DNA of 64,000 bases, from the NCBI GenBank assembly GCA_002708715.1, contig PAPB01000039.1:1-64000 (forward strand), in the 5' to 3' direction. Position 1 is the first letter of the stretch. Every line of letters begins with the position of its first letter. Source of the stretch: Fidelibacterota bacterium. Its GTDB lineage: Bacteria > Fidelibacterota > Marinisomatia > Marinisomatales > UBA1611. The translations under genes were made by a program, and so were the position numbers. The notes beneath the pieces were generated by a model, which saw only the letters and a list, made by a program, of their open reading frames with translations, made no database searches and had not been told where the DNA came from. Below, in pieces: positions 1 through 64,000 of this stretch.

Positions 1-110
1 AATGTTTTACCGGTTCCTGCGCCTGCTAGAATCATGAGAGGGGAGGGAGGATGGCTTATTGCATCATATTGTCTCTTATTAGGTTTAAATACTGGTGTTG
101 ATGCTAACAT
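1..110 (-). CDS. UvrD/PcrA-family DNA helicase, N-terminal fragment
   Basis: Reading the minus strand from an ATG at 110 gives a peptide whose last visible part is PLMILAGAGTGKT. This is the Walker A region typical of superfamily 1A UvrD/Rep/PcrA helicases. It is preceded by a Q-motif-like stretch (NKRQYDAI), which normally contacts the adenine. The gene runs off the left edge, so only about 36 residues are visible. An in-frame ATG at 125 would add five residues, and no clear ribosome-binding site decides between the two. UvrD-type enzymes unwind DNA 3' to 5' in repair and replication restart; which paralogue this is cannot be told from the fragment. Confidence 0.8.
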   Translation of the reverse strand, partial: MLASTPVFKPNKRQYDAISHPPSPLMILAGAGTGKT

Positions 111-200
111 AATGTTGTAATGCATAGAATATCATTTTGCAGAAAATAGCAAACATTGGTATTCCTTTAAAATCTGAATAGCGTTAGTCAAAAATATTTT

Positions 201-225
201 TTAACCTTTGGTGGTTTTGAGTGTC
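201..225 (+). promoter_or_regulatory. Possible ECF-type promoter of the sigma-factor operon
   Basis: TTAACC at 201-206 followed 16 bases later by GTC at 223-225 resembles the -35 AAC and -10 GTC elements recognised by many ECF sigma factors, and it sits just upstream of an ECF sigma gene. Autoregulation would be typical for the family. The match is short and the assignment is inference. Confidence 0.3.
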
Positions 226-242
226 TTATTGAAAGAGATGAT

Positions 243-767
243 ATGGAAAATGATTATGAACTTATCAAATTGTTCCAAGATGGAGACAAGGCTTCATTTG
301 ACAGGCTTGTTCGAAGACATTTATCTAATACTGTTGGCTTTTTTTATACTATCACCAGAGATAAAATGGCTTCAGAGGATTTAGCGCAGGATGTTTTTTT
401 TAAACTATATAAAAGTCTTAAGAAATTTAAGTTTCAATCAGCTTTTTCAACATATCTATATCGAACCAACCTTAATACTGCAAACTCATGGTTCACTCGC
501 AATAAATGGAAGAAATTATTACATCTGGATCAAATTCTTAATCAGCAAACGAATGATCAAAGTGTGGAAAAAGAATGGCTCAATAAAGAATTATGGGATG
601 CTATATCCAAGTTGCCAAAAAAGCAGCGTAGTGTTGTGATAATGAGAATTGCAGAGGGACTTTCATATAAAGAAATATCTGTAGTTACAGGTATGTCTGA
701 GGGCACTGCGAAGGTGAATTTTCATCATGCCCTTAATAGATTGAAAGGTGTACTCAATTATGAATGA
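243..767 (+). CDS. ECF-type RNA polymerase sigma factor (RpoE-like)
   Basis: This 174-residue protein has the two-domain layout of group IV sigma factors. Region 2 (about residues 8-75) includes SEDLAQDVFFKLY, the usual core-binding and -10 recognition helix. Region 4 (about 115-168) has the helix-turn-helix LSYKEISVVTGMSEGTAKV. The length is normal for the family. It would direct RNA polymerase to a small regulon in response to an envelope signal. It overlaps the next gene, which encodes a small single-span membrane protein, as expected for a sigma/anti-sigma pair. A possible self-recognised promoter lies at 201-225. The signal is unknown. Confidence 0.92.
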   Translation: MENDYELIKLFQDGDKASFDRLVRRHLSNTVGFFYTITRDKMASEDLAQDVFFKLYKSLKKFKFQSAFSTYLYRTNLNTANSWFTRNKWKKLLHLDQILNQQTNDQSVEKEWLNKELWDAISKLPKKQRSVVIMRIAEGLSYKEISVVTGMSEGTAKVNFHHALNRLKGVLNYE

Positions 768-1146
768 ATTTGAAAAAAACATACTAATGGTGAGCAAAGA
801 AGAGGTTCATACAAACACTGATGAGTTTTTAACGAAATTGCATTCAAGGATACAGGTATCCAAGACCAATCGTCAAACACTATTTGTATCATCGGCAATT
901 GCTTTTACATTTCTCTTTCTCATTATCACTCAATTTGGTGCTCCAGATATTCAAGTAGACTCCTTTTATGATGAGGATATAGAAATGTTATTTGAAACAG
1001 ATTTTTGGACGATCAAAAGTGATTCTTTGGATCATGATAGTTCCTACACATATGATATAGCTTATTTTCTTTTACAGGAAGGTTATGTATGGGATACTAT
1101 TGAACTCTTAGATGAATTAGGAATAGAAAAGGAAATATCATTATGA
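760..1146 (+). CDS. Small single-pass membrane protein, probable anti-sigma factor
   Basis: The start is taken at the ATG at 760, inside the end of the sigma gene, with AAAGG about 11 bases upstream; a GTG at 748 is in frame but lacks such a site. The 128-residue product has a soluble N-terminal stretch of about 42 residues, one hydrophobic span (around TFLFLIITQF) and an acidic periplasmic tail. I see no ZAS zinc motif (HxxxCxxC). The anti-sigma role is inferred from topology and from its position between an ECF sigma gene and a Spy-like periplasmic protein, not from homology. Confidence 0.6.
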   Translation: MNEFEKNILMVSKEEVHTNTDEFLTKLHSRIQVSKTNRQTLFVSSAIAFTFLFLIITQFGAPDIQVDSFYDEDIEMLFETDFWTIKSDSLDHDSSYTYDIAYFLLQEGYVWDTIELLDELGIEKEISL

Positions 1147-1658
1147 AACATATATTATTATTCATGTTATGTGGTCTTATGGCTCAGGAGAATTGTCGCT
1201 ATGAAAAAAATCGTTGGGAGGAAGAACCCGCCCGTTCTGAGAGGATGGAAAGTATGGTGATTTGGCGTTTGACAGATCACCTAGAACTTTCTTCTGATCA
1301 GGCCGAGAAATTTTTTCCTCGTTTTCGTGAGCATCGGGAAAATATCAAGCAATTAGGAGAAGATGAAAGAGAGATATATGTGTCAGTACGTGAACAGATA
1401 GCAGATGATAAAGAACTGTCTAAAGCTGATGTGAAAAAGACCATTGACAGGGTCTCTAAATTTCGTAAGGACAGAGTTGATCTTGAAACAAAATTCGTAT
1501 TGGGGATGGATGATATATTGACTCCTAACCAGATGGTAAAGCTTGGTGTATTCAAAGAACGTATGATGCATGAGATGAGAGACGAGATGCGGGATAAAAA
1601 AGGGAAAAAGAAACATCGTAAGAAAAAAGGAAAAAAGCGTGGATTTCGCAGATTTTAA
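1143..1658 (+). CDS. Spy/CpxP-like periplasmic protein, possible sensor subunit
   Basis: It overlaps the preceding gene by ATGA. The N-terminus is a short signal peptide (MKHILLFMLCGLMA) and the mature part is almost wholly charged helix. A region with LTPNQMVKL near residue 131 resembles the LTxxQ motif of Spy, CpxP and the CnrX/ZraP metal-sensing proteins. The last 20 residues are an unusually basic Lys/Arg/His tail. In CnrYXH systems a protein of this fold gates an anti-sigma factor, and the gene order here matches that arrangement. A chaperone-only role like that of Spy is the alternative. Confidence 0.6.
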   Translation: MKHILLFMLCGLMAQENCRYEKNRWEEEPARSERMESMVIWRLTDHLELSSDQAEKFFPRFREHRENIKQLGEDEREIYVSVREQIADDKELSKADVKKTIDRVSKFRKDRVDLETKFVLGMDDILTPNQMVKLGVFKERMMHEMRDEMRDKKGKKKHRKKKGKKRGFRRF

Positions 1659-1696
1659 AAGCAATTATAAACGAAAATAAAATAAGGATTTAAAAA

Positions 1697-2692
1697 ATGA
1701 AAAACATAATCATCATAATATCTCTTTCCATTTTCATCATGAATGGATGTGTGGATAATTCATCAATGATGGAAGATACAGAGTCGATTCTTATGGCACT
1801 TCTCACTGAGGATGAGGCTGTAGGTGTAGATGGATTTGATTCTGGAGGAGACATGGATCTTGATCACGATGTTGGACTTGAGACAGAAGGTGCGGCACGC
1901 ACTCTCAGTGATACATTATCCTTTGGAGAAGGGTATAGAATACGATTTGGAAGACAACTGGTCGATCGTGAAAGAACTGTTGAATTTGAGACTGGAGAAG
2001 ATACTGCCATTGGACTAATTACTCATACGGTCAATGGTGATTTTATAGTTGCTGCGATGGATACCAATCAGAATGCGATCGATTCTCTTAGTTTTTCTAA
2101 AGAATTCACAACAGTCCTGAACCGAAAGGTAAGGTTTATTAAAGTGGATGATCCCGCAAGTCCAGACGGGTATAGATGGAAAATCGATGCATTGACCCCT
2201 ATGGTAGGTGGCTCAGGAGATAAGGTTGCGTTAGTTGATTTATCATTTTACTCACTAACAGATAGCTTAGAGGTAAATGAATTGCTCTATTTTTTTTCTT
2301 CAGATGAATTAGGCGATCTTTACATAAACAGGGAATCTTTACCAGTATTTACTTCTTTTAGTAGAGTTGTTGCTTATGCAAATGTGACTAATAATGGTCC
2401 AGAATACACTACAGATAATACGGGCATAGGTGAGTGGGTATTCTTGAACTATGGAAGGAATAGTAACCAGAGGGGAAGACGACATCTGCATGATTCAGGC
2501 TTATTTTTTGATCAGGTAATGAATGATAATATACACTCAGGTGGTATGAGGGTTCATGGACCTGGACCAGGTCAGATACGAGGTGTGTTCCGGACATTTA
2601 TAGAGACTGTTGATCTTGCGACCATGTTTGTATCCGATGGTGGATATAACACGAATGTGTGGTCGATTCCATATAGAGTAGAGAGACCTTAA
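1697..2692 (+). CDS. Secreted lipoprotein of unknown function
   Basis: A good AAGGA site at 1684-1688 supports the ATG at 1697. The N-terminus is a lipoprotein signal ending in the lipobox-like MNGC (Cys at residue 18), so the 331-residue product is probably anchored in the outer membrane. I recognise no domain. The mature part is beta-rich; an acidic Asp/Gly segment lies near residues 47-62 (GDMDLDHDVG), and a Gly/Pro/His-rich stretch (HSGGMRVHGPGPGQ) lies near residue 285. It follows the sigma/anti-sigma/Spy-like genes in the same direction after a 38-base gap and may be part of that operon or a target. A degraded second copy of its 3' end lies just downstream (2800-2907). Confidence 0.75.
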   Translation: MKNIIIIISLSIFIMNGCVDNSSMMEDTESILMALLTEDEAVGVDGFDSGGDMDLDHDVGLETEGAARTLSDTLSFGEGYRIRFGRQLVDRERTVEFETGEDTAIGLITHTVNGDFIVAAMDTNQNAIDSLSFSKEFTTVLNRKVRFIKVDDPASPDGYRWKIDALTPMVGGSGDKVALVDLSFYSLTDSLEVNELLYFFSSDELGDLYINRESLPVFTSFSRVVAYANVTNNGPEYTTDNTGIGEWVFLNYGRNSNQRGRRHLHDSGLFFDQVMNDNIHSGGMRVHGPGPGQIRGVFRTFIETVDLATMFVSDGGYNTNVWSIPYRVERP

Positions 2693-2712
2693 GTCGGTTA
2701 CTATAAAACAAT

Positions 2713-2758
2713 AAAAACCCGTTAGTTAAAACTAATAGTTTAACTGGTGGTTTTTTTT
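2713..2758 (+). terminator. Rho-independent terminator after the sigma-factor operon
   Basis: The arms AGTTAAA (2724-2730) and TTTAACT (2739-2745) form a 7-bp stem. An outer AAAACC/GGTTTT pairing extends it, with a small internal loop, and a run of eight T follows. It lies 21 bases after the lipoprotein stop codon. Confidence 0.8.
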
Positions 2759-2799
2759 ATTTATATATCTGTGGATCAGAGTCCATTAATCTCTAACTA

Positions 2800-2907
2800 G
2801 GCCAAATTTGTGGATTCTTTAGGTTGTATGGAAAAACTATTGATTTAGCAACGATATTTATAACCAATGATATCTATAATACAGATATATTTTCTATTTC
2901 ATATTAG
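2800..2907 (+). pseudogene. Remnant 3' end of a duplicated copy of the upstream lipoprotein gene
   Basis: In the frame starting at 2800 the sequence encodes a 36-residue stretch ending at TAG. Its 35 residues from GQICGFFRLYGKTIDLATIF onward align without gaps to the C-terminus of the lipoprotein encoded at 1697-2692, which reads GQIRGVFRTFIETVDLATMF at the same place; 18 of 35 positions are identical by eye. A stop codon precedes the fragment (2794-2796) and no upstream homology is visible, so it cannot be a functional gene. It is best read as the remnant of a tandem paralogue. Confidence 0.75.
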
Positions 2908-3187
2908 GTCAAAAAAAGTTAATGTTTTTAAGTATTACATTAAAAACCTGCTAATCAATTATAAAATTTCGGAACGTTAGCTTCTATTTTTGATTACTGT
3001 AATTTATTAAAGTAAGACTTTAATAAAAGTGATTATATATTAATATAAAATACTTTAATTATTTTATTTTATTATTTTAATTTTGTTTTGCTGATCATTG
3101 ACTGATCAACTTACATTTCATCACATTTTCATCTTGTTTTGCATCTGAATCATAGAAATGCATATTAAATGTTATTAAATAATTGAA
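2908..3187. other. AT-rich intergenic region without a recognisable gene
   Basis: I see no coding potential on either strand. The stretch contains a perfect 8-bp inverted repeat (GTTTTTAA at 2924-2931 with TTAAAAAC at 2940-2947), which lacks a T-run, and a candidate operator at 3092-3108 described separately. A weak -35/-10 pair (TTGCAT at 3139-3144, TATTAA at 3163-3168) could serve the next gene. Confidence 0.5.
3092..3108. promoter_or_regulatory. Pair of TGATCA palindromes, possible operator
   Basis: Two copies of the palindrome TGATCA (3092-3097 and 3103-3108) lie 11 bases apart, one helical turn. They overlap a TTGACT sequence (3098-3103) that could act as a -35 element, about 85 bases before the amidohydrolase start. 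No regulator is evident nearby. Confidence 0.3.
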
Positions 3188-4861
3188 ATGATAAAAATAT
3201 TTTTCCATTTTAGTCTATATCTATTCATCTTATCAGGTTGCGAAAAACAATCTATAAATAAAATTTATTTTAATGGCATTATTTGGACAGGAGACAATGA
3301 TATCTCATCTGCCACTGCGATGGTACTTGAAAAAGAACATTTTATTTTTGTGGGTAAAGATAAAGAAGCATTGGATATGGCAACGGAAGATACAGAATTA
3401 ATTGATTTAATGGGTCGCTTTGTTACTCCTGGATTTATAGATAACCATGTCCATTTTATTAGTGGTGGATTGCAGCTTTCAAGGATAGACCTGAGTGGAG
3501 TTTCAACAAAATCTGATTTTCAAGAGAGAATTGCTTACTTTGATAAGATCTTATTGGAAGATTCTTGGATGATTGGGGGGAACTGGGACCATGAGCTTTG
3601 GGGAGGTAGTTATCCAGATAAATCCTGGATTGATGAAGTGGTCCAAAATCGACCTGTTTTTTTAGATAGATTGGATGGACACATGTCTTTAGCAAATAGC
3701 AAAGCACTAGAGATCGCAGATATTACTGCAGAAACAATAGATCCTGTAGGGGGAGTTATTATTAGAAATAGTAAAAATGAACCCACTGGCATTTTAAAAG
3801 ATCTAGCGATGAACTTAATTCTTGATCTAGTTCCTCCAGAATCAGACGTAGAAAAAGATAAGGCCCTTAAAAAAGCAATGGATTATGCCCTTTCACTTGG
3901 ACTTACTCAAGTGCATGATATGGGATCTTGGGATGATCTCCAGACTTATAAAAGAAATCATGATAAAGGAGAGCTAAAAATCCGAGTGAAGATATACCCT
4001 TGGTATACAAATTGGAAAAGAATTATTGAATATGTAAAAAGAAATGGTAGGGGTGATGATTGGCTTCGTTGGGATGGGATCAAAGGCATGATGGATGGTT
4101 CCCTTGGTTCTAGGACAGCCTGGATGCATAAACCTTATTTACATGATATAAATTCAAATGATAAAGAGAGTCTGCCTACACTAGGTGTAATTACCATTAA
4201 AGATACAACTGATTTTAAGTATCTACTAAGAGAGACAGATAAGGTAGGTATACAGCACGCAGTACATGCAATTGGAGATAGGGCGAATGATTGGATTTTA
4301 GATGAATTCAAAAATATTGAGAAGGATAATGGACATAGAGACAGGAGAAGTAGGATAGAGCATTCCCAGCATTTATCAAAAAATGCGATTAAACGTTTTG
4401 CAAAACAAAATATTATTCCATCAATGCAGCCCTATCATCTTTTCGACGATGGGTCTTGGGCTCATAAACGAATAGATTACGATCTATTAAGTAGAACATA
4501 TATATTTAATTCATTAATTAAGAGTGGTGCAAATCTTACTTTTGGTTCTGATTGGACTGTTGCTTCTTTAAATCCAGCTAAAGGTATATATGCGGCTATT
4601 ACGAGAAGAACTCGAAACGGAAAAAATGAAAATGGATGGTTTCCCGAAGAAAAAATATCAGTAGAAGATGCGTTAAAATGTTATACTATAAATAATGCTT
4701 ATGCTGCATTTTGGGAGGAAAAGACTGGGTCTATTGCTTCTGGTAAATATGCAGATTTTGTTGTGCATTCTATAAATTATTTGAATGCTGATCCTGAAAA
4801 AATTTTAGAATCAAAAGTATTAAGAACCGTCGTAGGTGGTAAAGATTATTTATTTGAATAA
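3188..4861 (+). CDS. YtcJ-like amidohydrolase, predicted lipoprotein
   Basis: This 557-residue protein belongs to the amidohydrolase superfamily, YtcJ-like branch (amidohydrolase family 3). Visible motifs are the metal-binding HxH in GFIDNHVHF, a mid-protein HDMGSWDD, the HAIGDRAN segment with a metal or catalytic His, IEHSQH, and the C-terminal Asp in LTFGSDW. The substrate is an unknown amide or cyclic amide. The N-terminus looks like a lipoprotein signal (LFILSGC, Cys at residue 18), so it probably acts in the periplasm or at the cell surface, which is less usual than a cytoplasmic location. A related gene starts at 63678. The next gene begins 29 bases downstream. Confidence 0.9.
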   Translation: MIKIFFHFSLYLFILSGCEKQSINKIYFNGIIWTGDNDISSATAMVLEKEHFIFVGKDKEALDMATEDTELIDLMGRFVTPGFIDNHVHFISGGLQLSRIDLSGVSTKSDFQERIAYFDKILLEDSWMIGGNWDHELWGGSYPDKSWIDEVVQNRPVFLDRLDGHMSLANSKALEIADITAETIDPVGGVIIRNSKNEPTGILKDLAMNLILDLVPPESDVEKDKALKKAMDYALSLGLTQVHDMGSWDDLQTYKRNHDKGELKIRVKIYPWYTNWKRIIEYVKRNGRGDDWLRWDGIKGMMDGSLGSRTAWMHKPYLHDINSNDKESLPTLGVITIKDTTDFKYLLRETDKVGIQHAVHAIGDRANDWILDEFKNIEKDNGHRDRRSRIEHSQHLSKNAIKRFAKQNIIPSMQPYHLFDDGSWAHKRIDYDLLSRTYIFNSLIKSGANLTFGSDWTVASLNPAKGIYAAITRRTRNGKNENGWFPEEKISVEDALKCYTINNAYAAFWEEKTGSIASGKYADFVVHSINYLNADPEKILESKVLRTVVGGKDYLFE

Positions 4862-4890
4862 ATATAGATTTATAATCATAGGATTTAGAA

Positions 4891-7800
4891 ATGCATAGAA
4901 AACCTATTTTTTGGATATTGTTAACGATATCATCATTTAGTGGTGTCTTTTATTTTATTGAAAATTTTGATAGTGCATTTCCAGCGTTAACAGTTAATGT
5001 GAAAATGAATCGGGAAATGGCTATTCGTGAGGCAGAAAAACTTTCAAGTAAATACAATTGGGGTCCAGAAGAATATAAAAGTGCTATCACTTTTGATGGG
5101 AATAGGAATTTACAGACATTTGTTGAGCTAGAGGGTGGTGGTCTTGATACTTTTAAAATGCTTTATTCAGACAGCATATTTTTTCCGTACGTATGGAGAG
5201 TAAGACACTTTCAAGAGCAGAACCCCAATGAAGTTTCTATTTGGTTTACCCCTGAAGGATTACCGTATTCATTTAGCCAAAAACTTAGTGAGAACGAACC
5301 AGGTAGTGCGCTTAGCAGAGATGAAGCTTTTAAAATTGCGATAGCAAGCCTGAAAGATGAATGGTTTGTAGATATTGGTCAATATGACTTGGTTGATGAA
5401 TCCGAAAAAGTGCAACCAGGAGGTAGGGTAGATCATACGTTTACCTATCAGCTGTCTAATTTTCAGCTTGGAGAGGATGGATATATAAAATTGAGATTAA
5501 CCATGCAGGGTGACCGTCTTGGTGAGCTAATACATTTCGCACAGGTACCAGAAGCCCATAAACGTCGATTTAGTGAGATGAGGTCAGCTAATGATACTAT
5601 TGCTTTTTCAGCAAATATTATCATATATCTATTGTACGGCCTATTAGGCGTAATGGTAAGTATATTTTTCTTAATGCGAACGCGATGGATTTTATGGAGA
5701 CAGGCTATCATATGGGGAATGATAGTTGGCTTTTTTCAGGTTGCGGTTCAGCTAAACTTTATTCCTATGATGTGGATGGAGTATAACACTGCAATTAGCG
5801 AAACAAGTTTTATGATGGAAATCATTTTTAGTATGTTAATATTATTTATACTGCAATCAACTCTTTACGGATTATCATTTGTTGCTGCAGAGAGTCTTAC
5901 AAGAAAAGCTTTTCCAAATCAAATTCAGTTTTGGAAAATTTGGTCTCCGAATATTGCTAATTCAACTACCGTACTTGGTCAAACATTAGGTGGGTATCTA
6001 ATAACTGGCGTATTTATGTTCTATGCCATTGCGTTCTATATTTTTGTAACAAAGAATTTAAACTGGTGGTCGCCAGCAGATACCAGTTATGATCCCAATT
6101 TATTGGCTGCATATTTTCCTTGGCTTACATCTATCGGTATTTCCTTAGGAGCTGGTTTTTGGGAAGAGTGTTTATTTCGTGCTGTGCCTCTTGCTGGTGC
6201 AGCCTTAATTGGTGATCGTTATGGAAAACGAAATTTATTTATTGGTATTGCATTTATTTTTCAGGCAGTTGTGTTTGGAGCGGCTCATGCAAACTATCCT
6301 GTTCAGCCTGCGTATGCTAGGGTGGTGGAGTTAATGATACCATCTTTTCTGTTTGCATATATTTATTTACGTTTTGGTTTATTACCTGGAATTATAATGC
6401 ACTATTCTTATGATGTAGCTATGATATCTTTGCAATTATTTACTGCAGATGTTCCAGGAATTTATTTTCAAAGATTCATGGTGGTCCTATTTCTTTTTAT
6501 ACCACTTTGGGTGATTCTATATTTTCGTTTTAAATCTGGGAAATGGATTATGGAATTACGAAAAATTAAAAACTCTAATTGGCAGGTGCCACCGCCTCCT
6601 ATAGAAAATGAAGAACCTGTCTTTTATCACTATCCTCAAAAAAAGTCAGTATTTTTTTTAAGAAAAAATTTAATAGTTGTTGGTGTCTTAGGATCATTAC
6701 TTTGGATATTTTATGGTCATCCTTATACAGATCAGCAATCTATGGAAATATCAAAGACAGATGCTATAAAAATCGCTGATGAAGCATTAACGAATTTTGG
6801 ATTCTCTCCAGATTCAGCATGGAAAATGGAGTCAAGACTTAACTCTGTCGAGAGACAAATGGATCGATTTGTTTGGCAGGAATATGGGAGAGAAGCTTAC
6901 CTTGCACTCAGAGGTAAATATTTAAGTTCACCTTCTTGGGAGATACGCTACCGTAAATATTATGGTGATGTAGCAGATCGCGCAGAAGAGTACAAATGCT
7001 ATGTGAATTATAATGGAGATAAGGTTAATGTTTGGCATCAAATTCCTGAGAGCCGAGTAGGTCTTAGTCTTTCTGAAAAAGACGCTAGATCATTGGTTCT
7101 AGATCATATTAAACAAGTGTATGAAATAGATCCTCTTATACATCGTGAGTTGGAGGCAAACTCTTTTAAGAAACCGAACCGTTTAGATTGGCAATTTATC
7201 TATGAAGACACCACAACATTTGATTTAGATAAAGGACAATTAAGATTAACGGTTGCATTAGCAGGTGATCATATTACGGGTTCTTTTAGGAGTGTATTTG
7301 TTCCAGAAAGCTGGAAGAGATCCGAAAAAGAGAAAGAGTCACGCTGGTTCCCAATAGAATTAATATTAGGTCTTTCAATGACACTCTCACTTGCATATGT
7401 TGTTGTTTTTGGTACCATCAGTTGGAGTAAAAAGAAATTTAATACTGGGCTATTTAAAAAAATATTGTTTCTTTTTATTGGTATTGGTTTGTTCCAATTA
7501 TGGAGTGGGTTACCTATGCAATTATTTAATTTTAAAACAGAGCAACCGTACTCTGACCAATTATATCAGGCAATAATTATGGGTGCATTGGTTCTTTTTT
7601 TAGGCTCTTTATTAAAAGCAATTATTATTAGTTCTACTAAGGACATGGTAGCGTATGGCGGTAATAGAATACATAAACCTGTATTGTGGGATGGTGTTTT
7701 TGTTGGGCTCTTTCTGGTTGGGGGGTATGCTGTAATTAATACATTATTTCCAACTTTAGGCTCTAACCTAGGTAATTACTCTCCTTTAAATGAAAAAGTA

Positions 7801-8226
7801 ACACTATGGGGACAGCTTTATGCTTCGGTATCTGGGTATGTAAACATTGTTATAGGCGCTTTATCAATAGTGATTTGTTTGAATGTAATAACAAAGAATT
7901 GGCAAAATAAAATTCCCATTGGCATTTTATATACATTGCTTATTGGCTTTTCGGTGATATCACAGAATCGTGGTGCTTTTGAATCTATTATATTGTTTTT
8001 ATTTATTGGATGTAGTTGCTCAGCTATTTTCTTGTTATTATATATAGATTTTATTAGATATAATCCTTCACTAATTCCAGTCATATTTGGGACAATGAAC
8101 ATTGTAATTACTATTACAAGTGGTTCATCAAATTTATATGCGGGGCATTTAATAGGAGCATGTGTCTGTTCTATATTTATAGCTGGTTTTTCATATTTGT
8201 GGTATCAATTATTGGAGGATAGTTAG
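4891..8226 (+). CDS. Large membrane protein with a CPBP (CAAX protease/bacteriocin-processing) core and duplicated ectodomain
   Basis: The 1111-residue protein has an N-terminal membrane anchor, an extracytoplasmic domain (about 36-235), a multi-span membrane block, a second related extracytoplasmic domain (about 618-815) and a final block of membrane spans. The first membrane block carries the CPBP motifs EECLFR (E425, E426, R430), HANYP (H466) and MHYSYD (H504), the expected intramembrane glutamic-protease residues. The two ectodomains share order and motifs: a DAxKIA-type helix start, and RLTMQGDRLG near RLTVALAGDH, each followed by a V-P-E-(A/S)-x-K-R segment. They look like an internal duplication. 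The second membrane half lacks the motifs. AGGA at about 4880 supports the ATG. Substrates are unknown. Confidence 0.8.
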   Translation: MHRKPIFWILLTISSFSGVFYFIENFDSAFPALTVNVKMNREMAIREAEKLSSKYNWGPEEYKSAITFDGNRNLQTFVELEGGGLDTFKMLYSDSIFFPYVWRVRHFQEQNPNEVSIWFTPEGLPYSFSQKLSENEPGSALSRDEAFKIAIASLKDEWFVDIGQYDLVDESEKVQPGGRVDHTFTYQLSNFQLGEDGYIKLRLTMQGDRLGELIHFAQVPEAHKRRFSEMRSANDTIAFSANIIIYLLYGLLGVMVSIFFLMRTRWILWRQAIIWGMIVGFFQVAVQLNFIPMMWMEYNTAISETSFMMEIIFSMLILFILQSTLYGLSFVAAESLTRKAFPNQIQFWKIWSPNIANSTTVLGQTLGGYLITGVFMFYAIAFYIFVTKNLNWWSPADTSYDPNLLAAYFPWLTSIGISLGAGFWEECLFRAVPLAGAALIGDRYGKRNLFIGIAFIFQAVVFGAAHANYPVQPAYARVVELMIPSFLFAYIYLRFGLLPGIIMHYSYDVAMISLQLFTADVPGIYFQRFMVVLFLFIPLWVILYFRFKSGKWIMELRKIKNSNWQVPPPPIENEEPVFYHYPQKKSVFFLRKNLIVVGVLGSLLWIFYGHPYTDQQSMEISKTDAIKIADEALTNFGFSPDSAWKMESRLNSVERQMDRFVWQEYGREAYLALRGKYLSSPSWEIRYRKYYGDVADRAEEYKCYVNYNGDKVNVWHQIPESRVGLSLSEKDARSLVLDHIKQVYEIDPLIHRELEANSFKKPNRLDWQFIYEDTTTFDLDKGQLRLTVALAGDHITGSFRSVFVPESWKRSEKEKESRWFPIELILGLSMTLSLAYVVVFGTISWSKKKFNTGLFKKILFLFIGIGLFQLWSGLPMQLFNFKTEQPYSDQLYQAIIMGALVLFLGSLLKAIIISSTKDMVAYGGNRIHKPVLWDGVFVGLFLVGGYAVINTLFPTLGSNLGNYSPLNEKVTLWGQLYASVSGYVNIVIGALSIVICLNVITKNWQNKIPIGILYTLLIGFSVISQNRGAFESIILFLFIGCSCSAIFLLLYIDFIRYNPSLIPVIFGTMNIVITITSGSSNLYAGHLIGACVCSIFIAGFSYLWYQLLEDS

Positions 8227-8286
8227 GCTTCTTTCAATAATCCTAATTAATCTTTAAGTACATTAAAATATTATAAATTTTAAAAG

Positions 8287-9873
8287 ATGAAAAAATGGAA
8301 AACATATAACTCTCAATTAGTTAATGGCTCCTATGATTCTATTGTTATCGGTTCTGGTATTGGAGGACTATGTACAGCGGCTCTCCTTAGTATGCAAGGC
8401 CAAAAAGTTTTGGTTTTAGAGAAGCACTTTAAAATTGGTGGTTGGACTCATACTTTTAAAAGAAATAATTATGAGTGGGATGTTGGATTACATTACATAG
8501 GTCAGGTAAATAACACCAATTCAATAGTTAGAAGGTTATTTGATTTGATATCAGAAAGCAAACTAGAATGGTGTCCTATGGATAATAACTATGATAGAAT
8601 AATATTTCCTGATAATGCTTATGACTTTCGTGCACCTAGAACCCAATTTATTGATGACATGATTAATTATTTTCCGAGAGAAGAATCTGCTATTTTATCA
8701 TACATGAAGCTTATGGATGATGTGGTAAGCAGTTCTAGGAATTATTTTAGTCAAAAAGCATTATCTGGATTATTTGATACTGTATCCTATCCATTTATGA
8801 CAAGGAAATTTTTTAAATATTCTGATAAAACAACTCTAGACGTTTTAAACAGTTTAAGTCAGAACAAAGAATTAATTGGTGTGCTTACAGGACAATGGGG
8901 TGACTATGGCTTGCCACCATCAAGAAGTAGTTTTGCGATGCATGCAATGGTAGCACGACATTATTTGGATGGTGCTAGCTATCCTAGTGGAACTTCAAGA
9001 AGGATTGCGGAAACAATTTCAGATGTAATTGAAAAAAATGGTGGAAGTCTTGCGGTAAATGCTGGTGTGAGAGAGATAATTGTTTCTAACCATAGATCAG
9101 TCGGGGTATTAATGGAAAATGGTGATAAAATTGATTCTAGGTATGTTATTAGTGGTGCTGGAGTAGTTAATACGTTTACTAATATGTTAGGAGGGAACAG
9201 CGCGAAGGAAATTTCTGTGGTACAAAAAATGAAAACCATTCAGCAGACTAAGAGTTATGTATGTCTTCATTTGGGACTAAACCAATCAGCAACAGATCTT
9301 AAAATAAAAAATACAAACTTATGGATATATCCAGGATATGATCATGACAATGCAGTTGAAAAATATATTCAAAACCCTGAATCGGAATTCCCAGTTGTAT
9401 ATGTTTCTTTTCCATCTGCAAAAGATGATTCATGGAACGAAAAACATCCCAATACCGCAACAATTGAGGCAATTACTTTAAGTAGAATGAGTTGGTATGA
9501 TAATTGGAATTCATTGAAATGGAAAAAACGTGGCGATACATATGAATATCATAAACAAGAATTATCTAATAGAATTCTTGAGACTGTTCTAAAACATGTA
9601 GATGGCATAGAAAACCATATTGATTATAATGAATTATCAACACCGCTTACTGTTAGGGATTTAGCTAACTATCCTAAAGGTGAAATGTATGGACTAGATC
9701 ATAGCCCCGATCGATTTAGGCAGCGTTGGCTTCGTCCAAATTCAGGAATTAAGAATTTATTTTTTACTGGACAGGATATTACAACAGTTGGTGTTTCGAG
9801 TGCACTTTTTTCTGGTCTCCTTACTGCATCAACGGTATTAAATAAAAATTTATTCGGCTTACTTAAAAAATAA
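8287..9873 (+). CDS. FAD-dependent oxidoreductase of the phytoene desaturase / retinol saturase (RetSat, CrtISO) family
   Basis: The N-terminus contains the dinucleotide-binding motif GSGIGGLCTAALL, then VLVLEKHFKIGGWTHTF and WDVGLHYIG. This arrangement is typical of the CrtI/CrtISO/RetSat amine-oxidase-like flavoproteins. The C-terminal FAD segment FFTGQDITTVGVSSALFSG closes the fold at the expected position for a 528-residue member. Family enzymes saturate, desaturate or isomerise polyene chains such as carotenoids and retinoids. No other carotenoid gene is nearby, so the substrate is open. It lies 60 bases after the CPBP gene and 9 bases before the receptor-like gene, suggesting co-transcription. 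Confidence 0.85.
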   Translation: MKKWKTYNSQLVNGSYDSIVIGSGIGGLCTAALLSMQGQKVLVLEKHFKIGGWTHTFKRNNYEWDVGLHYIGQVNNTNSIVRRLFDLISESKLEWCPMDNNYDRIIFPDNAYDFRAPRTQFIDDMINYFPREESAILSYMKLMDDVVSSSRNYFSQKALSGLFDTVSYPFMTRKFFKYSDKTTLDVLNSLSQNKELIGVLTGQWGDYGLPPSRSSFAMHAMVARHYLDGASYPSGTSRRIAETISDVIEKNGGSLAVNAGVREIIVSNHRSVGVLMENGDKIDSRYVISGAGVVNTFTNMLGGNSAKEISVVQKMKTIQQTKSYVCLHLGLNQSATDLKIKNTNLWIYPGYDHDNAVEKYIQNPESEFPVVYVSFPSAKDDSWNEKHPNTATIEAITLSRMSWYDNWNSLKWKKRGDTYEYHKQELSNRILETVLKHVDGIENHIDYNELSTPLTVRDLANYPKGEMYGLDHSPDRFRQRWLRPNSGIKNLFFTGQDITTVGVSSALFSGLLTASTVLNKNLFGLLKK

Positions 9874-9882
9874 TTTTTTCGA

Positions 9883-11988
9883 TTGAAGCTCTTTATAATT
9901 TTATCACTACATGTATTACTTATCGCAAAAACAAAACCTATTAGAGGCTATATCGTAGGAGAGGATTTAAATGCGATAGAAAACGTAAGAATTACTTCTT
10001 TGCCTTCAAAAACGATTACAAGTACAAAAGCTGAAGGTATCTTTAATTTTTTGATTCCGATTAAGGATAGACAATTAATTATTAGCAAACAAGGCTATCA
10101 TTCTGATACACTAAATGTGATTTTATTTAAAAATAATACACGTTTAATTTTAAAAGAATATATTGTTGATAATCCCCTTGATAATATAAATCAATATATA
10201 ACGTTTATTGTTTCTCGAAGAGATAAAAATTTATTTCATTATCCTCTTGAAAATTTTTATATGAGTGGATACGGAAATTTAAAGTCGATATTATTAGAAA
10301 ATAGTGCAATTACTTTAAAACCTGGATTGGATGGTTTAGAGTCTATTTCACTTAGAGGGATTACGCATCTTGATATGGATATTTTATATGATGGAATCAA
10401 ATTTGATGGATTGGTAAATCCATTAATGAATGCGTCTATAACACCTGAGTTAGCTGTATCTGATCTGGTTATTTCAAAAGGAGGGCACTATAAGCTTACC
10501 GCATCACAAGGCGCAATTAATTTCATCCCTAATATCTCCTATGATAATAAATTTTCATTTAATATTAAAAAAAGTCATATTGATCTGAATTCGAGTTTTG
10601 ACGGATACGCCTCTCTGGGATATAAATATGGTGCAATAAATGGAAGCTGGGCAACCAATGAAATTGCAGTAGCATATGAGGATACAAGCGCACCAGAAGT
10701 GTTCACGCAAATTGATCGAAATGCATATAATATTGCATATACAAACGCAAAGAATTTAGATGTTCGTTTTATGAGTTTTGATAATTTGAAAAATTACTCA
10801 AATCAAAGAACATTTGGTTCATCGTCAGATTCAATTAGAAATAAAATTTTTAAATTTAGTCAGTGGAGTCCTTTGACTGGCTTGATTACAATTTTTGGGT
10901 CATATCAACAAAATCAAGGTCAGAGTTATTTTAATAGTGATACAATCTTGAATGATAATAGTATGACTGGATTTGGAATGTCACTTGAAAAAGATTTTGG
11001 AAACTCAACCTATACATTTTCAACACTCACAAATTTATTAGACATAGATTATATTTTTAACTCTGATAGCATTCTTTCTGATAGGCAAAATTCAATTTTT
11101 TCTGGATCAGCAAAGTATTATTTTACGAAAAAAAGTCGATTTATTTATTTAAAGGATTTCAGTGTTGTTTATACGAAAGAGAGAACAACAGATATGAGGA
11201 AAAAAGAATCACCTTACATATTAAAATCCAATTATTGGGATAATAATAATTTTCAATTAAGAGGTAGCTTTATGAGTGAAAGGTTTCCTAGAATTTCTTT
11301 GTTCTATATAAATATGGGAAATGTTTTTAGAACTCCAAGTGTTGATGAAGTATTAAATAATAGATTACGTATTATAAAATTGAAAAATAAAGTATTACCA
11401 GAGCAAAATACAATGGCTGAAATGGGTTTTGTTTTCAACAGCAAAAAATCATCTAATCAAAGCAATTATCAAATTGAACTTTCCAATTTTTTTCATAATT
11501 ATAAGAATAAGATCCAAAGAGTTTTAGTGTATGGTTCACCATTAAATTATCCATCAAATAGTGGTAATGTTAATATTTATGGATTTAATTGTAGTATCAA
11601 ATATCAACCCAAATATAATTGGATTGATTTTGAGACTATATTCACAAATTATTCTATCCCCGAACTATCATTTTTTTCATTGCAGCCTCGTACGATATTA
11701 AAACATCATACGCATATAAAAACAAAATATTTTAATGTATTACTTATGATGAGAAATGAAGGAGAAAAATATTTTACGCTAAGGAAAAGTAGTGGAATCT
11801 TAGAAGATATTAAATTAGGGTCATCTAATTATCTGAGTGTAATGGTCTATAAAAATATAAATTATAAAATTCTTAATCTAAATTTCAATCTGCTGGGTGA
11901 AAATTTGCAATCCAATAAATTAATTATAAATGAATTGAATATTTATGATAACAAATATTCAATTAATATAAATGTTTCAATAATCTAA
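9883..11988 (+). CDS. TonB-dependent receptor-like outer-membrane protein
   Basis: The start is a TTG at 9883 giving a signal peptide (MKLFIILSLHVLLIAK). A carboxypeptidase-regulatory-like beta-sandwich follows (about 20-95, with KGYHSDTLNV-type ending), as in SusC-like receptors of the FCB group. Residues about 125-210 resemble a plug domain (SISLRGITHLDMDILYDGIK; VISKGGHY). The rest is a beta-barrel of alternating hydrophobic strands. At 701 residues it is on the short side, and I see no clear TonB box. The C-terminus (INVSII) lacks the usual terminal aromatic residue. Ligand unknown; the position after the polyene oxidoreductase hints at a hydrophobic ligand, which is speculation. Confidence 0.75.
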   Translation: MKLFIILSLHVLLIAKTKPIRGYIVGEDLNAIENVRITSLPSKTITSTKAEGIFNFLIPIKDRQLIISKQGYHSDTLNVILFKNNTRLILKEYIVDNPLDNINQYITFIVSRRDKNLFHYPLENFYMSGYGNLKSILLENSAITLKPGLDGLESISLRGITHLDMDILYDGIKFDGLVNPLMNASITPELAVSDLVISKGGHYKLTASQGAINFIPNISYDNKFSFNIKKSHIDLNSSFDGYASLGYKYGAINGSWATNEIAVAYEDTSAPEVFTQIDRNAYNIAYTNAKNLDVRFMSFDNLKNYSNQRTFGSSSDSIRNKIFKFSQWSPLTGLITIFGSYQQNQGQSYFNSDTILNDNSMTGFGMSLEKDFGNSTYTFSTLTNLLDIDYIFNSDSILSDRQNSIFSGSAKYYFTKKSRFIYLKDFSVVYTKERTTDMRKKESPYILKSNYWDNNNFQLRGSFMSERFPRISLFYINMGNVFRTPSVDEVLNNRLRIIKLKNKVLPEQNTMAEMGFVFNSKKSSNQSNYQIELSNFFHNYKNKIQRVLVYGSPLNYPSNSGNVNIYGFNCSIKYQPKYNWIDFETIFTNYSIPELSFFSLQPRTILKHHTHIKTKYFNVLLMMRNEGEKYFTLRKSSGILEDIKLGSSNYLSVMVYKNINYKILNLNFNLLGENLQSNKLIINELNIYDNKYSININVSII

Positions 11989-12103
11989 AATATGTAAAAA
12001 ATGTAATTCTTTTTTAAAATAATTGAATTTGGATATTTTAATAAGCATGAGTTATTATAATTTCACGCTCTTTAATTCATCAAATTTACGGAGTTTTAAT
12101 ATT

Positions 12104-12430
12104 ATGTCAGAAAATGTATATGAATTTACAGACCAGAATTTTGATACTGATGTTCACGATTCAACGCAACCAGTTTTAATTGACTTTTGGGCCGAATGGT
12201 GTGGCCCATGTAAGGCAATTGCTCCAGTTATTGAAGAAATTGCAAGTGAATATAAAGACAAAGTGAAGGTTGGTAAGGTCGATGTAGATCAAAATCAAAA
12301 TATAGCTATGAAATATGGAGTGAGGAGTATTCCCACACTTTTATTAATACAAAATGGCAAAGTAGTTAATCAGATTGTTGGTGCAGTTCCAAAAACAAAT
12401 ATTACAGATATTTTAGATAAAATTATTTAA
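12104..12430 (+). CDS. trxA: Thioredoxin
   Basis: The ATG at 12104 follows a CGGAG ribosome-binding site (12089-12093) and gives a 108-residue protein, the standard length. An upstream TTG at 12023 would only add a non-conserved tail. The active site is WCGPC (C33, C36) in IDFWAEWCGPCK, and the cis-proline lies in RSIPTLLL. It reduces protein disulfides in the cytoplasm and is itself reduced by thioredoxin reductase, encoded 19 bases downstream. A TATAAT at 12056-12061 in the upstream gap could be its -10 element. Confidence 0.97.
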   Translation: MSENVYEFTDQNFDTDVHDSTQPVLIDFWAEWCGPCKAIAPVIEEIASEYKDKVKVGKVDVDQNQNIAMKYGVRSIPTLLLIQNGKVVNQIVGAVPKTNITDILDKII

Positions 12431-12449
12431 TGTAACGATATAATTGTCA

Positions 12450-13370
12450 ATGAAACATAAAGTGATAATAATTGGCTCAGGTCCTGCAGGACTTACTGCA
12501 GCTATATATAGCGCAAGGGCAAACTTAAAACCTTTAGTGTTTGAAGGTTCTCAGCCAGGTGGACAGTTAACTATTACAACAGATGTTGAAAATTATCCAG
12601 GCTTTCCTAATGGTATCATGGGTCCAGAGATGATGGATGATTTTAGAAAACAAGCACAAAAGTTTGGTGCGGAATGTTTATTCCAAACGGTTGATAAGGT
12701 TGATTTAACTAAACAACCTTTTACAGTTTGGGCAAATAAAGAAAAATATTTTTCAGATACTATAATTATATCTACAGGTGCTTCTGCAAAATTACTTGGA
12801 TTGGAATCAGAAAAAAAACTAATGGGCAATGGTGTCTCTGCCTGTGCTACATGCGATGGCTTTTTCTTTAAGGATAAGAAAGTAGTGGTGGTTGGTGGCG
12901 GAGATTCTGCAATGGAAGAGGCTACCTTTCTTACTAAGTTTGCTTCAGAAGTTGTAATCATCCATCGAAGAGAAGAATTTAGAGCATCAAAAATCATGTT
13001 ACAAAGAGCAATGGAAAATTCAAAAATATCAATAAAATATAATACGATTGTAAAAGATATCCTTGGTACTGAAAAAAATGGTGTTGAATTTATTGAGATC
13101 GAAAATGTTTTAACAAATGGTATTAGCCAACTTAAATGTGATGGTGTTTTTATGGCAATAGGACACACTCCTAATACAAAACTTTTTAATGGAAAATTAA
13201 ATCTTGATAGTAAAGGATATATAATAACTAAACCAGGTTCAAGTTATACTAATATAGAGGGTGTTTTTGCTTGTGGAGATGTCCAGGATAGTATTTATAA
13301 ACAAGCGGTTACTGCTGCAGGCTCAGGTTGTATGGCTGCAATTGATGCAGAAAGGTGGTTGGAAACTTAG
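12450..13370 (+). CDS. trxB: Thioredoxin reductase (NADPH)
   Basis: The ATG at 12450 is preferred over the in-frame TTG two codons upstream. The 306-residue protein has the FAD motif IIGSGPAGLTAAIY near the N-terminus, the redox-active CATC (C132, C135), the NADPH motif VVVGGGDSAMEEA with the HRRE segment after it, and the C-terminal FAD motif GVFACGDVQD. It transfers electrons from NADPH to thioredoxin, whose gene immediately precedes it. The layout is the low-molecular-weight bacterial type. Confidence 0.97.
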   Translation: MKHKVIIIGSGPAGLTAAIYSARANLKPLVFEGSQPGGQLTITTDVENYPGFPNGIMGPEMMDDFRKQAQKFGAECLFQTVDKVDLTKQPFTVWANKEKYFSDTIIISTGASAKLLGLESEKKLMGNGVSACATCDGFFFKDKKVVVVGGGDSAMEEATFLTKFASEVVIIHRREEFRASKIMLQRAMENSKISIKYNTIVKDILGTEKNGVEFIEIENVLTNGISQLKCDGVFMAIGHTPNTKLFNGKLNLDSKGYIITKPGSSYTNIEGVFACGDVQDSIYKQAVTAAGSGCMAAIDAERWLET

Positions 13371-13436
13371 ATAGTTAGATCTCATAATGATGCTTCTTTA
13401 AGGAAGAAAAATAATTGATTCGAAAAGGATTAGATA

Positions 13437-14177
13437 ATGGTAAAAACGAAAAGATTAATATTTAAAATGAATGATTTGAAAAAGGATTATGGTCAAAATA
13501 ATATTTTAAAAGTTAAGAAACTCGAAATTCATCCTGGTACTATTTATGGAATTGTAGGTACGATTGGAAGTGGAAAAACTACCTTATTAAATCTTTTGGC
13601 AGGGCATGATAAAGAATCAAGCGGTACATTGCTTTATGATGGGAATTCTTATAAGAAAAACTGGCTAGGGAATATTAAAAAAAACGATAATATTTTCAGC
13701 ACAAATGATCCAATCCACAATGGAATTGGAAAAACAATTGCCAACTATATATCATATAAATTTCCAAAGAAAAAGAATTTAATTGAGAACAGATATTTTA
13801 AAAAAAGTAGATTTAAAAACTTATTGTCAAGAAAAATTAATGATATATCTCCTGGCGAATTAAATTGGTTAGGGATGATTCTCGCTTGCGAATGTGATCC
13901 TAGAGTTTTATTAATTGATGATTATGGAATATATTTTAATGCCTCTATGGAGCAGGAATTTAGAAACCAAGTTATAAAAATGAATCGTTCACTTGGAACG
14001 ACTGTTATCCTTGCTGCACCTTCAGAAATATATTTAAAACACTTTGTATCTGTTTTGATATTTTTAGATCATGGACATATTTCTAGAATTCGAACAGGAT
14101 ACTCAAAAAATTCAAAAAAAGATCAAGGTCGGAAAAAATATAATACAAAAAAACATAAACGAAATAATAAAAGATAA
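13437..14177 (+). CDS. Degenerate ABC-type ATPase, probably catalytically impaired
   Basis: The fold is that of an ABC nucleotide-binding domain and Walker A is intact (GTIGSGKTT, K47). Other catalytic elements have drifted. The signature motif reads ISPGEL instead of LSGGQ. Walker B is LLIDD, with Asp162 where the catalytic Glu belongs. The switch His region reads ILAAPSE without His, and I see no clear Q-loop Gln (NIFSTND). The tail after residue 220 is very basic. An AAGGA site precedes the ATG. No permease gene is adjacent. The 3' end overlaps the possible start of the propeller gene. It could be a regulatory or structural ATP-binding protein. Confidence 0.7.
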   Translation: MVKTKRLIFKMNDLKKDYGQNNILKVKKLEIHPGTIYGIVGTIGSGKTTLLNLLAGHDKESSGTLLYDGNSYKKNWLGNIKKNDNIFSTNDPIHNGIGKTIANYISYKFPKKKNLIENRYFKKSRFKNLLSRKINDISPGELNWLGMILACECDPRVLLIDDYGIYFNASMEQEFRNQVIKMNRSLGTTVILAAPSEIYLKHFVSVLIFLDHGHISRIRTGYSKNSKKDQGRKKYNTKKHKRNNKR

Positions 14178-15849
14178 TAATAGTATTATTATTCCTCTTA
14201 TTAATTTAAAAAATATATATAATCTAAACTATAAACTGGTTTTTATATCCTTTACTGTATCTGTTTCTATATTAGACTCTCAACCTGATTCAAATTTTGA
14301 TCCATTTGATTGGGTATTATATAAAGGTAGTGGCCCAATAAAATCGATTTCTGAAGGTTTTACATATATTTATTTAGGTACTGAAAGAGGAGGCGTCAAA
14401 AGGTTCAACATGTTTGGAAATTATTTTGATGATCCTATTACTACTGCTCAAGGATTGGAAAGTAATGAGATTACAGCAATCCATTTTGATAAAAGTACGG
14501 GTTTTATTTGGGTCTCATCATTAGATCATATCCAATATTCATTTTCAAGGGAAGGTGATTGGTATCCAATCTCTTTAAAATCTATTGGACTTTCGAATTC
14601 TGATAAAATAACCCAGATCGGTTCTTCGAGTGACTATATTTGGTTAAAAGCGCGATCCTCTTATGTCAAATTAGACCATTCTTCAGGTATTTTAATTGGA
14701 ATTTATCCATACCCTGATGATATAAATATTATATGGAGCAGTGAGAAGTATAAAGGCCAGAATGATATAAAAGATATTATTTCTCAATATACAATATTAG
14801 ATGGATGGATCATTAATGGTGATGAGCTTATTAATAGAATTGGTAGAAGAGTGCAAATATCTAGTGGTTTAATTAGTCAACATGGAGATGTTTATTTAGG
14901 TTCGGAAGATGGAACTATTTTTCATGGTACAAAAACAATGGAAACTTTTTCACCAATTTTCTCTGATATTTTCAATACAGATGTCTCAGCATTATATAAT
15001 CAGGGAAATTATTTATGGATAGGAAGTCAAAATTTTATTCAAGCAAAAGGGATTTCAAAACTAGATATGAGTAATCTAGAATCCTTTCATTATCTTTTTG
15101 AAGAAACAATAAATATGTATCCAACTCCGATTTATTCTTTATACCATACTGGAAAAGAATTGTATGCAGGAGGTAATGATTTAGTTCTTTATTATAATAG
15201 TAATAAGGGATATTGGAGGACTTTAGATGAATCTCAAGGAGTCCCTGGTGGAATTGTATGGGATTTATGTGCTACTGATTTTCATTTATGGATAGGCTCT
15301 TCCAAAGGGATTAAAAGGATGGATATTGGTTCAAATTTTTCTGATCAGATTGGTATTGAGCAATATTTTGATCAAATACCTGTTTATGATATTGAGAATA
15401 TTGAAAATGAAATATGGATTGGTGCAAGTTCAGGTTTATTTATTTATTCTTATGATAATCCTAAGCTAATGCGAGCTACTGATTTTAAAAACAAGCGAAT
15501 TATAAGAAATTTCAATAAGATTACATCTATAAAACGTTTTAATAATGATGTATATGTTGCTGGTAGGATGGGAATAGCAAAATTTAATATAGATGAGAAA
15601 GAATGGGATAATCTCGTATTACCTGGTATATATAGAAATGAAATTGTCCAATCAATGGCTATTAATGAAAAATTTATTTTTTTAGGTACACGTGAGGGTC
15701 TTACCAGAATAAACAAACGCACTGGATTAGTAAGAGATTATAATTATAATTTTATAGGTGGAATAAATGATATATTTTTAGAGGAAAGTTTGATATGGTT
15801 AGGAACGACAAATGGTTTGGTAAAGTTTAAATGGAAAAAAGATTTATGA
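14071..15849 (+). CDS. Beta-propeller protein with two-component-regulator-propeller-type repeats
   Basis: Repeats of the form (I/L)W(I/L)G(S/A/T)xxG(L/I) recur through the protein (for example LWIGSSKGIK, IWIGASSGLF, IWLGTTNGLV). These are typical of the periplasmic Reg_prop sensor propellers, but no kinase or response-regulator domain follows. The start is uncertain. The only in-frame ATG (14071) lies 107 bases inside the ABC-type gene and has no ribosome-binding site, while the apparent signal sequence (KLVFISFTVSVSILDS) begins only at about 14232. A non-ATG start near 14180-14235 or translational coupling is possible. It ends overlapping the GWxTD gene. Confidence 0.7.
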   Translation: MDIFLEFEQDTQKIQKKIKVGKNIIQKNINEIIKDNNSIIIPLINLKNIYNLNYKLVFISFTVSVSILDSQPDSNFDPFDWVLYKGSGPIKSISEGFTYIYLGTERGGVKRFNMFGNYFDDPITTAQGLESNEITAIHFDKSTGFIWVSSLDHIQYSFSREGDWYPISLKSIGLSNSDKITQIGSSSDYIWLKARSSYVKLDHSSGILIGIYPYPDDINIIWSSEKYKGQNDIKDIISQYTILDGWIINGDELINRIGRRVQISSGLISQHGDVYLGSEDGTIFHGTKTMETFSPIFSDIFNTDVSALYNQGNYLWIGSQNFIQAKGISKLDMSNLESFHYLFEETINMYPTPIYSLYHTGKELYAGGNDLVLYYNSNKGYWRTLDESQGVPGGIVWDLCATDFHLWIGSSKGIKRMDIGSNFSDQIGIEQYFDQIPVYDIENIENEIWIGASSGLFIYSYDNPKLMRATDFKNKRIIRNFNKITSIKRFNNDVYVAGRMGIAKFNIDEKEWDNLVLPGIYRNEIVQSMAINEKFIFLGTREGLTRINKRTGLVRDYNYNFIGGINDIFLEESLIWLGTTNGLVKFKWKKDL

Positions 15850-17105
15850 AAAACCTATTAATTTTATTTTTCTTATTTGTTATTATTAATGAATATATAG
15901 TTGCTCAATTTGTATCTCGAGACTCAAAAAACAGAGCTAGAATTAATAATTTTAATATATCACCTTTTATTGTTGCTAAAGATCAAGATTCTATAAAAAT
16001 AATTACATTTTTAGAATTTCCGTATTCAACTTTGCAATTTATAAAAAAAGAAAATAGATATATTGCATCATATCAAGCCTCTATTGGTCTTGGAATAAAA
16101 GGTGAATTACAAAGAGAGCATAAAGATTGGGTTGACTCTATTGTGGTTGATGATTATGCTGATTCAAAGGCTACATATAAGAGCCGTAAACACTTTTATA
16201 CATTTGTAGTATCTAAAGATTATAATTATCACATAACTGGGGAATTACAAGATTTAGACACAAGAAAAAAAGGGACTAATAAAAAAGATGTGGTTTTAAA
16301 TATAAATAATGATAATCCTATATTGTTAAAACCAAATTTTTTAATGGATTTAAGTGGTGATTGGGGTTTCGAAAATGGGAAAATACCTACTCATGGGAAA
16401 AAGGTAAGTGAATTAGGTAGAGGTATTGATTTAAATCTTAGTGGATTTATTGATCATGGGGCTTTTCAAATCGAAATATTTATAACTAATACATTTAGTA
16501 ATGATTCATTAATAATAAAAGATGAATATCAAGGTGAGCAAGGCTATTTTATCCAAAATATTTTTATTCCAGCAAATATAATAAATGGCATAAAAAATGA
16601 TTTCACTATTAAGATTAGTCAAAATTCTAGAACAGATAAAAAAAACATCACTTTTTCTATTTTAAAAGCTGGAATATCTAGGCATGTTGAAAATATTGAT
16701 ATAGCATTAAAACAAATGAGATATATTTTACATGATAAGAAAAATTTTATGCCTGATAAATCAAAGAAAAAAGATAAAGAAAAATTATTTTATGCACTTT
16801 GGAAGGACTTTGACCCAACTCCAGGCACTGACCACAATGAACTCATGGAAGAATATTATAGACGTGTAGCATACGCAAATGAAAACTTTGATGGTTGGCA
16901 GCCTGGGTGGGAGACTGATCGAGGCATGATATATATATTATTTGGGCCGCCTGATGAAATAAAGCGGACTAACCCATCAATGTCTAGCTCTGCGTTATAT
17001 CAGGTTTGGAGTTATTACAAGGTAAATAAACAGTTCGTCTTTAAAGATCAAAATGGTTTTGGAGACTATAGACTTAATAATCCATTAAATTATTTGGATA
17101 TGTGA
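15846..17105 (+). CDS. GWxTD domain-containing secreted protein
   Basis: The start is taken at the ATG at 15846, which overlaps the stop of the propeller gene as ATGA and follows a GGAAAA-rich site; an in-frame ATG at 15831 would extend the N-terminus by five residues. A signal peptide (LLILFFLFVIINEYIVAQ) leads the protein. The C-terminal domain contains GWETDRGMIYILFGPPDEI, the GWxTD motif that names a domain common in Bacteroidetes/Chlorobi-group and related genomes. Its biochemical role is not established. Its place directly before mreB suggests, but does not show, an envelope role. Confidence 0.85.
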   Translation: MKNLLILFFLFVIINEYIVAQFVSRDSKNRARINNFNISPFIVAKDQDSIKIITFLEFPYSTLQFIKKENRYIASYQASIGLGIKGELQREHKDWVDSIVVDDYADSKATYKSRKHFYTFVVSKDYNYHITGELQDLDTRKKGTNKKDVVLNINNDNPILLKPNFLMDLSGDWGFENGKIPTHGKKVSELGRGIDLNLSGFIDHGAFQIEIFITNTFSNDSLIIKDEYQGEQGYFIQNIFIPANIINGIKNDFTIKISQNSRTDKKNITFSILKAGISRHVENIDIALKQMRYILHDKKNFMPDKSKKKDKEKLFYALWKDFDPTPGTDHNELMEEYYRRVAYANENFDGWQPGWETDRGMIYILFGPPDEIKRTNPSMSSSALYQVWSYYKVNKQFVFKDQNGFGDYRLNNPLNYLDM

Positions 17106-17302
17106 ATATTTATATAATATTAAAATTTAATAAATAGTATTATGACTTTATTGCAATGATATAAAATAAAGTTTAGTATTTAATAATTTATTAATTAAGG
17201 ATTTAGGTATAAGAGATTTAATAAAAATAAAATGTCTGGTTAGATGTAACCTAATTTCTTTGTAAGTTTAAAATAATAAATTCAAATTTTATAGTTATAT
17301 AT

Positions 17303-18328
17303 ATGAAATCAATCTCATTCCCAAGCTTTGTTAACTGGATATCTGGTGATGTTGCTATTGATCTAGGCACTGCTAATACTCTAATTTGGATGAAAGGTCG
17401 AGGTATAGTAGTAAATGAGCCTTCTATTGTTACAAGAAATGTACATGATGATAGTATAGTAGCAGTTGGAGAAGAGGCAAAAGCTATGCTTGGAAAAACG
17501 CACAGAGAACTTGAGACTATTCGTCCACTGCAAGATGGTGTTATTGCTGATTTTAGAATGACAGATGGAATGTTACAGGGTTTTATTCGTAAAATTAATT
17601 TAAATCGTTTATCGCGTCCCCGTATGGTTATTTGTGTTCCCTCCGGAGTCACAGAAGTAGAAAGAAGAGCGGTCAAAGATTCTGGTGAACGTGCAAATGC
17701 TAGGGAAGTATATTTAATAGAAGAGCCTGTCGCAGCTGCTATAGGTATAGGTTTAGATATAAGCAAGCCAATAGGAAATATTATTGTTGATATTGGAGGT
17801 GGAACAACAGAAATAGCTGTTATCTCCCTTAATGGTGTGGTGACTAAAGAAACAATAAGAATAGCTGGAGATGAAATGGATGAGGCCGTACTACAATGGT
17901 TTAGAAACGAGCATAAGTTAGAAATTGGTTTAGGTATGAGTGAAAAAATTAAAAAGACAGTTGGCTCTGCAATGAAAATGAAATCAGCAGATATTGCGGT
18001 TAAAGGTCGAGATCTTGTTTCTGGTATACCTAAAACAATTGAAGTCTCATCAGATGAAGTTAGACTCGCACTTAAAGATCCTGTTAATCAAATTGTTGAA
18101 GCTGTAAAAAGATGTCTTGAGCAGACACCTCCTGAACTTGCAGCTGATATTTTAGAACGTGGTATCATCCTTGCAGGAGGTGGTAGTCTTTTAAAAGGTA
18201 TTGATCAAATAATTAGAGAACGTACTAATGTGCCAGTAAATGTTTCAGAAGATCCTCTTTTATCTGTTGTTAAAGGTACTGGCATGGTTTTGGAAAATTT
18301 AAAAAAATACGAAGCTGTTTTACTCTAG
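17303..18328 (+). CDS. mreB: Rod shape-determining protein MreB
   Basis: This is a 341-residue actin-like ATPase with the expected motifs: phosphate 1 (AIDLGTANTLIW), connect and phosphate 2 (IVDIGGGTTEIAVISL) and the adenosine motif (GIILAGGGSLLKG). MreB polymers at the inner membrane organise lateral wall synthesis with MreC, MreD, RodA and PBP2, all encoded directly downstream. The 197-base upstream gap is the largest in this part of the window and probably holds the cluster promoter (TTGCAA at 17151-17156 is a possible -35). No ribosome-binding site is obvious before the ATG. Confidence 0.97.
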   Translation: MKSISFPSFVNWISGDVAIDLGTANTLIWMKGRGIVVNEPSIVTRNVHDDSIVAVGEEAKAMLGKTHRELETIRPLQDGVIADFRMTDGMLQGFIRKINLNRLSRPRMVICVPSGVTEVERRAVKDSGERANAREVYLIEEPVAAAIGIGLDISKPIGNIIVDIGGGTTEIAVISLNGVVTKETIRIAGDEMDEAVLQWFRNEHKLEIGLGMSEKIKKTVGSAMKMKSADIAVKGRDLVSGIPKTIEVSSDEVRLALKDPVNQIVEAVKRCLEQTPPELAADILERGIILAGGGSLLKGIDQIIRERTNVPVNVSEDPLLSVVKGTGMVLENLKKYEAVLL

Positions 18329-18334
18329 GAGTTT

Positions 18335-19135
18335 ATGTACGGGATTTACCTTACAATTGTAAAACACAAAGATCATTTTACTTTTGCCGTATCTCTTATT
18401 TTTTCTCTTTTTTTACTCATGAATAATGATAATCCACATATGAGCGTTATAAGGGGAAAGGCAGCTGAGGGTATTTCTATTATTTCATCTCCGTTTTCTT
18501 GGGTGCAATCTCTAATGTTTCTTGAAAAAGAGAATCAATATCTTCGTGAAAAAAATTTAGTTTTATCTTTAAAAGTAGAATCTATGCTTAATCTTGAAAA
18601 TGAAAATCAAGAATTATTAGAAATGCTGGATTTTAAAAAAAAGAGAAAATTAGTCATTAAATCTGCTAAGGTTGTCAATAAAGGTGTTCAGCCAAACTTG
18701 CTTTCTATTATTATTGATAGGGGTTTAATAGATGGTATTAAAACTAATCAAGCAGTTTTAACACCAAAAGGTGTAGTAGGAAAAACTATTCAGGTAAGTG
18801 AGAATGCGACTATCGTACAATTAGTTTCGGATGCAAATTTTCGTTTAAGTACAAGAATTATCCCTAGTGGAGCAACGGGTATTTTACGTTTTATTAATGG
18901 TGGAACAGCTCAAATAAGAGAAGTGCAAAAAAATGTTGATATAAATATCGGTGATAAAGTTGTTACATCTGGATATAGTGATATATACCCAGCGGATCTG
19001 CCAGTCGGAACTGTAAATGGTGTTTATCAGCATAGAGGGAGTTTCCAAAAAGTCGTCAATGTAACACTATCTAATGATTTGAATGCTTTTCAATATGTTT
19101 TTATCATTACTGAGCAATATCATGAATTGGAATAA
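18335..19135 (+). CDS. mreC: Cell shape-determining protein MreC
   Basis: The 266-residue protein has an N-terminal membrane span (FAVSLIFSLFLLM), a coiled-coil (about 65-100, rich in EKENQYLREK-type heptads) and the paired beta-barrel domains of MreC with GLIDGIKTNQAV and DINIGDKVVTSGYSDIYP. It bridges MreB filaments and the periplasmic synthases. The gene begins 6 bases after mreB and its end overlaps mreD. Confidence 0.93.
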   Translation: MYGIYLTIVKHKDHFTFAVSLIFSLFLLMNNDNPHMSVIRGKAAEGISIISSPFSWVQSLMFLEKENQYLREKNLVLSLKVESMLNLENENQELLEMLDFKKKRKLVIKSAKVVNKGVQPNLLSIIIDRGLIDGIKTNQAVLTPKGVVGKTIQVSENATIVQLVSDANFRLSTRIIPSGATGILRFINGGTAQIREVQKNVDINIGDKVVTSGYSDIYPADLPVGTVNGVYQHRGSFQKVVNVTLSNDLNAFQYVFIITEQYHELE

Positions 19136-19598
19136 ATTTTTTATTCCTGGGTTATTGGTATGGCTTTCTCAGCTAACTATTGCAAATCTATTAATTATTG
19201 ATACTGTTCGGCCTGATTTTATTTGTATAATAATTTTGTATTGGGCTGTGCAAAATGGAAGATTTATTGGTACCATCTTAGGATTTATTTTTGGAATCAT
19301 TTTTGATCTTTCTGGTACTGCAAATTTTTTTGGTATATCACCACTAATTTATTCAGTCACTGGATACTTGAGCGGTAACCTTTATGGAGTATATACAAAA
19401 TTGAATCCATTGTATTATTATTTAGTTTGGATTATTATATTAGTTTTCCAATTTTTAATTTTTTGTATTATAAATTATCAAGAAATATTATTTATTGATT
19501 TTGGTTTATTTATTGGCAAATGGATTGGGACATCGCTATATACTATTATTTTTGTAATAATATTACAATTTATATATCCTTTGAATAGATTAAAATAA
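19122..19598 (+). CDS. mreD: Rod shape-determining protein MreD
   Basis: The ATG at 19122, overlapping the end of mreC by 14 bases, gives a 158-residue protein of five or six membrane spans, the normal MreD size. RPDFICIIILYWAVQNGR and GFIFGIIFDL match the conserved N-terminal half of the family. It is an integral membrane partner of MreC. The identification rests on the motifs and the fixed gene order; its stop overlaps the mrdA start by one base. Confidence 0.9.
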   Translation: MNWNKFFIPGLLVWLSQLTIANLLIIDTVRPDFICIIILYWAVQNGRFIGTILGFIFGIIFDLSGTANFFGISPLIYSVTGYLSGNLYGVYTKLNPLYYYLVWIIILVFQFLIFCIINYQEILFIDFGLFIGKWIGTSLYTIIFVIILQFIYPLNRLK

Positions 19599-21358
19599 TG
19601 TTAAAAGCTGAAAATATTGCATCAATTAAACAATATTATTTTGCATTAGGTGTCTTATGGTTATTAATCACGATATTATTATTAAGATATTTTCAATTGC
19701 AGATTTTAAACTTTGATCAATATTCAAAAAAAGCAAATACTAATAGAATTAGGAAAGTTACGCTCTCAGCTCCTAGAGGTCTCATATTAGATAGGAATGG
19801 TGAAATACTTGTTGATAATCATCCTACTTATATATTAAATGCAATTCCTGGAGAATTAACAAAAAAAGAAGAAAGTTTTCAATTTGTAGCAAAAGTTATA
19901 GGTATTGATTCAAGTGTAATTGCAAATAATTATAAAAAATATTACAGAGGCAGATTCATCCCTACTAGATTAGTGAAGGATTTAACTTTTGAGCAAATTG
20001 CAAAAATTGAAGAAAATAAATTAGATGTTGAAGGTATTTATTATCAGCAGTTTCCTGAAAGAGATTTTCCATCAATAGTTAAAGCTTCACATATTTTAGG
20101 GTATGTAAAAGAGGTAGATAAGGCTATACGTAATTCTTTAAATAAAAAGAATGAATACGAATTAGGGGATGTAATTGGTTGGAGTGGCCTTGAGAAAAAA
20201 TATGAACAATCTTTAAAAGGTAAACATGGTGTTCAATTTTTTCAAGTTGATGCTTTTGGTAGAGAAGTTGGATTTGTTAATGAATTTCCGCCACAAAATG
20301 CTGAACCAGGAAAAGATATTTCAACAACAATAGATTTAAATATTCAAAAGTATCTTGAAAATGTAATGTATGGAAATAGAGGAGTAATTATTCTGGGGAT
20401 ACCAAAGACTGGTGAAATATTAGGAGCTGTTAGCATGCCAGACTTTGAACCAGATCTGTTTACTGGTAGGATAACTGAAAAAGATTGGAAAGATATTTTA
20501 AATCATCCAGATAAGCCTCTGGTTAATAGATTTAATCAAGGGCTTTATCCACCAGGGTCTATTGTTAAGATGATTACAGAGGCAGTATTATTGGATAATC
20601 CTAATTTTGATCCGTTAATTGAATATAATTGTGAAGGAGCTTTCCAGTTTGGTGATAGAGTTTTTGGATGTTGGAATATCAAAGGTCATGGAAAACTAAA
20701 CTTAAGTTCAGCAATAACAAAGTCTTGTGATATCTACTTTTATAAAACTATTAAATATTATGATTTTGATGAATTAGCAAAATATTATAAACTATTTGGT
20801 TTTGGAAAACTTACAGGTATAGATATCCAGGGTGAGTCAAAAGGAGTTGTACCCACTACTCACTATATGAATAAAAGATATGGTAGATTTGGTTGGAGTA
20901 AAGGTGCTTTATTAAACTATTGCATAGGTCAAGGAGAAGTACTAGTCACGCCTATACAAGTCTTTAATTATATCAATTTGTTAGCGACTATGGGCAATTC
21001 TTACAAACCTCATTTTTTAAAAAAAGAAAGATCAAATACTAATGATACACTTATTTTATCAAATCATATATGGGAAAACATTATTACAGATATGGAGAGA
21101 GTGGTATATGATGATGAAGGTACTGGCAAGAGTGCAAACCCATCATATCCAAATGCTAAAATTTTTGGTAAAACAGGAACGGCTGAAAATCCTCACGGAG
21201 AAGATCATGCATGGTTTGTTGGTTGGATGAATTTTCAATCAGAGCAATACTCTATTGTAATCCTTCTAGAAAATGCTGGGTCTGGCGGTACTGTGGCCGC
21301 TCCTATTGCAAAAGAAATTTTTAATAACATAATAAATAAAAATTCAAATTCAAGTTGA
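19598..21358 (+). CDS. mrdA: Penicillin-binding protein 2 (peptidoglycan transpeptidase)
   Basis: This is a 586-residue class B penicillin-binding protein with an N-terminal membrane anchor, a dimerisation domain beginning at SAPRGLILDRNGEIL, and a transpeptidase domain. The catalytic motifs are SxxK (PPGSIVK, S321 and K324), the second motif SCD and the KTG triad (GKTGTAEN, K525). It crosslinks peptidoglycan in the elongasome. The adjacent rodA supplies the glycosyltransferase partner; its TTG start overlaps the stop codon here. Confidence 0.96.
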   Translation: MLKAENIASIKQYYFALGVLWLLITILLLRYFQLQILNFDQYSKKANTNRIRKVTLSAPRGLILDRNGEILVDNHPTYILNAIPGELTKKEESFQFVAKVIGIDSSVIANNYKKYYRGRFIPTRLVKDLTFEQIAKIEENKLDVEGIYYQQFPERDFPSIVKASHILGYVKEVDKAIRNSLNKKNEYELGDVIGWSGLEKKYEQSLKGKHGVQFFQVDAFGREVGFVNEFPPQNAEPGKDISTTIDLNIQKYLENVMYGNRGVIILGIPKTGEILGAVSMPDFEPDLFTGRITEKDWKDILNHPDKPLVNRFNQGLYPPGSIVKMITEAVLLDNPNFDPLIEYNCEGAFQFGDRVFGCWNIKGHGKLNLSSAITKSCDIYFYKTIKYYDFDELAKYYKLFGFGKLTGIDIQGESKGVVPTTHYMNKRYGRFGWSKGALLNYCIGQGEVLVTPIQVFNYINLLATMGNSYKPHFLKKERSNTNDTLILSNHIWENIITDMERVVYDDEGTGKSANPSYPNAKIFGKTGTAENPHGEDHAWFVGWMNFQSEQYSIVILLENAGSGGTVAAPIAKEIFNNIINKNSNSS

Positions 21359-22584
21359 GAATATTAAAATTAATTAATCAAAAAGAATTCCCAGTGATAT
21401 TAATTTGGTCTATTGCTATTTTATCTGCTATAGGCTTAATTATTTTAAAAAGTATATCTAATCATCATCCAAATGATTTGATCTTCACACCATTTTTTAA
21501 ACAGGTGATTTTTTTGATTCCAGCTATAATTGTTTTGTTTGCAACTCTTATTATTCCAAGATATTCTATTCATAAATATTCATATTTATTATTTATTTTT
21601 GGAATTATAATTGTTGTTTTGCCATTTTTTGGTTCTCCTCATGCTCGCACCTATAGATGGTTAGATTTGGGACTGCCATTTGCAATACAAACAAGTGAAT
21701 TTGCAAAAGTATTTACCACTCTTACTTTAGCTAGGTATCTATCGGATCATACTTTAGAAATGAAAAACTTTTCATCAATTATAATCCCTATATTCATTGC
21801 GCTAACACCGACAATAATTGTAATGAATCAACCAGACTTAGGTACAGCTATTGTTATGATGACACCTTTATTACCTATGTTATACTGGGCTGGAGCTAGG
21901 CCTTTTTATCTTTTTTTGATTTTAGCACCTATTTTTAGTATGCTTACTGCTTTTCATACTTTGTCATTTTCTTTTTGGGCTTTAATTCTTGGCTCAGTAA
22001 TAATTTTTGCAAGGCCTACATTATTTTTATCTCTTTTTTTATTTTTTGGGAATATTTTTCTTGGTCTTTTATCACCCTATGCTTGGAATACTTTATCTCT
22101 ATACCAGCAAAATAGGATTTTAACATTTTTAAATCCAGAAAAAGATCCATTAGGTGTTGCATATCAAATTATACAAAGTAAAACTGCAATAGGTTCAGGT
22201 GGATTATTAGGTAAAGGTTGGGGGCAGGGTACTCAAACTCATTTAAAATTTTTACCTGTGCAAGAATCTGATTTTATACTGTCAGTCATAGGTGAAGAAT
22301 TAGGTTTTGTAATGATTGCTATCCTATTAATTTTTACTGGTTTTTTTATAATGCAGATTATAAAATTTTCTTTTTTATCAAAAGATCGATTTTCTAGCCT
22401 TGCATTAATTGGAATAGCTACAATTTTTTTAGCACATGTTTTTGTAAATACTGCTATGACTGTTGGGCTAATTCCAGTTAAAGGTTTACCCTTCCCATTT
22501 ATTTCTGCAGGAGGTTCATTTTTCATTACCAGTTTTATGATGACTGGAATAGTGATTAAATTGAGCGTTAATTACACAGATTGA
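21355..22584 (+). CDS. rodA: Rod shape-determining peptidoglycan glycosyltransferase RodA (SEDS family)
   Basis: The 409-residue polytopic protein has the SEDS motifs. These include RTYRWLDLG and QTSEFAK in the first half, NQPDLGTA with the conserved functional Asp, and the C-terminal stretch MTVGLIPVKGLPFPFISAGGS. The start is a TTG at 21355 overlapping the mrdA stop as TTGA. It polymerises lipid II glycan with PBP2 at the inner membrane and closes the mreBCD-mrdA-rodA cluster. Confidence 0.96.
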   Translation: MRILKLINQKEFPVILIWSIAILSAIGLIILKSISNHHPNDLIFTPFFKQVIFLIPAIIVLFATLIIPRYSIHKYSYLLFIFGIIIVVLPFFGSPHARTYRWLDLGLPFAIQTSEFAKVFTTLTLARYLSDHTLEMKNFSSIIIPIFIALTPTIIVMNQPDLGTAIVMMTPLLPMLYWAGARPFYLFLILAPIFSMLTAFHTLSFSFWALILGSVIIFARPTLFLSLFLFFGNIFLGLLSPYAWNTLSLYQQNRILTFLNPEKDPLGVAYQIIQSKTAIGSGGLLGKGWGQGTQTHLKFLPVQESDFILSVIGEELGFVMIAILLIFTGFFIMQIIKFSFLSKDRFSSLALIGIATIFLAHVFVNTAMTVGLIPVKGLPFPFISAGGSFFITSFMMTGIVIKLSVNYTD

Positions 22585-22655
22585 TAAATTTATTTGAAGA
22601 GAAGTTATAAGTCGGTAAATTTAAAGACTATTGCCTAATTAAAAAGGGTCTTATA

Positions 22656-23477
22656 ATGTCATATCGCTTTAAATATTTCTTAAGGTTTCTGATTTTCACT
22701 TTATTTATGTGCTATTCAGCCTTTGGGCAAAATAAAGATGTTGGACGTGAGTTGAAAAGGTTAAACGCTAAAATAGATAGAGTTAGAGTGATGGTCGATT
22801 CTTTAGAACTAGATAACCAAATTTTATTACCTGAACTAATGTCTGCATTTCGTCAAGCAGTAAAAAGTAAGGCGCAACAAGATTCAATTACTCTAGTAGT
22901 CTTGAAGAGATTAAATACCTTAAGCAATAAAATAGTTAACCTTGAAAACCAATCTAGATATATGGATAGTACGGCTTTAGAGATATTTAATAAGCTTGTT
23001 TTGGTTGAAAATAAAATTATTACATTGACAAATAGCTATAATGAGATGGCGCGACTTAAGTCTGGTGAACCAATTTCTTCTGAACCTCAATTTAATAATG
23101 CTCAATATAAAGAAACATATATGAAGAGTTTAGGGCACTTTCAAAATCAGAATTTTAAAAATGCAATAAGTGGATTTAAAGAACTTGTAAAAGCAGATGC
23201 CACAAATGATTTAGCTGATAATAGTCAATATTGGCTGGCAGAATGTTTTTATTCACAAAAAGATTTTAAGAGAGCAATTGCTGAATTTGAAAAAGTTTTT
23301 ACTTATCCTGGTACTGATAAAGATGATGACGCTCAATTAAAGATTGGCTTAGCTTACCAAAGCATTGGAAATATTGATAAAGCTCGAGAAGAATTTCAAA
23401 GATTTATAGACTATTTCCCGGGTAGTGAATATTATCCAAAAGCAAAAGAAGCGATTAAGCAATTATCTATTAACTAA
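22656..23477 (+). CDS. CpoB/YbgF-like periplasmic TPR protein
   Basis: The 273-residue product has a signal peptide ending near SAFGQ, a coiled-coil of about residues 28-130 and C-terminal tetratricopeptide repeats (YMKSLGHFQNQNFKNAISGF; YWLAECFYSQKDFKRAIAEF; AREEFQRFIDYFPGSEY). This matches the tol-pal system protein YbgF, renamed CpoB, which coordinates outer-membrane constriction with wall synthesis. No tol or pal gene is in the window, so the partner is inferred. It lies 71 bases after rodA. Confidence 0.85.
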   Translation: MSYRFKYFLRFLIFTLFMCYSAFGQNKDVGRELKRLNAKIDRVRVMVDSLELDNQILLPELMSAFRQAVKSKAQQDSITLVVLKRLNTLSNKIVNLENQSRYMDSTALEIFNKLVLVENKIITLTNSYNEMARLKSGEPISSEPQFNNAQYKETYMKSLGHFQNQNFKNAISGFKELVKADATNDLADNSQYWLAECFYSQKDFKRAIAEFEKVFTYPGTDKDDDAQLKIGLAYQSIGNIDKAREEFQRFIDYFPGSEYYPKAKEAIKQLSIN

Positions 23478-23494
23478 ATTATATATCCTTTATC

Positions 23495-24325
23495 ATGCCA
23501 AAAAAGTTATACTTTGTTACTACTGAGATTATTCCATTTGCTAATGTAACATCACTAGCAGATTTTTCTACAAAATTGCCGCTTGTTCTACAGGAAAGTG
23601 GACATGATATAAGAACTATTATTCCAAAATATGGTTATGTCAGTGAGCGTAAATATATATTAAGGGAAGTTATTAGGCTTCGAGAAATCCCTTTTAAATT
23701 TAATGGTGAAGATTGTGTAACTAGTGCAAAAAGTGCATTTATTCCAAAAACTAGAGTGCAAGTTTATTTTCTTGAAGACGAATATTGGTTTAAACCATTA
23801 ACTAACTTGGTATACAAATCAAAAAATGGACGTGTTCTTGGAGATAATGCTGAAAGATATAGTTACTATTCTAAAGCCGTTTTAAGTACGCTTCCCCATT
23901 TGTTTTGGACTCCTGATATTTTTATTTGTAATGGTTGGCAAAGTGCAATGATCCCTGGTTTGTTTAAAAAACATTATGATGGAATTAATCAGTTTTATAA
24001 AAATATTCAAACCATTATGCTTATACATGATTCAAATGAACATGCTAATATGTCAAGAAAGGATTTAGAAAATGCGGAAATCCCTATACATAAATCATTA
24101 AAAGGTGACGAGTTAAATATTTATGATGTCGCTTCTTTTTCATGCGATCATATCGTAGTACTTGACAGGCCATCTAATGTGTTATCGAAAAACTTACTTA
24201 ATCAGCCTGGTATATCTGCCAATAAGAAAAAACTATCTGTAATTAAATGTTCCGATGATGAAATGCCGGATTATTTTAAAATTGCAGAACAAATGGATCA
24301 AATTTTTAAGAAACTTCCCAGCTGA
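23495..24325 (+). CDS. Stand-alone GT5 (glycogen/starch synthase) N-terminal domain protein
   Basis: The protein matches the N-terminal Rossmann half of glycogen synthase (YFVTTEIIPFANVTSLADF, PDIFICNGWQSAMIPGLFK) but stops at 276 residues. The C-terminal GT-B domain that carries the nucleotide-sugar site is missing. Where full-length enzymes have a K-T-G-G-L motif near the N-terminus this one reads V-T-S-L-A-D, so the donor-binding Lys and Gly residues are lost. Stand-alone proteins of this size occur in Bacteroidetes/Chlorobi-group genomes annotated as glycogen synthase. Activity is doubtful; a regulatory or glycan-binding role is possible. Confidence 0.8.
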   Translation: MPKKLYFVTTEIIPFANVTSLADFSTKLPLVLQESGHDIRTIIPKYGYVSERKYILREVIRLREIPFKFNGEDCVTSAKSAFIPKTRVQVYFLEDEYWFKPLTNLVYKSKNGRVLGDNAERYSYYSKAVLSTLPHLFWTPDIFICNGWQSAMIPGLFKKHYDGINQFYKNIQTIMLIHDSNEHANMSRKDLENAEIPIHKSLKGDELNIYDVASFSCDHIVVLDRPSNVLSKNLLNQPGISANKKKLSVIKCSDDEMPDYFKIAEQMDQIFKKLPS

Positions 24326-24343
24326 TCTTTCATATAAAATCAT

Positions 24344-25576
24344 ATGAAAACTCTTTACCTTTTTTCTCGAATTATTTTAACAATTTATGTATTAGTATTA
24401 TCATTTAATTGTTCCGAAGAACCAATTAGTGCTAACCTTGATCATAATTTAATGATTGATACTTTAACAATTACTGAAATTTCTTTATCAAATTATAATG
24501 TGGCACCAAACTTAGCAACCAATGAAAGATTATATGTCGGTTCGAAGGATGGAATAAATATCCCATACTCTTTTTTCAAAATGGCAGCATCTAATTATTG
24601 GTTATACCATTATGATTCTTTAATTACGATTGATAGTGTTTGTTTTAAATTGTATTCTAATGATAGCATGTTAGCTATCGGGACATCACCAAATCTCTTT
24701 TTTAGTCCTGATTCTTTTTTTAATGAAAATTTAAGTACGTATCTTGATTATGATGGATTTAATACAGAAGGATGGCATGATATGGGGCCTCCAGATTCAG
24801 TCGTAATCGGTTCTGACACAAATTCTTTTTATGCATCAACAGAATTAAATTGGCGAATTGACTCACTAATGAATTTTTTGGCGGACACTCTTGATTCAAA
24901 TTTAAATCGAACTTTTCTTCTAAAATATGTTAATAATGATTCAAACTTTATTGAATTATATAGTGAGGAAGCTACAATTGAGGAAAAGGATCCTAAAATT
25001 ATTATTTATTATCGTCAAACAAGCTTTTTAAATGACTCTTTAATTATTGACACAACTTTCAAACCCATTTATGGTAATGGAGATCTATCAATTTTTGATC
25101 TTAGTACTGTTAATTTTCCAACAGATGATTTAATCTTATCTAACGGATTAGGTAAAAGAGCGGTATGCAGTTTTTCTTTTCCTGAAGACATAATGCCTGA
25201 AGGAGCTATAATTAGAAAAGGAAACCTAATATTGTCAATTGATTCAACTGCTATTTCAAGTAATTTTAATATTATTATTGATCCTATTGAAAGTGACACT
25301 TCTGTATCTGCAGATAGTGTAAGTGTTTATATGGAAGATCCATACAATACTATTGGATACCCCTATCGATTGTCAAAAGAGATTGAGAATAATAAATATA
25401 ACGTTGCTATAAAAAATTTTTTACAGAATATTTTTATGGGCAATGAGAAAAATTTAGGATTTAAAATTGTTGCAGATGAAAAAAATAATCCTTTTGAATC
25501 TATTAGGTTTATTATGAATGATCCTATCAAGCCACCAAAAATTGAGATTGTATATGTATACAATAAAGAAGATTAA
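24344..25576 (+). CDS. Predicted lipoprotein of unknown function
   Basis: The 410-residue product has a signal ending at LSFNC (Cys at about residue 23), so it should be lipid-anchored. The mature part is beta-rich with no motif I recognise. Two halves with similar strand patterns (DSVCFKLYSNDS; RKGNLILSIDSTA) suggest repeated beta-sandwich modules of the kind found in surface lipoproteins. It is followed by an overlapping gene for an outer-membrane barrel and then by a TPR lipoprotein, so the three probably work together. Confidence 0.65.
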   Translation: MKTLYLFSRIILTIYVLVLSFNCSEEPISANLDHNLMIDTLTITEISLSNYNVAPNLATNERLYVGSKDGINIPYSFFKMAASNYWLYHYDSLITIDSVCFKLYSNDSMLAIGTSPNLFFSPDSFFNENLSTYLDYDGFNTEGWHDMGPPDSVVIGSDTNSFYASTELNWRIDSLMNFLADTLDSNLNRTFLLKYVNNDSNFIELYSEEATIEEKDPKIIIYYRQTSFLNDSLIIDTTFKPIYGNGDLSIFDLSTVNFPTDDLILSNGLGKRAVCSFSFPEDIMPEGAIIRKGNLILSIDSTAISSNFNIIIDPIESDTSVSADSVSVYMEDPYNTIGYPYRLSKEIENNKYNVAIKNFLQNIFMGNEKNLGFKIVADEKNNPFESIRFIMNDPIKPPKIEIVYVYNKED

Positions 25577-26834
25577 CTTTTTAATATTTCTAGTTTTGAT
25601 ATCTATTGGATATCCACAAGGAAGGATGAATTCATATGGTCTAGGCCATTATTATTCTAATCAAGGCGCACGTAATGCTGTTGATGGTCTTAGCGCTTTG
25701 TCCCCAACAATTTCAAATAATATAAGCTTTTCTAATCCATCGACATGGCATCACCTTAATTATACTTATCTTTCTCTCTCTTACAGTGGAGAACAAAACT
25801 CATTGAATGACCATTCCAATGTTAATGGTTATTCTGGTCTTTCAGAGGCTATGTTGATTATTCCTATAAAGTCTAAGTTCTCACTTGGGTTTTCCCTGTC
25901 TCCTTATATAAATCAAAAAGTAAATTTGCAAGATAAAGATACTTTGACTTTTCTCGCATTCGATGACACGTTAAATATTTCTAGATTATTTTTTAGATCA
26001 GGCGGTGTAATGGCTTTTAATTTTGGAGCTTCTTATAAAATTAATCAAAAAATTTCATTTGGGATTTTAAATAATGTATTATTTGGATCATCGAGGCAGA
26101 GTGAGTTGATAAATTTTGGAGGGAATAATATTGTTCAATCTGCACGCAATCGTTATAATGGATTAATAAGTAGTTCTTTTGCATCTATAAAATTGTCAGA
26201 TAATATAAAGTTTTACACTTCTTATAAAATCACTATAAAACCATTAGAATCAGCTTATAAAGAAAAATATTTATTTGATGATGCTAATTCTAATGGCTAT
26301 CATGATTGGAGTGCGCCTTATTTTGATTTCCCTTTTCCAGATAGTGTAAATATAATCTCTGAAGATCGGATTGGAGATTTACATAAACCTACAAGTTATA
26401 TAATAGGAATTGATAGAAGATTTGGTAAATGGTCTGCACTTTCATTTGAATATTTTACGCAAATTGAAAATTCACTTAATATTAAAAATATATATATACC
26501 TACTAGCAATTGGATAGATAAGACTAGATCTTTAAAATTTTTATATTCTAAGTATGCAAATCAAATATCTTTAAAGTTATTTGATAAAATCTCATTTAGA
26601 TCTGGTATTTTATATTCTAGTCATTATTTAGGAAAAGATAATGTGGAGTTAATAGAATATGGATGGTCTATTGGCTCAGGTTTTAAATTTAAAAGGTTTG
26701 GAAATCAAATAGATTTAAATTACTATTTTGGTTTTAGAGAATACCCTGGTACAATAGAAAAAGAAATTATACAGCAAATACAATTTGGGGTTAGTATCGG
26801 CGATATTTGGTTTATTAAAAGGAGGCAAAAATAA
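25554..26834 (+). CDS. Predicted outer-membrane beta-barrel protein
   Basis: The start is taken at the ATG at 25554, which overlaps the upstream lipoprotein gene by 23 bases and gives a clean signal peptide (INFLIFLVLISIGYPQ). The mature part has amphipathic strands throughout, with an N-terminal GLGHYYSNQGARNAVDGLSAL and S-N-P-S-T-W segment reminiscent of FadL/PorV-type barrels, which begin with a plug-like helix. The C-terminus ends in basic residues, not an aromatic one. Function unknown; it is probably paired with the flanking lipoproteins. Confidence 0.65.
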   Translation: MYTIKKINFLIFLVLISIGYPQGRMNSYGLGHYYSNQGARNAVDGLSALSPTISNNISFSNPSTWHHLNYTYLSLSYSGEQNSLNDHSNVNGYSGLSEAMLIIPIKSKFSLGFSLSPYINQKVNLQDKDTLTFLAFDDTLNISRLFFRSGGVMAFNFGASYKINQKISFGILNNVLFGSSRQSELINFGGNNIVQSARNRYNGLISSSFASIKLSDNIKFYTSYKITIKPLESAYKEKYLFDDANSNGYHDWSAPYFDFPFPDSVNIISEDRIGDLHKPTSYIIGIDRRFGKWSALSFEYFTQIENSLNIKNIYIPTSNWIDKTRSLKFLYSKYANQISLKLFDKISFRSGILYSSHYLGKDNVELIEYGWSIGSGFKFKRFGNQIDLNYYFGFREYPGTIEKEIIQQIQFGVSIGDIWFIKRRQK

Positions 26835-26836
26835 TT

Positions 26837-28111
26837 ATGAGCAAAATAAAAATATTTTCTTTATTATCGGGGGTATCTTTTATTTTTATGTGTGTTCCAC
26901 CAGAAGATACAGGTAGTAAATCTTCTATTGATAAAGAAAAATTAGATTCACTGAGAAATCTTCGATGCCCTAGATTAATGAGTAGTGCCGCTGAATATTA
27001 TCGTAACTATGATTGGAAGCAAACTGTTAAGATTTACAAAGAAATTACAACTTTGGATTGTGATGAGTGGAACCCTGTGTATGCTCCTCCGCAAGAGATC
27101 TATCAATATTATGCTATTGCTTATGAGCAAATGGGCAAATTTGATAGCGCTGAATTTGTTTTGTTAGATGGTTTACAAAAATTGCCAAAAAATATTGAGC
27201 TAAGAAAAAGATTAGCATACTCATATAAAAAGCAAGCCAAATTTGATAAAGAGATTATAGAATATGAAAAACTTATTGATATGGATCCGACTAATATTAG
27301 TATTATGAATGATCTATCTAAGTTATATAAAGAAAATGAAAGATATGATGACCAAATTTATATTTTAGAGAGAATTTTATCTATAGATGATGGTAATGAG
27401 ATCGCTCAAAGTGAACTCGCAATGGCTTTTGAAAGTAGTGGAAAAGATCCTTTGGATGTTTATAGGAAGCGCTATGAAGATAATTTGGAAAATTTAAGTT
27501 ATGGATTAGACTATGCAGATCGATTAATTGAAGCAGATCGCGCTGAAGATGCTATTTCTATATTAACTCAAGTAATAAGTTTGGATCCTAGTAGCAAAAT
27601 AGCATACAGGAAATTAGCAGAGGCAAATATTTTAATAGATGATCTTGTTGCTAGCGCTAGAGCCTACGAAAAACTATTTGAAAAAGATCCTATGGATAGT
27701 AGGGTGGCTATAAATATTTCAGATGTTTATTTAGATAACAGTGATTATAGACAGGCATTGAAGTGGGCTGATAAAGCTACAAGTTTAGATTCTAAGAGTG
27801 GAGATGCTTTAGGCCAAAAAGGTAAGGTATATTATTATGGATGGGATAATTTTAGGCAAAACCCATTTACAAATGATGATCGTCTTGTGGCAAAACTTGC
27901 TTATGATTATTTTATCAATGCTGAGAAAAAAGGTTATAGAGGTTTTTCAAAAACTGTATGGTTAAAAGAAAATGAGAAAGATGTATTATATGGAAAGGCG
28001 CAATGGTTTATGGCAGATGACAAAGTTAAAAGGAGTAGGAAAATTTCAACATTTTCTTCTGATTATGATTGGGTAACAGAGTCATTAAAAGCTGAGGATG
28101 GATGGAAGTAG
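26837..28111 (+). CDS. TPR-repeat lipoprotein
   Basis: A strong GGAGG site at 26821-26825 precedes the ATG. The N-terminus is a lipoprotein-like signal (SFIFMC), and residues about 45-320 form consecutive tetratricopeptide repeats (for example AIAYEQMGKFDSAEFVLLDG; RLAYSYKKQAKFDKEIIEY; ALKWADKATSLDSKSGDALG). The repeats suggest a scaffold for a protein complex at the outer membrane. It is encoded with a lipoprotein and a barrel protein upstream, and glyA begins four bases after its stop. Confidence 0.8.
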   Translation: MSKIKIFSLLSGVSFIFMCVPPEDTGSKSSIDKEKLDSLRNLRCPRLMSSAAEYYRNYDWKQTVKIYKEITTLDCDEWNPVYAPPQEIYQYYAIAYEQMGKFDSAEFVLLDGLQKLPKNIELRKRLAYSYKKQAKFDKEIIEYEKLIDMDPTNISIMNDLSKLYKENERYDDQIYILERILSIDDGNEIAQSELAMAFESSGKDPLDVYRKRYEDNLENLSYGLDYADRLIEADRAEDAISILTQVISLDPSSKIAYRKLAEANILIDDLVASARAYEKLFEKDPMDSRVAINISDVYLDNSDYRQALKWADKATSLDSKSGDALGQKGKVYYYGWDNFRQNPFTNDDRLVAKLAYDYFINAEKKGYRGFSKTVWLKENEKDVLYGKAQWFMADDKVKRSRKISTFSSDYDWVTESLKAEDGWK

Positions 28112-28115
28112 TTAG

Positions 28116-29405
28116 ATGAATCCATTATTAAATCAAGATCCGAAATTATACAATATATTAGAATCAGAAATTGATAGAGAAGAGACAACTCTTGAATTGA
28201 TTGCCTCCGAAAACTTTACTAGTGAACTTGTTATGAAACTGGCTGGAAGTGTAATGACGAATAAATACGCGGAGGGTTATCCTGGAAAAAGGTATTATGG
28301 TGGTTGTGAATTTGTTGATCAAGCTGAAAATCTTGCGCGTGATCGTTTAAAGAAATTATTTGGTGCTCAATATACAAATGTCCAGCCGCATTCTGGATCT
28401 CAGGCAAATATGGCGGCTTTTTTAACATTTTTAAATCCAGCAGATACTATCCTAGGATTAGATCTTGCGCATGGTGGTCATCTCACTCATGGTAGTCCTG
28501 TCAACTTTTCGGGCCAAATTTATAATGCTGCATCTTATCAGGTAAATAAAGATACAGGTCGTGTAGATTTTAATGAAGTATTAAAAATAGCTAAGGAGAC
28601 TAAACCTAAGCTAATTATTTGTGGAGGAAGCGCATATCCACGACATATTGAATTTGAAAAATATCGAGAGATAGCAGATACTGTTAATGCTTTTCTTATG
28701 GCTGATATTGCGCATCCAAGTGGATTGATTGCTGCAGGGTGCCACCCCTCACCTATGGCCTTTTGCGATGTGATAACTAGTACAACCCATAAAACTTTGA
28801 GAGGTCCTCGAGGTGGTATAATAATGATGGGTAAAGATTTTGAAAACACATGGGGTAAAGTAGCGCCTAAATCAGGTAGGGTAAAAATGGTGTCAGAATT
28901 ATTGGATACTGCAGTTATGCCAGGAGTGCAGGGGGGACCATTAATGCATATTATAGCTGCAAAAGCGGCAGCTTTTGGTGAGGCGTTAGAACCAGATTTT
29001 ATTGATTATGCAGAGTCAATTATAATAAATGCTAAATCAATCGCAGAGGAGCTAAAAACTTTAGATTATAATTTAATATCAGGTGGTACAGATACGCACG
29101 TAATCCTTATTGATTTAACCAATAAAAATATAACTGGTAAAACTGCTGAATTGGCTTTAGGTAAAGCTGGCATAACAGTAAATAAGAATATGGTTCCGTT
29201 TGATACTAAAAGTCCTTTTGTCACTAGTGGAATTAGAATAGGTACTCCTGCAATTACAACAAGAGGCATGGGTGTTCCAGAAATGAAAATCATCGTAAAA
29301 TGGATTGATGAGGTAATCGATAATTTTGAAGATGATAAAATTTTATCGCGAATCAAATCAGAAATAAATAATCTTTGTATAGAATTTCCTGTTTACAGGC
29401 ACTAA
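28116..29405 (+). CDS. glyA: Serine hydroxymethyltransferase
   Basis: This 429-residue PLP enzyme interconverts serine and glycine with tetrahydrofolate. Conserved elements are LELIASENF near the N-terminus, [40 protein letters not shown] and the PLP-lysine region [14 protein letters not shown]. The length is typical. It follows the TPR gene by four bases, so it is probably transcribed with the envelope genes upstream. Confidence 0.98.
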
Positions 29406-29424
29406 TAAGTAAAGTAGGATTATT

Positions 29425-30261
29425 GTGAAATATGTAATATTAGCAATGTCTGTATTACTTTTGAATTTTTCATGCTCAACAAAAAATTTTATTTTAAGCA
29501 ATTCTGAAATCGTTTCATTTTATTTTGATAAAAAAATCAAAAATCTCGAAAAGAAAAAAGTACATAATATTGAAGAATGGCGTGCTCTTATTAAGATAAA
29601 GGTTGAATACGCATATGGTATTCTTATGGAAAAAGGAGACAGATTATTTGAGGATGATTATTCAAAGAGTAGTACTTATTATGATAAAGCAAATAAGCTA
29701 TTTTTAGAAGCTAAGCAATCTTCTTTTATGCTTTTGTCTGAACGTTATTCTAATTTTGATCATTGGATAAAAAAAGACAGTATAATTTTATTTCAAAAAA
29801 ACGATATACATGATCTTTATTGGTACGCTGCATCTTTGGCAGGAGTGATTCAATCAGGTAGAGGGTCGGATCCACATGAATTAGTTAACATTCCAATTAT
29901 TGGAATGTTATTAAATACAGCAATTGAGATTGATCCTAATTGGGAAGATGGTAAATTGTATTCGGCTATGATGAGTTATACAGCCGTAAGACCAGACCTT
30001 TATGGACAAGCTTTGGAGGATTCTGTAAATTTTTATTATAAAAAGGCATTGCAATTATCTGATAGTTCTGATGTGTCAATTTTTGTTTCCTATGCTGAAC
30101 TAATTCATAAGCCTAAGCAGCAAAAGAAAGAATTTATAGATAAATTAAACTATGTTATCCAAACAGAATTAGCGAATAATAGAAAAAATGAAATTAGTAA
30201 CCTCCTTTCAAAGAGGCGTGCAAAATGGCTCTTATCTAAAGTTGATGATTATTTTTTATAA
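29425..30261 (+). CDS. TatT-like lipoprotein of a TPR-associated TRAP transporter
   Basis: The start is a GTG at 29425 with an AGGA site before it. The signal peptide ends at LLNFSC (Cys17), predicting a lipoprotein. The helical mature part, including YWYAASLAGVIQSGRG and TAIEIDPNWEDGKLYSAMMS, matches the TatT (T component) family described from Treponema pallidum Tp0956, whose TPR-like helices form a trimer that binds the solute-binding protein. Its stop overlaps the start of the DctP-like gene, the same order as tatT-tatP-tatQM in Treponema. Confidence 0.8.
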   Translation: MKYVILAMSVLLLNFSCSTKNFILSNSEIVSFYFDKKIKNLEKKKVHNIEEWRALIKIKVEYAYGILMEKGDRLFEDDYSKSSTYYDKANKLFLEAKQSSFMLLSERYSNFDHWIKKDSIILFQKNDIHDLYWYAASLAGVIQSGRGSDPHELVNIPIIGMLLNTAIEIDPNWEDGKLYSAMMSYTAVRPDLYGQALEDSVNFYYKKALQLSDSSDVSIFVSYAELIHKPKQQKKEFIDKLNYVIQTELANNRKNEISNLLSKRRAKWLLSKVDDYFL

Positions 30262-31229
30262 TGATTAGATTTCTTATCATATTCCTAATATTTATCTCTA
30301 ATGGGCAATCAAGGAAAACTATTATAAAGCTTGCAACTCTTGCACCAGAAGGGACTGAATGGCATGGTATGTTGATGGAAATGGGGCAAGAATGGAGAAA
30401 ATCAACAAAAAAATCTGTCCAACTTCGTGTTTATCCAGGGGGAGTTATTGGAGATGAAAGAGATATGGTACGGAAAATGCGGATAGGCCAGATTCATGCT
30501 GCTGCAATTACTACAGAAGGGTTATCTGAAATAGTTCCTGAATTTTCAGCTTATTTTGTTCCTCTTGCTTTTCAAACTTCACAAGACATTGATAATGTTA
30601 CTGAGGCTATTTTGCCAGATTTAGAACAAAAATTAGAAGATAAAGGATTTAAGCTACTTCATCTTGGTGAGTTAGGTTGGGCCTATTGGTTCTCATCTAA
30701 ACCGATTCAAACTCCTAGTGATTTAAAAGGTATGAAAATTTTTACTTGGGCAGGTGACTTTAAATGGGAAAGACTTTGGGAAAAAGCTGGCTATAATCCA
30801 GTACCGTTAGCCTCAGTAGATATTTTATCTGGTTTGCAAACTGGTTTGATTAATAGTTTTTCTACTATTCCACTTTATGCATTATCTCAACAATCTTTTG
30901 GTATTGCCAATCATATGTTAGATTTAAAGTGGGGAGTTTTGATGGCTGGAATAGTGATTGATCTTAGATCATGGAAGCGAATTTCAAAAAAATATCATAA
31001 AGATTTAATTCAAATCACTAAAAAAATTCAAAATGAACAAAAAAAACTTAATTCAACTGCTGAGCAGAAATCAATTGAAGCTATGAAAGAATATGGATTA
31101 AAAGTTCACTCAGTAAATAATAATGAAATTGCTCTATGGCAAAAAGAAGTTGAAAGAATGAGTCCCAATTTACGTGGTCATATTATTCCTGAGGAAGTAT
31201 TTGATAAGGTCATTAAACTTACCCAGTAA
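30261..31229 (+). CDS. TRAP transporter solute-binding protein (DctP/TatP type)
   Basis: The 322-residue periplasmic protein begins with a signal peptide (IRFLIIFLIFISNGQS). It carries DctP-family segments such as IIKLATLAPEGTEWHGM, LRVYPGGVIGDERDMVRKMR and SDLKGMKIFTWAG. The canonical carboxylate-binding Arg lies in the region around MKI; here the equivalent M-K-I-F-T-W lacks an Arg, so the ligand may not be a simple carboxylate. It would deliver substrate to the fused membrane subunit encoded 9 bases downstream and dock on the TatT-like lipoprotein. Confidence 0.88.
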   Translation: MIRFLIIFLIFISNGQSRKTIIKLATLAPEGTEWHGMLMEMGQEWRKSTKKSVQLRVYPGGVIGDERDMVRKMRIGQIHAAAITTEGLSEIVPEFSAYFVPLAFQTSQDIDNVTEAILPDLEQKLEDKGFKLLHLGELGWAYWFSSKPIQTPSDLKGMKIFTWAGDFKWERLWEKAGYNPVPLASVDILSGLQTGLINSFSTIPLYALSQQSFGIANHMLDLKWGVLMAGIVIDLRSWKRISKKYHKDLIQITKKIQNEQKKLNSTAEQKSIEAMKEYGLKVHSVNNNEIALWQKEVERMSPNLRGHIIPEEVFDKVIKLTQ

Positions 31230-31237
31230 CAATTAAC

Positions 31238-33055
31238 ATGAAAGAACCTCTAAGGCTAGGTCATCTTGCGAATAGGCTCAAATGGGGGGAGGATACTCTA
31301 GCTATTGTAATTTTTTCTGCAATGGCCATACTGCCTTTAATTGAAACTGTAGCACGATTATTTGGGGTTTTAAGTATCCCTGCATCTCAGGTTCTTGTAC
31401 AACACTTTACATTATGGATTGGTTTTTTAGGTGCGGTATTAGCAGCTCGGCAAAACAAATTATTAGCCTTAACTCAAAAGCCACTACTAATAAAGGATGA
31501 AAATTTTCATTTTGGTAGATGGATTGCTAAAGTGGTTACTTTTGTAGTTTTGGTTGCTCTAGCTTGGGGAAGTTGGGAGTTAGTAAAAGTGGAAATGGAA
31601 TACCCTATAGATATTGCTCCAAATATTCCTAGGTGGTTTGCTCAGCTAATAATGCCAATAGGATTTACTCTTATCGCTATTCAGGTTTATTTAAATAGTT
31701 ACCATAAACAGCATTATCGAATAACACTTATAATTGCTGCATTACTTTTTTCCCTTACGGCGATTACTGAAATGATTTATGATGTATTTCCTGTTTTATA
31801 TATTGGGGTATCGGTTATTTTAGTTTCACTAATTTTCGGAGCACCAATATTTATTGGTCTTGGAGGCCTAGCAATTATTCTATTTTGGTCCGATTTCACT
31901 CCAATATCTGCAATACCTGCAGAAGCCTATCGTATTGTTGTATCGCCAACATTGCCAACAATACCATTATTTACATTAGCGGGGTATATCTTAGCTGAAA
32001 GTAAAGCATCCGAGCGTTTAATGGCAATATTTAAAGAGTTTTTTGGTTGGATACCTGGTGGTACACCTATAGTCATTATATTACTTTGTGGATTTTTCAC
32101 TGCTCTTACTGGTGGATCTGGAGTTACTATTCTTGCGCTAGGTGGTCTGTTACTTCCCATGTTATTGAAGGAAGGGTATAGCCGTACCTTTTCATTAGGC
32201 TTATTAACTGTATCGGGATCTATTGGTTTGCTATTTCCACCAAGTCTACCTGCAATCATCTATGGTGTTACTGCTGGTGTATCTGTTAAAGATGTATTTA
32301 TTGCAGGTCTTATCCCTGGTTTAGTCTTAGTTTTATTGATATCAGGTTGGGCATTATATCAGGGAAAGATGAATAAGATAACTTTAAATAAATTTGTTTT
32401 TAAAAATGCTCTCAAGGTATCTATGTATGGTAAATGGGAGCTATTTTTACCTATAATTATATTGTTTGGTGTTTTTGGAGGATTTACTACTTTAGTTGAA
32501 ACTTCAGCAATCACTCTTGTATATGTTTTTATAATTGAAGTATTTATTTATAAAGATTTGTCTTTCTCTAAATTACCAAGAATTATCATTGATTGTTCTT
32601 CACTTATTGGAGGAGTGATAATTATACTTGGAGTTGCAATGGGTTTGACTAGTTATTTGATAGATGCTCAAATTCCAATGCTGCTACTTTCATGGGTAAA
32701 AGCCAATATTGCAAATAAATATGTTTTCCTTTTAATGTTAAATTGCTTTTTATTGGCTGTTGGGTGTTTAATGGATATCTTTTCAGCAATAATAGTTATT
32801 GTTCCTCTTATCTCCCCTCTAGGAAATTATTTTGGTATAGAGCCTGTTCATTTAGCAATAATATTTATTGCTAATCTGGAGCTTGGATTTTTAACACCAC
32901 CTGTAGGGATGAATTTATTTCTATCTGCTTATAGATTTAATGAACCTATGTCGAAAATATATATATCGACACTACCATTTTTTCTCATTAAATTAATAGC
33001 CGTAGGTTTAATAACATATATTCCAATATTAACACTAGGACTTTTTAGTTTTTGA
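31238..33055 (+). CDS. Fused TRAP transporter small and large permease subunits (DctQ-DctM)
   Basis: The 605-residue protein joins a DctQ-like four-span domain (about 1-150; FTLWIGFLGAVLAARQNK) to a DctM domain. DctM hallmarks are PTIPLFTLAGYILAES, LTGGSGVTILALGGLLLPM, GSIGLLFPPSLPAIIYG and the C-terminal NLELGFLTPPVGMNLF. TRAP permeases import solutes with an ion gradient, usually sodium. Q-M fusion is known in several lineages, including the Treponema TPAT system that this operon resembles. Transcription probably ends in the gap after 33055, where a new promoter also lies. Confidence 0.93.
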   Translation: MKEPLRLGHLANRLKWGEDTLAIVIFSAMAILPLIETVARLFGVLSIPASQVLVQHFTLWIGFLGAVLAARQNKLLALTQKPLLIKDENFHFGRWIAKVVTFVVLVALAWGSWELVKVEMEYPIDIAPNIPRWFAQLIMPIGFTLIAIQVYLNSYHKQHYRITLIIAALLFSLTAITEMIYDVFPVLYIGVSVILVSLIFGAPIFIGLGGLAIILFWSDFTPISAIPAEAYRIVVSPTLPTIPLFTLAGYILAESKASERLMAIFKEFFGWIPGGTPIVIILLCGFFTALTGGSGVTILALGGLLLPMLLKEGYSRTFSLGLLTVSGSIGLLFPPSLPAIIYGVTAGVSVKDVFIAGLIPGLVLVLLISGWALYQGKMNKITLNKFVFKNALKVSMYGKWELFLPIIILFGVFGGFTTLVETSAITLVYVFIIEVFIYKDLSFSKLPRIIIDCSSLIGGVIIILGVAMGLTSYLIDAQIPMLLLSWVKANIANKYVFLLMLNCFLLAVGCLMDIFSAIIVIVPLISPLGNYFGIEPVHLAIIFIANLELGFLTPPVGMNLFLSAYRFNEPMSKIYISTLPFFLIKLIAVGLITYIPILTLGLFSF

Positions 33056-33151
33056 TAGAATATTCTAGTACTAATCATTACTTGATTTTCAAACGTATCA
33101 AAATATATATTCATAATATAAAATTTTGGAGCAATCCTATACATAGAACGC

Positions 33152-33174
33152 TATAATCTTGTCTCTAGGGACAA
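33152..33174 (+). promoter_or_regulatory. Candidate promoter -10 with adjoining inverted repeat
   Basis: TATAAT at 33152-33157 is followed at 33159-33174 by the inverted repeat TTGTCTC-TA-GGGACAA (seven pairs, one of them G-T). The repeat would lie at the transcription start and could be an operator or a 5' hairpin. A GTGGGAG ribosome-binding site and the ATG of the PorV-like gene follow at 33195-33212. No good -35 is visible at standard spacing. Confidence 0.4.
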
Positions 33175-33209
33175 CTATTTAATAAAAACAATTACGTGGG
33201 AGACGTACG

Positions 33210-34601
33210 ATGAAGCGTATAGCGATTGCGCTATCTTTAGTGATAGTCATTATAAAACCTTTGTTTGCACAGAGTGAAGCAGGGGCAATATTCCTCCTTA
33301 TAGCTCCAGGAGCAAGAGCTGGTGGTATGGGTGAAGCACAGGTCGCTGTTGCAAATGATGCTTATGCGAGTTACTGGAATCCAGCAGGTTTAGGTTTTCT
33401 CGAAGGCCAAGAATTAGCTATGATGCATGTGAATTGGTTGCCAGGACTAGCTGATGATCTTTATTACGAGTTTTTGGCTTTTAGAAAAAAATATCCAACG
33501 CTTGGAACTGTTGGTGGCCATTTGATTTTTTTGAATTTAGGTGAACAAATTCGCACGAGCGAAACAGGCGATGAATTAGGTACATTTACAAGTTATATGA
33601 CTGCAATGGCTTTATCCTATAGTGCTTTAATCTCACCTACACAATCTTTTGGAATAAATTCAAAGATATCTTATCAACATCTTGTTGAAATTGGTGCGGG
33701 AAGTGAAAAAGGAAAGGGGACGTCTATTGACTTTGGATTTGATTTAGGATATCTTCATAAAGAGTGGATTTTTCCTAATCTTACTTTAGGACTTAATCTA
33801 TCTAATCTTGGTCCAAAAGTTTCATTTATTGATCCAGATCAGGCTGATCCACAGCCTACGAATCTTAGCCTTGGTTTGAACTATGCTTTGGTAAATGGAG
33901 AGTTTAATAAATTAAATATTGTTTATGATGTAGATAAACTTCTCGTCTCATCCTATCCAGATATGGATTGGAATGGTGATGGTATTATTGGTGGTTTTGA
34001 TGAATACGGTAATAGTAGTCCAGGTAATGATTATAATTCAGATGGTGATCTTGAGATTGCTCACACGGATCCAATTTATTTAGCATTGTTTACATCATGG
34101 GTAAATGATTGGTTGTTAGGAGGTGATATTGATTACGGCTTTTCAGGTCCTGGAAATGGTGATGGTATTATAGGTGGCTATAATTGGGTAGACGCAGATG
34201 AAGATGGGAAGGTTGATGGAAGCAAATGGTTTGATTCTGATTCAAATGGAATTGTAGATCCAGGAGAGAATGAAATGGTCTCTACACCAGGGAATCCAGG
34301 AGATCCAGGTTGGGGAAAATATAATGAATATGGCGTTATGGAAGTTGGAAATGCCAAAAAACGATCAGTCTCTAATGAGTTGGATCGTCTAGTACATAAT
34401 ATTGGTATGGAATATTGGTATGGAAAATACTTTGCTATTCGTTCTGGATTCTACTATGATAAAACTGGAAAGATTAGCAACCCAACATTTGGTATTGGAC
34501 TTAGATTTGCGGGTTATGGTTTTGATTTTGGATATACATATGGTGAACAGGGCCACCCTTTGACAAATACCATGCGTTTTTCTCTCAATATGGAATTCTA
34601 A
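33210..34601 (+). CDS. PorV/PorQ-family outer-membrane protein
   Basis: A GTGGGAG site supports the ATG. The signal peptide ends at LFAQ, and the mature N-terminus (SEAGAIFLLIAPGARAGGMG, then VAVANDAYASYWNPAGL) is diagnostic of the PorV/UPF0164 family. These are FadL-like 14-strand barrels; PorV shuttles type IX secretion cargo to the attachment complex. The protein is 463 residues, longer than usual. The extra length lies between about 250 and 390 and contains acidic loops like DWNGDGIIGG and DADEDGKVDG that resemble calcium-binding DxDxDG loops. It ends in Phe, as a BAM signal should. The adjacent cargo-like gene fits a T9SS role. Confidence 0.88.
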   Translation: MKRIAIALSLVIVIIKPLFAQSEAGAIFLLIAPGARAGGMGEAQVAVANDAYASYWNPAGLGFLEGQELAMMHVNWLPGLADDLYYEFLAFRKKYPTLGTVGGHLIFLNLGEQIRTSETGDELGTFTSYMTAMALSYSALISPTQSFGINSKISYQHLVEIGAGSEKGKGTSIDFGFDLGYLHKEWIFPNLTLGLNLSNLGPKVSFIDPDQADPQPTNLSLGLNYALVNGEFNKLNIVYDVDKLLVSSYPDMDWNGDGIIGGFDEYGNSSPGNDYNSDGDLEIAHTDPIYLALFTSWVNDWLLGGDIDYGFSGPGNGDGIIGGYNWVDADEDGKVDGSKWFDSDSNGIVDPGENEMVSTPGNPGDPGWGKYNEYGVMEVGNAKKRSVSNELDRLVHNIGMEYWYGKYFAIRSGFYYDKTGKISNPTFGIGLRFAGYGFDFGYTYGEQGHPLTNTMRFSLNMEF

Positions 34602-34628
34602 TACCTTTTTAACTATAGGGATTAATTT

Positions 34629-37385
34629 TTGCGCAGATTTATAATATTATTCTGTCTGAAAGCTCTTTTATCTGCATCTATAAATGAATCAATCAGTATT
34701 GGTGTTATACGTGTTTCCTTTTTAGATGATAATTTAAATAGTACTACTGGATCAGGAACATTTTTAATGGAGAGTCAAGGGATAGATTGTGGTAATTATA
34801 CTATCGATCCACCACCACATGATCGCGATTACTTTTTCTCGCAATTGAATGCTGTCTCTGCTTACTATGAAAAAATTTCATATGGTAACTTTAGTATTAA
34901 TTTAAATAACTCTGAAATATTTCCGATTAGTAATTTAGAAGATTACAAACTTTCTCAATATATGAATTATTACAATCCATATGATGATATTACTCAACAA
35001 GAAAAACGTATTACAGAATTATTTAGGGATGCTTTAGAACAAGCATATTTACAAGATCAAATTAATTTTTCTGATTATGACCTTATAATAGTATTCCATG
35101 CAGGCATTGGACAAGATTTTTCCCTACCTTTTTTAGATCCAACGCCTGAAGATATTCCTTCCACTTATATTGATAATGATATGATTTTGAAACATTTAAA
35201 TATGCCTTCGATTTTATTAGGGGAAAGTGCAATTAATAAAGGTGTTGTACTTCCTGAAACTCAAAATCATTTGCTTTACGATATATCTGAAACAATGTTT
35301 TCAGATGCCTTAAACCCTTGTGAATACCAATATGGATTAACAGGTACATTTGCACTTATGATTGGTTTTGCAATTGGGTTGCCACCATTATGGAATATTA
35401 ATACAGGAGAAAGTGGTGTTGGTGTTTTTGGTCTCATGGATCAAGGTTCAAATAACGGGCGAGGAATTATTCCTGCTCCTCCTACAGCGTGGACTAGGAT
35501 TTATGCTGGATGGGAGGCGCCCACTATTAGTGACTATGGAAATCAATATTCTCTTTCTAAGCGAAGTAAAAATTCTATTGTAAAAGTCCCCATTAGAGAT
35601 AACGAATATTATTTAATTGAATCTCGATTAAATTGGGTGCGTTCGGATGTTAGTATAGATTCAATACGCTTTTATATGGGTGTTAATTCTACAACAAATA
35701 CTTACCCACCTTATTTTCAAATATTACAAGATTCTACAGGTATTGTAAAAGATTCTAATAATGTCGTGGTTAGTGTGCCTAATTATGACATAGGGCTACC
35801 TGAATCAGGTTTATTAATATGGCATATAGATGAAGACATTATTAATTATGGTATAGAAGCATATTCAATTAATAGTGAAATATCTAATCGAGGTGTAGAT
35901 CTAGAAGAGTCAGATGGGGCACAAGACATTGGGTATATATCCTTAGATATATTTAACGATCCTTCGTCTGGATGGTTTGGTGATATGTGGTATAAAGGTA
36001 ATAGCCAATATATATTTGCTAATCCTGGAATGGTAGGTGTTAAACCATCTTTTGGTCCATATACATATCCATCAACTCGAGCAAATGATGGAAGTTCAAC
36101 ATATATTAATATTAGTGAAATAAGTAAAGCAAAAGATACAATGACTTTTATAATCTCAAATTCGTATATGATTAATAACTATCCTGATTCAACTTTTTAT
36201 TATAGAGCATCTTTTGACATCAATAATGATGGGATAAATGATTTTATTGGTGGATCAGATTCTCTTTACATTATAATTAATGATTCCATAACTAATAGAC
36301 AATACTTTCATAATCTAGATAGTGAAAATGTTTCTTTGGGTTTTTCTATTTATGATGATCGAACAACTATCGAAATTTTTGAATATTATTTGGATTCATT
36401 ACACCATTTTCAATACGATTATATATTAGCAACAGATTCTATCTTGGGATCATCTGATAATTGGTCAGATACATTATTTTATACAATTAGCAATGAAAAT
36501 CACACATCAATTGAATTTATATCTGAAGCACAATGGGACAGTCATGTTATTAGAGTGCTTTCATCTCCAAGTAATTTTTCGATTGGTTTAAATAATAATG
36601 GTATTATAGCAGATTATTTTGGAGGATCAATAAATAAATATCAAACTAAGACATTCAATTATATTGCAGGCATTGATCTTGATTTAGATGCTCAAGGTGA
36701 TTTATTGGCCTTAGATGATGATGGTGTTTTATATGGGTTTAATCATCAATTAAGTTTAATGACTTCATTTCCATTAGATATAAAATTATCAGAGCCTATT
36801 CTTTCTCAAAATATATTGGGGAATGATTTTCCAGAAATTATAGCAAAATCATTAGATAAAACGATTCTATACGTTTTAGATCATCAAGGAAATGTAATTT
36901 TAGAATTTGCAACAAATGTAAATGATGATTTGATTGCAATAGATCGTTATCAAGAAAAACATTGTATCTTTACTAAATCATCTATTTATCAATTTGAGCC
37001 ATATAAAGATCCAAATGGGAATAAATGGAGTACTGATCATGGAAGTTTATCTAATGCAAGAAGATTAAACTTAAATTATAGTTTCTCTCCCAATAATGAA
37101 AGTTTGTTAAGTAAAGCGTATTGCTATCCTAATCCAATTGTAGATGATTTAGGCATTGTTCGAGTAGAAGCGGTAGGGGCATCTAATATTAAAGTTATTA
37201 TTTATGATGTAGCTGGATATTTTATTGAATCATTTAAAACCAAAATGATTCCTGGAGGTAATCAAATTAAAGAATGGAATTGGGATACCACTGAATTAGA
37301 TCCAGGAATATATTTTGCAAACATTTCCGTATCTAATACGGCAGTGATTAATAATAAAACAATCAAAATTGTAGTGGTTCATTAA
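34629..37385 (+). CDS. M6-peptidase-like secreted protein without catalytic motif, with T9SS-type C-terminal domain
   Basis: The start is a TTG at 34629 giving a short signal sequence. Residues about 22-500 follow the M6 (immune inhibitor A-like) pattern. Where active members have F-A-H-E-x-G-H-x-x-G-L-P, this protein reads FALMIGFAIGLP (residues 241-252), so both zinc His residues and the catalytic Glu are gone. The following SGVGVFGLMDQGS and the GW segment match the family well, and the His at 157 (IVFHAG) is the usual pre-motif residue. The last 80 residues (YCYPNPIV, IIYDVAGYFIESF, PGIYFANI) form a T9SS type A sorting domain. It is probably a surface-attached pseudoprotease. Its stop overlaps the next start. 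Confidence 0.8.
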   Translation: MRRFIILFCLKALLSASINESISIGVIRVSFLDDNLNSTTGSGTFLMESQGIDCGNYTIDPPPHDRDYFFSQLNAVSAYYEKISYGNFSINLNNSEIFPISNLEDYKLSQYMNYYNPYDDITQQEKRITELFRDALEQAYLQDQINFSDYDLIIVFHAGIGQDFSLPFLDPTPEDIPSTYIDNDMILKHLNMPSILLGESAINKGVVLPETQNHLLYDISETMFSDALNPCEYQYGLTGTFALMIGFAIGLPPLWNINTGESGVGVFGLMDQGSNNGRGIIPAPPTAWTRIYAGWEAPTISDYGNQYSLSKRSKNSIVKVPIRDNEYYLIESRLNWVRSDVSIDSIRFYMGVNSTTNTYPPYFQILQDSTGIVKDSNNVVVSVPNYDIGLPESGLLIWHIDEDIINYGIEAYSINSEISNRGVDLEESDGAQDIGYISLDIFNDPSSGWFGDMWYKGNSQYIFANPGMVGVKPSFGPYTYPSTRANDGSSTYINISEISKAKDTMTFIISNSYMINNYPDSTFYYRASFDINNDGINDFIGGSDSLYIIINDSITNRQYFHNLDSENVSLGFSIYDDRTTIEIFEYYLDSLHHFQYDYILATDSILGSSDNWSDTLFYTISNENHTSIEFISEAQWDSHVIRVLSSPSNFSIGLNNNGIIADYFGGSINKYQTKTFNYIAGIDLDLDAQGDLLALDDDGVLYGFNHQLSLMTSFPLDIKLSEPILSQNILGNDFPEIIAKSLDKTILYVLDHQGNVILEFATNVNDDLIAIDRYQEKHCIFTKSSIYQFEPYKDPNGNKWSTDHGSLSNARRLNLNYSFSPNNESLLSKAYCYPNPIVDDLGIVRVEAVGASNIKVIIYDVAGYFIESFKTKMIPGGNQIKEWNWDTTELDPGIYFANISVSNTAVINNKTIKIVVVH

Positions 37386-40339
37386 TGAAAAAATTGACAA
37401 TTTTTATGATTAGTCTTTTTACAGTGTTATTTGCTGCAGTAGACTATAATCATCCAGAGTTTCAATGGAGTACAATAGAGACAGACCACTTCAAAATACA
37501 CTTTCACAAAGAAACAGAAATGACTGCTAGAGAGGCATCTACGGTAGCAGAAACTATATATTTACCTATAACTAAATTTTATGATTACGAGCCTAAAGAA
37601 AAAACCCATATAATTTTAATTGATCCAGATGACTACTCGAATGGTGCTGCCTATTACTATGATAATAAAATAAAAATTTGGGCAATGCCATTGGACTTTG
37701 AACTACGGGGTAGTCATCGGTGGTTGCAAAATGTCATAACCCATGAATTTGCCCATATTGTTTCATTACAAAAGGCAATGAAAGCAGGAACTAAGATACC
37801 TGGTGCATATTTTCAGTTGATGAGTTATGAAGATGAAAAGAGACCAGATGTATTATATGGTTATCCAAATACTCTAATTAGTTATCCTATACCAGGTACG
37901 AGTGTGCCACCTTGGTTAGCTGAAGGCATAGCTCAATATATGTACGAAAATGCTGATTGGGATAATTGGGATTCACACAGAGAGATGATATTAAGGGATA
38001 GAGTGGTCTATGATAAAATGTTGACTTTTAATGAAATTAATACTTTTGGGAAAAAAGGTATAGGCAATGAATCTACTTATAATGCTGGCTTTGCATTTGC
38101 AACTTATATTGTAAATGAGTTTGGTTCAGAATCAATTAAATATATAATGGATCAATTGTCTTCTCCTTTTGAGTATTCTGTAAGTGATGCAATGTTTAAT
38201 ATTCTTGGGATAAATGGAATTGAACTATATGAAAATTTTAGCAATAGTTTAGAAACGAGGTATAAACGCTTAGTTGAACCAATTAGATTATTACCAATTA
38301 ATGGTAAGATACTTCAAAGTGAGGGAACAACTAATATTCATCCAAAATGGCATCCTGATGGCAATAGCTTTGTATACTTATCAAATAAAAACAATGATTA
38401 TTTTGGTCAAACGAATCTTTATTATTTTAATTTGGGTACTGGTGAAGAAAAAAAAATTAAATCAGGTGTTTTCTCTGCACCAACTTGGCATACGGAAAAA
38501 AAAATAGTGTATTATTCTAAAAAACCAAAGTTTCCCAATAAGAAGGGGTCAAAATTTTATGATATCTATTCTTATAATTTTGCTACTGAAAAAGAAGAAC
38601 GTTTAACCTTTGATTCGCGAGCATTTTGTCCTGTATTTATTCCCAGTGATAGTTCCATTGCTTATATAGCTACATTTGACGGAGGACAGGATTTATACCT
38701 ATTAGATTTAAAAACTAAAAAATCTATTAAAATAACAGATTTTAATGAACGTCCTATGATAAGTCATTTAAATTATGATTCTCTTTCTCATTCTTTGCAT
38801 TTTGATATAACTCGTCATCATTTTAGGGATATATATAGATATAGTTTAAATGACAACAGTGTTTATGAAGTCAGTAATAATCCTTTGTTTGATGAAAGAA
38901 ATATGACTTCAAATTCTTTAGGTAAAACAATTTTTTCTATGGATAAAAGTGGGATTTATAATTTATACATGATAGATAATAAAAATGATATAGAAGGATA
39001 TATTTCAAATGTTACTGGAGGAGCTTTTATGCCAGATATATCTAGGGATGGGAAAATATTATTCTCACTTTATCAGAATGGACGATATAATATTTCAGTT
39101 TTAGAAGAACCAATATTTATTAGTGATGACTTTGTTGGGTATGACGATAGTTATTACCTTAACAATCAAGGTTTTGAAGAACCTATTATTCAATTAAATA
39201 ACCAAAAAGAAAAAAAATATGAAGATCAGTTTCCTAATATGTTTATAATGCCAAAATTAATGCTTGATTATAATACACTCAAACCAGGTTTTTATTTTCA
39301 GTCAAGTGAGATTATTGATAGGTTATCATTATTTGGAGAGGCTTCTATTAATAAGCTACGAGATGTTGATTATATGTTTAGATTAGATTTTAAGAGATTT
39401 TTTCAAACTATATTTTTTGAGACTTATTACTTGACGCGGAATACTACGGATAAAATTAAATATCAAGATGCTTATCAAATTAAAGATGATATAAAATTTA
39501 GGTTAGTACAATTTAGAGCAGGTTTAAAACAGCCTTTTTATGGTAGTTTATTTGAATATTCACTTAGTCGACAATGGTATAGAGCATTTATAAAAGAAAA
39601 AGTAGAGACAAATGAATATGGAACTTTAGAGGCTGGTGCTGCTTATGATTATTATAGAGGTTGGGCATTTAATACGAATTGGTCACTTAATATGGTTAAA
39701 AAAGGTGCACATGCTTCTATTAATCCATCTGGTGGATTTAAAATTGCAACTGGAATTAGTCTAGAGAAGAATGATTTTATAGAAGGATTAAACCTCTCTG
39801 ATTCTGGTACACTTCTTGAAGAATTTAAACCTAATGATCTTGTTCGGATTCAATGTGCTGGTAGCTATTACTATGGCCTTCCAATATTTAAAAATTGGAC
39901 ATTGTCTTTAACTGGAGAAGCTGGGTGGATAAACAAAAAAGATGTTGATTCATTTTTTCATTTTTATTTAGGGGGTATGCCTGGTATTAAGGGTTATTCT
40001 TTTTATTCTATTCAGGGTACTAAAAAATTATTTTTAGATGCTACAATAAGGATTCCTATATTTATGGAAAAACATTACAAATTGAATTGGATGACTATTC
40101 AGAATAGTACTATTGGATTTGTTTTGCAAGCTGGCGATGCTTGGAATACTACTTTTTCTCTTAAACAATCTTTAGGAATTCAATGGAGGATTAATGGCTT
40201 TTCTTTTTATAACTTCCCTACCGCTATTGAGCTAGAATATCATCAACCCAATACTAAATTTGAAAGAGAGATAAACAATAAATTAATAAGTTATGGTAAC
40301 AATGGAAAAACATATATTAAAGTACTTTTTGATTTTTAA
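37385..40339 (+). CDS. Fusion of zinc peptidase (MA clan), TolB-like propeller and Omp85-like beta-barrel
   Basis: The 984-residue protein has a signal peptide and then a gluzincin domain with HEFAH (H120, E121, H124) and a third ligand in PPWLAEGIAQY (E180), as in Peptidase_MA-like proteins. Residues about 310-580 are a TolB/WD40-like propeller (IHPKWHPDGNSFVYLSNKNN; FMPDISRDGKILFSL). The C-terminal 350 residues are beta-barrel strands. They include FYLGGMPGIKGYSFYS, close to the loop-6 RGF/Y motif of Omp85 proteins, then LFLDATIRIPIF, and end in YIKVLFDF with the terminal Phe of a BAM signal. This suggests a self-anchored surface or periplasmic protease. It overlaps both neighbours. Confidence 0.75.
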   Translation: MKKLTIFMISLFTVLFAAVDYNHPEFQWSTIETDHFKIHFHKETEMTAREASTVAETIYLPITKFYDYEPKEKTHIILIDPDDYSNGAAYYYDNKIKIWAMPLDFELRGSHRWLQNVITHEFAHIVSLQKAMKAGTKIPGAYFQLMSYEDEKRPDVLYGYPNTLISYPIPGTSVPPWLAEGIAQYMYENADWDNWDSHREMILRDRVVYDKMLTFNEINTFGKKGIGNESTYNAGFAFATYIVNEFGSESIKYIMDQLSSPFEYSVSDAMFNILGINGIELYENFSNSLETRYKRLVEPIRLLPINGKILQSEGTTNIHPKWHPDGNSFVYLSNKNNDYFGQTNLYYFNLGTGEEKKIKSGVFSAPTWHTEKKIVYYSKKPKFPNKKGSKFYDIYSYNFATEKEERLTFDSRAFCPVFIPSDSSIAYIATFDGGQDLYLLDLKTKKSIKITDFNERPMISHLNYDSLSHSLHFDITRHHFRDIYRYSLNDNSVYEVSNNPLFDERNMTSNSLGKTIFSMDKSGIYNLYMIDNKNDIEGYISNVTGGAFMPDISRDGKILFSLYQNGRYNISVLEEPIFISDDFVGYDDSYYLNNQGFEEPIIQLNNQKEKKYEDQFPNMFIMPKLMLDYNTLKPGFYFQSSEIIDRLSLFGEASINKLRDVDYMFRLDFKRFFQTIFFETYYLTRNTTDKIKYQDAYQIKDDIKFRLVQFRAGLKQPFYGSLFEYSLSRQWYRAFIKEKVETNEYGTLEAGAAYDYYRGWAFNTNWSLNMVKKGAHASINPSGGFKIATGISLEKNDFIEGLNLSDSGTLLEEFKPNDLVRIQCAGSYYYGLPIFKNWTLSLTGEAGWINKKDVDSFFHFYLGGMPGIKGYSFYSIQGTKKLFLDATIRIPIFMEKHYKLNWMTIQNSTIGFVLQAGDAWNTTFSLKQSLGIQWRINGFSFYNFPTAIELEYHQPNTKFEREINNKLISYGNNGKTYIKVLFDF

Positions 40340-41213
40340 TTTGTATTGTCTGTTTACCTTTAATGTTTATAGCCAAGACGCAGACAGCCTCAATGAAGAG
40401 AGCAGTCGTTCTATTGTGATTAATGATAATCAGGAAACTATTTATCCAGGTAAACCATTATTAATGTCACTTGTACTTCCTGGTGCTGGACAATACTATA
40501 ATAAAGCACCTAAATGGAAGACAGCATTTTTCTTTGGGACGGAACTAATAAGTATATTATCATGGAACTATTTTAAAAATACTGCGGAAACTTATGAAAA
40601 TGACTATCGATCTTTTGCAGATCAGAATTGGAGTTTAGAAAATTGGGTGTATAATCGTTTTAATTCTGTTAGCCCAGAATGGGCTAATGTTTCAGCTTTG
40701 AATAGTTTAATTGGTACGCATGATCTAAACCTAGTAGTATCTAACGATTTAGCCAATGATTTAAATATAACCGGTACCATATCTTCAGATAGTTTAGAAA
40801 GTCACCCTGAGTGGTTTTACTCTGGTGATGTTACTGAAGTTCGAGATAGACATTTTTATGAGAATATAGGTAAGTATGATCAATTTGTTGGGGGATGGGC
40901 AGATGCTCGTAATGAATGGTATAAATATGATAAAATTCTTGGAGACAGCACAGAGACTGTTATCAAGACTCCAAAAAAACAAAAATATATTGATGATAGA
41001 TATGAGGCAAATCAGATGTTAAACTATGCGAAATACAGTATTACTACTTTAATGTTTAATCATGTCATTAGTGGAATTGAATCTGTTTGGTTTAGTCAGA
41101 AAAAAGCTAAAGAAAATCTTCAAGAAATATCCCACTATAAAAAAATTAATTTAGTCTACGATCCTATGAGCCCAATTGGAGTTGGTGGCATTAATTTATT
41201 AATTAATTTCTAA
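40302..41213 (+). CDS. DUF5683-like envelope protein
   Basis: Two ATGs are possible (40293 and 40302); the second gives the cleaner signal peptide ending at NVYSQ. The segment LLMSLVLPGAGQYYNKAPKW is typical of DUF5683 and related proteins of the FCB group, in which a hydrophobic hairpin with P-G-x-G-Q-x-Y is followed by further short spans. No enzymatic motif is seen. It overlaps the upstream fusion gene by 38 bases and bamD by one base, so it belongs to the same envelope operon. Confidence 0.65.
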   Translation: MEKHILKYFLIFNLYCLFTFNVYSQDADSLNEESSRSIVINDNQETIYPGKPLLMSLVLPGAGQYYNKAPKWKTAFFFGTELISILSWNYFKNTAETYENDYRSFADQNWSLENWVYNRFNSVSPEWANVSALNSLIGTHDLNLVVSNDLANDLNITGTISSDSLESHPEWFYSGDVTEVRDRHFYENIGKYDQFVGGWADARNEWYKYDKILGDSTETVIKTPKKQKYIDDRYEANQMLNYAKYSITTLMFNHVISGIESVWFSQKKAKENLQEISHYKKINLVYDPMSPIGVGGINLLINF

Positions 41214-41977
41214 TGGCAGTCTTTAAAGTTATAAACATTGTAACTTGTGTTGTAATTGGTTTGTCTTGTGCCGGATCGAAAATTAATAATGAGTATAGTC
41301 TTAAAGATAAATTTAATGAAGGGTTGAAAAATCTTGATAATGAAAAATACTTGCAAGCACAATCAGACTTTAAATTCGTATTAATGAGGGGCACAGGCTC
41401 TGATCTGGGTGATGATGCGCAGTATTTTTTGGGAGAGGCATATTTTCGTAATGAAGAATATTTATTAGCAGTTGCAGAATATGAAAAGCTAACAAGAAAA
41501 ATGGGTTTTAGTCCATTCGTTGAAGATGCACGGTTTAAAATATGTGAAGCCTATCGTATTGAGTCTCCAAAATATTTTCATGATCAAGAATATACCCGAA
41601 AAGCTCTTGAAAGATATCAAGAATTTTTAGATGATTTTCCTCAATCACAATTATCTGAAGATGTTTTGTCTTCAATAGGGTTGCTTAGAGCAAAACTTGC
41701 AAAAAAATCATTTGAAACAGGAATTCTTTATATGAAAATGGAAGAATATGAATCAGCAAAAATCTCTTTTCAAATAGTGATTGATGAATATTATGATACA
41801 CCATTTTTGATTTGGTCTCAGAAGGAAATGATTAAGGCACTGGCAAAAAATAGAGAAATTGATAATGCAGAGTCATTTCTCTTGGTGAATGAAGAAGTTT
41901 TACTTGATGAAAATATGTATCTTGAGGCAAAAGAAACTATCGATTCCATGAAATTATTATTGTCTAAAGAACAATAA
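41213..41977 (+). CDS. bamD: BamD-like outer-membrane assembly lipoprotein
   Basis: The 254-residue protein has a lipoprotein signal ending at IGLSC (Cys19) followed by five TPR-like repeats (KFNEGLKNLDNEKYLQAQSD; AQYFLGEAYFRNEEYLLAVA; ALERYQEFLDDFPQSQLSED; GILYMKMEEYESAKISF). Length, Cys position and repeat spacing fit BamD/ComL, the essential lipoprotein of the BAM complex that inserts barrels. Neighbouring barrel proteins fit this role. The stop codon overlaps the nadD start. Confidence 0.85.
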   Translation: MAVFKVINIVTCVVIGLSCAGSKINNEYSLKDKFNEGLKNLDNEKYLQAQSDFKFVLMRGTGSDLGDDAQYFLGEAYFRNEEYLLAVAEYEKLTRKMGFSPFVEDARFKICEAYRIESPKYFHDQEYTRKALERYQEFLDDFPQSQLSEDVLSSIGLLRAKLAKKSFETGILYMKMEEYESAKISFQIVIDEYYDTPFLIWSQKEMIKALAKNREIDNAESFLLVNEEVLLDENMYLEAKETIDSMKLLLSKEQ

Positions 41978-42555
41978 TGAGGATATGTCTTTTTGGTGGT
42001 ACATTTGACCCTCCTCATATAGGTCATTTGTTAATTGCACAAACAGTTTGCGAAGCTGAGAATTTCGATAAAATTTTATTTGTACCAGCAAACAAACCAC
42101 CGCATAAAAATACAATAACAAAGGTGGATCACAGATTAGCAATGTTAAATCTCGCTGTTAAAGAAAACCCTAATTTTGAAATTTCAGATGTGGAAATTCA
42201 AAGAGGGGGATTGTCATACACAATAGATACTTTAAAAGAAGTTAGAAATAATATCATTAATGATGAAGATGAATTATTTTATCTTATTGGAAGTGACAGT
42301 CTATTAGAATTTAAAAATTGGAAAAAGCCAAGAGAAATATTGAAAGAGAGTCAGGTTGTAGTGGCTATTAGGCCGGGGTTTAGACCTAGTGATATCCCCG
42401 CATGGATTTTACATAAAATTCGATTTGCTAATATCCCAAGATTTGAAATTTCATCAAGTAATATTCGGGAACGTTGGATAGAAAATAAAACTATTAGGTA
42501 TCTTGTAACGCTTCCAGTTTGGGAATATATAAATAAACATAGGCTATATAATTAG
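41977..42555 (+). CDS. nadD: Nicotinate-nucleotide adenylyltransferase
   Basis: The protein of 192 residues carries the nucleotidyltransferase motif GGTFDPPHIGHL at the N-terminus and SSSNIRERW near the C-terminus, the paired (T/H)xGH and ISSTxIR motifs of NadD. YLIGSDSLLEFKNWKKPREI is the characteristic middle section. It makes deamido-NAD from nicotinate mononucleotide and ATP. It is the last gene of the + strand run here and converges, with a four-base overlap, on the exchanger gene. Confidence 0.95.
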   Translation: MRICLFGGTFDPPHIGHLLIAQTVCEAENFDKILFVPANKPPHKNTITKVDHRLAMLNLAVKENPNFEISDVEIQRGGLSYTIDTLKEVRNNIINDEDELFYLIGSDSLLEFKNWKKPREILKESQVVVAIRPGFRPSDIPAWILHKIRFANIPRFEISSSNIRERWIENKTIRYLVTLPVWEYINKHRLYN

Positions 42556-43493
42556 TTAGCAAAATCAAAATACCATCTGATAAGATTTATTGATACTAGT
42601 AAAGCACCTTCTGATCTACTAATCCTCCATTTAGTTCTAATTAGAAGCAATGTTAACCCAACCATCATTACTAAAAGGAAAACACTATCAAAAATATCTT
42701 GAGTAATAATTGATGGATTTATTATTCCAGCAAGACCAAGTACACCAAGAAGATTAAAAAGATCGCTACCTATTAAATTCCCTATCGCAATACCATGTCG
42801 TCCTTTTATTGCAGCTGCAATAGATGTTGCGAATTCAGGTGCAGAAGTACCTGCCGCTACAATTGTAACAGCAATGACCCAATCTGATATCCCATAATAT
42901 CTTGCAAGGCTAGATGAATGTTGAACCATAAGATGTCCGCCATATACAATTAAAATTAACCCAATAAAAAAATATGCATATGATGAATATGTTGCACTTT
43001 GTGGATTGACTTCTTCTGGTGGGTCCTTTTTAAAAAATAAGAATGTGACATAACCAATTAATAAAGAAAAAAGGATTGCTCCTTCATATTGTACATATGT
43101 ATCATCAGGAGTCCAGCCATCAAATCCAAAAAATAAAAAGAATATTAGAGCGGTAACTATAAGTAAAAATAACCCATCTCTGTTAAACATTTTTTTATTT
43201 GTGGAAATAGGACGAATCATTGCCGTACCACCAAGAATAAAGCCTAAATTGAATATATTTGATCCAATAACGTTACCAATGGAGATATCCGTTTGTTTAG
43301 TTATTGCAGCACTTATTGTAACAGCAAATTCAGGTGCAGAAGTACCAAAGGCTACAACAGTTAGGCCAATTATTAAGTCAGATACTTTTAATGTGTGAGC
43401 AATTTCAGCAGCAGAGTCAACCAACCAGTCTGCTCCTTTCCATAACATTATGATCGAAATAATAACAATTGTAAAATCAAGTAAAACATCCAT
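42552..43493 (-). CDS. CaCA-family calcium/sodium antiporter (YrbG-like)
   Basis: This 313-residue membrane protein on the minus strand has two inverted alpha-repeats, GTSAPEFAVTISAAI with GNVIGSNIFNLGF and GTSAPEFATSIAAAI with GNLIGSDLFNLLG. These are the ion-binding repeats of the CaCA superfamily, and about ten spans are visible. It exchanges calcium for sodium or protons across the inner membrane. It is transcribed divergently from ftsE, with a 177-base gap that holds both promoters, and convergently with nadD. Confidence 0.92.
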   Translation of the reverse strand: MDVLLDFTIVIISIIMLWKGADWLVDSAAEIAHTLKVSDLIIGLTVVAFGTSAPEFAVTISAAITKQTDISIGNVIGSNIFNLGFILGGTAMIRPISTNKKMFNRDGLFLLIVTALIFFLFFGFDGWTPDDTYVQYEGAILFSLLIGYVTFLFFKKDPPEEVNPQSATYSSYAYFFIGLILIVYGGHLMVQHSSSLARYYGISDWVIAVTIVAAGTSAPEFATSIAAAIKGRHGIAIGNLIGSDLFNLLGVLGLAGIINPSIITQDIFDSVFLLVMMVGLTLLLIRTKWRISRSEGALLVSINLIRWYFDFAN

Positions 43494-43670
43494 ATTGATT
43501 AGATAATTAAATAAATTATTTTAAAGAAAATATAGTAAGGTATGTTAAATTTTTATTTAAATGAATTTTGATAAACAAGAAGATAGCATCTAAATCACAA
43601 AAAATAAAAACCATTAATAGGGTAATTAGTTTTACTATTTTTGTGGCTTAAATTACGACCTTATAATTAA

Positions 43671-44324
43671 ATGATTGAATTTCAAAACGTATCATATACT
43701 CATAGCAAGGGCTATGGTGTCAATAATCTTAGTATGTCTATTGAAGATGGTGGTTTTACATTTTTAATTGGACCAACTGGTTCAGGTAAGACTACTCTTA
43801 TGCGTCTAATCTATTTTGACCTTTTTCCTAATTCAGGGATTGTTAAAGTCAATGGATTATCCTCTGAAACAATAAATAGGAAAACCATTGCCATGGCTAG
43901 AAGAAATATTGGGATGGTTTTTCAAGATTATAAATTATTAAGTGATAGGAATTTATATGAAAATATAGCTTTGCCTTTACATGTTCTAGGTTTCCCAATA
44001 AGAGATATATCCTCTAGAGTTGATGAAGCGATTGAGCTTGTTGGCTTAGAAGGTAAAGAGAATCATTTTCCAGATGAACTTTCTGGTGGAGAGCAACAAC
44101 GCGCATCTCTAGCTAGAGCAATTATAAAAGAACCAGATGTGATTTTAGCAGATGAGCCAACAGGTAATTTAGATCCTGTAGCTTCTTTTGAACTTGTTAG
44201 ATTATTAGAGACTATACATGAGACTGGAACAACTATTTTAATGGCATCTCATAATTATAATCTTATAAAAGGCAGAGGTAGGCCAATATTTGAACTAAAA
44301 AATGGTATTTTAAGAGTAAGATGA
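43671..44324 (+). CDS. ftsE: Cell division ATP-binding protein FtsE
   Basis: The 217-residue ABC ATPase has Walker A (GPTGSGKTT), the Q-loop (MVFQDYKLL), signature (LSGGEQQR), Walker B (VILADEPTGNLD) and switch His (MASHN). With FtsX it forms the divisome complex that activates peptidoglycan hydrolases from the membrane. The ftsX start overlaps its stop. No ribosome-binding site is clear before the ATG. Confidence 0.95.
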   Translation: MIEFQNVSYTHSKGYGVNNLSMSIEDGGFTFLIGPTGSGKTTLMRLIYFDLFPNSGIVKVNGLSSETINRKTIAMARRNIGMVFQDYKLLSDRNLYENIALPLHVLGFPIRDISSRVDEAIELVGLEGKENHFPDELSGGEQQRASLARAIIKEPDVILADEPTGNLDPVASFELVRLLETIHETGTTILMASHNYNLIKGRGRPIFELKNGILRVR

Positions 44325-45196
44325 TGGATAAATTTTTTTATTTAATTATTGAGGGAATCAAAAACACCTTACGCCACAAGATTACTGCGTTTACCGCTAT
44401 TTTTTCTCTTTTTATATCCCTTTATATAATTGGTGTAATTATAATAGCTGGAGATAACACTCATAAAATACTACAGTATTTGCGTTCAAAATATAAAATA
44501 GAAGTATTTTTTAAAGAGAATATAACCAATGAAGAAGCTATTGGTTTAATCCATAAAATAAAAAAAATCAAAGGTATCAAAAATGCAACAATTATTGAAA
44601 AAGCTGATGCTGTACGTATTTTTAATGATCAATTTGGAGAGAATATTATTGATCTATTAGGATATAATCCTTTACCCGCAAGTACAGTGATTAATGTTGA
44701 TAGGAATGTGCGAGAATCGATAAAAATTGAACCAATCATACGTGAAATACGAGCTATAAAAGAGGTTGATGAAATAAGGTATCAAGGAAATCTTATAAAT
44801 AAAATTGAAAGAAATTATACGAAATTGGTTAACTATCTTCCATATTTTTCTGGATCTATAATTATCATTATCGGCTTAATTATTTATAGTATGATTAAAA
44901 TATCTATTTATTCAAGGCGAGAAACAATTAAATCGTTAGAGCTAATTGGTGCAACAAGGATGTTTATAAAATTGCCTTTTATTTTTGAAGGTATTTTTAT
45001 TTGCTTTATCTCTGTTGCATTAGTTTTTCCATCTTTATTTATTACTACAAAAGGAATTAATTATTTAATAAGTAATTTCACTTCGTTTAGCATCAAAGCT
45101 AACTTTGATCCTTATATATTCATATGGTTATTAGTATTGGTATTACTTATATCAATTATAGCAAGTTTTAGAGCGACATCAAGTTTCCTGAAATAA
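44321..45196 (+). CDS. ftsX: Cell division protein FtsX
   Basis: The 291-residue membrane protein has the FtsX topology: a first span (IFSLFISLYIIGVIIIAG), a periplasmic domain of about 120 residues and three further spans. RRETIKSLELIGATRMFIKLP matches the conserved cytoplasmic coupling region of FtsX/MacB-type permeases. It partners the FtsE ATPase encoded just before it. The stop is followed by an 89-base gap before grpE. Confidence 0.93.
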   Translation: MMDKFFYLIIEGIKNTLRHKITAFTAIFSLFISLYIIGVIIIAGDNTHKILQYLRSKYKIEVFFKENITNEEAIGLIHKIKKIKGIKNATIIEKADAVRIFNDQFGENIIDLLGYNPLPASTVINVDRNVRESIKIEPIIREIRAIKEVDEIRYQGNLINKIERNYTKLVNYLPYFSGSIIIIIGLIIYSMIKISIYSRRETIKSLELIGATRMFIKLPFIFEGIFICFISVALVFPSLFITTKGINYLISNFTSFSIKANFDPYIFIWLLVLVLLISIIASFRATSSFLK

Positions 45197-45285
45197 TCTT
45201 ATTCCATCCTTTGTCCTAAGGCTATTATTAACCCTAAATTCTTCATTCACAATTTCATTAATTATATATAGTTCTTGAGGTTAAA

Positions 45286-45807
45286 GTGCCAAAAAATAAT
45301 ACAATAAAAAAGAAAGTAGAGAATAAAACATCTAAAAAAAAGATGTCAAAATCAAATAAAAAAGCAGATGAAAAAAGCCTAGAAAAAGAAATCAATATAT
45401 TGCAAGATAAGCATCTTCGGTTGAAAGCAGAATTTGAAAATTTTAGAAGGAGAAAAGCAGATGAAATATCAAGATTGTTACAATATGATGGAGAAAACAT
45501 TATAAGTGGCTTTCTGCCCATTGTAGATGATATAAATCGCATGATTAACTCTAAAGACACCACTGAAGATTTATTAAAAGATGGTATGAAAATGGTTGAA
45601 GCAAAAATTGTAAAATATTTTGAGTCCATAGATGTAATTACATTTGGTGAAAAAGGAGATATGATGGACCCTGATTTACATGATGCAATGCTTACGCAGA
45701 AAGATGAAAGTGCTAAAGACAATACTATTCTTGATGTTTATGAAAATGGATATACTTATAGGGATAAGGTAATTCGTCATGCAAAAGTTATCGTAAATAA
45801 GAAATGA
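45286..45807 (+). CDS. grpE: Nucleotide exchange factor GrpE
   Basis: The start is a GTG at 45286 with a GAGG site upstream. The 173-residue protein has a Lys-rich N-terminal tail, the long dimerisation helix ([17 protein letters not shown]) and the beta domain ([16 protein letters not shown], ending [11 protein letters not shown]). GrpE releases ADP from DnaK. dnaJ overlaps its stop codon, but dnaK is not in the window. I see no CIRCE element upstream. Confidence 0.95.
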
Positions 45808-46901
45808 AAGATTTATATGATATAATAGGTGTTTCAAAAGCTTCAAGCCAAGATGAAATAAAAAAAGCATATAGAAAACTAGCTTTGAAATATCATCCTG
45901 ATAAAAATCCTAATAATAAAGATGCTGAAAAAAATTTTAAAGAAGCAGCTGAAGCTTATTCGGTATTAAGCAATGAAAAAAAACGTGCGCAGTATGATCA
46001 ATTTGGGCATGCTGGTGTTGGCATGGGAGATGGTGCTGGACAAGGTGGGTTTAGTGGGGGCATTCATATGAGTATGGATGATATATTCTCTCAATTTGGT
46101 GATATTTTTGGTGGTGGTAGTCCCTTTGAAAGTTTTTTTGGCGGTAATTCTAATAGAAAACAAGGTCGATCAAGTGGATCCGATATCAGAATAAAATTAA
46201 AAATGAATTATGAAGAAATAGCAAGTGGAATTGAGAAAAAAATAAAGATAAAAAGGTCGGTTCTTGCGGAAGGTGTTGAATTAATAGCCTGCCCTACTTG
46301 CAATGGTCAGGGACAGGTTTCCACAGTTCAAAATACAATTTTAGGACAAATGAGATCTGCATCTGTCTGCCCTCATTGTGAAGGCGTTGGAAAGCGAATA
46401 GGAAATAGACCGCCTGGATCTGGTCCAGATGGTATGATTAAAAAAGAAGAAACTATAAAAGTGAAAATACCTGCAGGGGTTGAAGAAGGAAATTATATGA
46501 CAATGAGTGGCCAAGGTAACGAAAACGCTTCAGGAAATGCTGGAGATTTAATTATTGTTTTTCAAGAGCCTGACCATCCATTCTTTATTAGAGATGGTGA
46601 TAATTTGCTTATGGAATTACATATAGCATATCCAATTGCTGTATTAGGAGGTAAAATAGAAATACCAACTTTGAATGGAAAGGTTGGTCTAAAAATTCCT
46701 TCAGGTATTCAATCTGGTCAAGTATTGCGTATGAAAGGTAAGGGGTTCCCCAGAATAAGGAGCAGGCATTTTGGAGACCAACTTGTTAGAGTCCAGGTAG
46801 ATACTCCTAAGAAAATTTCAAGATCTGTAAAAGCTATGATTAAGGACTTAGAAAAAGATTTAGATCCAATTAAAGATCCATACAAAAAGATTGAAATATA
46901 A
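45804..46901 (+). CDS. dnaJ: Chaperone DnaJ with a reduced zinc-binding region
   Basis: The 365-residue protein has a J-domain with HPD (residues 31-33), a Gly/Phe-rich linker (about 70-120) and the substrate-binding domains. The central region has only two of the usual four CxxCxGxG repeats: CPTCNGQG (163-170) and CPHCEGVG (189-196). The positions of repeats I and IV are occupied by [12 protein letters not shown] and [10 protein letters not shown], without cysteines. One zinc centre (II/III) should remain and the other (I/IV) is lost. It stimulates DnaK; grpE overlaps it. Confidence 0.95.
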
Positions 46902-47036
46902 AAATTCTTATCTAAAGGCATTAAAATAATCCAGTTATTTTTAATATTAACATCATATCATTAACAAGTTTAAATTAAGGAGAGATTATTTTCTTTGAAC
47001 TAAACAAAGTAATACATAGAAAAAATTAATTTTATT

Positions 47037-47777
47037 ATGAATCAACAGAATAAAACAGATTTACTTGAGATTTTTATTATTCTTGCCATGTTCTTATTAA
47101 TAGTAGTTATATATGTTCCTGTCGCAATTTGGGAGGATGAAGAATACTATAAAAAAGAAAGTAGATATAGAATGCAAAATTTATATGATGTCGAATCTTT
47201 TTACTCAAGGATTATTGGCGAATATAATCCCTCTTATCTAGAGGCTTTATCTGTTGTAAATGCTGTAAGAGATTCTACTATAGCTGATTCACTTTATTTT
47301 GGTGAGCAAATATTAAATATGAATAATAGAGAATATGTTGTTGACGTTGCTGAATCTTATGGATTTGAATATGATACTACTTTCGGTGTTAAAAGCTTTA
47401 GAAAAGATACAATATTAGATACCATCCTTCAAATTATTGTATATGCAGAAGCGCTTGGACGTAATGATACTTCTTTTATTCAAAAAAAAGAATTATTTAA
47501 TTATTTAGATCTTCCAGATTTTATAGGGGTACTTAATGAAGAGCCAATTGAAAGAGTTCAAGCTATAGAATACTATAAGACATACATACCAGATTCTTTA
47601 AACAATTACTGTCCTTTAACAAGTAAACCTTTTGTTGTGGATATTAGTGAAGACAATGAAAATCTTACTGTATCTAGTCCAATTAAAGAACCCATTATAA
47701 AAAGGCATTACCTACTTTTTGCATTTAAAGCAGCAAACCATGGAGTAATAAAGGGCGGAAGAAAGAGTTGGAACTAA
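47037..47777 (+). CDS. Single-pass membrane protein of unknown function
   Basis: The 246-residue protein has one N-terminal span (LEIFIILAMFLLIVVIYVPVAIW) with a short cytoplasmic lead and an acidic extracytoplasmic domain. Near residue 195 the sequence NNYCPLTSKPFVVDIS has a C-P-x-T-x-x-P-(Y/F) pattern that I have met in pilin- and pseudopilin-like proteins; this is weak. It directly precedes a gene that may be PilM/GspL-like. A purine-rich AAGGAGAG lies about 55 bases upstream, too far to serve as its ribosome-binding site. Confidence 0.55.
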   Translation: MNQQNKTDLLEIFIILAMFLLIVVIYVPVAIWEDEEYYKKESRYRMQNLYDVESFYSRIIGEYNPSYLEALSVVNAVRDSTIADSLYFGEQILNMNNREYVVDVAESYGFEYDTTFGVKSFRKDTILDTILQIIVYAEALGRNDTSFIQKKELFNYLDLPDFIGVLNEEPIERVQAIEYYKTYIPDSLNNYCPLTSKPFVVDISEDNENLTVSSPIKEPIIKRHYLLFAFKAANHGVIKGGRKSWN

Positions 47778-47792
47778 TCTAACTGTTATTTT

Positions 47793-49562
47793 ATGATTGG
47801 TCTAGTTATTTCAGACAAATTTCTTCTTGCTGGCGAATGGGATCCAAATGTAAATCCAATACATATTCATGGAATTTCTCAAATTGAGTATGCTGATCCT
47901 ATAACTGAATTTCTTCATAACGAGGCTGGGTTAAATTCTGTATTAGCTTCTGCATTAAGGAAAGTTCAAGAAAATTATAGATTCTCAGGTCAAGATATTG
48001 TTGTTGGGATACCAGATCATTTTGTTGAGCACTCTGTAATAAAAATAGAGCAAGACTTAACTCAAGAAGATCATATGGAATATATTAGGTGGTTGGAGTC
48101 CCAAAAAAGTCGGCCGCAAGATCAATCAATATATATATATGGACAAATATATTATCCTTCTCAAGAGAATATACATGTATGTATGATCTCTAGATCTTTA
48201 GCACGTACTATAAGGTTATCGATAACAGAAATGGGAGGGAAGCCATATTGGATGGGGCCTTTAAGTTCTATGTGCATAGATGGTAATGAATTACAAGAAT
48301 CTGCTTTAATTAATAGGAATGGTAATAAATATTCATTTATAAAAGTTCAAAATAATCAATTTTCTATGGGTGCTATTGGATTTTCTGGAGGCTTGCCTCG
48401 TTTGATCTCTAGCACTGATAATAATGAAGAAAATATTTTATCATCACTTGGTCTTATTAATAATGGAGATGGTGCAATACCAGTTTTTTGCGCTCAGAAA
48501 CTTGGAAGGCAAGCAAAAACTGCGTGGGAATTATCTGACTTTAGACCAATGATGCCATTTGATGGAATGAAGATGGAAAATAAGATAATTAAATTACCCT
48601 ATTATGAGGCTAATATACTTTCGGCATTAATAAAAAATAAAGCTGCAGATTATTCGTTTAACTTTTTTAATGATGAAGGCATTGTTGAATTTTTTTATGA
48701 GGAAGTTTATGCTTATTTAAATGAATCAGCTAATGAAGAAACAGTTAATGATGAAAACACAATAATTGATGATGAACCTATACTTAAAATAGAGCATGAG
48801 CATGAGCATGAAGAGGATAGTGAAGTTGTTAAGAGTACAGTTAAAAACAAAACTAGCATCTCAAGTTATGCTATTGCAGTCTTAGTTATTGTGAGTTGTT
48901 TTATTGGCTTTAATTATTTAAAACTTCAGGATCAAATAAATAATCCATTTTTTGGTTTTGATAAAGATTTTATAATAGAACGTTCAGGAATTGATGATCC
49001 AAAAATATTAATTGATAAAAACAACCCACCCTTAGATTTAATCAAAGAATCTAGGGCAATCTCATCATCTATATTAAAATTATTAACTCAAACAGATCTG
49101 AATAGATATAATGGCCTAACTATAACCAAATCATTTTTAAGTTTGGAGTATATGAGTGGTGTAAACCCGAATATAGAAAATATTTTAGGACTAGATCCTA
49201 CTTCTTTTACAGTAGAAGCGATAGGTAAAGATAGTACAATATTTTTGTGGTATTATAGTTTTGAATTACCATTGGAAGAAGAATATACACCTAAAGGAGA
49301 TTTAAATAAAATTGATTTGATGGTTCAACTCGATACAACATTAACTGACTATAATTTGAAATATTTTGAGCAAGTATATACAAGGAATCAAATATATGGA
49401 CCATTATTAGTCTGGGTAAAAGGGAAAGCAGATATATTGCAGGCTAGTGCTATTATTGCCAAACTAAATGATGATATCTTATTAAGAAAATTCGTACTTT
49501 TTAATAAAGCTGATAGGCCAAATCCTAAAGCAGGTTTTTATATTTCAGTATTAGAAGATTAG
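47793..49562 (+). CDS. Membrane protein with GspL/PilM-like layout, function unknown
   Basis: This 589-residue protein has a large cytoplasmic-type N-terminal domain. Its first residues (MIGLVISDKFLLAGEW) and repeated beta-strand/helix order recall the actin-like fold of PilM and GspL. A linker rich in Glu/His follows (EHEHEHEE), then one span (SYAIAVLVIVSCFIGFNYL, about residue 362) and a periplasmic domain. That order (actin-like, span, periplasmic) is the GspL plan. Sequence similarity is too low for me to assert homology. The preceding gene also encodes an N-terminally anchored protein, and the next gene starts without a gap. Confidence 0.5.
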   Translation: MIGLVISDKFLLAGEWDPNVNPIHIHGISQIEYADPITEFLHNEAGLNSVLASALRKVQENYRFSGQDIVVGIPDHFVEHSVIKIEQDLTQEDHMEYIRWLESQKSRPQDQSIYIYGQIYYPSQENIHVCMISRSLARTIRLSITEMGGKPYWMGPLSSMCIDGNELQESALINRNGNKYSFIKVQNNQFSMGAIGFSGGLPRLISSTDNNEENILSSLGLINNGDGAIPVFCAQKLGRQAKTAWELSDFRPMMPFDGMKMENKIIKLPYYEANILSALIKNKAADYSFNFFNDEGIVEFFYEEVYAYLNESANEETVNDENTIIDDEPILKIEHEHEHEEDSEVVKSTVKNKTSISSYAIAVLVIVSCFIGFNYLKLQDQINNPFFGFDKDFIIERSGIDDPKILIDKNNPPLDLIKESRAISSSILKLLTQTDLNRYNGLTITKSFLSLEYMSGVNPNIENILGLDPTSFTVEAIGKDSTIFLWYYSFELPLEEEYTPKGDLNKIDLMVQLDTTLTDYNLKYFEQVYTRNQIYGPLLVWVKGKADILQASAIIAKLNDDILLRKFVLFNKADRPNPKAGFYISVLED

Positions 49563-50072
49563 ATGAATATCTTATCTGGAAGTTTTAAAAATTATAAAAT
49601 AAAAACTTATAAAAGTTTTGCTTATAGACCTACAAAATCTAGGGTGAGAAAAAGTATTTTTGATAGATTGCAGTCATTTCAATTTAATAGTGTATTAGAT
49701 CTATTTTCAGGATCTGGTATTATTGGTTTTGAATCAGCAAGTAGAGGAGCAACGTCTATTAGCTTTGTTGAAAATGATTATAAAACATTAATGTTAATAA
49801 AAAAAAATGCAGAATCTTTAATAGGTCCAAACTATTATTATTTTCAGAATGATGTATTCGATTTTATTAAGGGATGTAAACAATTTGATTTAATATATGC
49901 TGATCCACCATATGGAAAATATAATATTTTTCAGTTGGCTCAAGATTCTTTTAAAAAACTAAAAAATCAGGGTAAGTTTTTTTTAGAATGTGATAAAAAC
50001 CAAGAACCGTTTATGGATTGTTCATTTCGAGATTATGGTCAGACAAGGATATTATATTGGGAGAAAAAGTGA
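49563..50072 (+). CDS. rsmD: 16S rRNA (guanine(966)-N2)-methyltransferase
   Basis: The 169-residue protein has the SAM-binding segment VLDLFSGSGIIGFESASRGA and the catalytic DPPYGKYN, as expected for RsmD. RPTKSRVRKSIFDRL near the N-terminus matches the family. It methylates the 2-amino group of G966 of 16S rRNA. The coaD start overlaps its stop as GTGA; rsmD-coaD is a common gene pair. Confidence 0.93.
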   Translation: MNILSGSFKNYKIKTYKSFAYRPTKSRVRKSIFDRLQSFQFNSVLDLFSGSGIIGFESASRGATSISFVENDYKTLMLIKKNAESLIGPNYYYFQNDVFDFIKGCKQFDLIYADPPYGKYNIFQLAQDSFKKLKNQGKFFLECDKNQEPFMDCSFRDYGQTRILYWEKK

Positions 50073-50548
50073 AGAAAATTATTTATCCTGGTACATTTGA
50101 TCCTATTCATAATGGTCACATTGATATTGCGATTAGGGCTTCTAAACTTTTTGATTCTTTAGAGTTCGTTGTTGCTAAAAATTCAGAGAAAATGCCCCTG
50201 TTCTCAGTTCAAAAACGAATTAAAATGATAGAAGAATCTATAAAAGATATAAATAATATTAAGGTTAGCTCTTTTGGTGGTCTAGTAGTAGATCATGCTG
50301 TCAAAATTGAAGCATCTGCCATTATTCGTGGGCTACGACATGTAAGTGATTTTGAATTTGAATTTCAGATGGCTATGATGAACTTCCACTTAAATAAAAA
50401 TATTACATCAATATTTATGATGCCAGATGAAAAATATATTCATTTAAACTCATCTGTTGTTAAAGATGTATCTAAAAATGGTGGAGATATCTCTGATTTT
50501 GTACCTAAATGTGTGAAAAAAGAATTATTTATTAAATATTCAAAATAA
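50069..50548 (+). CDS. coaD: Phosphopantetheine adenylyltransferase
   Basis: The start is taken at the GTG at 50069, with GGAGAA about eight bases before it. This gives 159 residues, the usual length, and puts the motif YPGTFDPIHNGHIDIA at the N-terminus. An upstream ATG at 50018 would add a non-conserved extension. NSSVVKDVSKNGGDIS near the end is the second nucleotidyltransferase motif, and RGLRHVSDFEFEFQMA is typical of CoaD. It makes dephospho-CoA from phosphopantetheine and ATP. Confidence 0.95.
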   Translation: MKKIIYPGTFDPIHNGHIDIAIRASKLFDSLEFVVAKNSEKMPLFSVQKRIKMIEESIKDINNIKVSSFGGLVVDHAVKIEASAIIRGLRHVSDFEFEFQMAMMNFHLNKNITSIFMMPDEKYIHLNSSVVKDVSKNGGDISDFVPKCVKKELFIKYSK

Positions 50549-50592
50549 ATCTTTATAAATTGTATTTTAATTTTTGTTAATTATTCTTTTTA

Positions 50593-50889
50593 ATGCCCAC
50601 TTACGAATATATATGTCATGATTGTGGAACTAGGTATGAACATTTTCAATCCATGTCTAGTCCTTCGCTTTCTTACCATCCAGGCTGTAAAAAGATGGGT
50701 AAAAACGTTGAACGTTTGATTAGTGGTGGCACAGGATTGATATTTAAGGGAAGTGGTTTTTATTTAACTGATTATAAAAATAAAGTTAAGAACCCAAAAA
50801 TAGATAAGAATAAAAAAGATAGCGCGAATGGTGTTAAAAAAGAAAAAAATAAATCGAAAGTGAAAAAAAAAGGAGATACTAATAAATGA
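50593..50889 (+). CDS. FmdB-like zinc ribbon protein with incomplete second half
   Basis: The N-terminal sequence [16 protein letters not shown] is typical of the FmdB zinc ribbon family (C8, C11). The second zinc pair, normally CxxC, is reduced to a single Cys in PGCKKMG (C32), so zinc binding may be weak. [19 protein letters not shown] follows, as in the family, and the protein ends in a Lys-rich tail. Function is not established for this family. Its stop overlaps the icd start as ATGA. Confidence 0.88.
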
Positions 50890-52112
50890 AGAATTTTGAA
50901 TCTATAAATATGGATAATGGATCTTTAATCGTGCCTGATAATCCTACTATCCCATTTATTGAAGGTGATGGAATTGGTCCTGATATTTGGGATTCTTCAG
51001 TTAAAGTATTTGATAGTGCTGTTGAAAAAGCATTTAATGGTTCTAAACAAATTAATTGGCTAGAAGTTTTTGCAGGAGAAAAAGCATTTAAGAATACGGG
51101 TGATTGGTTGCCTCAGGATACCTTAGATTTAATTACAAAATATAAAATTGCAATTAAAGGACCATTGACAACACCAATAGGAGGAGGTATCAGATCTTTA
51201 AATGTGGCATTAAGACAAAAATTAGATCTTTATGCTTGTGTGAGACCTGTAAGATGGTTTCAGGGTGTCCCCTCTCCAGTAAAAAAACCTAATCTCGTAG
51301 ATATGATTATTTTTCGAGAAAATACAGAAGATATATATGCTGGAATTGAATGGATGAATGGTACCGAAGAAGTTGAAAAAGTAAAATTATTTCTAATAAA
51401 AGAAATGGGTGTGGAGAATATTAGATTTCCAAATAGTGTAAGTCTGGGATTAAAACCAGTATCGAAAGAAGGGACTATCAGGCTAGTGAAGTCGGCAATT
51501 GATGTTGCTCTTCAACAAAAAAGGAGTTCCCTTACTTTGGTCCATAAAGGTAATATAATGAAATTCACAGAAGGTGCTTTTAGAGATTGGGGGTATGAAG
51601 TTGCAAAGAATCAATATGATTCTAAAGATCTTGATGGTGGTCCATGGCAAATAATTAATAAAGATGGTCATGAATTGATTATAAAAGATGTAATAGCTGA
51701 TGCTTTTCTTCAACAGATCCTATTAAGACCCTCAGAATATGATGTTATAGCCACACTAAATCTTAATGGTGATTATATATCCGATGCTCTTGCAGCTATT
51801 GTTGGAGGAATTGGTATAGCCCCTGGTGCAAATATAAATTATAATAGTGGCCATGCTATTTTTGAAGCTACTCATGGTACAGCTCCAAAATATGCAGGGA
51901 AAGATCAAGTCAATCCAAGTTCGGTTATTTTATCTGGTGTGATGATGTTTGAATATTTAGGATGGCAAGAAGTAGCAGATTTAATTATTAGAGGCATTGA
52001 AGGTGCTATAGATAAAAAACGTGTAACATATGATTTTCATAGACTTATGGAAGGTGCGACTAAATTAAAATGTTCAGAATTTGGAGATGAGATTATAAAG
52101 AATATGGATTAG
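50886..52112 (+). CDS. icd: Isocitrate dehydrogenase (NADP type)
   Basis: The 408-residue protein has the isocitrate-binding segment [21 protein letters not shown] with the phosphorylatable-type Ser, followed by [32 protein letters not shown] carries metal ligands and [18 protein letters not shown] the cofactor-site region. It oxidises isocitrate to 2-oxoglutarate in the TCA cycle. NADP preference is inferred from overall similarity to the E. coli type. It overlaps the zinc ribbon gene. Confidence 0.95.
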
Positions 52113-52159
52113 AATCTATATTCTATAATTTTTCCAATTAATTCATTGGATGATCTCTC

Positions 52160-53125
52160 ATGTTTATTGACCACACAAAAGTAGAGCTCATAGCAGGGTC
52201 AGGTGGCCGGGGTGCCATTCATTTTAGAAGAGAAAAATATATATCTAAAGGTGGACCTGATGGTGGTGATGGAGGACGTGGTGGGCATATTATTTTTAAG
52301 GTGGATTCTAATTTACATACTCTTCAAGATATTAAATATCAAAGAAAATATGCTGCAGGTGATGGAGCATCTGGTGGAGGCAATAGGAAAACTGGAAAAA
52401 ATGGAAAAGATATAATAGTTTTTGTTCCTGAAGGCACTTTAATTAAAAATTCTGAAGATAAAACTATAGTTGCGGATCTTATTAATGATGGAGAAAATTT
52501 TTTAGTATGTAGTGGTGGGAAAGGTGGCCGAGGAAATATTAGATTTAAATCATCGACTAATCAATCACCAAGGAAAGCTCAACCTGGATTGCCTGGTGAA
52601 TCTGGAATATTTGATATAGAATTAAAAGTGTTAGCAGATGTTGGGTTAGTTGGGTTACCAAACGCTGGTAAATCGACTTTATTATCTAGATTATCCTCGG
52701 CAAGGCCGAAAATTGCAGATTATCCTTTTACAACATTGGAGCCAAAACTTGGTATAGTTAAATATGGTGATTTTAGTTCTTTTGTCATGGCTGACATTCC
52801 TGGAATTATTAAAGGTGCAAGTAAAGGAAAAGGTCTTGGCCATCAATTTTTAAAGCATATAGAAAGAAACAAAATTCTTGTATATCTTATAGATAGTACA
52901 GACCCTTCACCTTATACAACTTATAAAACATTAGAACAGGAGATTATTAATTTTAATAAAGATCTTATGATTAAAACTATGATAGTATGTAGAACAAAAT
53001 CGGATATTAAGCTCAATCCAAAAAGTGATTGGTCCAAAATTAATAAAGAGATTTTTGAAATATCATCCATAACTGGAGAAGGGTTAGATAATCTTATAGC
53101 CAAGATTGTTTCTGTCATTAATTAA
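52160..53125 (+). CDS. obg: Obg/CgtA-type GTPase
   Basis: The glycine-rich Obg domain (FIDHTKVELIAGSGGRG; GGDGGRGGHIIF) occupies about residues 1-158 and the GTPase domain the rest. G1 is GLPNAGKST, G3 DIPGIIKGAS and the G5-like segment SSITGEGL; G4 reads CRTKSD in place of NKxD (T-K-S-D). The protein is 321 residues and lacks the C-terminal OCT domain of longer members. It acts in large-subunit ribosome assembly. A 141-base gap leads to the tRNA gene. Confidence 0.93.
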   Translation: MFIDHTKVELIAGSGGRGAIHFRREKYISKGGPDGGDGGRGGHIIFKVDSNLHTLQDIKYQRKYAAGDGASGGGNRKTGKNGKDIIVFVPEGTLIKNSEDKTIVADLINDGENFLVCSGGKGGRGNIRFKSSTNQSPRKAQPGLPGESGIFDIELKVLADVGLVGLPNAGKSTLLSRLSSARPKIADYPFTTLEPKLGIVKYGDFSSFVMADIPGIIKGASKGKGLGHQFLKHIERNKILVYLIDSTDPSPYTTYKTLEQEIINFNKDLMIKTMIVCRTKSDIKLNPKSDWSKINKEIFEISSITGEGLDNLIAKIVSVIN

Positions 53126-53266
53126 AATAAAATATGATAGATGTAATGATATATGTTGTAATCTTTCTCACGAAAGAGTGATGAAATTTAATTTTGTATC
53201 TAAAATTATAATTCGTGTTTTTAGTATAGCCTATACTTCTTAATTTCTCGATATAAATAATATTAT

Positions 53267-53355
53267 GGAGAGGTGGCCGAGCGGCTTAAGGCGGCACCCT
53301 GCTAAGGTGTTTTAGGTGCAATATCCTAACGTGGGTTCGAATCCCACCCTCTCCG
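53267..53355 (+). tRNA. tRNA-Ser (anticodon GCT)
   Basis: The 89-base sequence folds as a type II tRNA. The acceptor stem is GGAGAGG/CCTCTCC and the anticodon GCT lies at 53301-53303 in the loop CTGCTAA. A long variable arm has stem TTAGG/CCTAA, and the T arm is GTGGG-TTCGAAT-CCCAC. The discriminator is G, as usual for serine tRNAs, and CCA is not encoded. Confidence 0.97.
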
Positions 53356-53598
53356 CATTGCAGAATATGGTGAAAATTTTCTTAATAATAATATGTTAGT
53401 AGTTTTTCTAGCTTTCATAATTTCATTTCGATAGGTATATTAATAATTATATGGTTTTAGTCTATTTATAATTGTTGTATTTAAATACAGCTTGTGTACA
53501 TTTCGTACCTAAAATAATTATAGTAATATAGGATTATAATATAGTTACAATGAAAAAAAGGTTTTTTTAAAATAAAATAAATATGGGAAATATATAAA

Positions 53599-53811
53599 AT
53601 GAGCAAATTAAAGGAAGCAACAGTAAAGTGGTTTAACGATGCAAAAGGTTATGGATTTTTAACTCCAGATGATGGTGGAAAAGATTTATTTGTGCATATG
53701 AGTGAAATTAAAATGGATGGATTTAAAACATTAAAAGAGGGGCAAAAAGTTGATTATGAAGAAGGCTCTACTGATAAAGGTCCTTGTGCAACTAATGTTA
53801 TACCAAAGTAA
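53599..53811 (+). CDS. Cold-shock protein (CspA family)
   Basis: The 70-residue OB-fold protein has RNP1 (KGYGFLTP) and RNP2 (LFVHMSEI). It binds single-stranded RNA and DNA as a chaperone. The 243-base gap between the tRNA and this gene includes an AT-rich leader with the palindrome A7-GG-T7 (53553-53568), possibly a structured 5' UTR of the kind used by cold-shock genes; I cannot show this from sequence. The next small gene starts 35 bases downstream. Confidence 0.95.
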
Positions 53812-53846
53812 TAATTTTACTTTTTTAATAAAGAGGAATATTCATT

Positions 53847-54164
53847 ATGTATTATGATGATATTAATGTGACAAAAAGAAAAACTATTACAAATGGAGAA
53901 AAGTACGATTTTTTCATATATGATATGCTTCCACTTGAAAAAGAGTTTTCAAATGGTAAATTTGGTAAAGGTGATACAGTAATCAGTAAAATAAAACACT
54001 ATAAAATGGTAGATGATGAAAGTGGAGATATGTTAGAGGTGAAGCTTAGATGCTCAAAAAAAATAGATGATGCTATGGATGGGCTTACACCAAAAGAAAG
54101 TACTGAGGTATTTAAAAAATGTTTAAAAGAACTAGAGAATAGAGGTTTAGTAATTGATAAATAA
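53847..54164 (+). CDS. Small protein of unknown function
   Basis: The 105-residue acidic-and-basic soluble protein is preceded by an AGAGGA site that supports the ATG. No motif is recognised and no signal peptide is present. It contains segments such as FGKGDTVISKIKHYKMVDDE and ends in a helix (ECLKELENR-like). Its closeness to the cold-shock gene suggests a shared transcript. A 169-base gap with no gene follows. Confidence 0.65.
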   Translation: MYYDDINVTKRKTITNGEKYDFFIYDMLPLEKEFSNGKFGKGDTVISKIKHYKMVDDESGDMLEVKLRCSKKIDDAMDGLTPKESTEVFKKCLKELENRGLVIDK

Positions 54165-54333
54165 GTTTAGTGATATTTAAAATACTTATTCATCTTTTAA
54201 CCTTATTATATTTATTGTTTCTCTTCCCAATGCTATTCGCATATCTTCCTAATATCTAATTACTTGGTTTTATAATTAATGAAAACGTGACATCAGGTTA
54301 ATGTCTCTTTTATTTAAAGATTGGTAGAAAAAT

Positions 54334-54918
54334 ATGAGATTAATATTGCACGTATTATTTTTATTACATTTTATCAATTGTGGTCAGGTATCAAAAAGTG
54401 AAGAATTTCCTACGTTGATTTTTAGGAAGAGTCAATTATTGGCTGATCATTTAATTGAATATGATAACCTGTCATTGTATATATCCTCTAATTTTGAGAA
54501 GCTTGTTGGCAAAAAATACATTAGTATTGAAAATAAACTGGAATCTATAGATAATAGTTATTTTAATACAGATGTTTTAGGAATCTATCAAAATTCAAAT
54601 GGTATGGTATGTATTATTTCATCCATTAGTGGCAAGAATCAGATATATCAGAGTTTGGATAAAGATTTTGAAGAAATCCTTGCTAGGGGATCAATTAATC
54701 AAGAGTCTGTGAGAGGCCAATTTCTTGTAAATGGTATTGAGACTGTACAGTTTATTACAAATCAAGGTAAAATTATAAATTATAAATTATATATTGATGT
54801 GTTAAATAATACATGTTTTCAAATTGACTATTTTATTCCAAATGAAAATTTTATTAAATTTGAACCTGTGATGGAGGCTTCAATATCCAGCATATCATTA
54901 AAAAGGAAAAAAACATGA
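54334..54918 (+). CDS. Predicted lipoprotein of unknown function
   Basis: The 194-residue product begins with a short hydrophobic signal ending at LHFINC (Cys16), consistent with lipid attachment. The remainder has alternating strands and helices (LIFRKSQLLADHLIEYDNLS; GIETVQFITNQGKIINYKLY) and resembles small single-domain surface lipoproteins, but I do not recognise the family. Its stop codon overlaps the start of the Bor-like lipoprotein as ATGA, so the two are translated together. Confidence 0.6.
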   Translation: MRLILHVLFLLHFINCGQVSKSEEFPTLIFRKSQLLADHLIEYDNLSLYISSNFEKLVGKKYISIENKLESIDNSYFNTDVLGIYQNSNGMVCIISSISGKNQIYQSLDKDFEEILARGSINQESVRGQFLVNGIETVQFITNQGKIINYKLYIDVLNNTCFQIDYFIPNENFIKFEPVMEASISSISLKRKKT

Positions 54919-55208
54919 AGAAGAAGATTATAGTTTTAACATTATTAATGGTTTTTACTGCTTGTGCAACGCATACACATGTAGTTGGTGATGGACCATC
55001 TACTGGCTTAACAGAGACCAAAAGACAGTATTATCTTTTGTTTGGTTTAGTTCCATTGAATCAGGTAGATACAAAGGCGATGGTAGGAGATGCAACTGAT
55101 TTTAAAATAGAAACTGGTCAACAGGCTATTGATGTTGTAATTGGAATGGCAGCTGGTTTGATTATTCCAACAACTGTTACTAGTAGAACAGTGACCGTAA
55201 CCAAATAA
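54915..55208 (+). CDS. Bor-like small lipoprotein
   Basis: The 97-residue protein has a lipobox (FTAC, Cys17) followed by THTHVVGDGP. A middle stretch reads YYLLFGLVPLNQVDTKAMVG and the end TTVTSRTVTVTK. The layout resembles the Bor family of small outer-membrane lipoproteins (phage lambda Bor; Iss). Bor and Iss are linked to serum resistance in enterobacteria, which would not carry over to a free-living bacterium. The gene ends before a strong terminator. Confidence 0.6.
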   Translation: MKKKIIVLTLLMVFTACATHTHVVGDGPSTGLTETKRQYYLLFGLVPLNQVDTKAMVGDATDFKIETGQQAIDVVIGMAAGLIIPTTVTSRTVTVTK

Positions 55209-55230
55209 CCTTTTGATATATTTTACAATC

Positions 55231-55262
55231 AAAAACCCCGCTATGCGGGGTTTTGTGTTTTT
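55231..55262 (+). terminator. Rho-independent terminator
   Basis: The stem AAAACCCCGC/GCGGGGTTTT with loop TAT (perfect pairing) is followed by a T-rich run. It lies 23 bases after the Bor-like gene and closes that operon; rnhA begins shortly after. Confidence 0.92.
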
Positions 55263-55285
55263 AGACTAAAAAAGATACAAGTATA

Positions 55286-55744
55286 ATGACAGAAGATAAA
55301 ACTATTATTATTTACACTGATGGTGCCTGCAAGGGGAATCCAGGAATTGGAGGTTGGGGTGCATTAATTAAAAATTCTGATAATGTTAAAGAATTAAAGG
55401 GCTTTCAATTAGATACGACTAATAATAAGATGGAGCTAATTGCAGTAATAGAGGCATTGAAAACAATCGATAATTATATAAATATCAAAATTGTTACTGA
55501 TTCTAAGTATGTTAAAAATGGTATTAGTCAATGGATTTTGAATTGGAAAAAAAATGGATGGATGACATCAGCAAAAAAACCAGTAAAGAATAAAGAATTA
55601 TGGCAGAAATTAGATTCCTTAGTAAATAGTTTTAATATTGAGTGGGAATGGGTTAAAGGGCACTCTGGTCACCCAGGTAATGAGCGCGCAGATCAATTAG
55701 CTAATGAAGCTATTTTAGAGTCCTCTAATAGAAATAGTGCTTAA
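55286..55744 (+). CDS. rnhA: Ribonuclease HI
   Basis: The 152-residue protein has all catalytic acids: Asp in YTDGACKGNPG, Glu in KMELIAVIEAL, Asp in VTDSKYVKNG and Asp in GNERADQLANE, with the His loop GHSGHPGNE. It cleaves the RNA strand of RNA-DNA hybrids. It begins 23 bases downstream of a strong terminator and so needs its own promoter. Confidence 0.96.
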   Translation: MTEDKTIIIYTDGACKGNPGIGGWGALIKNSDNVKELKGFQLDTTNNKMELIAVIEALKTIDNYINIKIVTDSKYVKNGISQWILNWKKNGWMTSAKKPVKNKELWQKLDSLVNSFNIEWEWVKGHSGHPGNERADQLANEAILESSNRNSA

Positions 55745-55767
55745 TATACTTTTTAAAAAATAATAGG

Positions 55768-55998
55768 ATGAATATGTCTTTAAAATTATTGGCGCAACTT
55801 TCTCATTTTATTACTATGATGTTTGGAGTGGCTTTAGGTATTTCAATGTGTATTTGGTATCAGTTTAAAGTAAATTTTTTTATTGATAAGCTTACACCTT
55901 TTATAATAAGTCTAGTTATTATAAGTGGATGTTTGAGAATATTTACTTTAGTGATTTGGAAAAAAAATAATTACCATTTAAAATTTTTTGATAATTAA
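55768..55998 (+). CDS. Small membrane protein, two spans
   Basis: The 76-residue product has two hydrophobic segments (about residues 14-30 and 43-63). An AGGATG sequence supports the ATG. No homologue is recognised. It lies between rnhA and the Cys-rich secreted protein, with short gaps on both sides. Confidence 0.5.
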   Translation: MNMSLKLLAQLSHFITMMFGVALGISMCIWYQFKVNFFIDKLTPFIISLVIISGCLRIFTLVIWKKNNYHLKFFDN

Positions 55999-56007
55999 TC
56001 TAATAGA

Positions 56008-57045
56008 GTGTGTAAAAAATTAATTAAAATTATATTTTTTGTTATTTGTTTTAGTTTTAGTCAAATCACAACTTCAATTTTTGGTGATATTGCTAAAAAC
56101 GATCCTCTAGAATTATTAGATATACGCACCTGCCCTGATTATGTTGATTCATGTTTATATGTATGTAGTGATGGGGTTAATCAATTGTGCCATCCAGAAG
56201 ATTTATATGCAATTGAAATTGATACTAGTGAAAATAATGAACACACAGATGGTTCACGCTATAGAATATATTTTCCTTGGCAATATGATGGTATGACTGC
56301 AGATAAGTTTACTGTTACTGCTTCATGGCCTTGCTTAAGCCCTACAGCAGTTTATGCTAGTGGTAACTATGCTTACTGGGATATTTATGGTAACGGTGAT
56401 TGTCCTGGAACTGTACAAGGATCTATTTGGTATGGTGATAATTGTCAGGATAGTGACGGGAATATAGGATCAGAAGATTGTAAAGAATTAGTTGGTCGCT
56501 TTTGTTTTGTAGTAGGTGATACACTTAATTGGTCTGAAAATGCAGATCAAAGTATTAGTACAGATGTATGTGATGCATGTTGGATGTCTTCACCTGCATG
56601 GAGCTATTATGATTTAGGACCATACTCTGATAGCTTGATGTCGCCAGCGTATTGTGAAGTTTATGATCATTGTCATCACAGTGCTTCTGATAGCACATTA
56701 TGCGGAGTTGGTTATTTAGACGGTACTGATTCTAGTTCAATATCTATAACTCAGATAAAGAATGTTTTAGAATATTATTCATTAAATAATTATCCAAACC
56801 CTTTTAATGCATCAACTAATATTTCTTATGATGTCCCAAAAGAAAACTTTATAAATATAGTAATATATGATATTAGAGGCATTAGTATCATAGAAATAGT
56901 TAATAGATTTCATCATGCTGGTCAATATAAAATAGATTGGAACGGGAAAAATAAATATGGGAAATCAGTACCAGCTGGTATGTATTTTTCTGTATTAAAG
57001 GCTAGTGATTATTCTTTGTCTAAAAAATTATTGTTACTTAAATAA
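56008..57045 (+). CDS. Cys-rich secreted protein with T9SS-type sorting domain
   Basis: The start is a GTG at 56008 giving a signal peptide (IIFFVICFSFSQ). The 345-residue protein has roughly 15 cysteines between residues 40 and 235 (for example CPDYVDSCLYVCSDGVNQLC and CDACW), suggesting a disulfide-rich extracellular domain. The C-terminal 85 residues contain NYPNPFNASTNISYDV, VIYDIRGISI and AGMYFSVLKA, the type A sorting domain recognised by the T9SS. It would be secreted and attached at the surface. The mature function is unknown. Confidence 0.75.
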   Translation: MCKKLIKIIFFVICFSFSQITTSIFGDIAKNDPLELLDIRTCPDYVDSCLYVCSDGVNQLCHPEDLYAIEIDTSENNEHTDGSRYRIYFPWQYDGMTADKFTVTASWPCLSPTAVYASGNYAYWDIYGNGDCPGTVQGSIWYGDNCQDSDGNIGSEDCKELVGRFCFVVGDTLNWSENADQSISTDVCDACWMSSPAWSYYDLGPYSDSLMSPAYCEVYDHCHHSASDSTLCGVGYLDGTDSSSISITQIKNVLEYYSLNNYPNPFNASTNISYDVPKENFINIVIYDIRGISIIEIVNRFHHAGQYKIDWNGKNKYGKSVPAGMYFSVLKASDYSLSKKLLLLK

Positions 57046-57096
57046 TCATAATATTAACTAGTTAGGTATATTTAATTATATAAGTTATTAATATCA

Positions 57097-58215
57097 ATGT
57101 TTAGCATTAAAAGCTTAATAAAGGTTATTGCTTATTTTATATTGATAGGAGCATTTATTATCATAGCTTTTATTAATATAAGTCCTGAGCTTGGGGGAAA
57201 TCCTTCAAAAAATAAAAGAAAAATCTATGAAACGTTTAAGAATTATAAGAATGGGGAATTCCATAATTTAGAATTGTATCAAACAATGACAGGTGAAATG
57301 TCAATGACAGAGTTTTTTAGAAATGATTCTAATCGACGACCTATCGTAGACATAATACCAGAAAAAATTGATATAAAAGATTTTTCTAAAATTCAATTTG
57401 ATAAAATAAAAATATCTTGGTTAGGTCATTCAGCATTTATATTAAATATTAACGGGAATATAATCCTTCTAGATCCTATGTTAGGTGATTATGCAGCTCC
57501 AATACCGATTCCTTCTTTGGAAAGATATAACAGTGAGAGTCCTTTAAATGTAGATGAAATAAAGGAAATTAGTGCTGTAATATTTTCTCATGATCACTAT
57601 GATCATTTAAATTACCCTACTATTAAAAAAATAAAGAATAAGGTTAAAAAATACTTTGTTCCACATGGAATGGGAAGCCATCTTATGAATTGGGGGATTG
57701 AAAGTGAGAAAATTATTGAGCTTAATTGGGAAGAAAGTGTAGTATTTAATGATATTGAATTTGTTTGTTTGCCTGCGTTACATTTTTCTGGAAGAGGGAT
57801 CTTCAATAAAAATAGTACGCTGTGGGCTTCATGGGCCTTTAAAAGTGATAAAGTTAAAATTTATTTTAGTGGAGATAGTGGATATGGTAATCACTTTAAA
57901 AATATTGGAAATGTACATGGCCCATTTGATTTAACGTTGATTGATTGTGGACAATATAATGTAGCTTGGAAATATTCACATATGTTTCCTGAACAAGCAA
58001 TTCAAGCAGCAAAAGATTTAAAAAGTGAATACTTTATGCCTATTCATTGGGGTGCATTCACACTATCTACTCATTCGTGGACCGAGCCTGTTATCAGTGC
58101 TTTAGATTATGCAGAAAGCTCAAATCAGAAAATTGTGACTCCCAGAATAGGGCAAGTGTTTTATATACCAAATGAATTGAATGTAGATGGTGATTTTTGG
58201 TGGAGAAAATTTTGA
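57097..58215 (+). CDS. Membrane-anchored MBL-fold metallohydrolase (NAPE-PLD/UlaG-like)
   Basis: The 372-residue protein has an N-terminal hydrophobic anchor (AYFILIGAFIIIAFI). The metallo-beta-lactamase motif is HDHYDH (H165, H167, D169, H170), with further ligands in PALHFSGRG, YFSGDSGYG and the late MPIHWGAF. ISWLGHSAFILNINGNIILL before the motif is typical of the UlaG/NAPE-PLD-like group, whose members hydrolyse phosphodiesters or lactones. The exact substrate is unknown. The next gene appears to start at a TTG overlapping this stop codon. Confidence 0.85.
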   Translation: MFSIKSLIKVIAYFILIGAFIIIAFINISPELGGNPSKNKRKIYETFKNYKNGEFHNLELYQTMTGEMSMTEFFRNDSNRRPIVDIIPEKIDIKDFSKIQFDKIKISWLGHSAFILNINGNIILLDPMLGDYAAPIPIPSLERYNSESPLNVDEIKEISAVIFSHDHYDHLNYPTIKKIKNKVKKYFVPHGMGSHLMNWGIESEKIIELNWEESVVFNDIEFVCLPALHFSGRGIFNKNSTLWASWAFKSDKVKIYFSGDSGYGNHFKNIGNVHGPFDLTLIDCGQYNVAWKYSHMFPEQAIQAAKDLKSEYFMPIHWGAFTLSTHSWTEPVISALDYAESSNQKIVTPRIGQVFYIPNELNVDGDFWWRKF

Positions 58216-58549
58216 AAATTTTTTTAATATTAAGAATTATTGGTTTATTACATATTTTGGCTGGTTTTTTTCTATTTGGTTTTATTCTTATGCGGATCAG
58301 ATTTCATTTCAAATGATTGGCGCACTATTACTTGAAATTATGCCATGGTTTAAAACGCCAGTTACTGTTTTAAATGCGATGAATTTAGTTATAAGGATTT
58401 TGCTCATCCTTGCAAGTGCTCTAAAGGATATTTGGTCAATGAAACTTATTTTATTGGTTGAGGTATATTTAATGTGCTGTATTTTTCTTGGCGCAATATT
58501 TAATTATTTTTCATTTTTTCAGCAATCGGTTCCCCATTCATTATCATAG
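58212..58549 (+). CDS. Small multi-span membrane protein requiring a -1 frameshift
   Basis: A TTG at 58212 overlaps the upstream stop codon as TTGA and follows GGAG by about eight bases. This frame encodes MKIFLILRIIGLLHILAGFF and then runs to a stop at 58314-58316. At T-TTT-TTT (58265-58271), read in zero frame as GGT TTT TTT, a -1 slip continues into a frame open to 58549. That frame encodes a hydrophobic protein with further spans (IRILLILASALKDIW; ILLVEVYLMCCIFLG). The joined product would be 112 residues. Programmed slippage, a homopolymer error in the assembly and a genuine frameshift mutation are all possible. Confidence 0.5.
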
Positions 58550-58620
58550 TAATGATATTAATCAATTTGGCTATGGATATTATTATGGTAGATAATGTGA
58601 GCTAATTAGCTTTTTGTTAT

Positions 58621-58824
58621 TTAATAATTATTTGAGAGTTGATGCTTTCGGATAATTACGAAAAAAATAATAATGCTTGTAGTCCAAACAATGCTTATAA
58701 GTGAGCAGGCTAAAATTGAAAGTCCATGAATACCCAAGTGTAAAATTAAAGTTATTATAAGATACAGTGTAAATATTAAGAACCCTTTATCTAGTAAAAC
58801 TCTTATTTTTAGGGGATTTTTCAT
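58621..58824 (-). CDS. Small membrane protein, minus strand
   Basis: The 67-residue reading frame encodes two hydrophobic segments and ends in a basic tail (RKHQLSNNY). It lies in a gap between the + strand frameshifted gene and the minus-strand MORN gene. No ribosome-binding site is clear. The composition resembles a real small membrane protein, but a chance ORF in AT-rich DNA is possible. Confidence 0.4.
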   Translation of the reverse strand: MKNPLKIRVLLDKGFLIFTLYLIITLILHLGIHGLSILACSLISIVWTTSIIIFFVIIRKHQLSNNY

Positions 58825-58914
58825 GGAATAAATTTATAATGAATGATAAATGTCTAATGTTGACAGGGGTCACATTTCTTATTGATTATAATAGAAATTA
58901 AGGATTTGGAAATT

Positions 58915-59808
58915 CTATGAGCATTGGATTGTGACACCATCTAAATCCCAGCATATTTCATTTATTATAATATTATTACTATAATCAATTTGATGTTTTT
59001 TATTACCATCTGGATACCAATAAAACCATGATTTAATACGGTTTCCTTTATTAAAATGTCCATTCATTATTTTTGCACCTTTCTCGCTCCAGTATATCCA
59101 CTCTCCATCTTCTTTATTATTTAAATAATTTCCTTTTTCACGTTCTTGCGCATTTGCATACCAAGTTGTCCATAGTGCATCTTTATTATCTTTTTTAAAA
59201 TATCCTTCAGTTTGTTTATTTCCATTGGTATACCAATAAGTCCATAAGCCATATTTGTAATCATTAAAATAGTTTCCCTCACTTTTATAATTTCCATTAT
59301 CATAGAAGTAGTGCCAATAACCATTCTTTATTCCAAGCTTTCTATATCCCTCTCTTTCTTTTTCTCCATTTTGATACCAATAAGTCCATAGACCAATTCC
59401 TTTAGTATGTTTATAGATTCCTTCTTTTCTTTTTTGGCCATTTTGATACCAAAAAGTACAAAGTCCATCAACCTTTCCATATTTCCAAAACCCTTTTTCT
59501 TCTTTTTTACCATTTTGATAATATTTAGTATACCTACCATGCATTAAATTATTTTTGTAATTATATTGAACTTTCTTTTTACCATTTATATACCATTCGT
59601 TATAGTATCCATTTTTTTTACCATTCTCAATTTGAAATTCTAGCACTTTTTTTCCGGTAAGCATCGAATAGTTTAATGCAATACCGCTAAATGGTGTTTC
59701 ATCGCTTTTTGTAAAATATAGACTGTCTGATTTTATAAGATCTTTAATATTTATTTCATTTTCTGAAAGCCCGATAGATAATAATAAGAACAAATATAAA
59801 TATTTCAT
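58915..59808 (-). CDS. MORN-repeat (YwqK-like) secreted protein
   Basis: The 297-residue protein has a signal peptide (YLYLFLLLSIGLS) and then about ten tandem repeats of roughly 23 residues of the form G-x-W-T-Y-W-Y-x-N-G-x-K-x-x-E-G. Examples are GLWTYWYQNGEKEREGYRK and GEWIYWSEKGAKIMNG. This is the MORN_2/YwqK pattern. These repeats make elongated beta-hairpin solenoids that bind lipids or proteins. The DNA repeats are protein repeats, not a nucleic-acid element. A probable relative on the opposite strand lies at 62710-63603. Confidence 0.85.
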   Translation of the reverse strand: MKYLYLFLLLSIGLSENEINIKDLIKSDSLYFTKSDETPFSGIALNYSMLTGKKVLEFQIENGKKNGYYNEWYINGKKKVQYNYKNNLMHGRYTKYYQNGKKEEKGFWKYGKVDGLCTFWYQNGQKRKEGIYKHTKGIGLWTYWYQNGEKEREGYRKLGIKNGYWHYFYDNGNYKSEGNYFNDYKYGLWTYWYTNGNKQTEGYFKKDNKDALWTTWYANAQEREKGNYLNNKEDGEWIYWSEKGAKIMNGHFNKGNRIKSWFYWYPDGNKKHQIDYSNNIIINEICWDLDGVTIQCS

Positions 59809-59959
59809 TATATAATATTATTTTTAGAGAGGAAAAATTGAATTGGTTTGGAGGCTTTCATAGTAATGCAAATTTTAAAAAATGATTGATTTTAACCTCT
59901 CATATATTTTTTAATTAAATTAGGGTTGGTCTAATTTATATTAATTTGGTGATTTGATT

Positions 59960-60370
59960 ATGGGTAAAAGTTGGATAGAAAAAAGAGACATCAATAAAAA
60001 TCATAATATAAAAATAAATCAAAAAAATTTTGCTGATATTCCAGCAGGGACAAGGATGTTAGTCCCAACGCCTAAAATTATTGATAAGTTTGTAAAACAA
60101 ATTCCAGTAGGTTCATTTTTTCGTATTAAAGAAATCCGTGTTTCTCTAGCTAATCAGTACAAAGCTGAAATGACATGTCCAGTAGTAACAGGTATATCAC
60201 TACGTATCATTGCTGAGGCCGCATATGAAGAATATATAAATGAAGAGGTAATTGATAGAATCACACCGTTTTGGCGAGTTGTCCACCCAGATTCAAAATT
60301 GATAGAAAAATTAGCCTGTGGAAAAGACTTCGTGATTGAAAGACAATCAGATGAGAAAATTGAATTTTAA
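59960..60370 (+). CDS. MGMT-fold (alkyltransferase-like) protein without catalytic Cys motif
   Basis: The ATG at 59960 is preferred over an in-frame TTG at 59954. The 136-residue protein begins MGKSWIEKR and contains QIPVGSFFRIKEIRVSLANQYKAEMTCPVVTGIS and TPFWRVVHPDSKL. These match a small family annotated as MGMT-like, with the winged-helix fold of O6-alkylguanine transferases. The reactive PCHR motif is absent, so it is unlikely to be a suicidal methyltransferase; ATL-like lesion binding is possible. The 220-base gap downstream contains structured element A. Confidence 0.55.
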   Translation: MGKSWIEKRDINKNHNIKINQKNFADIPAGTRMLVPTPKIIDKFVKQIPVGSFFRIKEIRVSLANQYKAEMTCPVVTGISLRIIAEAAYEEYINEEVIDRITPFWRVVHPDSKLIEKLACGKDFVIERQSDEKIEF

Positions 60371-60376
60371 TTTTTA

Positions 60377-60524
60377 TTTAGGCAGAAGGGATTTAACCGA
60401 GGTATCGGAGGTATCTAAGGAGATGCGTCCCTTCTACCTAAATATGGTATTCTATACTGCATACCTATCATCACCTATTAATACGTATTACTAAATTGAA
60501 GTACTTGTGATGTGGGTCACAAGT
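60377..60524. ncRNA. Structured intergenic element A (candidate RNA with two hairpins)
   Basis: The stem GGCAGAAGGGA (60381-60391) pairs with TCCCTTCTACC (60428-60438) over ten of eleven positions. A second hairpin GGTAT (60446-60450)/ATACC (60461-60465) has the loop TCTATACTGC. A second copy of the whole block lies at 61492-61635, and compensatory changes between the two support both hairpins. The only mismatch in the first stem, C against A on this strand, becomes a U-G pair if the opposite strand is transcribed. The transcribed strand is not decided by sequence. A CRP-like palindrome closes the block. Confidence 0.6.
60503..60524. promoter_or_regulatory. CRP-like palindrome (TGTGA-N6-TCACA), element A
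   Basis: ACTTGTGA (60503-60510) and TCACAAGT (60517-60524) are perfect inverted repeats separated by six bases, which contains the CRP/FNR-superfamily consensus TGTGA-N6-TCACA. A TATAAT occurs at 60532-60537 before the gene at 60591. On the other strand, the 60 bases that follow lead into the hairpins. Which promoter it controls is open, and no CRP-family gene is in the window. Confidence 0.6.
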
Positions 60525-60590
60525 TTTTAATTATAATTAAAAATAAGTATATATATTTACATAATAATTTTTTTAAAAATAGGTGAATGT

Positions 60591-61250
60591 ATGAAATATT
60601 TTAGTTGTTTATTAATGCTCCATGTTCTGCTTTTCAATTTTTTGACTGCTCAATATTCAGGTAATGGTAATCATGGTGACCCCTTATCTGAAACCGCTTT
60701 GTATCCTGTACCAAAAGAAATGACTTTTGAAGAGTATAAGGATATGAACAGGAGGATGTCTCAAGCACTTTTATGGTCGTCAATTCCTATACCTGGAATT
60801 ACACATTACTATGCTGGCGAAATAAAAAAATCTAAAAAACTGTTTTATATTGGCATGGGTGGACTTGCCTGTATTATTGTAGGATCATTTTCAATGGAAG
60901 AAGGTGAATGGCCAGAATATAATCAAAACCATATTATATTTAATCAAGGAAAGGACAATGAAAAACGTTTTGAAAAAATTCCAGTTGGTATGGAAGGAGA
61001 AGTAGTGCATTACAAACTCCAAGAGATTCGTAAAGAACAAAACGGTAATGGTGGAGGCCTAATTTTTGCAGGTTTAGCTATTGTTTTAGGCGATTTTATT
61101 TATGATAGAGTGAAAGGTTTACAAGTAATAGAGGATAAAAGAGATAAAGTGCGTTTTAAATATGGCCAAAAATTAAACTTATCAATAAAACCTAGTTACA
61201 ACTCCTTACAAAATAAGTTGGGCTTTGGCTTAAAATTCTATTTTGGTTAA
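60591..61250 (+). CDS. Secreted or membrane protein of unknown function
   Basis: The ATG follows an AGGTGAA site. The 219-residue protein has a signal peptide ending near NFLTAQ. The section SSIPIPGITHYYAGEIKKSKKLFYIGMGGL recalls the P-G-x-x-(Q/H)-Y-Y pattern of DUF5683-like proteins, followed by a hydrophobic hairpin. A second hydrophobic segment (GGGLIFAGLAIVLGDFIY) and a beta-rich end terminating in LGFGLKFYFG follow. Its upstream region carries structured element A and a CRP-like site. Confidence 0.6.
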   Translation: MKYFSCLLMLHVLLFNFLTAQYSGNGNHGDPLSETALYPVPKEMTFEEYKDMNRRMSQALLWSSIPIPGITHYYAGEIKKSKKLFYIGMGGLACIIVGSFSMEEGEWPEYNQNHIIFNQGKDNEKRFEKIPVGMEGEVVHYKLQEIRKEQNGNGGGLIFAGLAIVLGDFIYDRVKGLQVIEDKRDKVRFKYGQKLNLSIKPSYNSLQNKLGFGLKFYFG

Positions 61251-61315
61251 TATGAGAATTAATAGTTGGATTTTACTTTCTAATATATTCATTTAGATAG
61301 GGGTAATAAGAATCG

Positions 61316-61453
61316 CTAATTATATAACATACCTATCCTTATGCATTTGATGAAGCGCTCTAGTATCCTTCGTTTCACATACTCTTTTCCCTGATTCCTT
61401 GTTAGTAATAAGATAGCCTGTTGCCTAATGATGGCTTCTTGTTTTTCACTCAT
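61316..61453 (-). CDS. Small 45-residue ORF with strong ribosome-binding site
   Basis: On the minus strand an ATG at 61453 is preceded by AAGGAGAT, a near-perfect ribosome-binding site in a genome where such sites are rare. The ORF encodes 45 residues, starting MSEKQEAIIRQQAILLL and rich in Arg/Lys (YVKRRILERF), then a TAG at 61316-61318. It looks like a small basic helical protein. The upstream side (towards higher coordinates) holds element B, which would form its 5' leader if transcribed on this strand. No homologue is recognised. Confidence 0.5.
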   Translation of the reverse strand: MSEKQEAIIRQQAILLLTRNQGKEYVKRRILERFIKCIRIGMLYN

Positions 61454-61491
61454 AATATCTCCTTAATTATTACAACTCCTTATAATAATAA

Positions 61492-61635
61492 CTTAGGCAG
61501 AGGGGGTGACTGATGTACACAACTGAGGTAAGAAGATAAACCCCCTCTACCCAAATATGGTCTTCTATACTAAAAGACCAAGTATCACTAAATAAAACGT
61601 ATAATACCGAAATAGTACTCGTGATACAGATCACA
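61492..61635. ncRNA. Structured intergenic element B (second copy)
   Basis: The first stem GGCAGAGGGGGT (61496-61507) pairs with ACCCCCTCTACC (61540-61551), with one C-A mismatch on this strand that is U-G on the other. The second hairpin GGTCTT (61559-61564)/AAGACC (61574-61579) has the loop CTATACTAA. Compared with element A, pairs change from A-T to G-C (twice) and A-T to C-G (once) while pairing is kept. Conserved single-stranded elements include GAGGTA in the first loop and CTATACT in the second. It lies between the small minus-strand ORF and the gene at 61729. Confidence 0.6.
61620..61635. promoter_or_regulatory. CRP-like palindrome, element B
   Basis: CGTGA (61620-61624), six bases, TCACA (61631-61635): a one-base departure from TGTGA-N6-TCACA at the same place as in element A. 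The core GTGAT-ACAG-ATCAC is a perfect palindrome. TATAAT at 61639-61644 follows, about 85 bases before the next + strand gene. Confidence 0.5.
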
Positions 61636-61728
61636 TCATATAATTAAGATATTGAATTATATTGATTTGGTAGATTTATATTGTTATTTATTTATAATAT
61701 TTAAAGCTTATGGAATTCAGATATTGGT

Positions 61729-62472
61729 ATGATAAATAAAAATATATTACTAACAATATTTCTAATTTTTCCTAATCTCTATTCCCAGGAAGTGATAATT
61801 CTTGATCGTCAAACAAGCAATCCTCTTAAAGACGTGAATATTTTCAATAAAAATGATGGTATAACAAGCGATAAAAATGGTCAGTGCAATTTGGATAATT
61901 TTGAGGAAAGTGATACTCTTGTTTTCTCATTAATAGGTTATAGTAATATTCAATTGGTAAAGTCTATGGTTTTGGATACAGTGAAAATGCAAAGTGAGGC
62001 AATACCGTTAGATTTGGTTAGTGTATATGGCTCAAGAAAATTTTCAAGGAAAAGGTATTTTAAACTTGAAAGAGATGTCCGGAGAGTATATCCATATGTA
62101 AAAGTATTTTCAAAAAATATGGTGTATTATGATAATATTTTAAATGAATTAGACAACTATTCAGGTCTTAAAAGATATTATAAAAAAAGAAAAATATTTA
62201 GCGATATTGAAAATCAATTATTATTGAAATATGATTATTCTATCAGAAAGTTATCAAAGAATCAAGGTAGAATCCTTATTAGGCTAATTGATAGAGAGAC
62301 AGGCAGGACCTCATATAGAATTATTAAAGATTTTAGGAATATCTTTTCAGCCGGATTTTGGCAAATTACAGCAAGAATATTTGGTCATAATCTTAAGTCA
62401 AATTATAACCCTCAAAAAGGTGAGGATAGATTAATTGAATTTATTATTGGTCGTATTGAAAGCAATTCTTGA
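61729..62472 (+). CDS. Carboxypeptidase-regulatory-like domain fused to DUF4294
   Basis: The 247-residue protein has a signal peptide ending at NLYSQ. A beta-sandwich of about 70 residues follows (VIILDRQTSNPLKDVNIFNK; SLIGYSNIQ), as in CarboxypepD_reg-like domains of the FCB group. The C-terminal half matches DUF4294: RRVYPYVKVFSKNMVYYDNI, SKNQGRILIRLIDRETGRTS and FSAGFWQITARIFGHNLKS. DUF4294 has no known biochemical role. The preceding region contains element B. Confidence 0.8.
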   Translation: MINKNILLTIFLIFPNLYSQEVIILDRQTSNPLKDVNIFNKNDGITSDKNGQCNLDNFEESDTLVFSLIGYSNIQLVKSMVLDTVKMQSEAIPLDLVSVYGSRKFSRKRYFKLERDVRRVYPYVKVFSKNMVYYDNILNELDNYSGLKRYYKKRKIFSDIENQLLLKYDYSIRKLSKNQGRILIRLIDRETGRTSYRIIKDFRNIFSAGFWQITARIFGHNLKSNYNPQKGEDRLIEFIIGRIESNS

Positions 62473-62709
62473 AATTTGAGAGCCAATTGTTCAAAAATTA
62501 ATAGATGTACTGAATTCTTATTTATTTATATAAATAATATATAAATTAGATATAAGTATATACTTGTGAAGTTTGATCAATTTGATTCATCATATATAGC
62601 TAATATTATCATTTAAAATGATATTGGCATAAAACTGGTTTAGTTTATATTAAAATTATGGGAAATATTGTTTGTTAATAATTCATAAAATTAAATTAAA
62701 GTATTGAAA

Positions 62710-63603
62710 ATGATTTATAGAATATTATCAATCCTTTTATTTTCCCCCTTTTTATTTGGAGACCAGGTTGATGAGTTAGAAGACCTTTTATTAAACCATC
62801 CTGATTTAATAATTCACCCAGAAAAATTGTATAAAAGTGATGGTCTTTGGATAAGTGAAATTACGGATGCTCCTTTTACTGGAAGAGTTGAAATATATTT
62901 ACAAGATGTAAGCAATAAAAAAGTCTTAGAGTGTACATTAGTAAAAGGCTTAAAACATGGCATTTTTATACAATATTATGATCACCTAGAGAAATTTTCA
63001 GGTATTATAGGACTCTATATGGAAGATATGAAAGAAGGTGGTTGGGTGATAACTGAACCTATGGAAGGATGGGCAAACACTACACCGTTAGAATTAACTA
63101 AAAATCATAAAATTACCTATATTAGTTATAGAGATGGATTAAGAGATGGGTCAGTAAAAGTTTCTGATTTCTTAAATGGTCGTTATTTTAATGGAAAAAA
63201 AACAGGTACTTGGTTCTTTTTTAATGATTCTGATAATAAAGATATATGGACTGAAAAACATTACTATGATGAAGATGAATTATTGCAAAATGAGTGTAGA
63301 GAAATTATCGATGGTAATATCTTTAATATGGATTGTGATAAATATGCAAAAAAATATACTGGTAGTAGATATCTTCTTATCCAATTAGACCCTAAAATGG
63401 CTAAGAAAGAAAAAATAGAGGAATCTAAGCGAATAGTGATTCAAGATGTTAATGGACGTAATGTGGAGATTATTGCCAATGAATTTTTAGGGCATATTAA
63501 ACATTACCATACTAGAAAGATGAGTATTCACAAAGAAAGAGGATATGCTTTTAAGGTTAATGATGCTCTTAGAAAAATGCTAAGAAATATTACTGAAGAT
63601 TAA
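62710..63603 (+). CDS. MORN-like secreted protein
   Basis: The start is taken at the ATG at 62710; an in-frame TTG at 62704 also exists. The 297-residue protein has a signal peptide ending near FLFGD. Its N-terminal repeat section (DAPFTGRVEIY; KVLECTLVKGLKHGIFIQYY) matches the same section of the minus-strand MORN protein (ETPFSGIALNY; KVLEFQIENGKKNGYYNEWY), so they are probably distant paralogues. Repeats are fewer and more degenerate here, and the last 100 residues are a charged helical tail. A 7-bp inverted repeat (63602-63621) overlaps the stop codon and lacks a T-run. Confidence 0.65.
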   Translation: MIYRILSILLFSPFLFGDQVDELEDLLLNHPDLIIHPEKLYKSDGLWISEITDAPFTGRVEIYLQDVSNKKVLECTLVKGLKHGIFIQYYDHLEKFSGIIGLYMEDMKEGGWVITEPMEGWANTTPLELTKNHKITYISYRDGLRDGSVKVSDFLNGRYFNGKKTGTWFFFNDSDNKDIWTEKHYYDEDELLQNECREIIDGNIFNMDCDKYAKKYTGSRYLLIQLDPKMAKKEKIEESKRIVIQDVNGRNVEIIANEFLGHIKHYHTRKMSIHKERGYAFKVNDALRKMLRNITED

Positions 63604-63677
63604 TCAAACAAATCTTTGATTGAAGTAAAAATACTCTTATTAGTTCAGTGGCATATCTAATGATAAAAGATTAGATC

Positions 63678-64000
63678 ATGTATTTTAGCAAATTGATTTT
63701 AATCTTGATGTTTATGTTGTTAGGCAGATGCAATAAAATTGATATATATGCAGATTTAATTATTATAGCGCCTTCTTACACAATGGACACTAGTCTTCCC
63801 TGGTCAGATGCGATTGCGATTAAAAAGAATAGGGTTCTTTTTGTTGGTAGCAAAGAAGATGTATTATCTTATAAGAACAAATTAACAAGGGTTGTTCGCC
63901 ATTCTAAAGGTATGGCGCTTCCTGGTTTTATTGATACTCATGTGCATTTATTGTGGGGGGGTATTGAGATGGAAGAATGTCAACTAAGTGGCTTAACAAA
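63678..64000 (+). CDS. YtcJ-like amidohydrolase, 5' part
   Basis: The gene begins at the ATG at 63678 and runs off the window, so about 107 codons are seen. The signal ends at MLLGRC (Cys17), suggesting a lipoprotein. KGMALPGFIDTHVHLLWGG carries the metal-binding HxH, and ADLIIIAPSYTMD with VGSKEDVLSY matches the start of the amidohydrolase domain of the gene at 3188. They are probably paralogues with the same surface or periplasmic location. Confidence 0.85.
   Translation, partial: MYFSKLILILMFMLLGRCNKIDIYADLIIIAPSYTMDTSLPWSDAIAIKKNRVLFVGSKEDVLSYKNKLTRVVRHSKGMALPGFIDTHVHLLWGGIEMEECQLSGLT

Follow-up and report, generated by a model that had tools for sequence, protein, structure and literature searches.

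Two intergenic loci in the window, the whole 64,000-nucleotide stretch of DNA analyzed here, almost certainly belong to a conserved family of structured RNAs encoded on the minus strand. The hosts of this family are Candidatus Neomarinimicrobiota (Marinimicrobia, SAR406). We consider it likely that its members are small RNAs (sRNAs) activated by CRP and independent of Hfq, in which a CU-rich, anti-Shine-Dalgarno-like loop (CUUACCUC) would pair with ribosome-binding sites. The basis of this proposal is the homology of the copies, their structure, strand, conserved operator, and distribution, and the CRP homologue and cyclases of the hosts.

Two homologous copies in the window

The original prediction described a repeat of about 145 bases at 60377-60524 and 61492-61635, and both copies were found there. 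Global alignment of the minus strand (60374-60526 against 61489-61642) gave 104 identical columns out of 158, with few gaps. The local alignment score was 60; in 2,000 dinucleotide shuffles, scores averaged 17.1 and never exceeded 29, so the homology exceeds what shuffling produces. The three compensatory pairs proposed between the copies are present when the DNA is read on the minus strand: the long stem changes twice from A-U to G-C, and the small hairpin changes once from A-U to C-G. The loop CTATACT (AGTATAG on the minus strand) is conserved as described; GAGGTA occurs in both loops, but its strict register does not hold in copy 1. The shared CRP-like terminal palindrome is also present, exact in copy 1 and with one mismatch in copy 2 (Table 1). 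R2, a covariance model restricted to the long hairpin, scored 55.6 bits (E = 1.8e-14) on copy 1 and 72.2 bits (E = 5.9e-20) on copy 2, values that arise by construction since R2 was built from all 15 members of the family.

Table 1. Features of the two copies and the adjoining open reading frame (ORF)
Copy	Feature	Position	Strand	Basis
1	CRP-like operator TGTGACCCACATCACA	60506..60521	-	Exact TGTGA-N6-TCACA; near-constant distance across 15 members
1	Probable -10 region (conserved CGTWTTA block)	60477..60484	-	Spacing and sequence conserved in type A
1	Small hairpin GGTAT-GCAGTATAGA-ATACC, conserved loop AGUAUAG	60446..60465	-	Alignments A4, A6
1	Long hairpin, core GGUAGAAGGGA/UCCCUUCUGCC, CU-rich loop AUCUCCUUAGAUACCUCCGAUACCUCG	60377..60442	-	Model R2 and covariation
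2	CRP-like operator TGTGATCTGTATCACG	61620..61635	-	One mismatch to palindrome; family conservation
2	Probable -10 region	61591..61598	-	Conserved block, CRP-site distance as in copy 1
2	Small hairpin GGTCTT-TTAGTATAG-AAGACC	61559..61579	-	Folding and alignment
2	Long hairpin GGUAGAGGGGGU/ACCCCCUCUGCC, loop AUCUUCUUACCUC at 61525-61537	61492..61555	-	Model R2 and covariation
2	45-codon ORF MSEKQEAIIRQQAILLLTRNQGKEYVKRRILERFIKCIRIGMLYN downstream of copy 2	61316..61453	-	Shine-Dalgarno AAGGAG at 61459-61464

The family is found in three genera of Marinimicrobia

Blastn with copy 2 retrieved copies from genomes of the same genus and the same taxonomic family. Blastn with copy 1 alone missed the other copies in the genome of the window, which made a covariance model necessary. 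The search of relatives with such a model, which the original prediction had proposed, recovered further copies and covariation. With R2 and a model of the hairpins that leaves out the promoter (R1), we identified 15 convincing members in nine genomes, which comprise every sampled genome of three genera, three per genus. Neither the remaining 24 genomes of the taxonomic family nor the others among the approximately 245 genomes of the phylum yielded a confirmed member with these models. Each carrier genome has one to three copies; that of the window has three, the two described above and a third, c3, at C35:121085-121180.

The members fall into three types. Type A (n = 10) has a common small hairpin, GGUCUU-GCAGUAUAG-AAGACU; type B (n = 4) has a different 5' part; and type C (n = 1, G043:C48) is intermediate. 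Weak model matches in other genera and families were rejected, as they lacked both the CRP site and the loop motif and many apparently lay in coding sequence. Three pattern matches in IMG/VR, which might have pointed to a viral origin, were attributed to chance, as were matches in Bacteroides and Neobacillus.

A different element, the dispersed intergenic repeat AAGCCCCACATTCGTGGGGTTTTTTGTTTGTGGGATGATGGGTAGATTT, which consists of a terminator-like hairpin and a conserved tail, was noticed in several relatives (L117 at 1480, 3462, 4763, 12907, and other positions; L116, L127, L128, L131, and L132). The window contains a weak match to it, at 44316-44351.

Structure and strand of the RNA

The 13-pair stem is strongly supported by covariation. 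Across the 15 members, 92.8% of its cells are paired, seven of the 13 pairs show double changes (both sides), and 14 cells are compensatory; none of 500 shuffles reached the stem's values for pairing, double changes, or compensatory cells. When the stem partner was slid by one to three columns, pairing fell to 44 to 53%. The claim that the repeat is an RNA structure under selection and not a decayed repeat was thus strengthened by additional copies in relatives, many more compensatory changes, and a CRP-like site in all 15 members. The loop of the long hairpin is CU-rich, with the core CUUACCUC in nine or 10 of the 15 members and an N within the core in one further member; members without the core carry related anti-Shine-Dalgarno-like strings in the loop. 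Most of the 15 copies have no obvious U-tract terminator behind the long hairpin: a U-tract lies near the hairpin only in the type A copy of G043 and farther off in G005A and G023A.

The original prediction described the plus strand; our evidence instead assigns the RNA to the minus strand. In the long stem, C/A mismatches on the plus strand are G·U pairs at the identical positions on the minus strand. When the 15 members were read on the minus strand, the non-Watson-Crick cells of the stem comprised 19 G·U and two A·C, counts that are partly nonindependent and are spread over several columns and lineages. Copies 1 and 2 folded better than shuffles on both strands, with z scores of -4.5 and -4.3 for the minus strand and -3.5 and -2.4 for the plus strand. 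For the ten type A members, consensus folding gave -19.85 kcal/mol with a covariation term of -1.89 for the minus strand, compared to -12.28 and -0.04 for the plus strand. We rejected a plus-strand RNA on the basis of the wobble asymmetry and the consensus folding. We assigned the RNA to the minus strand because the plus-strand mismatches become G·U pairs there and because the CRP-like palindrome then lies upstream of the hairpins, as expected of a promoter operator.

A conserved CRP-like operator precedes the hairpins

The pattern TGTGA-N6-TCA was found in all 15 members, with its center 71 to 79 nucleotides (nt) from the long stem, and in none of 10 subthreshold model matches. The site is conserved in this way even though the covariance model left out the promoter region. 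The pattern as such is not rare in the window (three matches with one mismatch allowed, compared with 1.8 expected), so it is the conservation that constitutes the evidence for an operator. In most type A members, the CRP site is followed by a CGTWTTA-like block at constant spacing and then by the small hairpin. This layout would fit a class II CRP promoter with a start about 41 to 42 nt from the operator center, which would place the RNA starts near 60472 (copy 1) and 61586 (copy 2). Judging from these sequence features, each locus is quite probably a CRP-controlled RNA gene.

The genome of the window encodes one clear CRP-family protein above the Pfam cutoff (C28), and matches in the PDB include E. 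coli CAP and other regulators of the CRP/FNR family. The CRP homologues of all three genera have an E. coli-like SRETVxR recognition helix and an RSA phosphate-binding motif, and all lack N-terminal iron-sulfur cysteines. A PF13545 search found no CRP homologue in the carrier metagenome-assembled genomes G001 and G015, both of which are incomplete. Class III cyclases are present in all nine carrier genomes. The carriers, 1.4 to 2.5 Mb in size, have 5 to 12 class III nucleotide cyclase matches each and, in most cases, one clear CRP homologue. Copy c3 is divergent from the gene for a 428-residue class III adenylate cyclase (G000:C35:119150-121180, L031), and the CRP-like site between them lies 93 nt from the cyclase start codon and 54 nt from the first hairpin of the RNA. 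An orthologous cyclase is located 6 to 13 kb from the RNA in G001, G002, and G043; because each genome has so many cyclases, these more distant cases could be due to chance.

If the conserved unit were only a CRP operator and promoter serving divergent protein genes, the hairpins would be terminators or incidental. The operators of copies 1 and 2 and G000:C35 do lie in divergent intergenic regions, 78 to 101 nt from an ATG on the opposite strand. The divergent genes are unrelated, though, and the hairpins stand to one side of the operator with constant spacing, covary strongly, have conserved loops, and in most copies are without U-tracts. We regard this alternative as very improbable and favor an RNA gene under CRP control.

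Genomic context argues against a mobile element

The presence of several copies per genome could reflect a small MITE-like or integrase-borne mobile element with hairpins that act as DNA structures for transposition. The copies in G001 and G002 lie inside an integrase element flanked by tRNA-Pro repeats, and the homology between their flanks extends no farther than the hairpin's 3' end. Nevertheless, copy number is low, at one to three per genome, and orthologous copies are embedded in long collinear surroundings: 9.8 kb at 95% in L122/L129 and 14.8 kb in L121/L130 within genera, and 8.5 kb between genera, where one type A locus of genus g4 occupies the position of a type B locus of genus g10. 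The wobble pairs that favor one strand and the conserved promoter-like operator also speak against transposition, and no target-site duplications were seen around the copies. We judge a mobile element very improbable and retain the interpretation of a conserved RNA gene. Integron attC sites and CRISPR-like arrays, suggested by the two-copy layout, were rejected because the copies are orthologous stand-alone loci that flank no cassettes.

The RNA copies beside a tyrosine recombinase gene occur in two genomes of the same genus, at G002:C1 (L116 11924-19501 and L127 1-1409) and G001:C106 (L117 6700-9430). The recombinase element, measured in G002, is about 8.4 kb long, is bounded by 45-bp repeats of the tRNA-Pro 3' end, and contains primase and helicase remnants.

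A proposed role in translational control

We infer that the loci are transcribed, that CRP activates rather than represses them, and that the RNA acts by base pairing with targets. In the mechanism we propose, a CRP-family regulator with cAMP would bind TGTGA-N6-TCACA, centered about 41.5 nt before the start in class II geometry, and activate the sRNA gene on the minus strand. CRP at promoters of such geometry is able to repress too. The resulting RNA would be about 95 to 110 nt long, with the small hairpin and its AGUAUAG loop first and then the long hairpin, whose stem, kept by compensatory change, would display the CU-rich loop with the CUUACCUC core. This anti-Shine-Dalgarno-like loop would probably pair with the ribosome-binding sites of mRNA targets independently of Hfq and ProQ, and pairing would lower translation at high cAMP. 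Hfq was found in none of the 33 genomes of the taxonomic family, with the control positive in five well-known genomes, and ProQ was found in none of the nine carrier genomes.

The predicted RNA thus probably adjusts protein production when cAMP rises. That it does so through the CU-rich loop and ribosome-binding sites is a tentative suggestion, for which our doubt slightly outweighs our confidence. As a crude test for targets, we looked for GAGGTAAG just before ATG; it was no more frequent there than in a reversed control or in genomes lacking the RNA, and this lack of enrichment leaves the target hypothesis without independent support. Many of the 33 genomes of the taxonomic family, carriers and noncarriers of the RNA alike, contain one or two occurrences of a separate string, GAGGTAAGGGGGATG, which probably marks one conserved gene. 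A broader scenario, which we consider unlikely, is that these lineage-specific, multicopy RNAs mimicking an anti-Shine-Dalgarno sequence form a joint cAMP-driven brake on translation, with an integrase element carrying some members and another member paired with an adenylate cyclase that makes the signal and so closes the loop.

Relation to known RNAs

The original prediction recognized no known RNA family, in agreement with our finding that neither the window nor ten members had an Rfam 15 match above the gathering score; the window also had no match at a permissive threshold. Among the papers searched, none was found to describe an sRNA of Marinimicrobia or SAR406. Because of these results, and because the RNAs nearest in kind are CRP controlled, the family is new, and its kind, the CRP-controlled sRNA, is already known.

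Marinimicrobia are an abundant uncultured marine phylum, and the usual RNA chaperones were not found in the genomes examined. An RNA family supported by covariation and accompanied by an identifiable regulator offers a first handle on posttranscriptional control in this phylum and is a good candidate for a new Rfam entry.

Gram-positive RNAs such as RNAIII and RsaE/RoxS have a C/U-rich hairpin loop complementary to the Shine-Dalgarno sequence, and Hfq is largely dispensable for them. They share no sequence relation with the Marinimicrobia family and answer to different regulators; the core here is CUUACCUC. CyaR of Escherichia coli is cited as a CRP-activated sRNA in PMC8672173. As is proposed for the Marinimicrobia loci, it is a short intergenic RNA gene activated by CRP-cAMP and thought to act at translation initiation regions. 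Unlike CyaR, with which it has no sequence or Rfam match, the family described here has several paralogues, most copies are without a clear intrinsic terminator, and the host has no detectable Hfq or ProQ. VcdRP, Spot 42, and AzuCR are RNAs repressed by CRP, some with dual function (PMC8672173), and their promoters likewise contain a CRP site. In VcdRP, a C-rich pairing element is combined with a small protein, an arrangement that copy 2 may share. These RNAs are from Proteobacteria and are unrelated in sequence, whereas here two of 15 copies precede a small ORF. The nearest example from an FCB-group relative without obvious Hfq and ProQ is GibS of Bacteroides thetaiotaomicron, a base-pairing sRNA that acts at start-codon regions and is tied to carbon metabolism (PMC7366714). 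GibS is largely unstructured at its seed, whereas the Marinimicrobia family is strongly hairpinned with seed-like loops.

A small protein gene downstream of copy 2

A homologue of the 45-codon ORF downstream of copy 2 (60% identity) follows the family member at G043:C48, so that a small ORF comes after the RNA in two of the 15 members, in two genera. These two RNAs run into the small protein gene and may be leaders or dual-function RNAs. Extended to the whole family, this would make the RNA a cis-acting 5' leader, riboswitch- or attenuator-like, in which the hairpin controls the downstream gene on the same strand. Both small ORFs have good Shine-Dalgarno sequences, and pairing is possible between the copy 2 loop (UCUUCUUA) and the 45-codon gene's Shine-Dalgarno region (UAAGGAGA). 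In addition, the RNA lies just upstream of a same-strand tRNA-Arg(tct) in two g4 genomes (L122 and L129, near 743-970) and of a same-strand tmRNA in two g10 genomes (L121 9620-10359 and L130 8437-9125). Most other copies, however, have no consistent downstream gene on the same strand, and what they have in common is the RNA. Copy 1, whose end lies 7 nt from a convergent gene's 3' end, has no such ORF, which makes a stand-alone RNA the common denominator. We therefore consider a general leader function quite unlikely and favor a stand-alone sRNA.

Further homologues of the 45-codon ORF occur without the RNA in G001, G007, and G017. Relatives of this 42- to 45-amino-acid protein adjoin genes for acyl-CoA dehydrogenase, thiolase, and TetR in beta-oxidation operons (L059, L060, and L061), and in two genomes a ACCGACYRGTCGGT palindrome precedes the gene.
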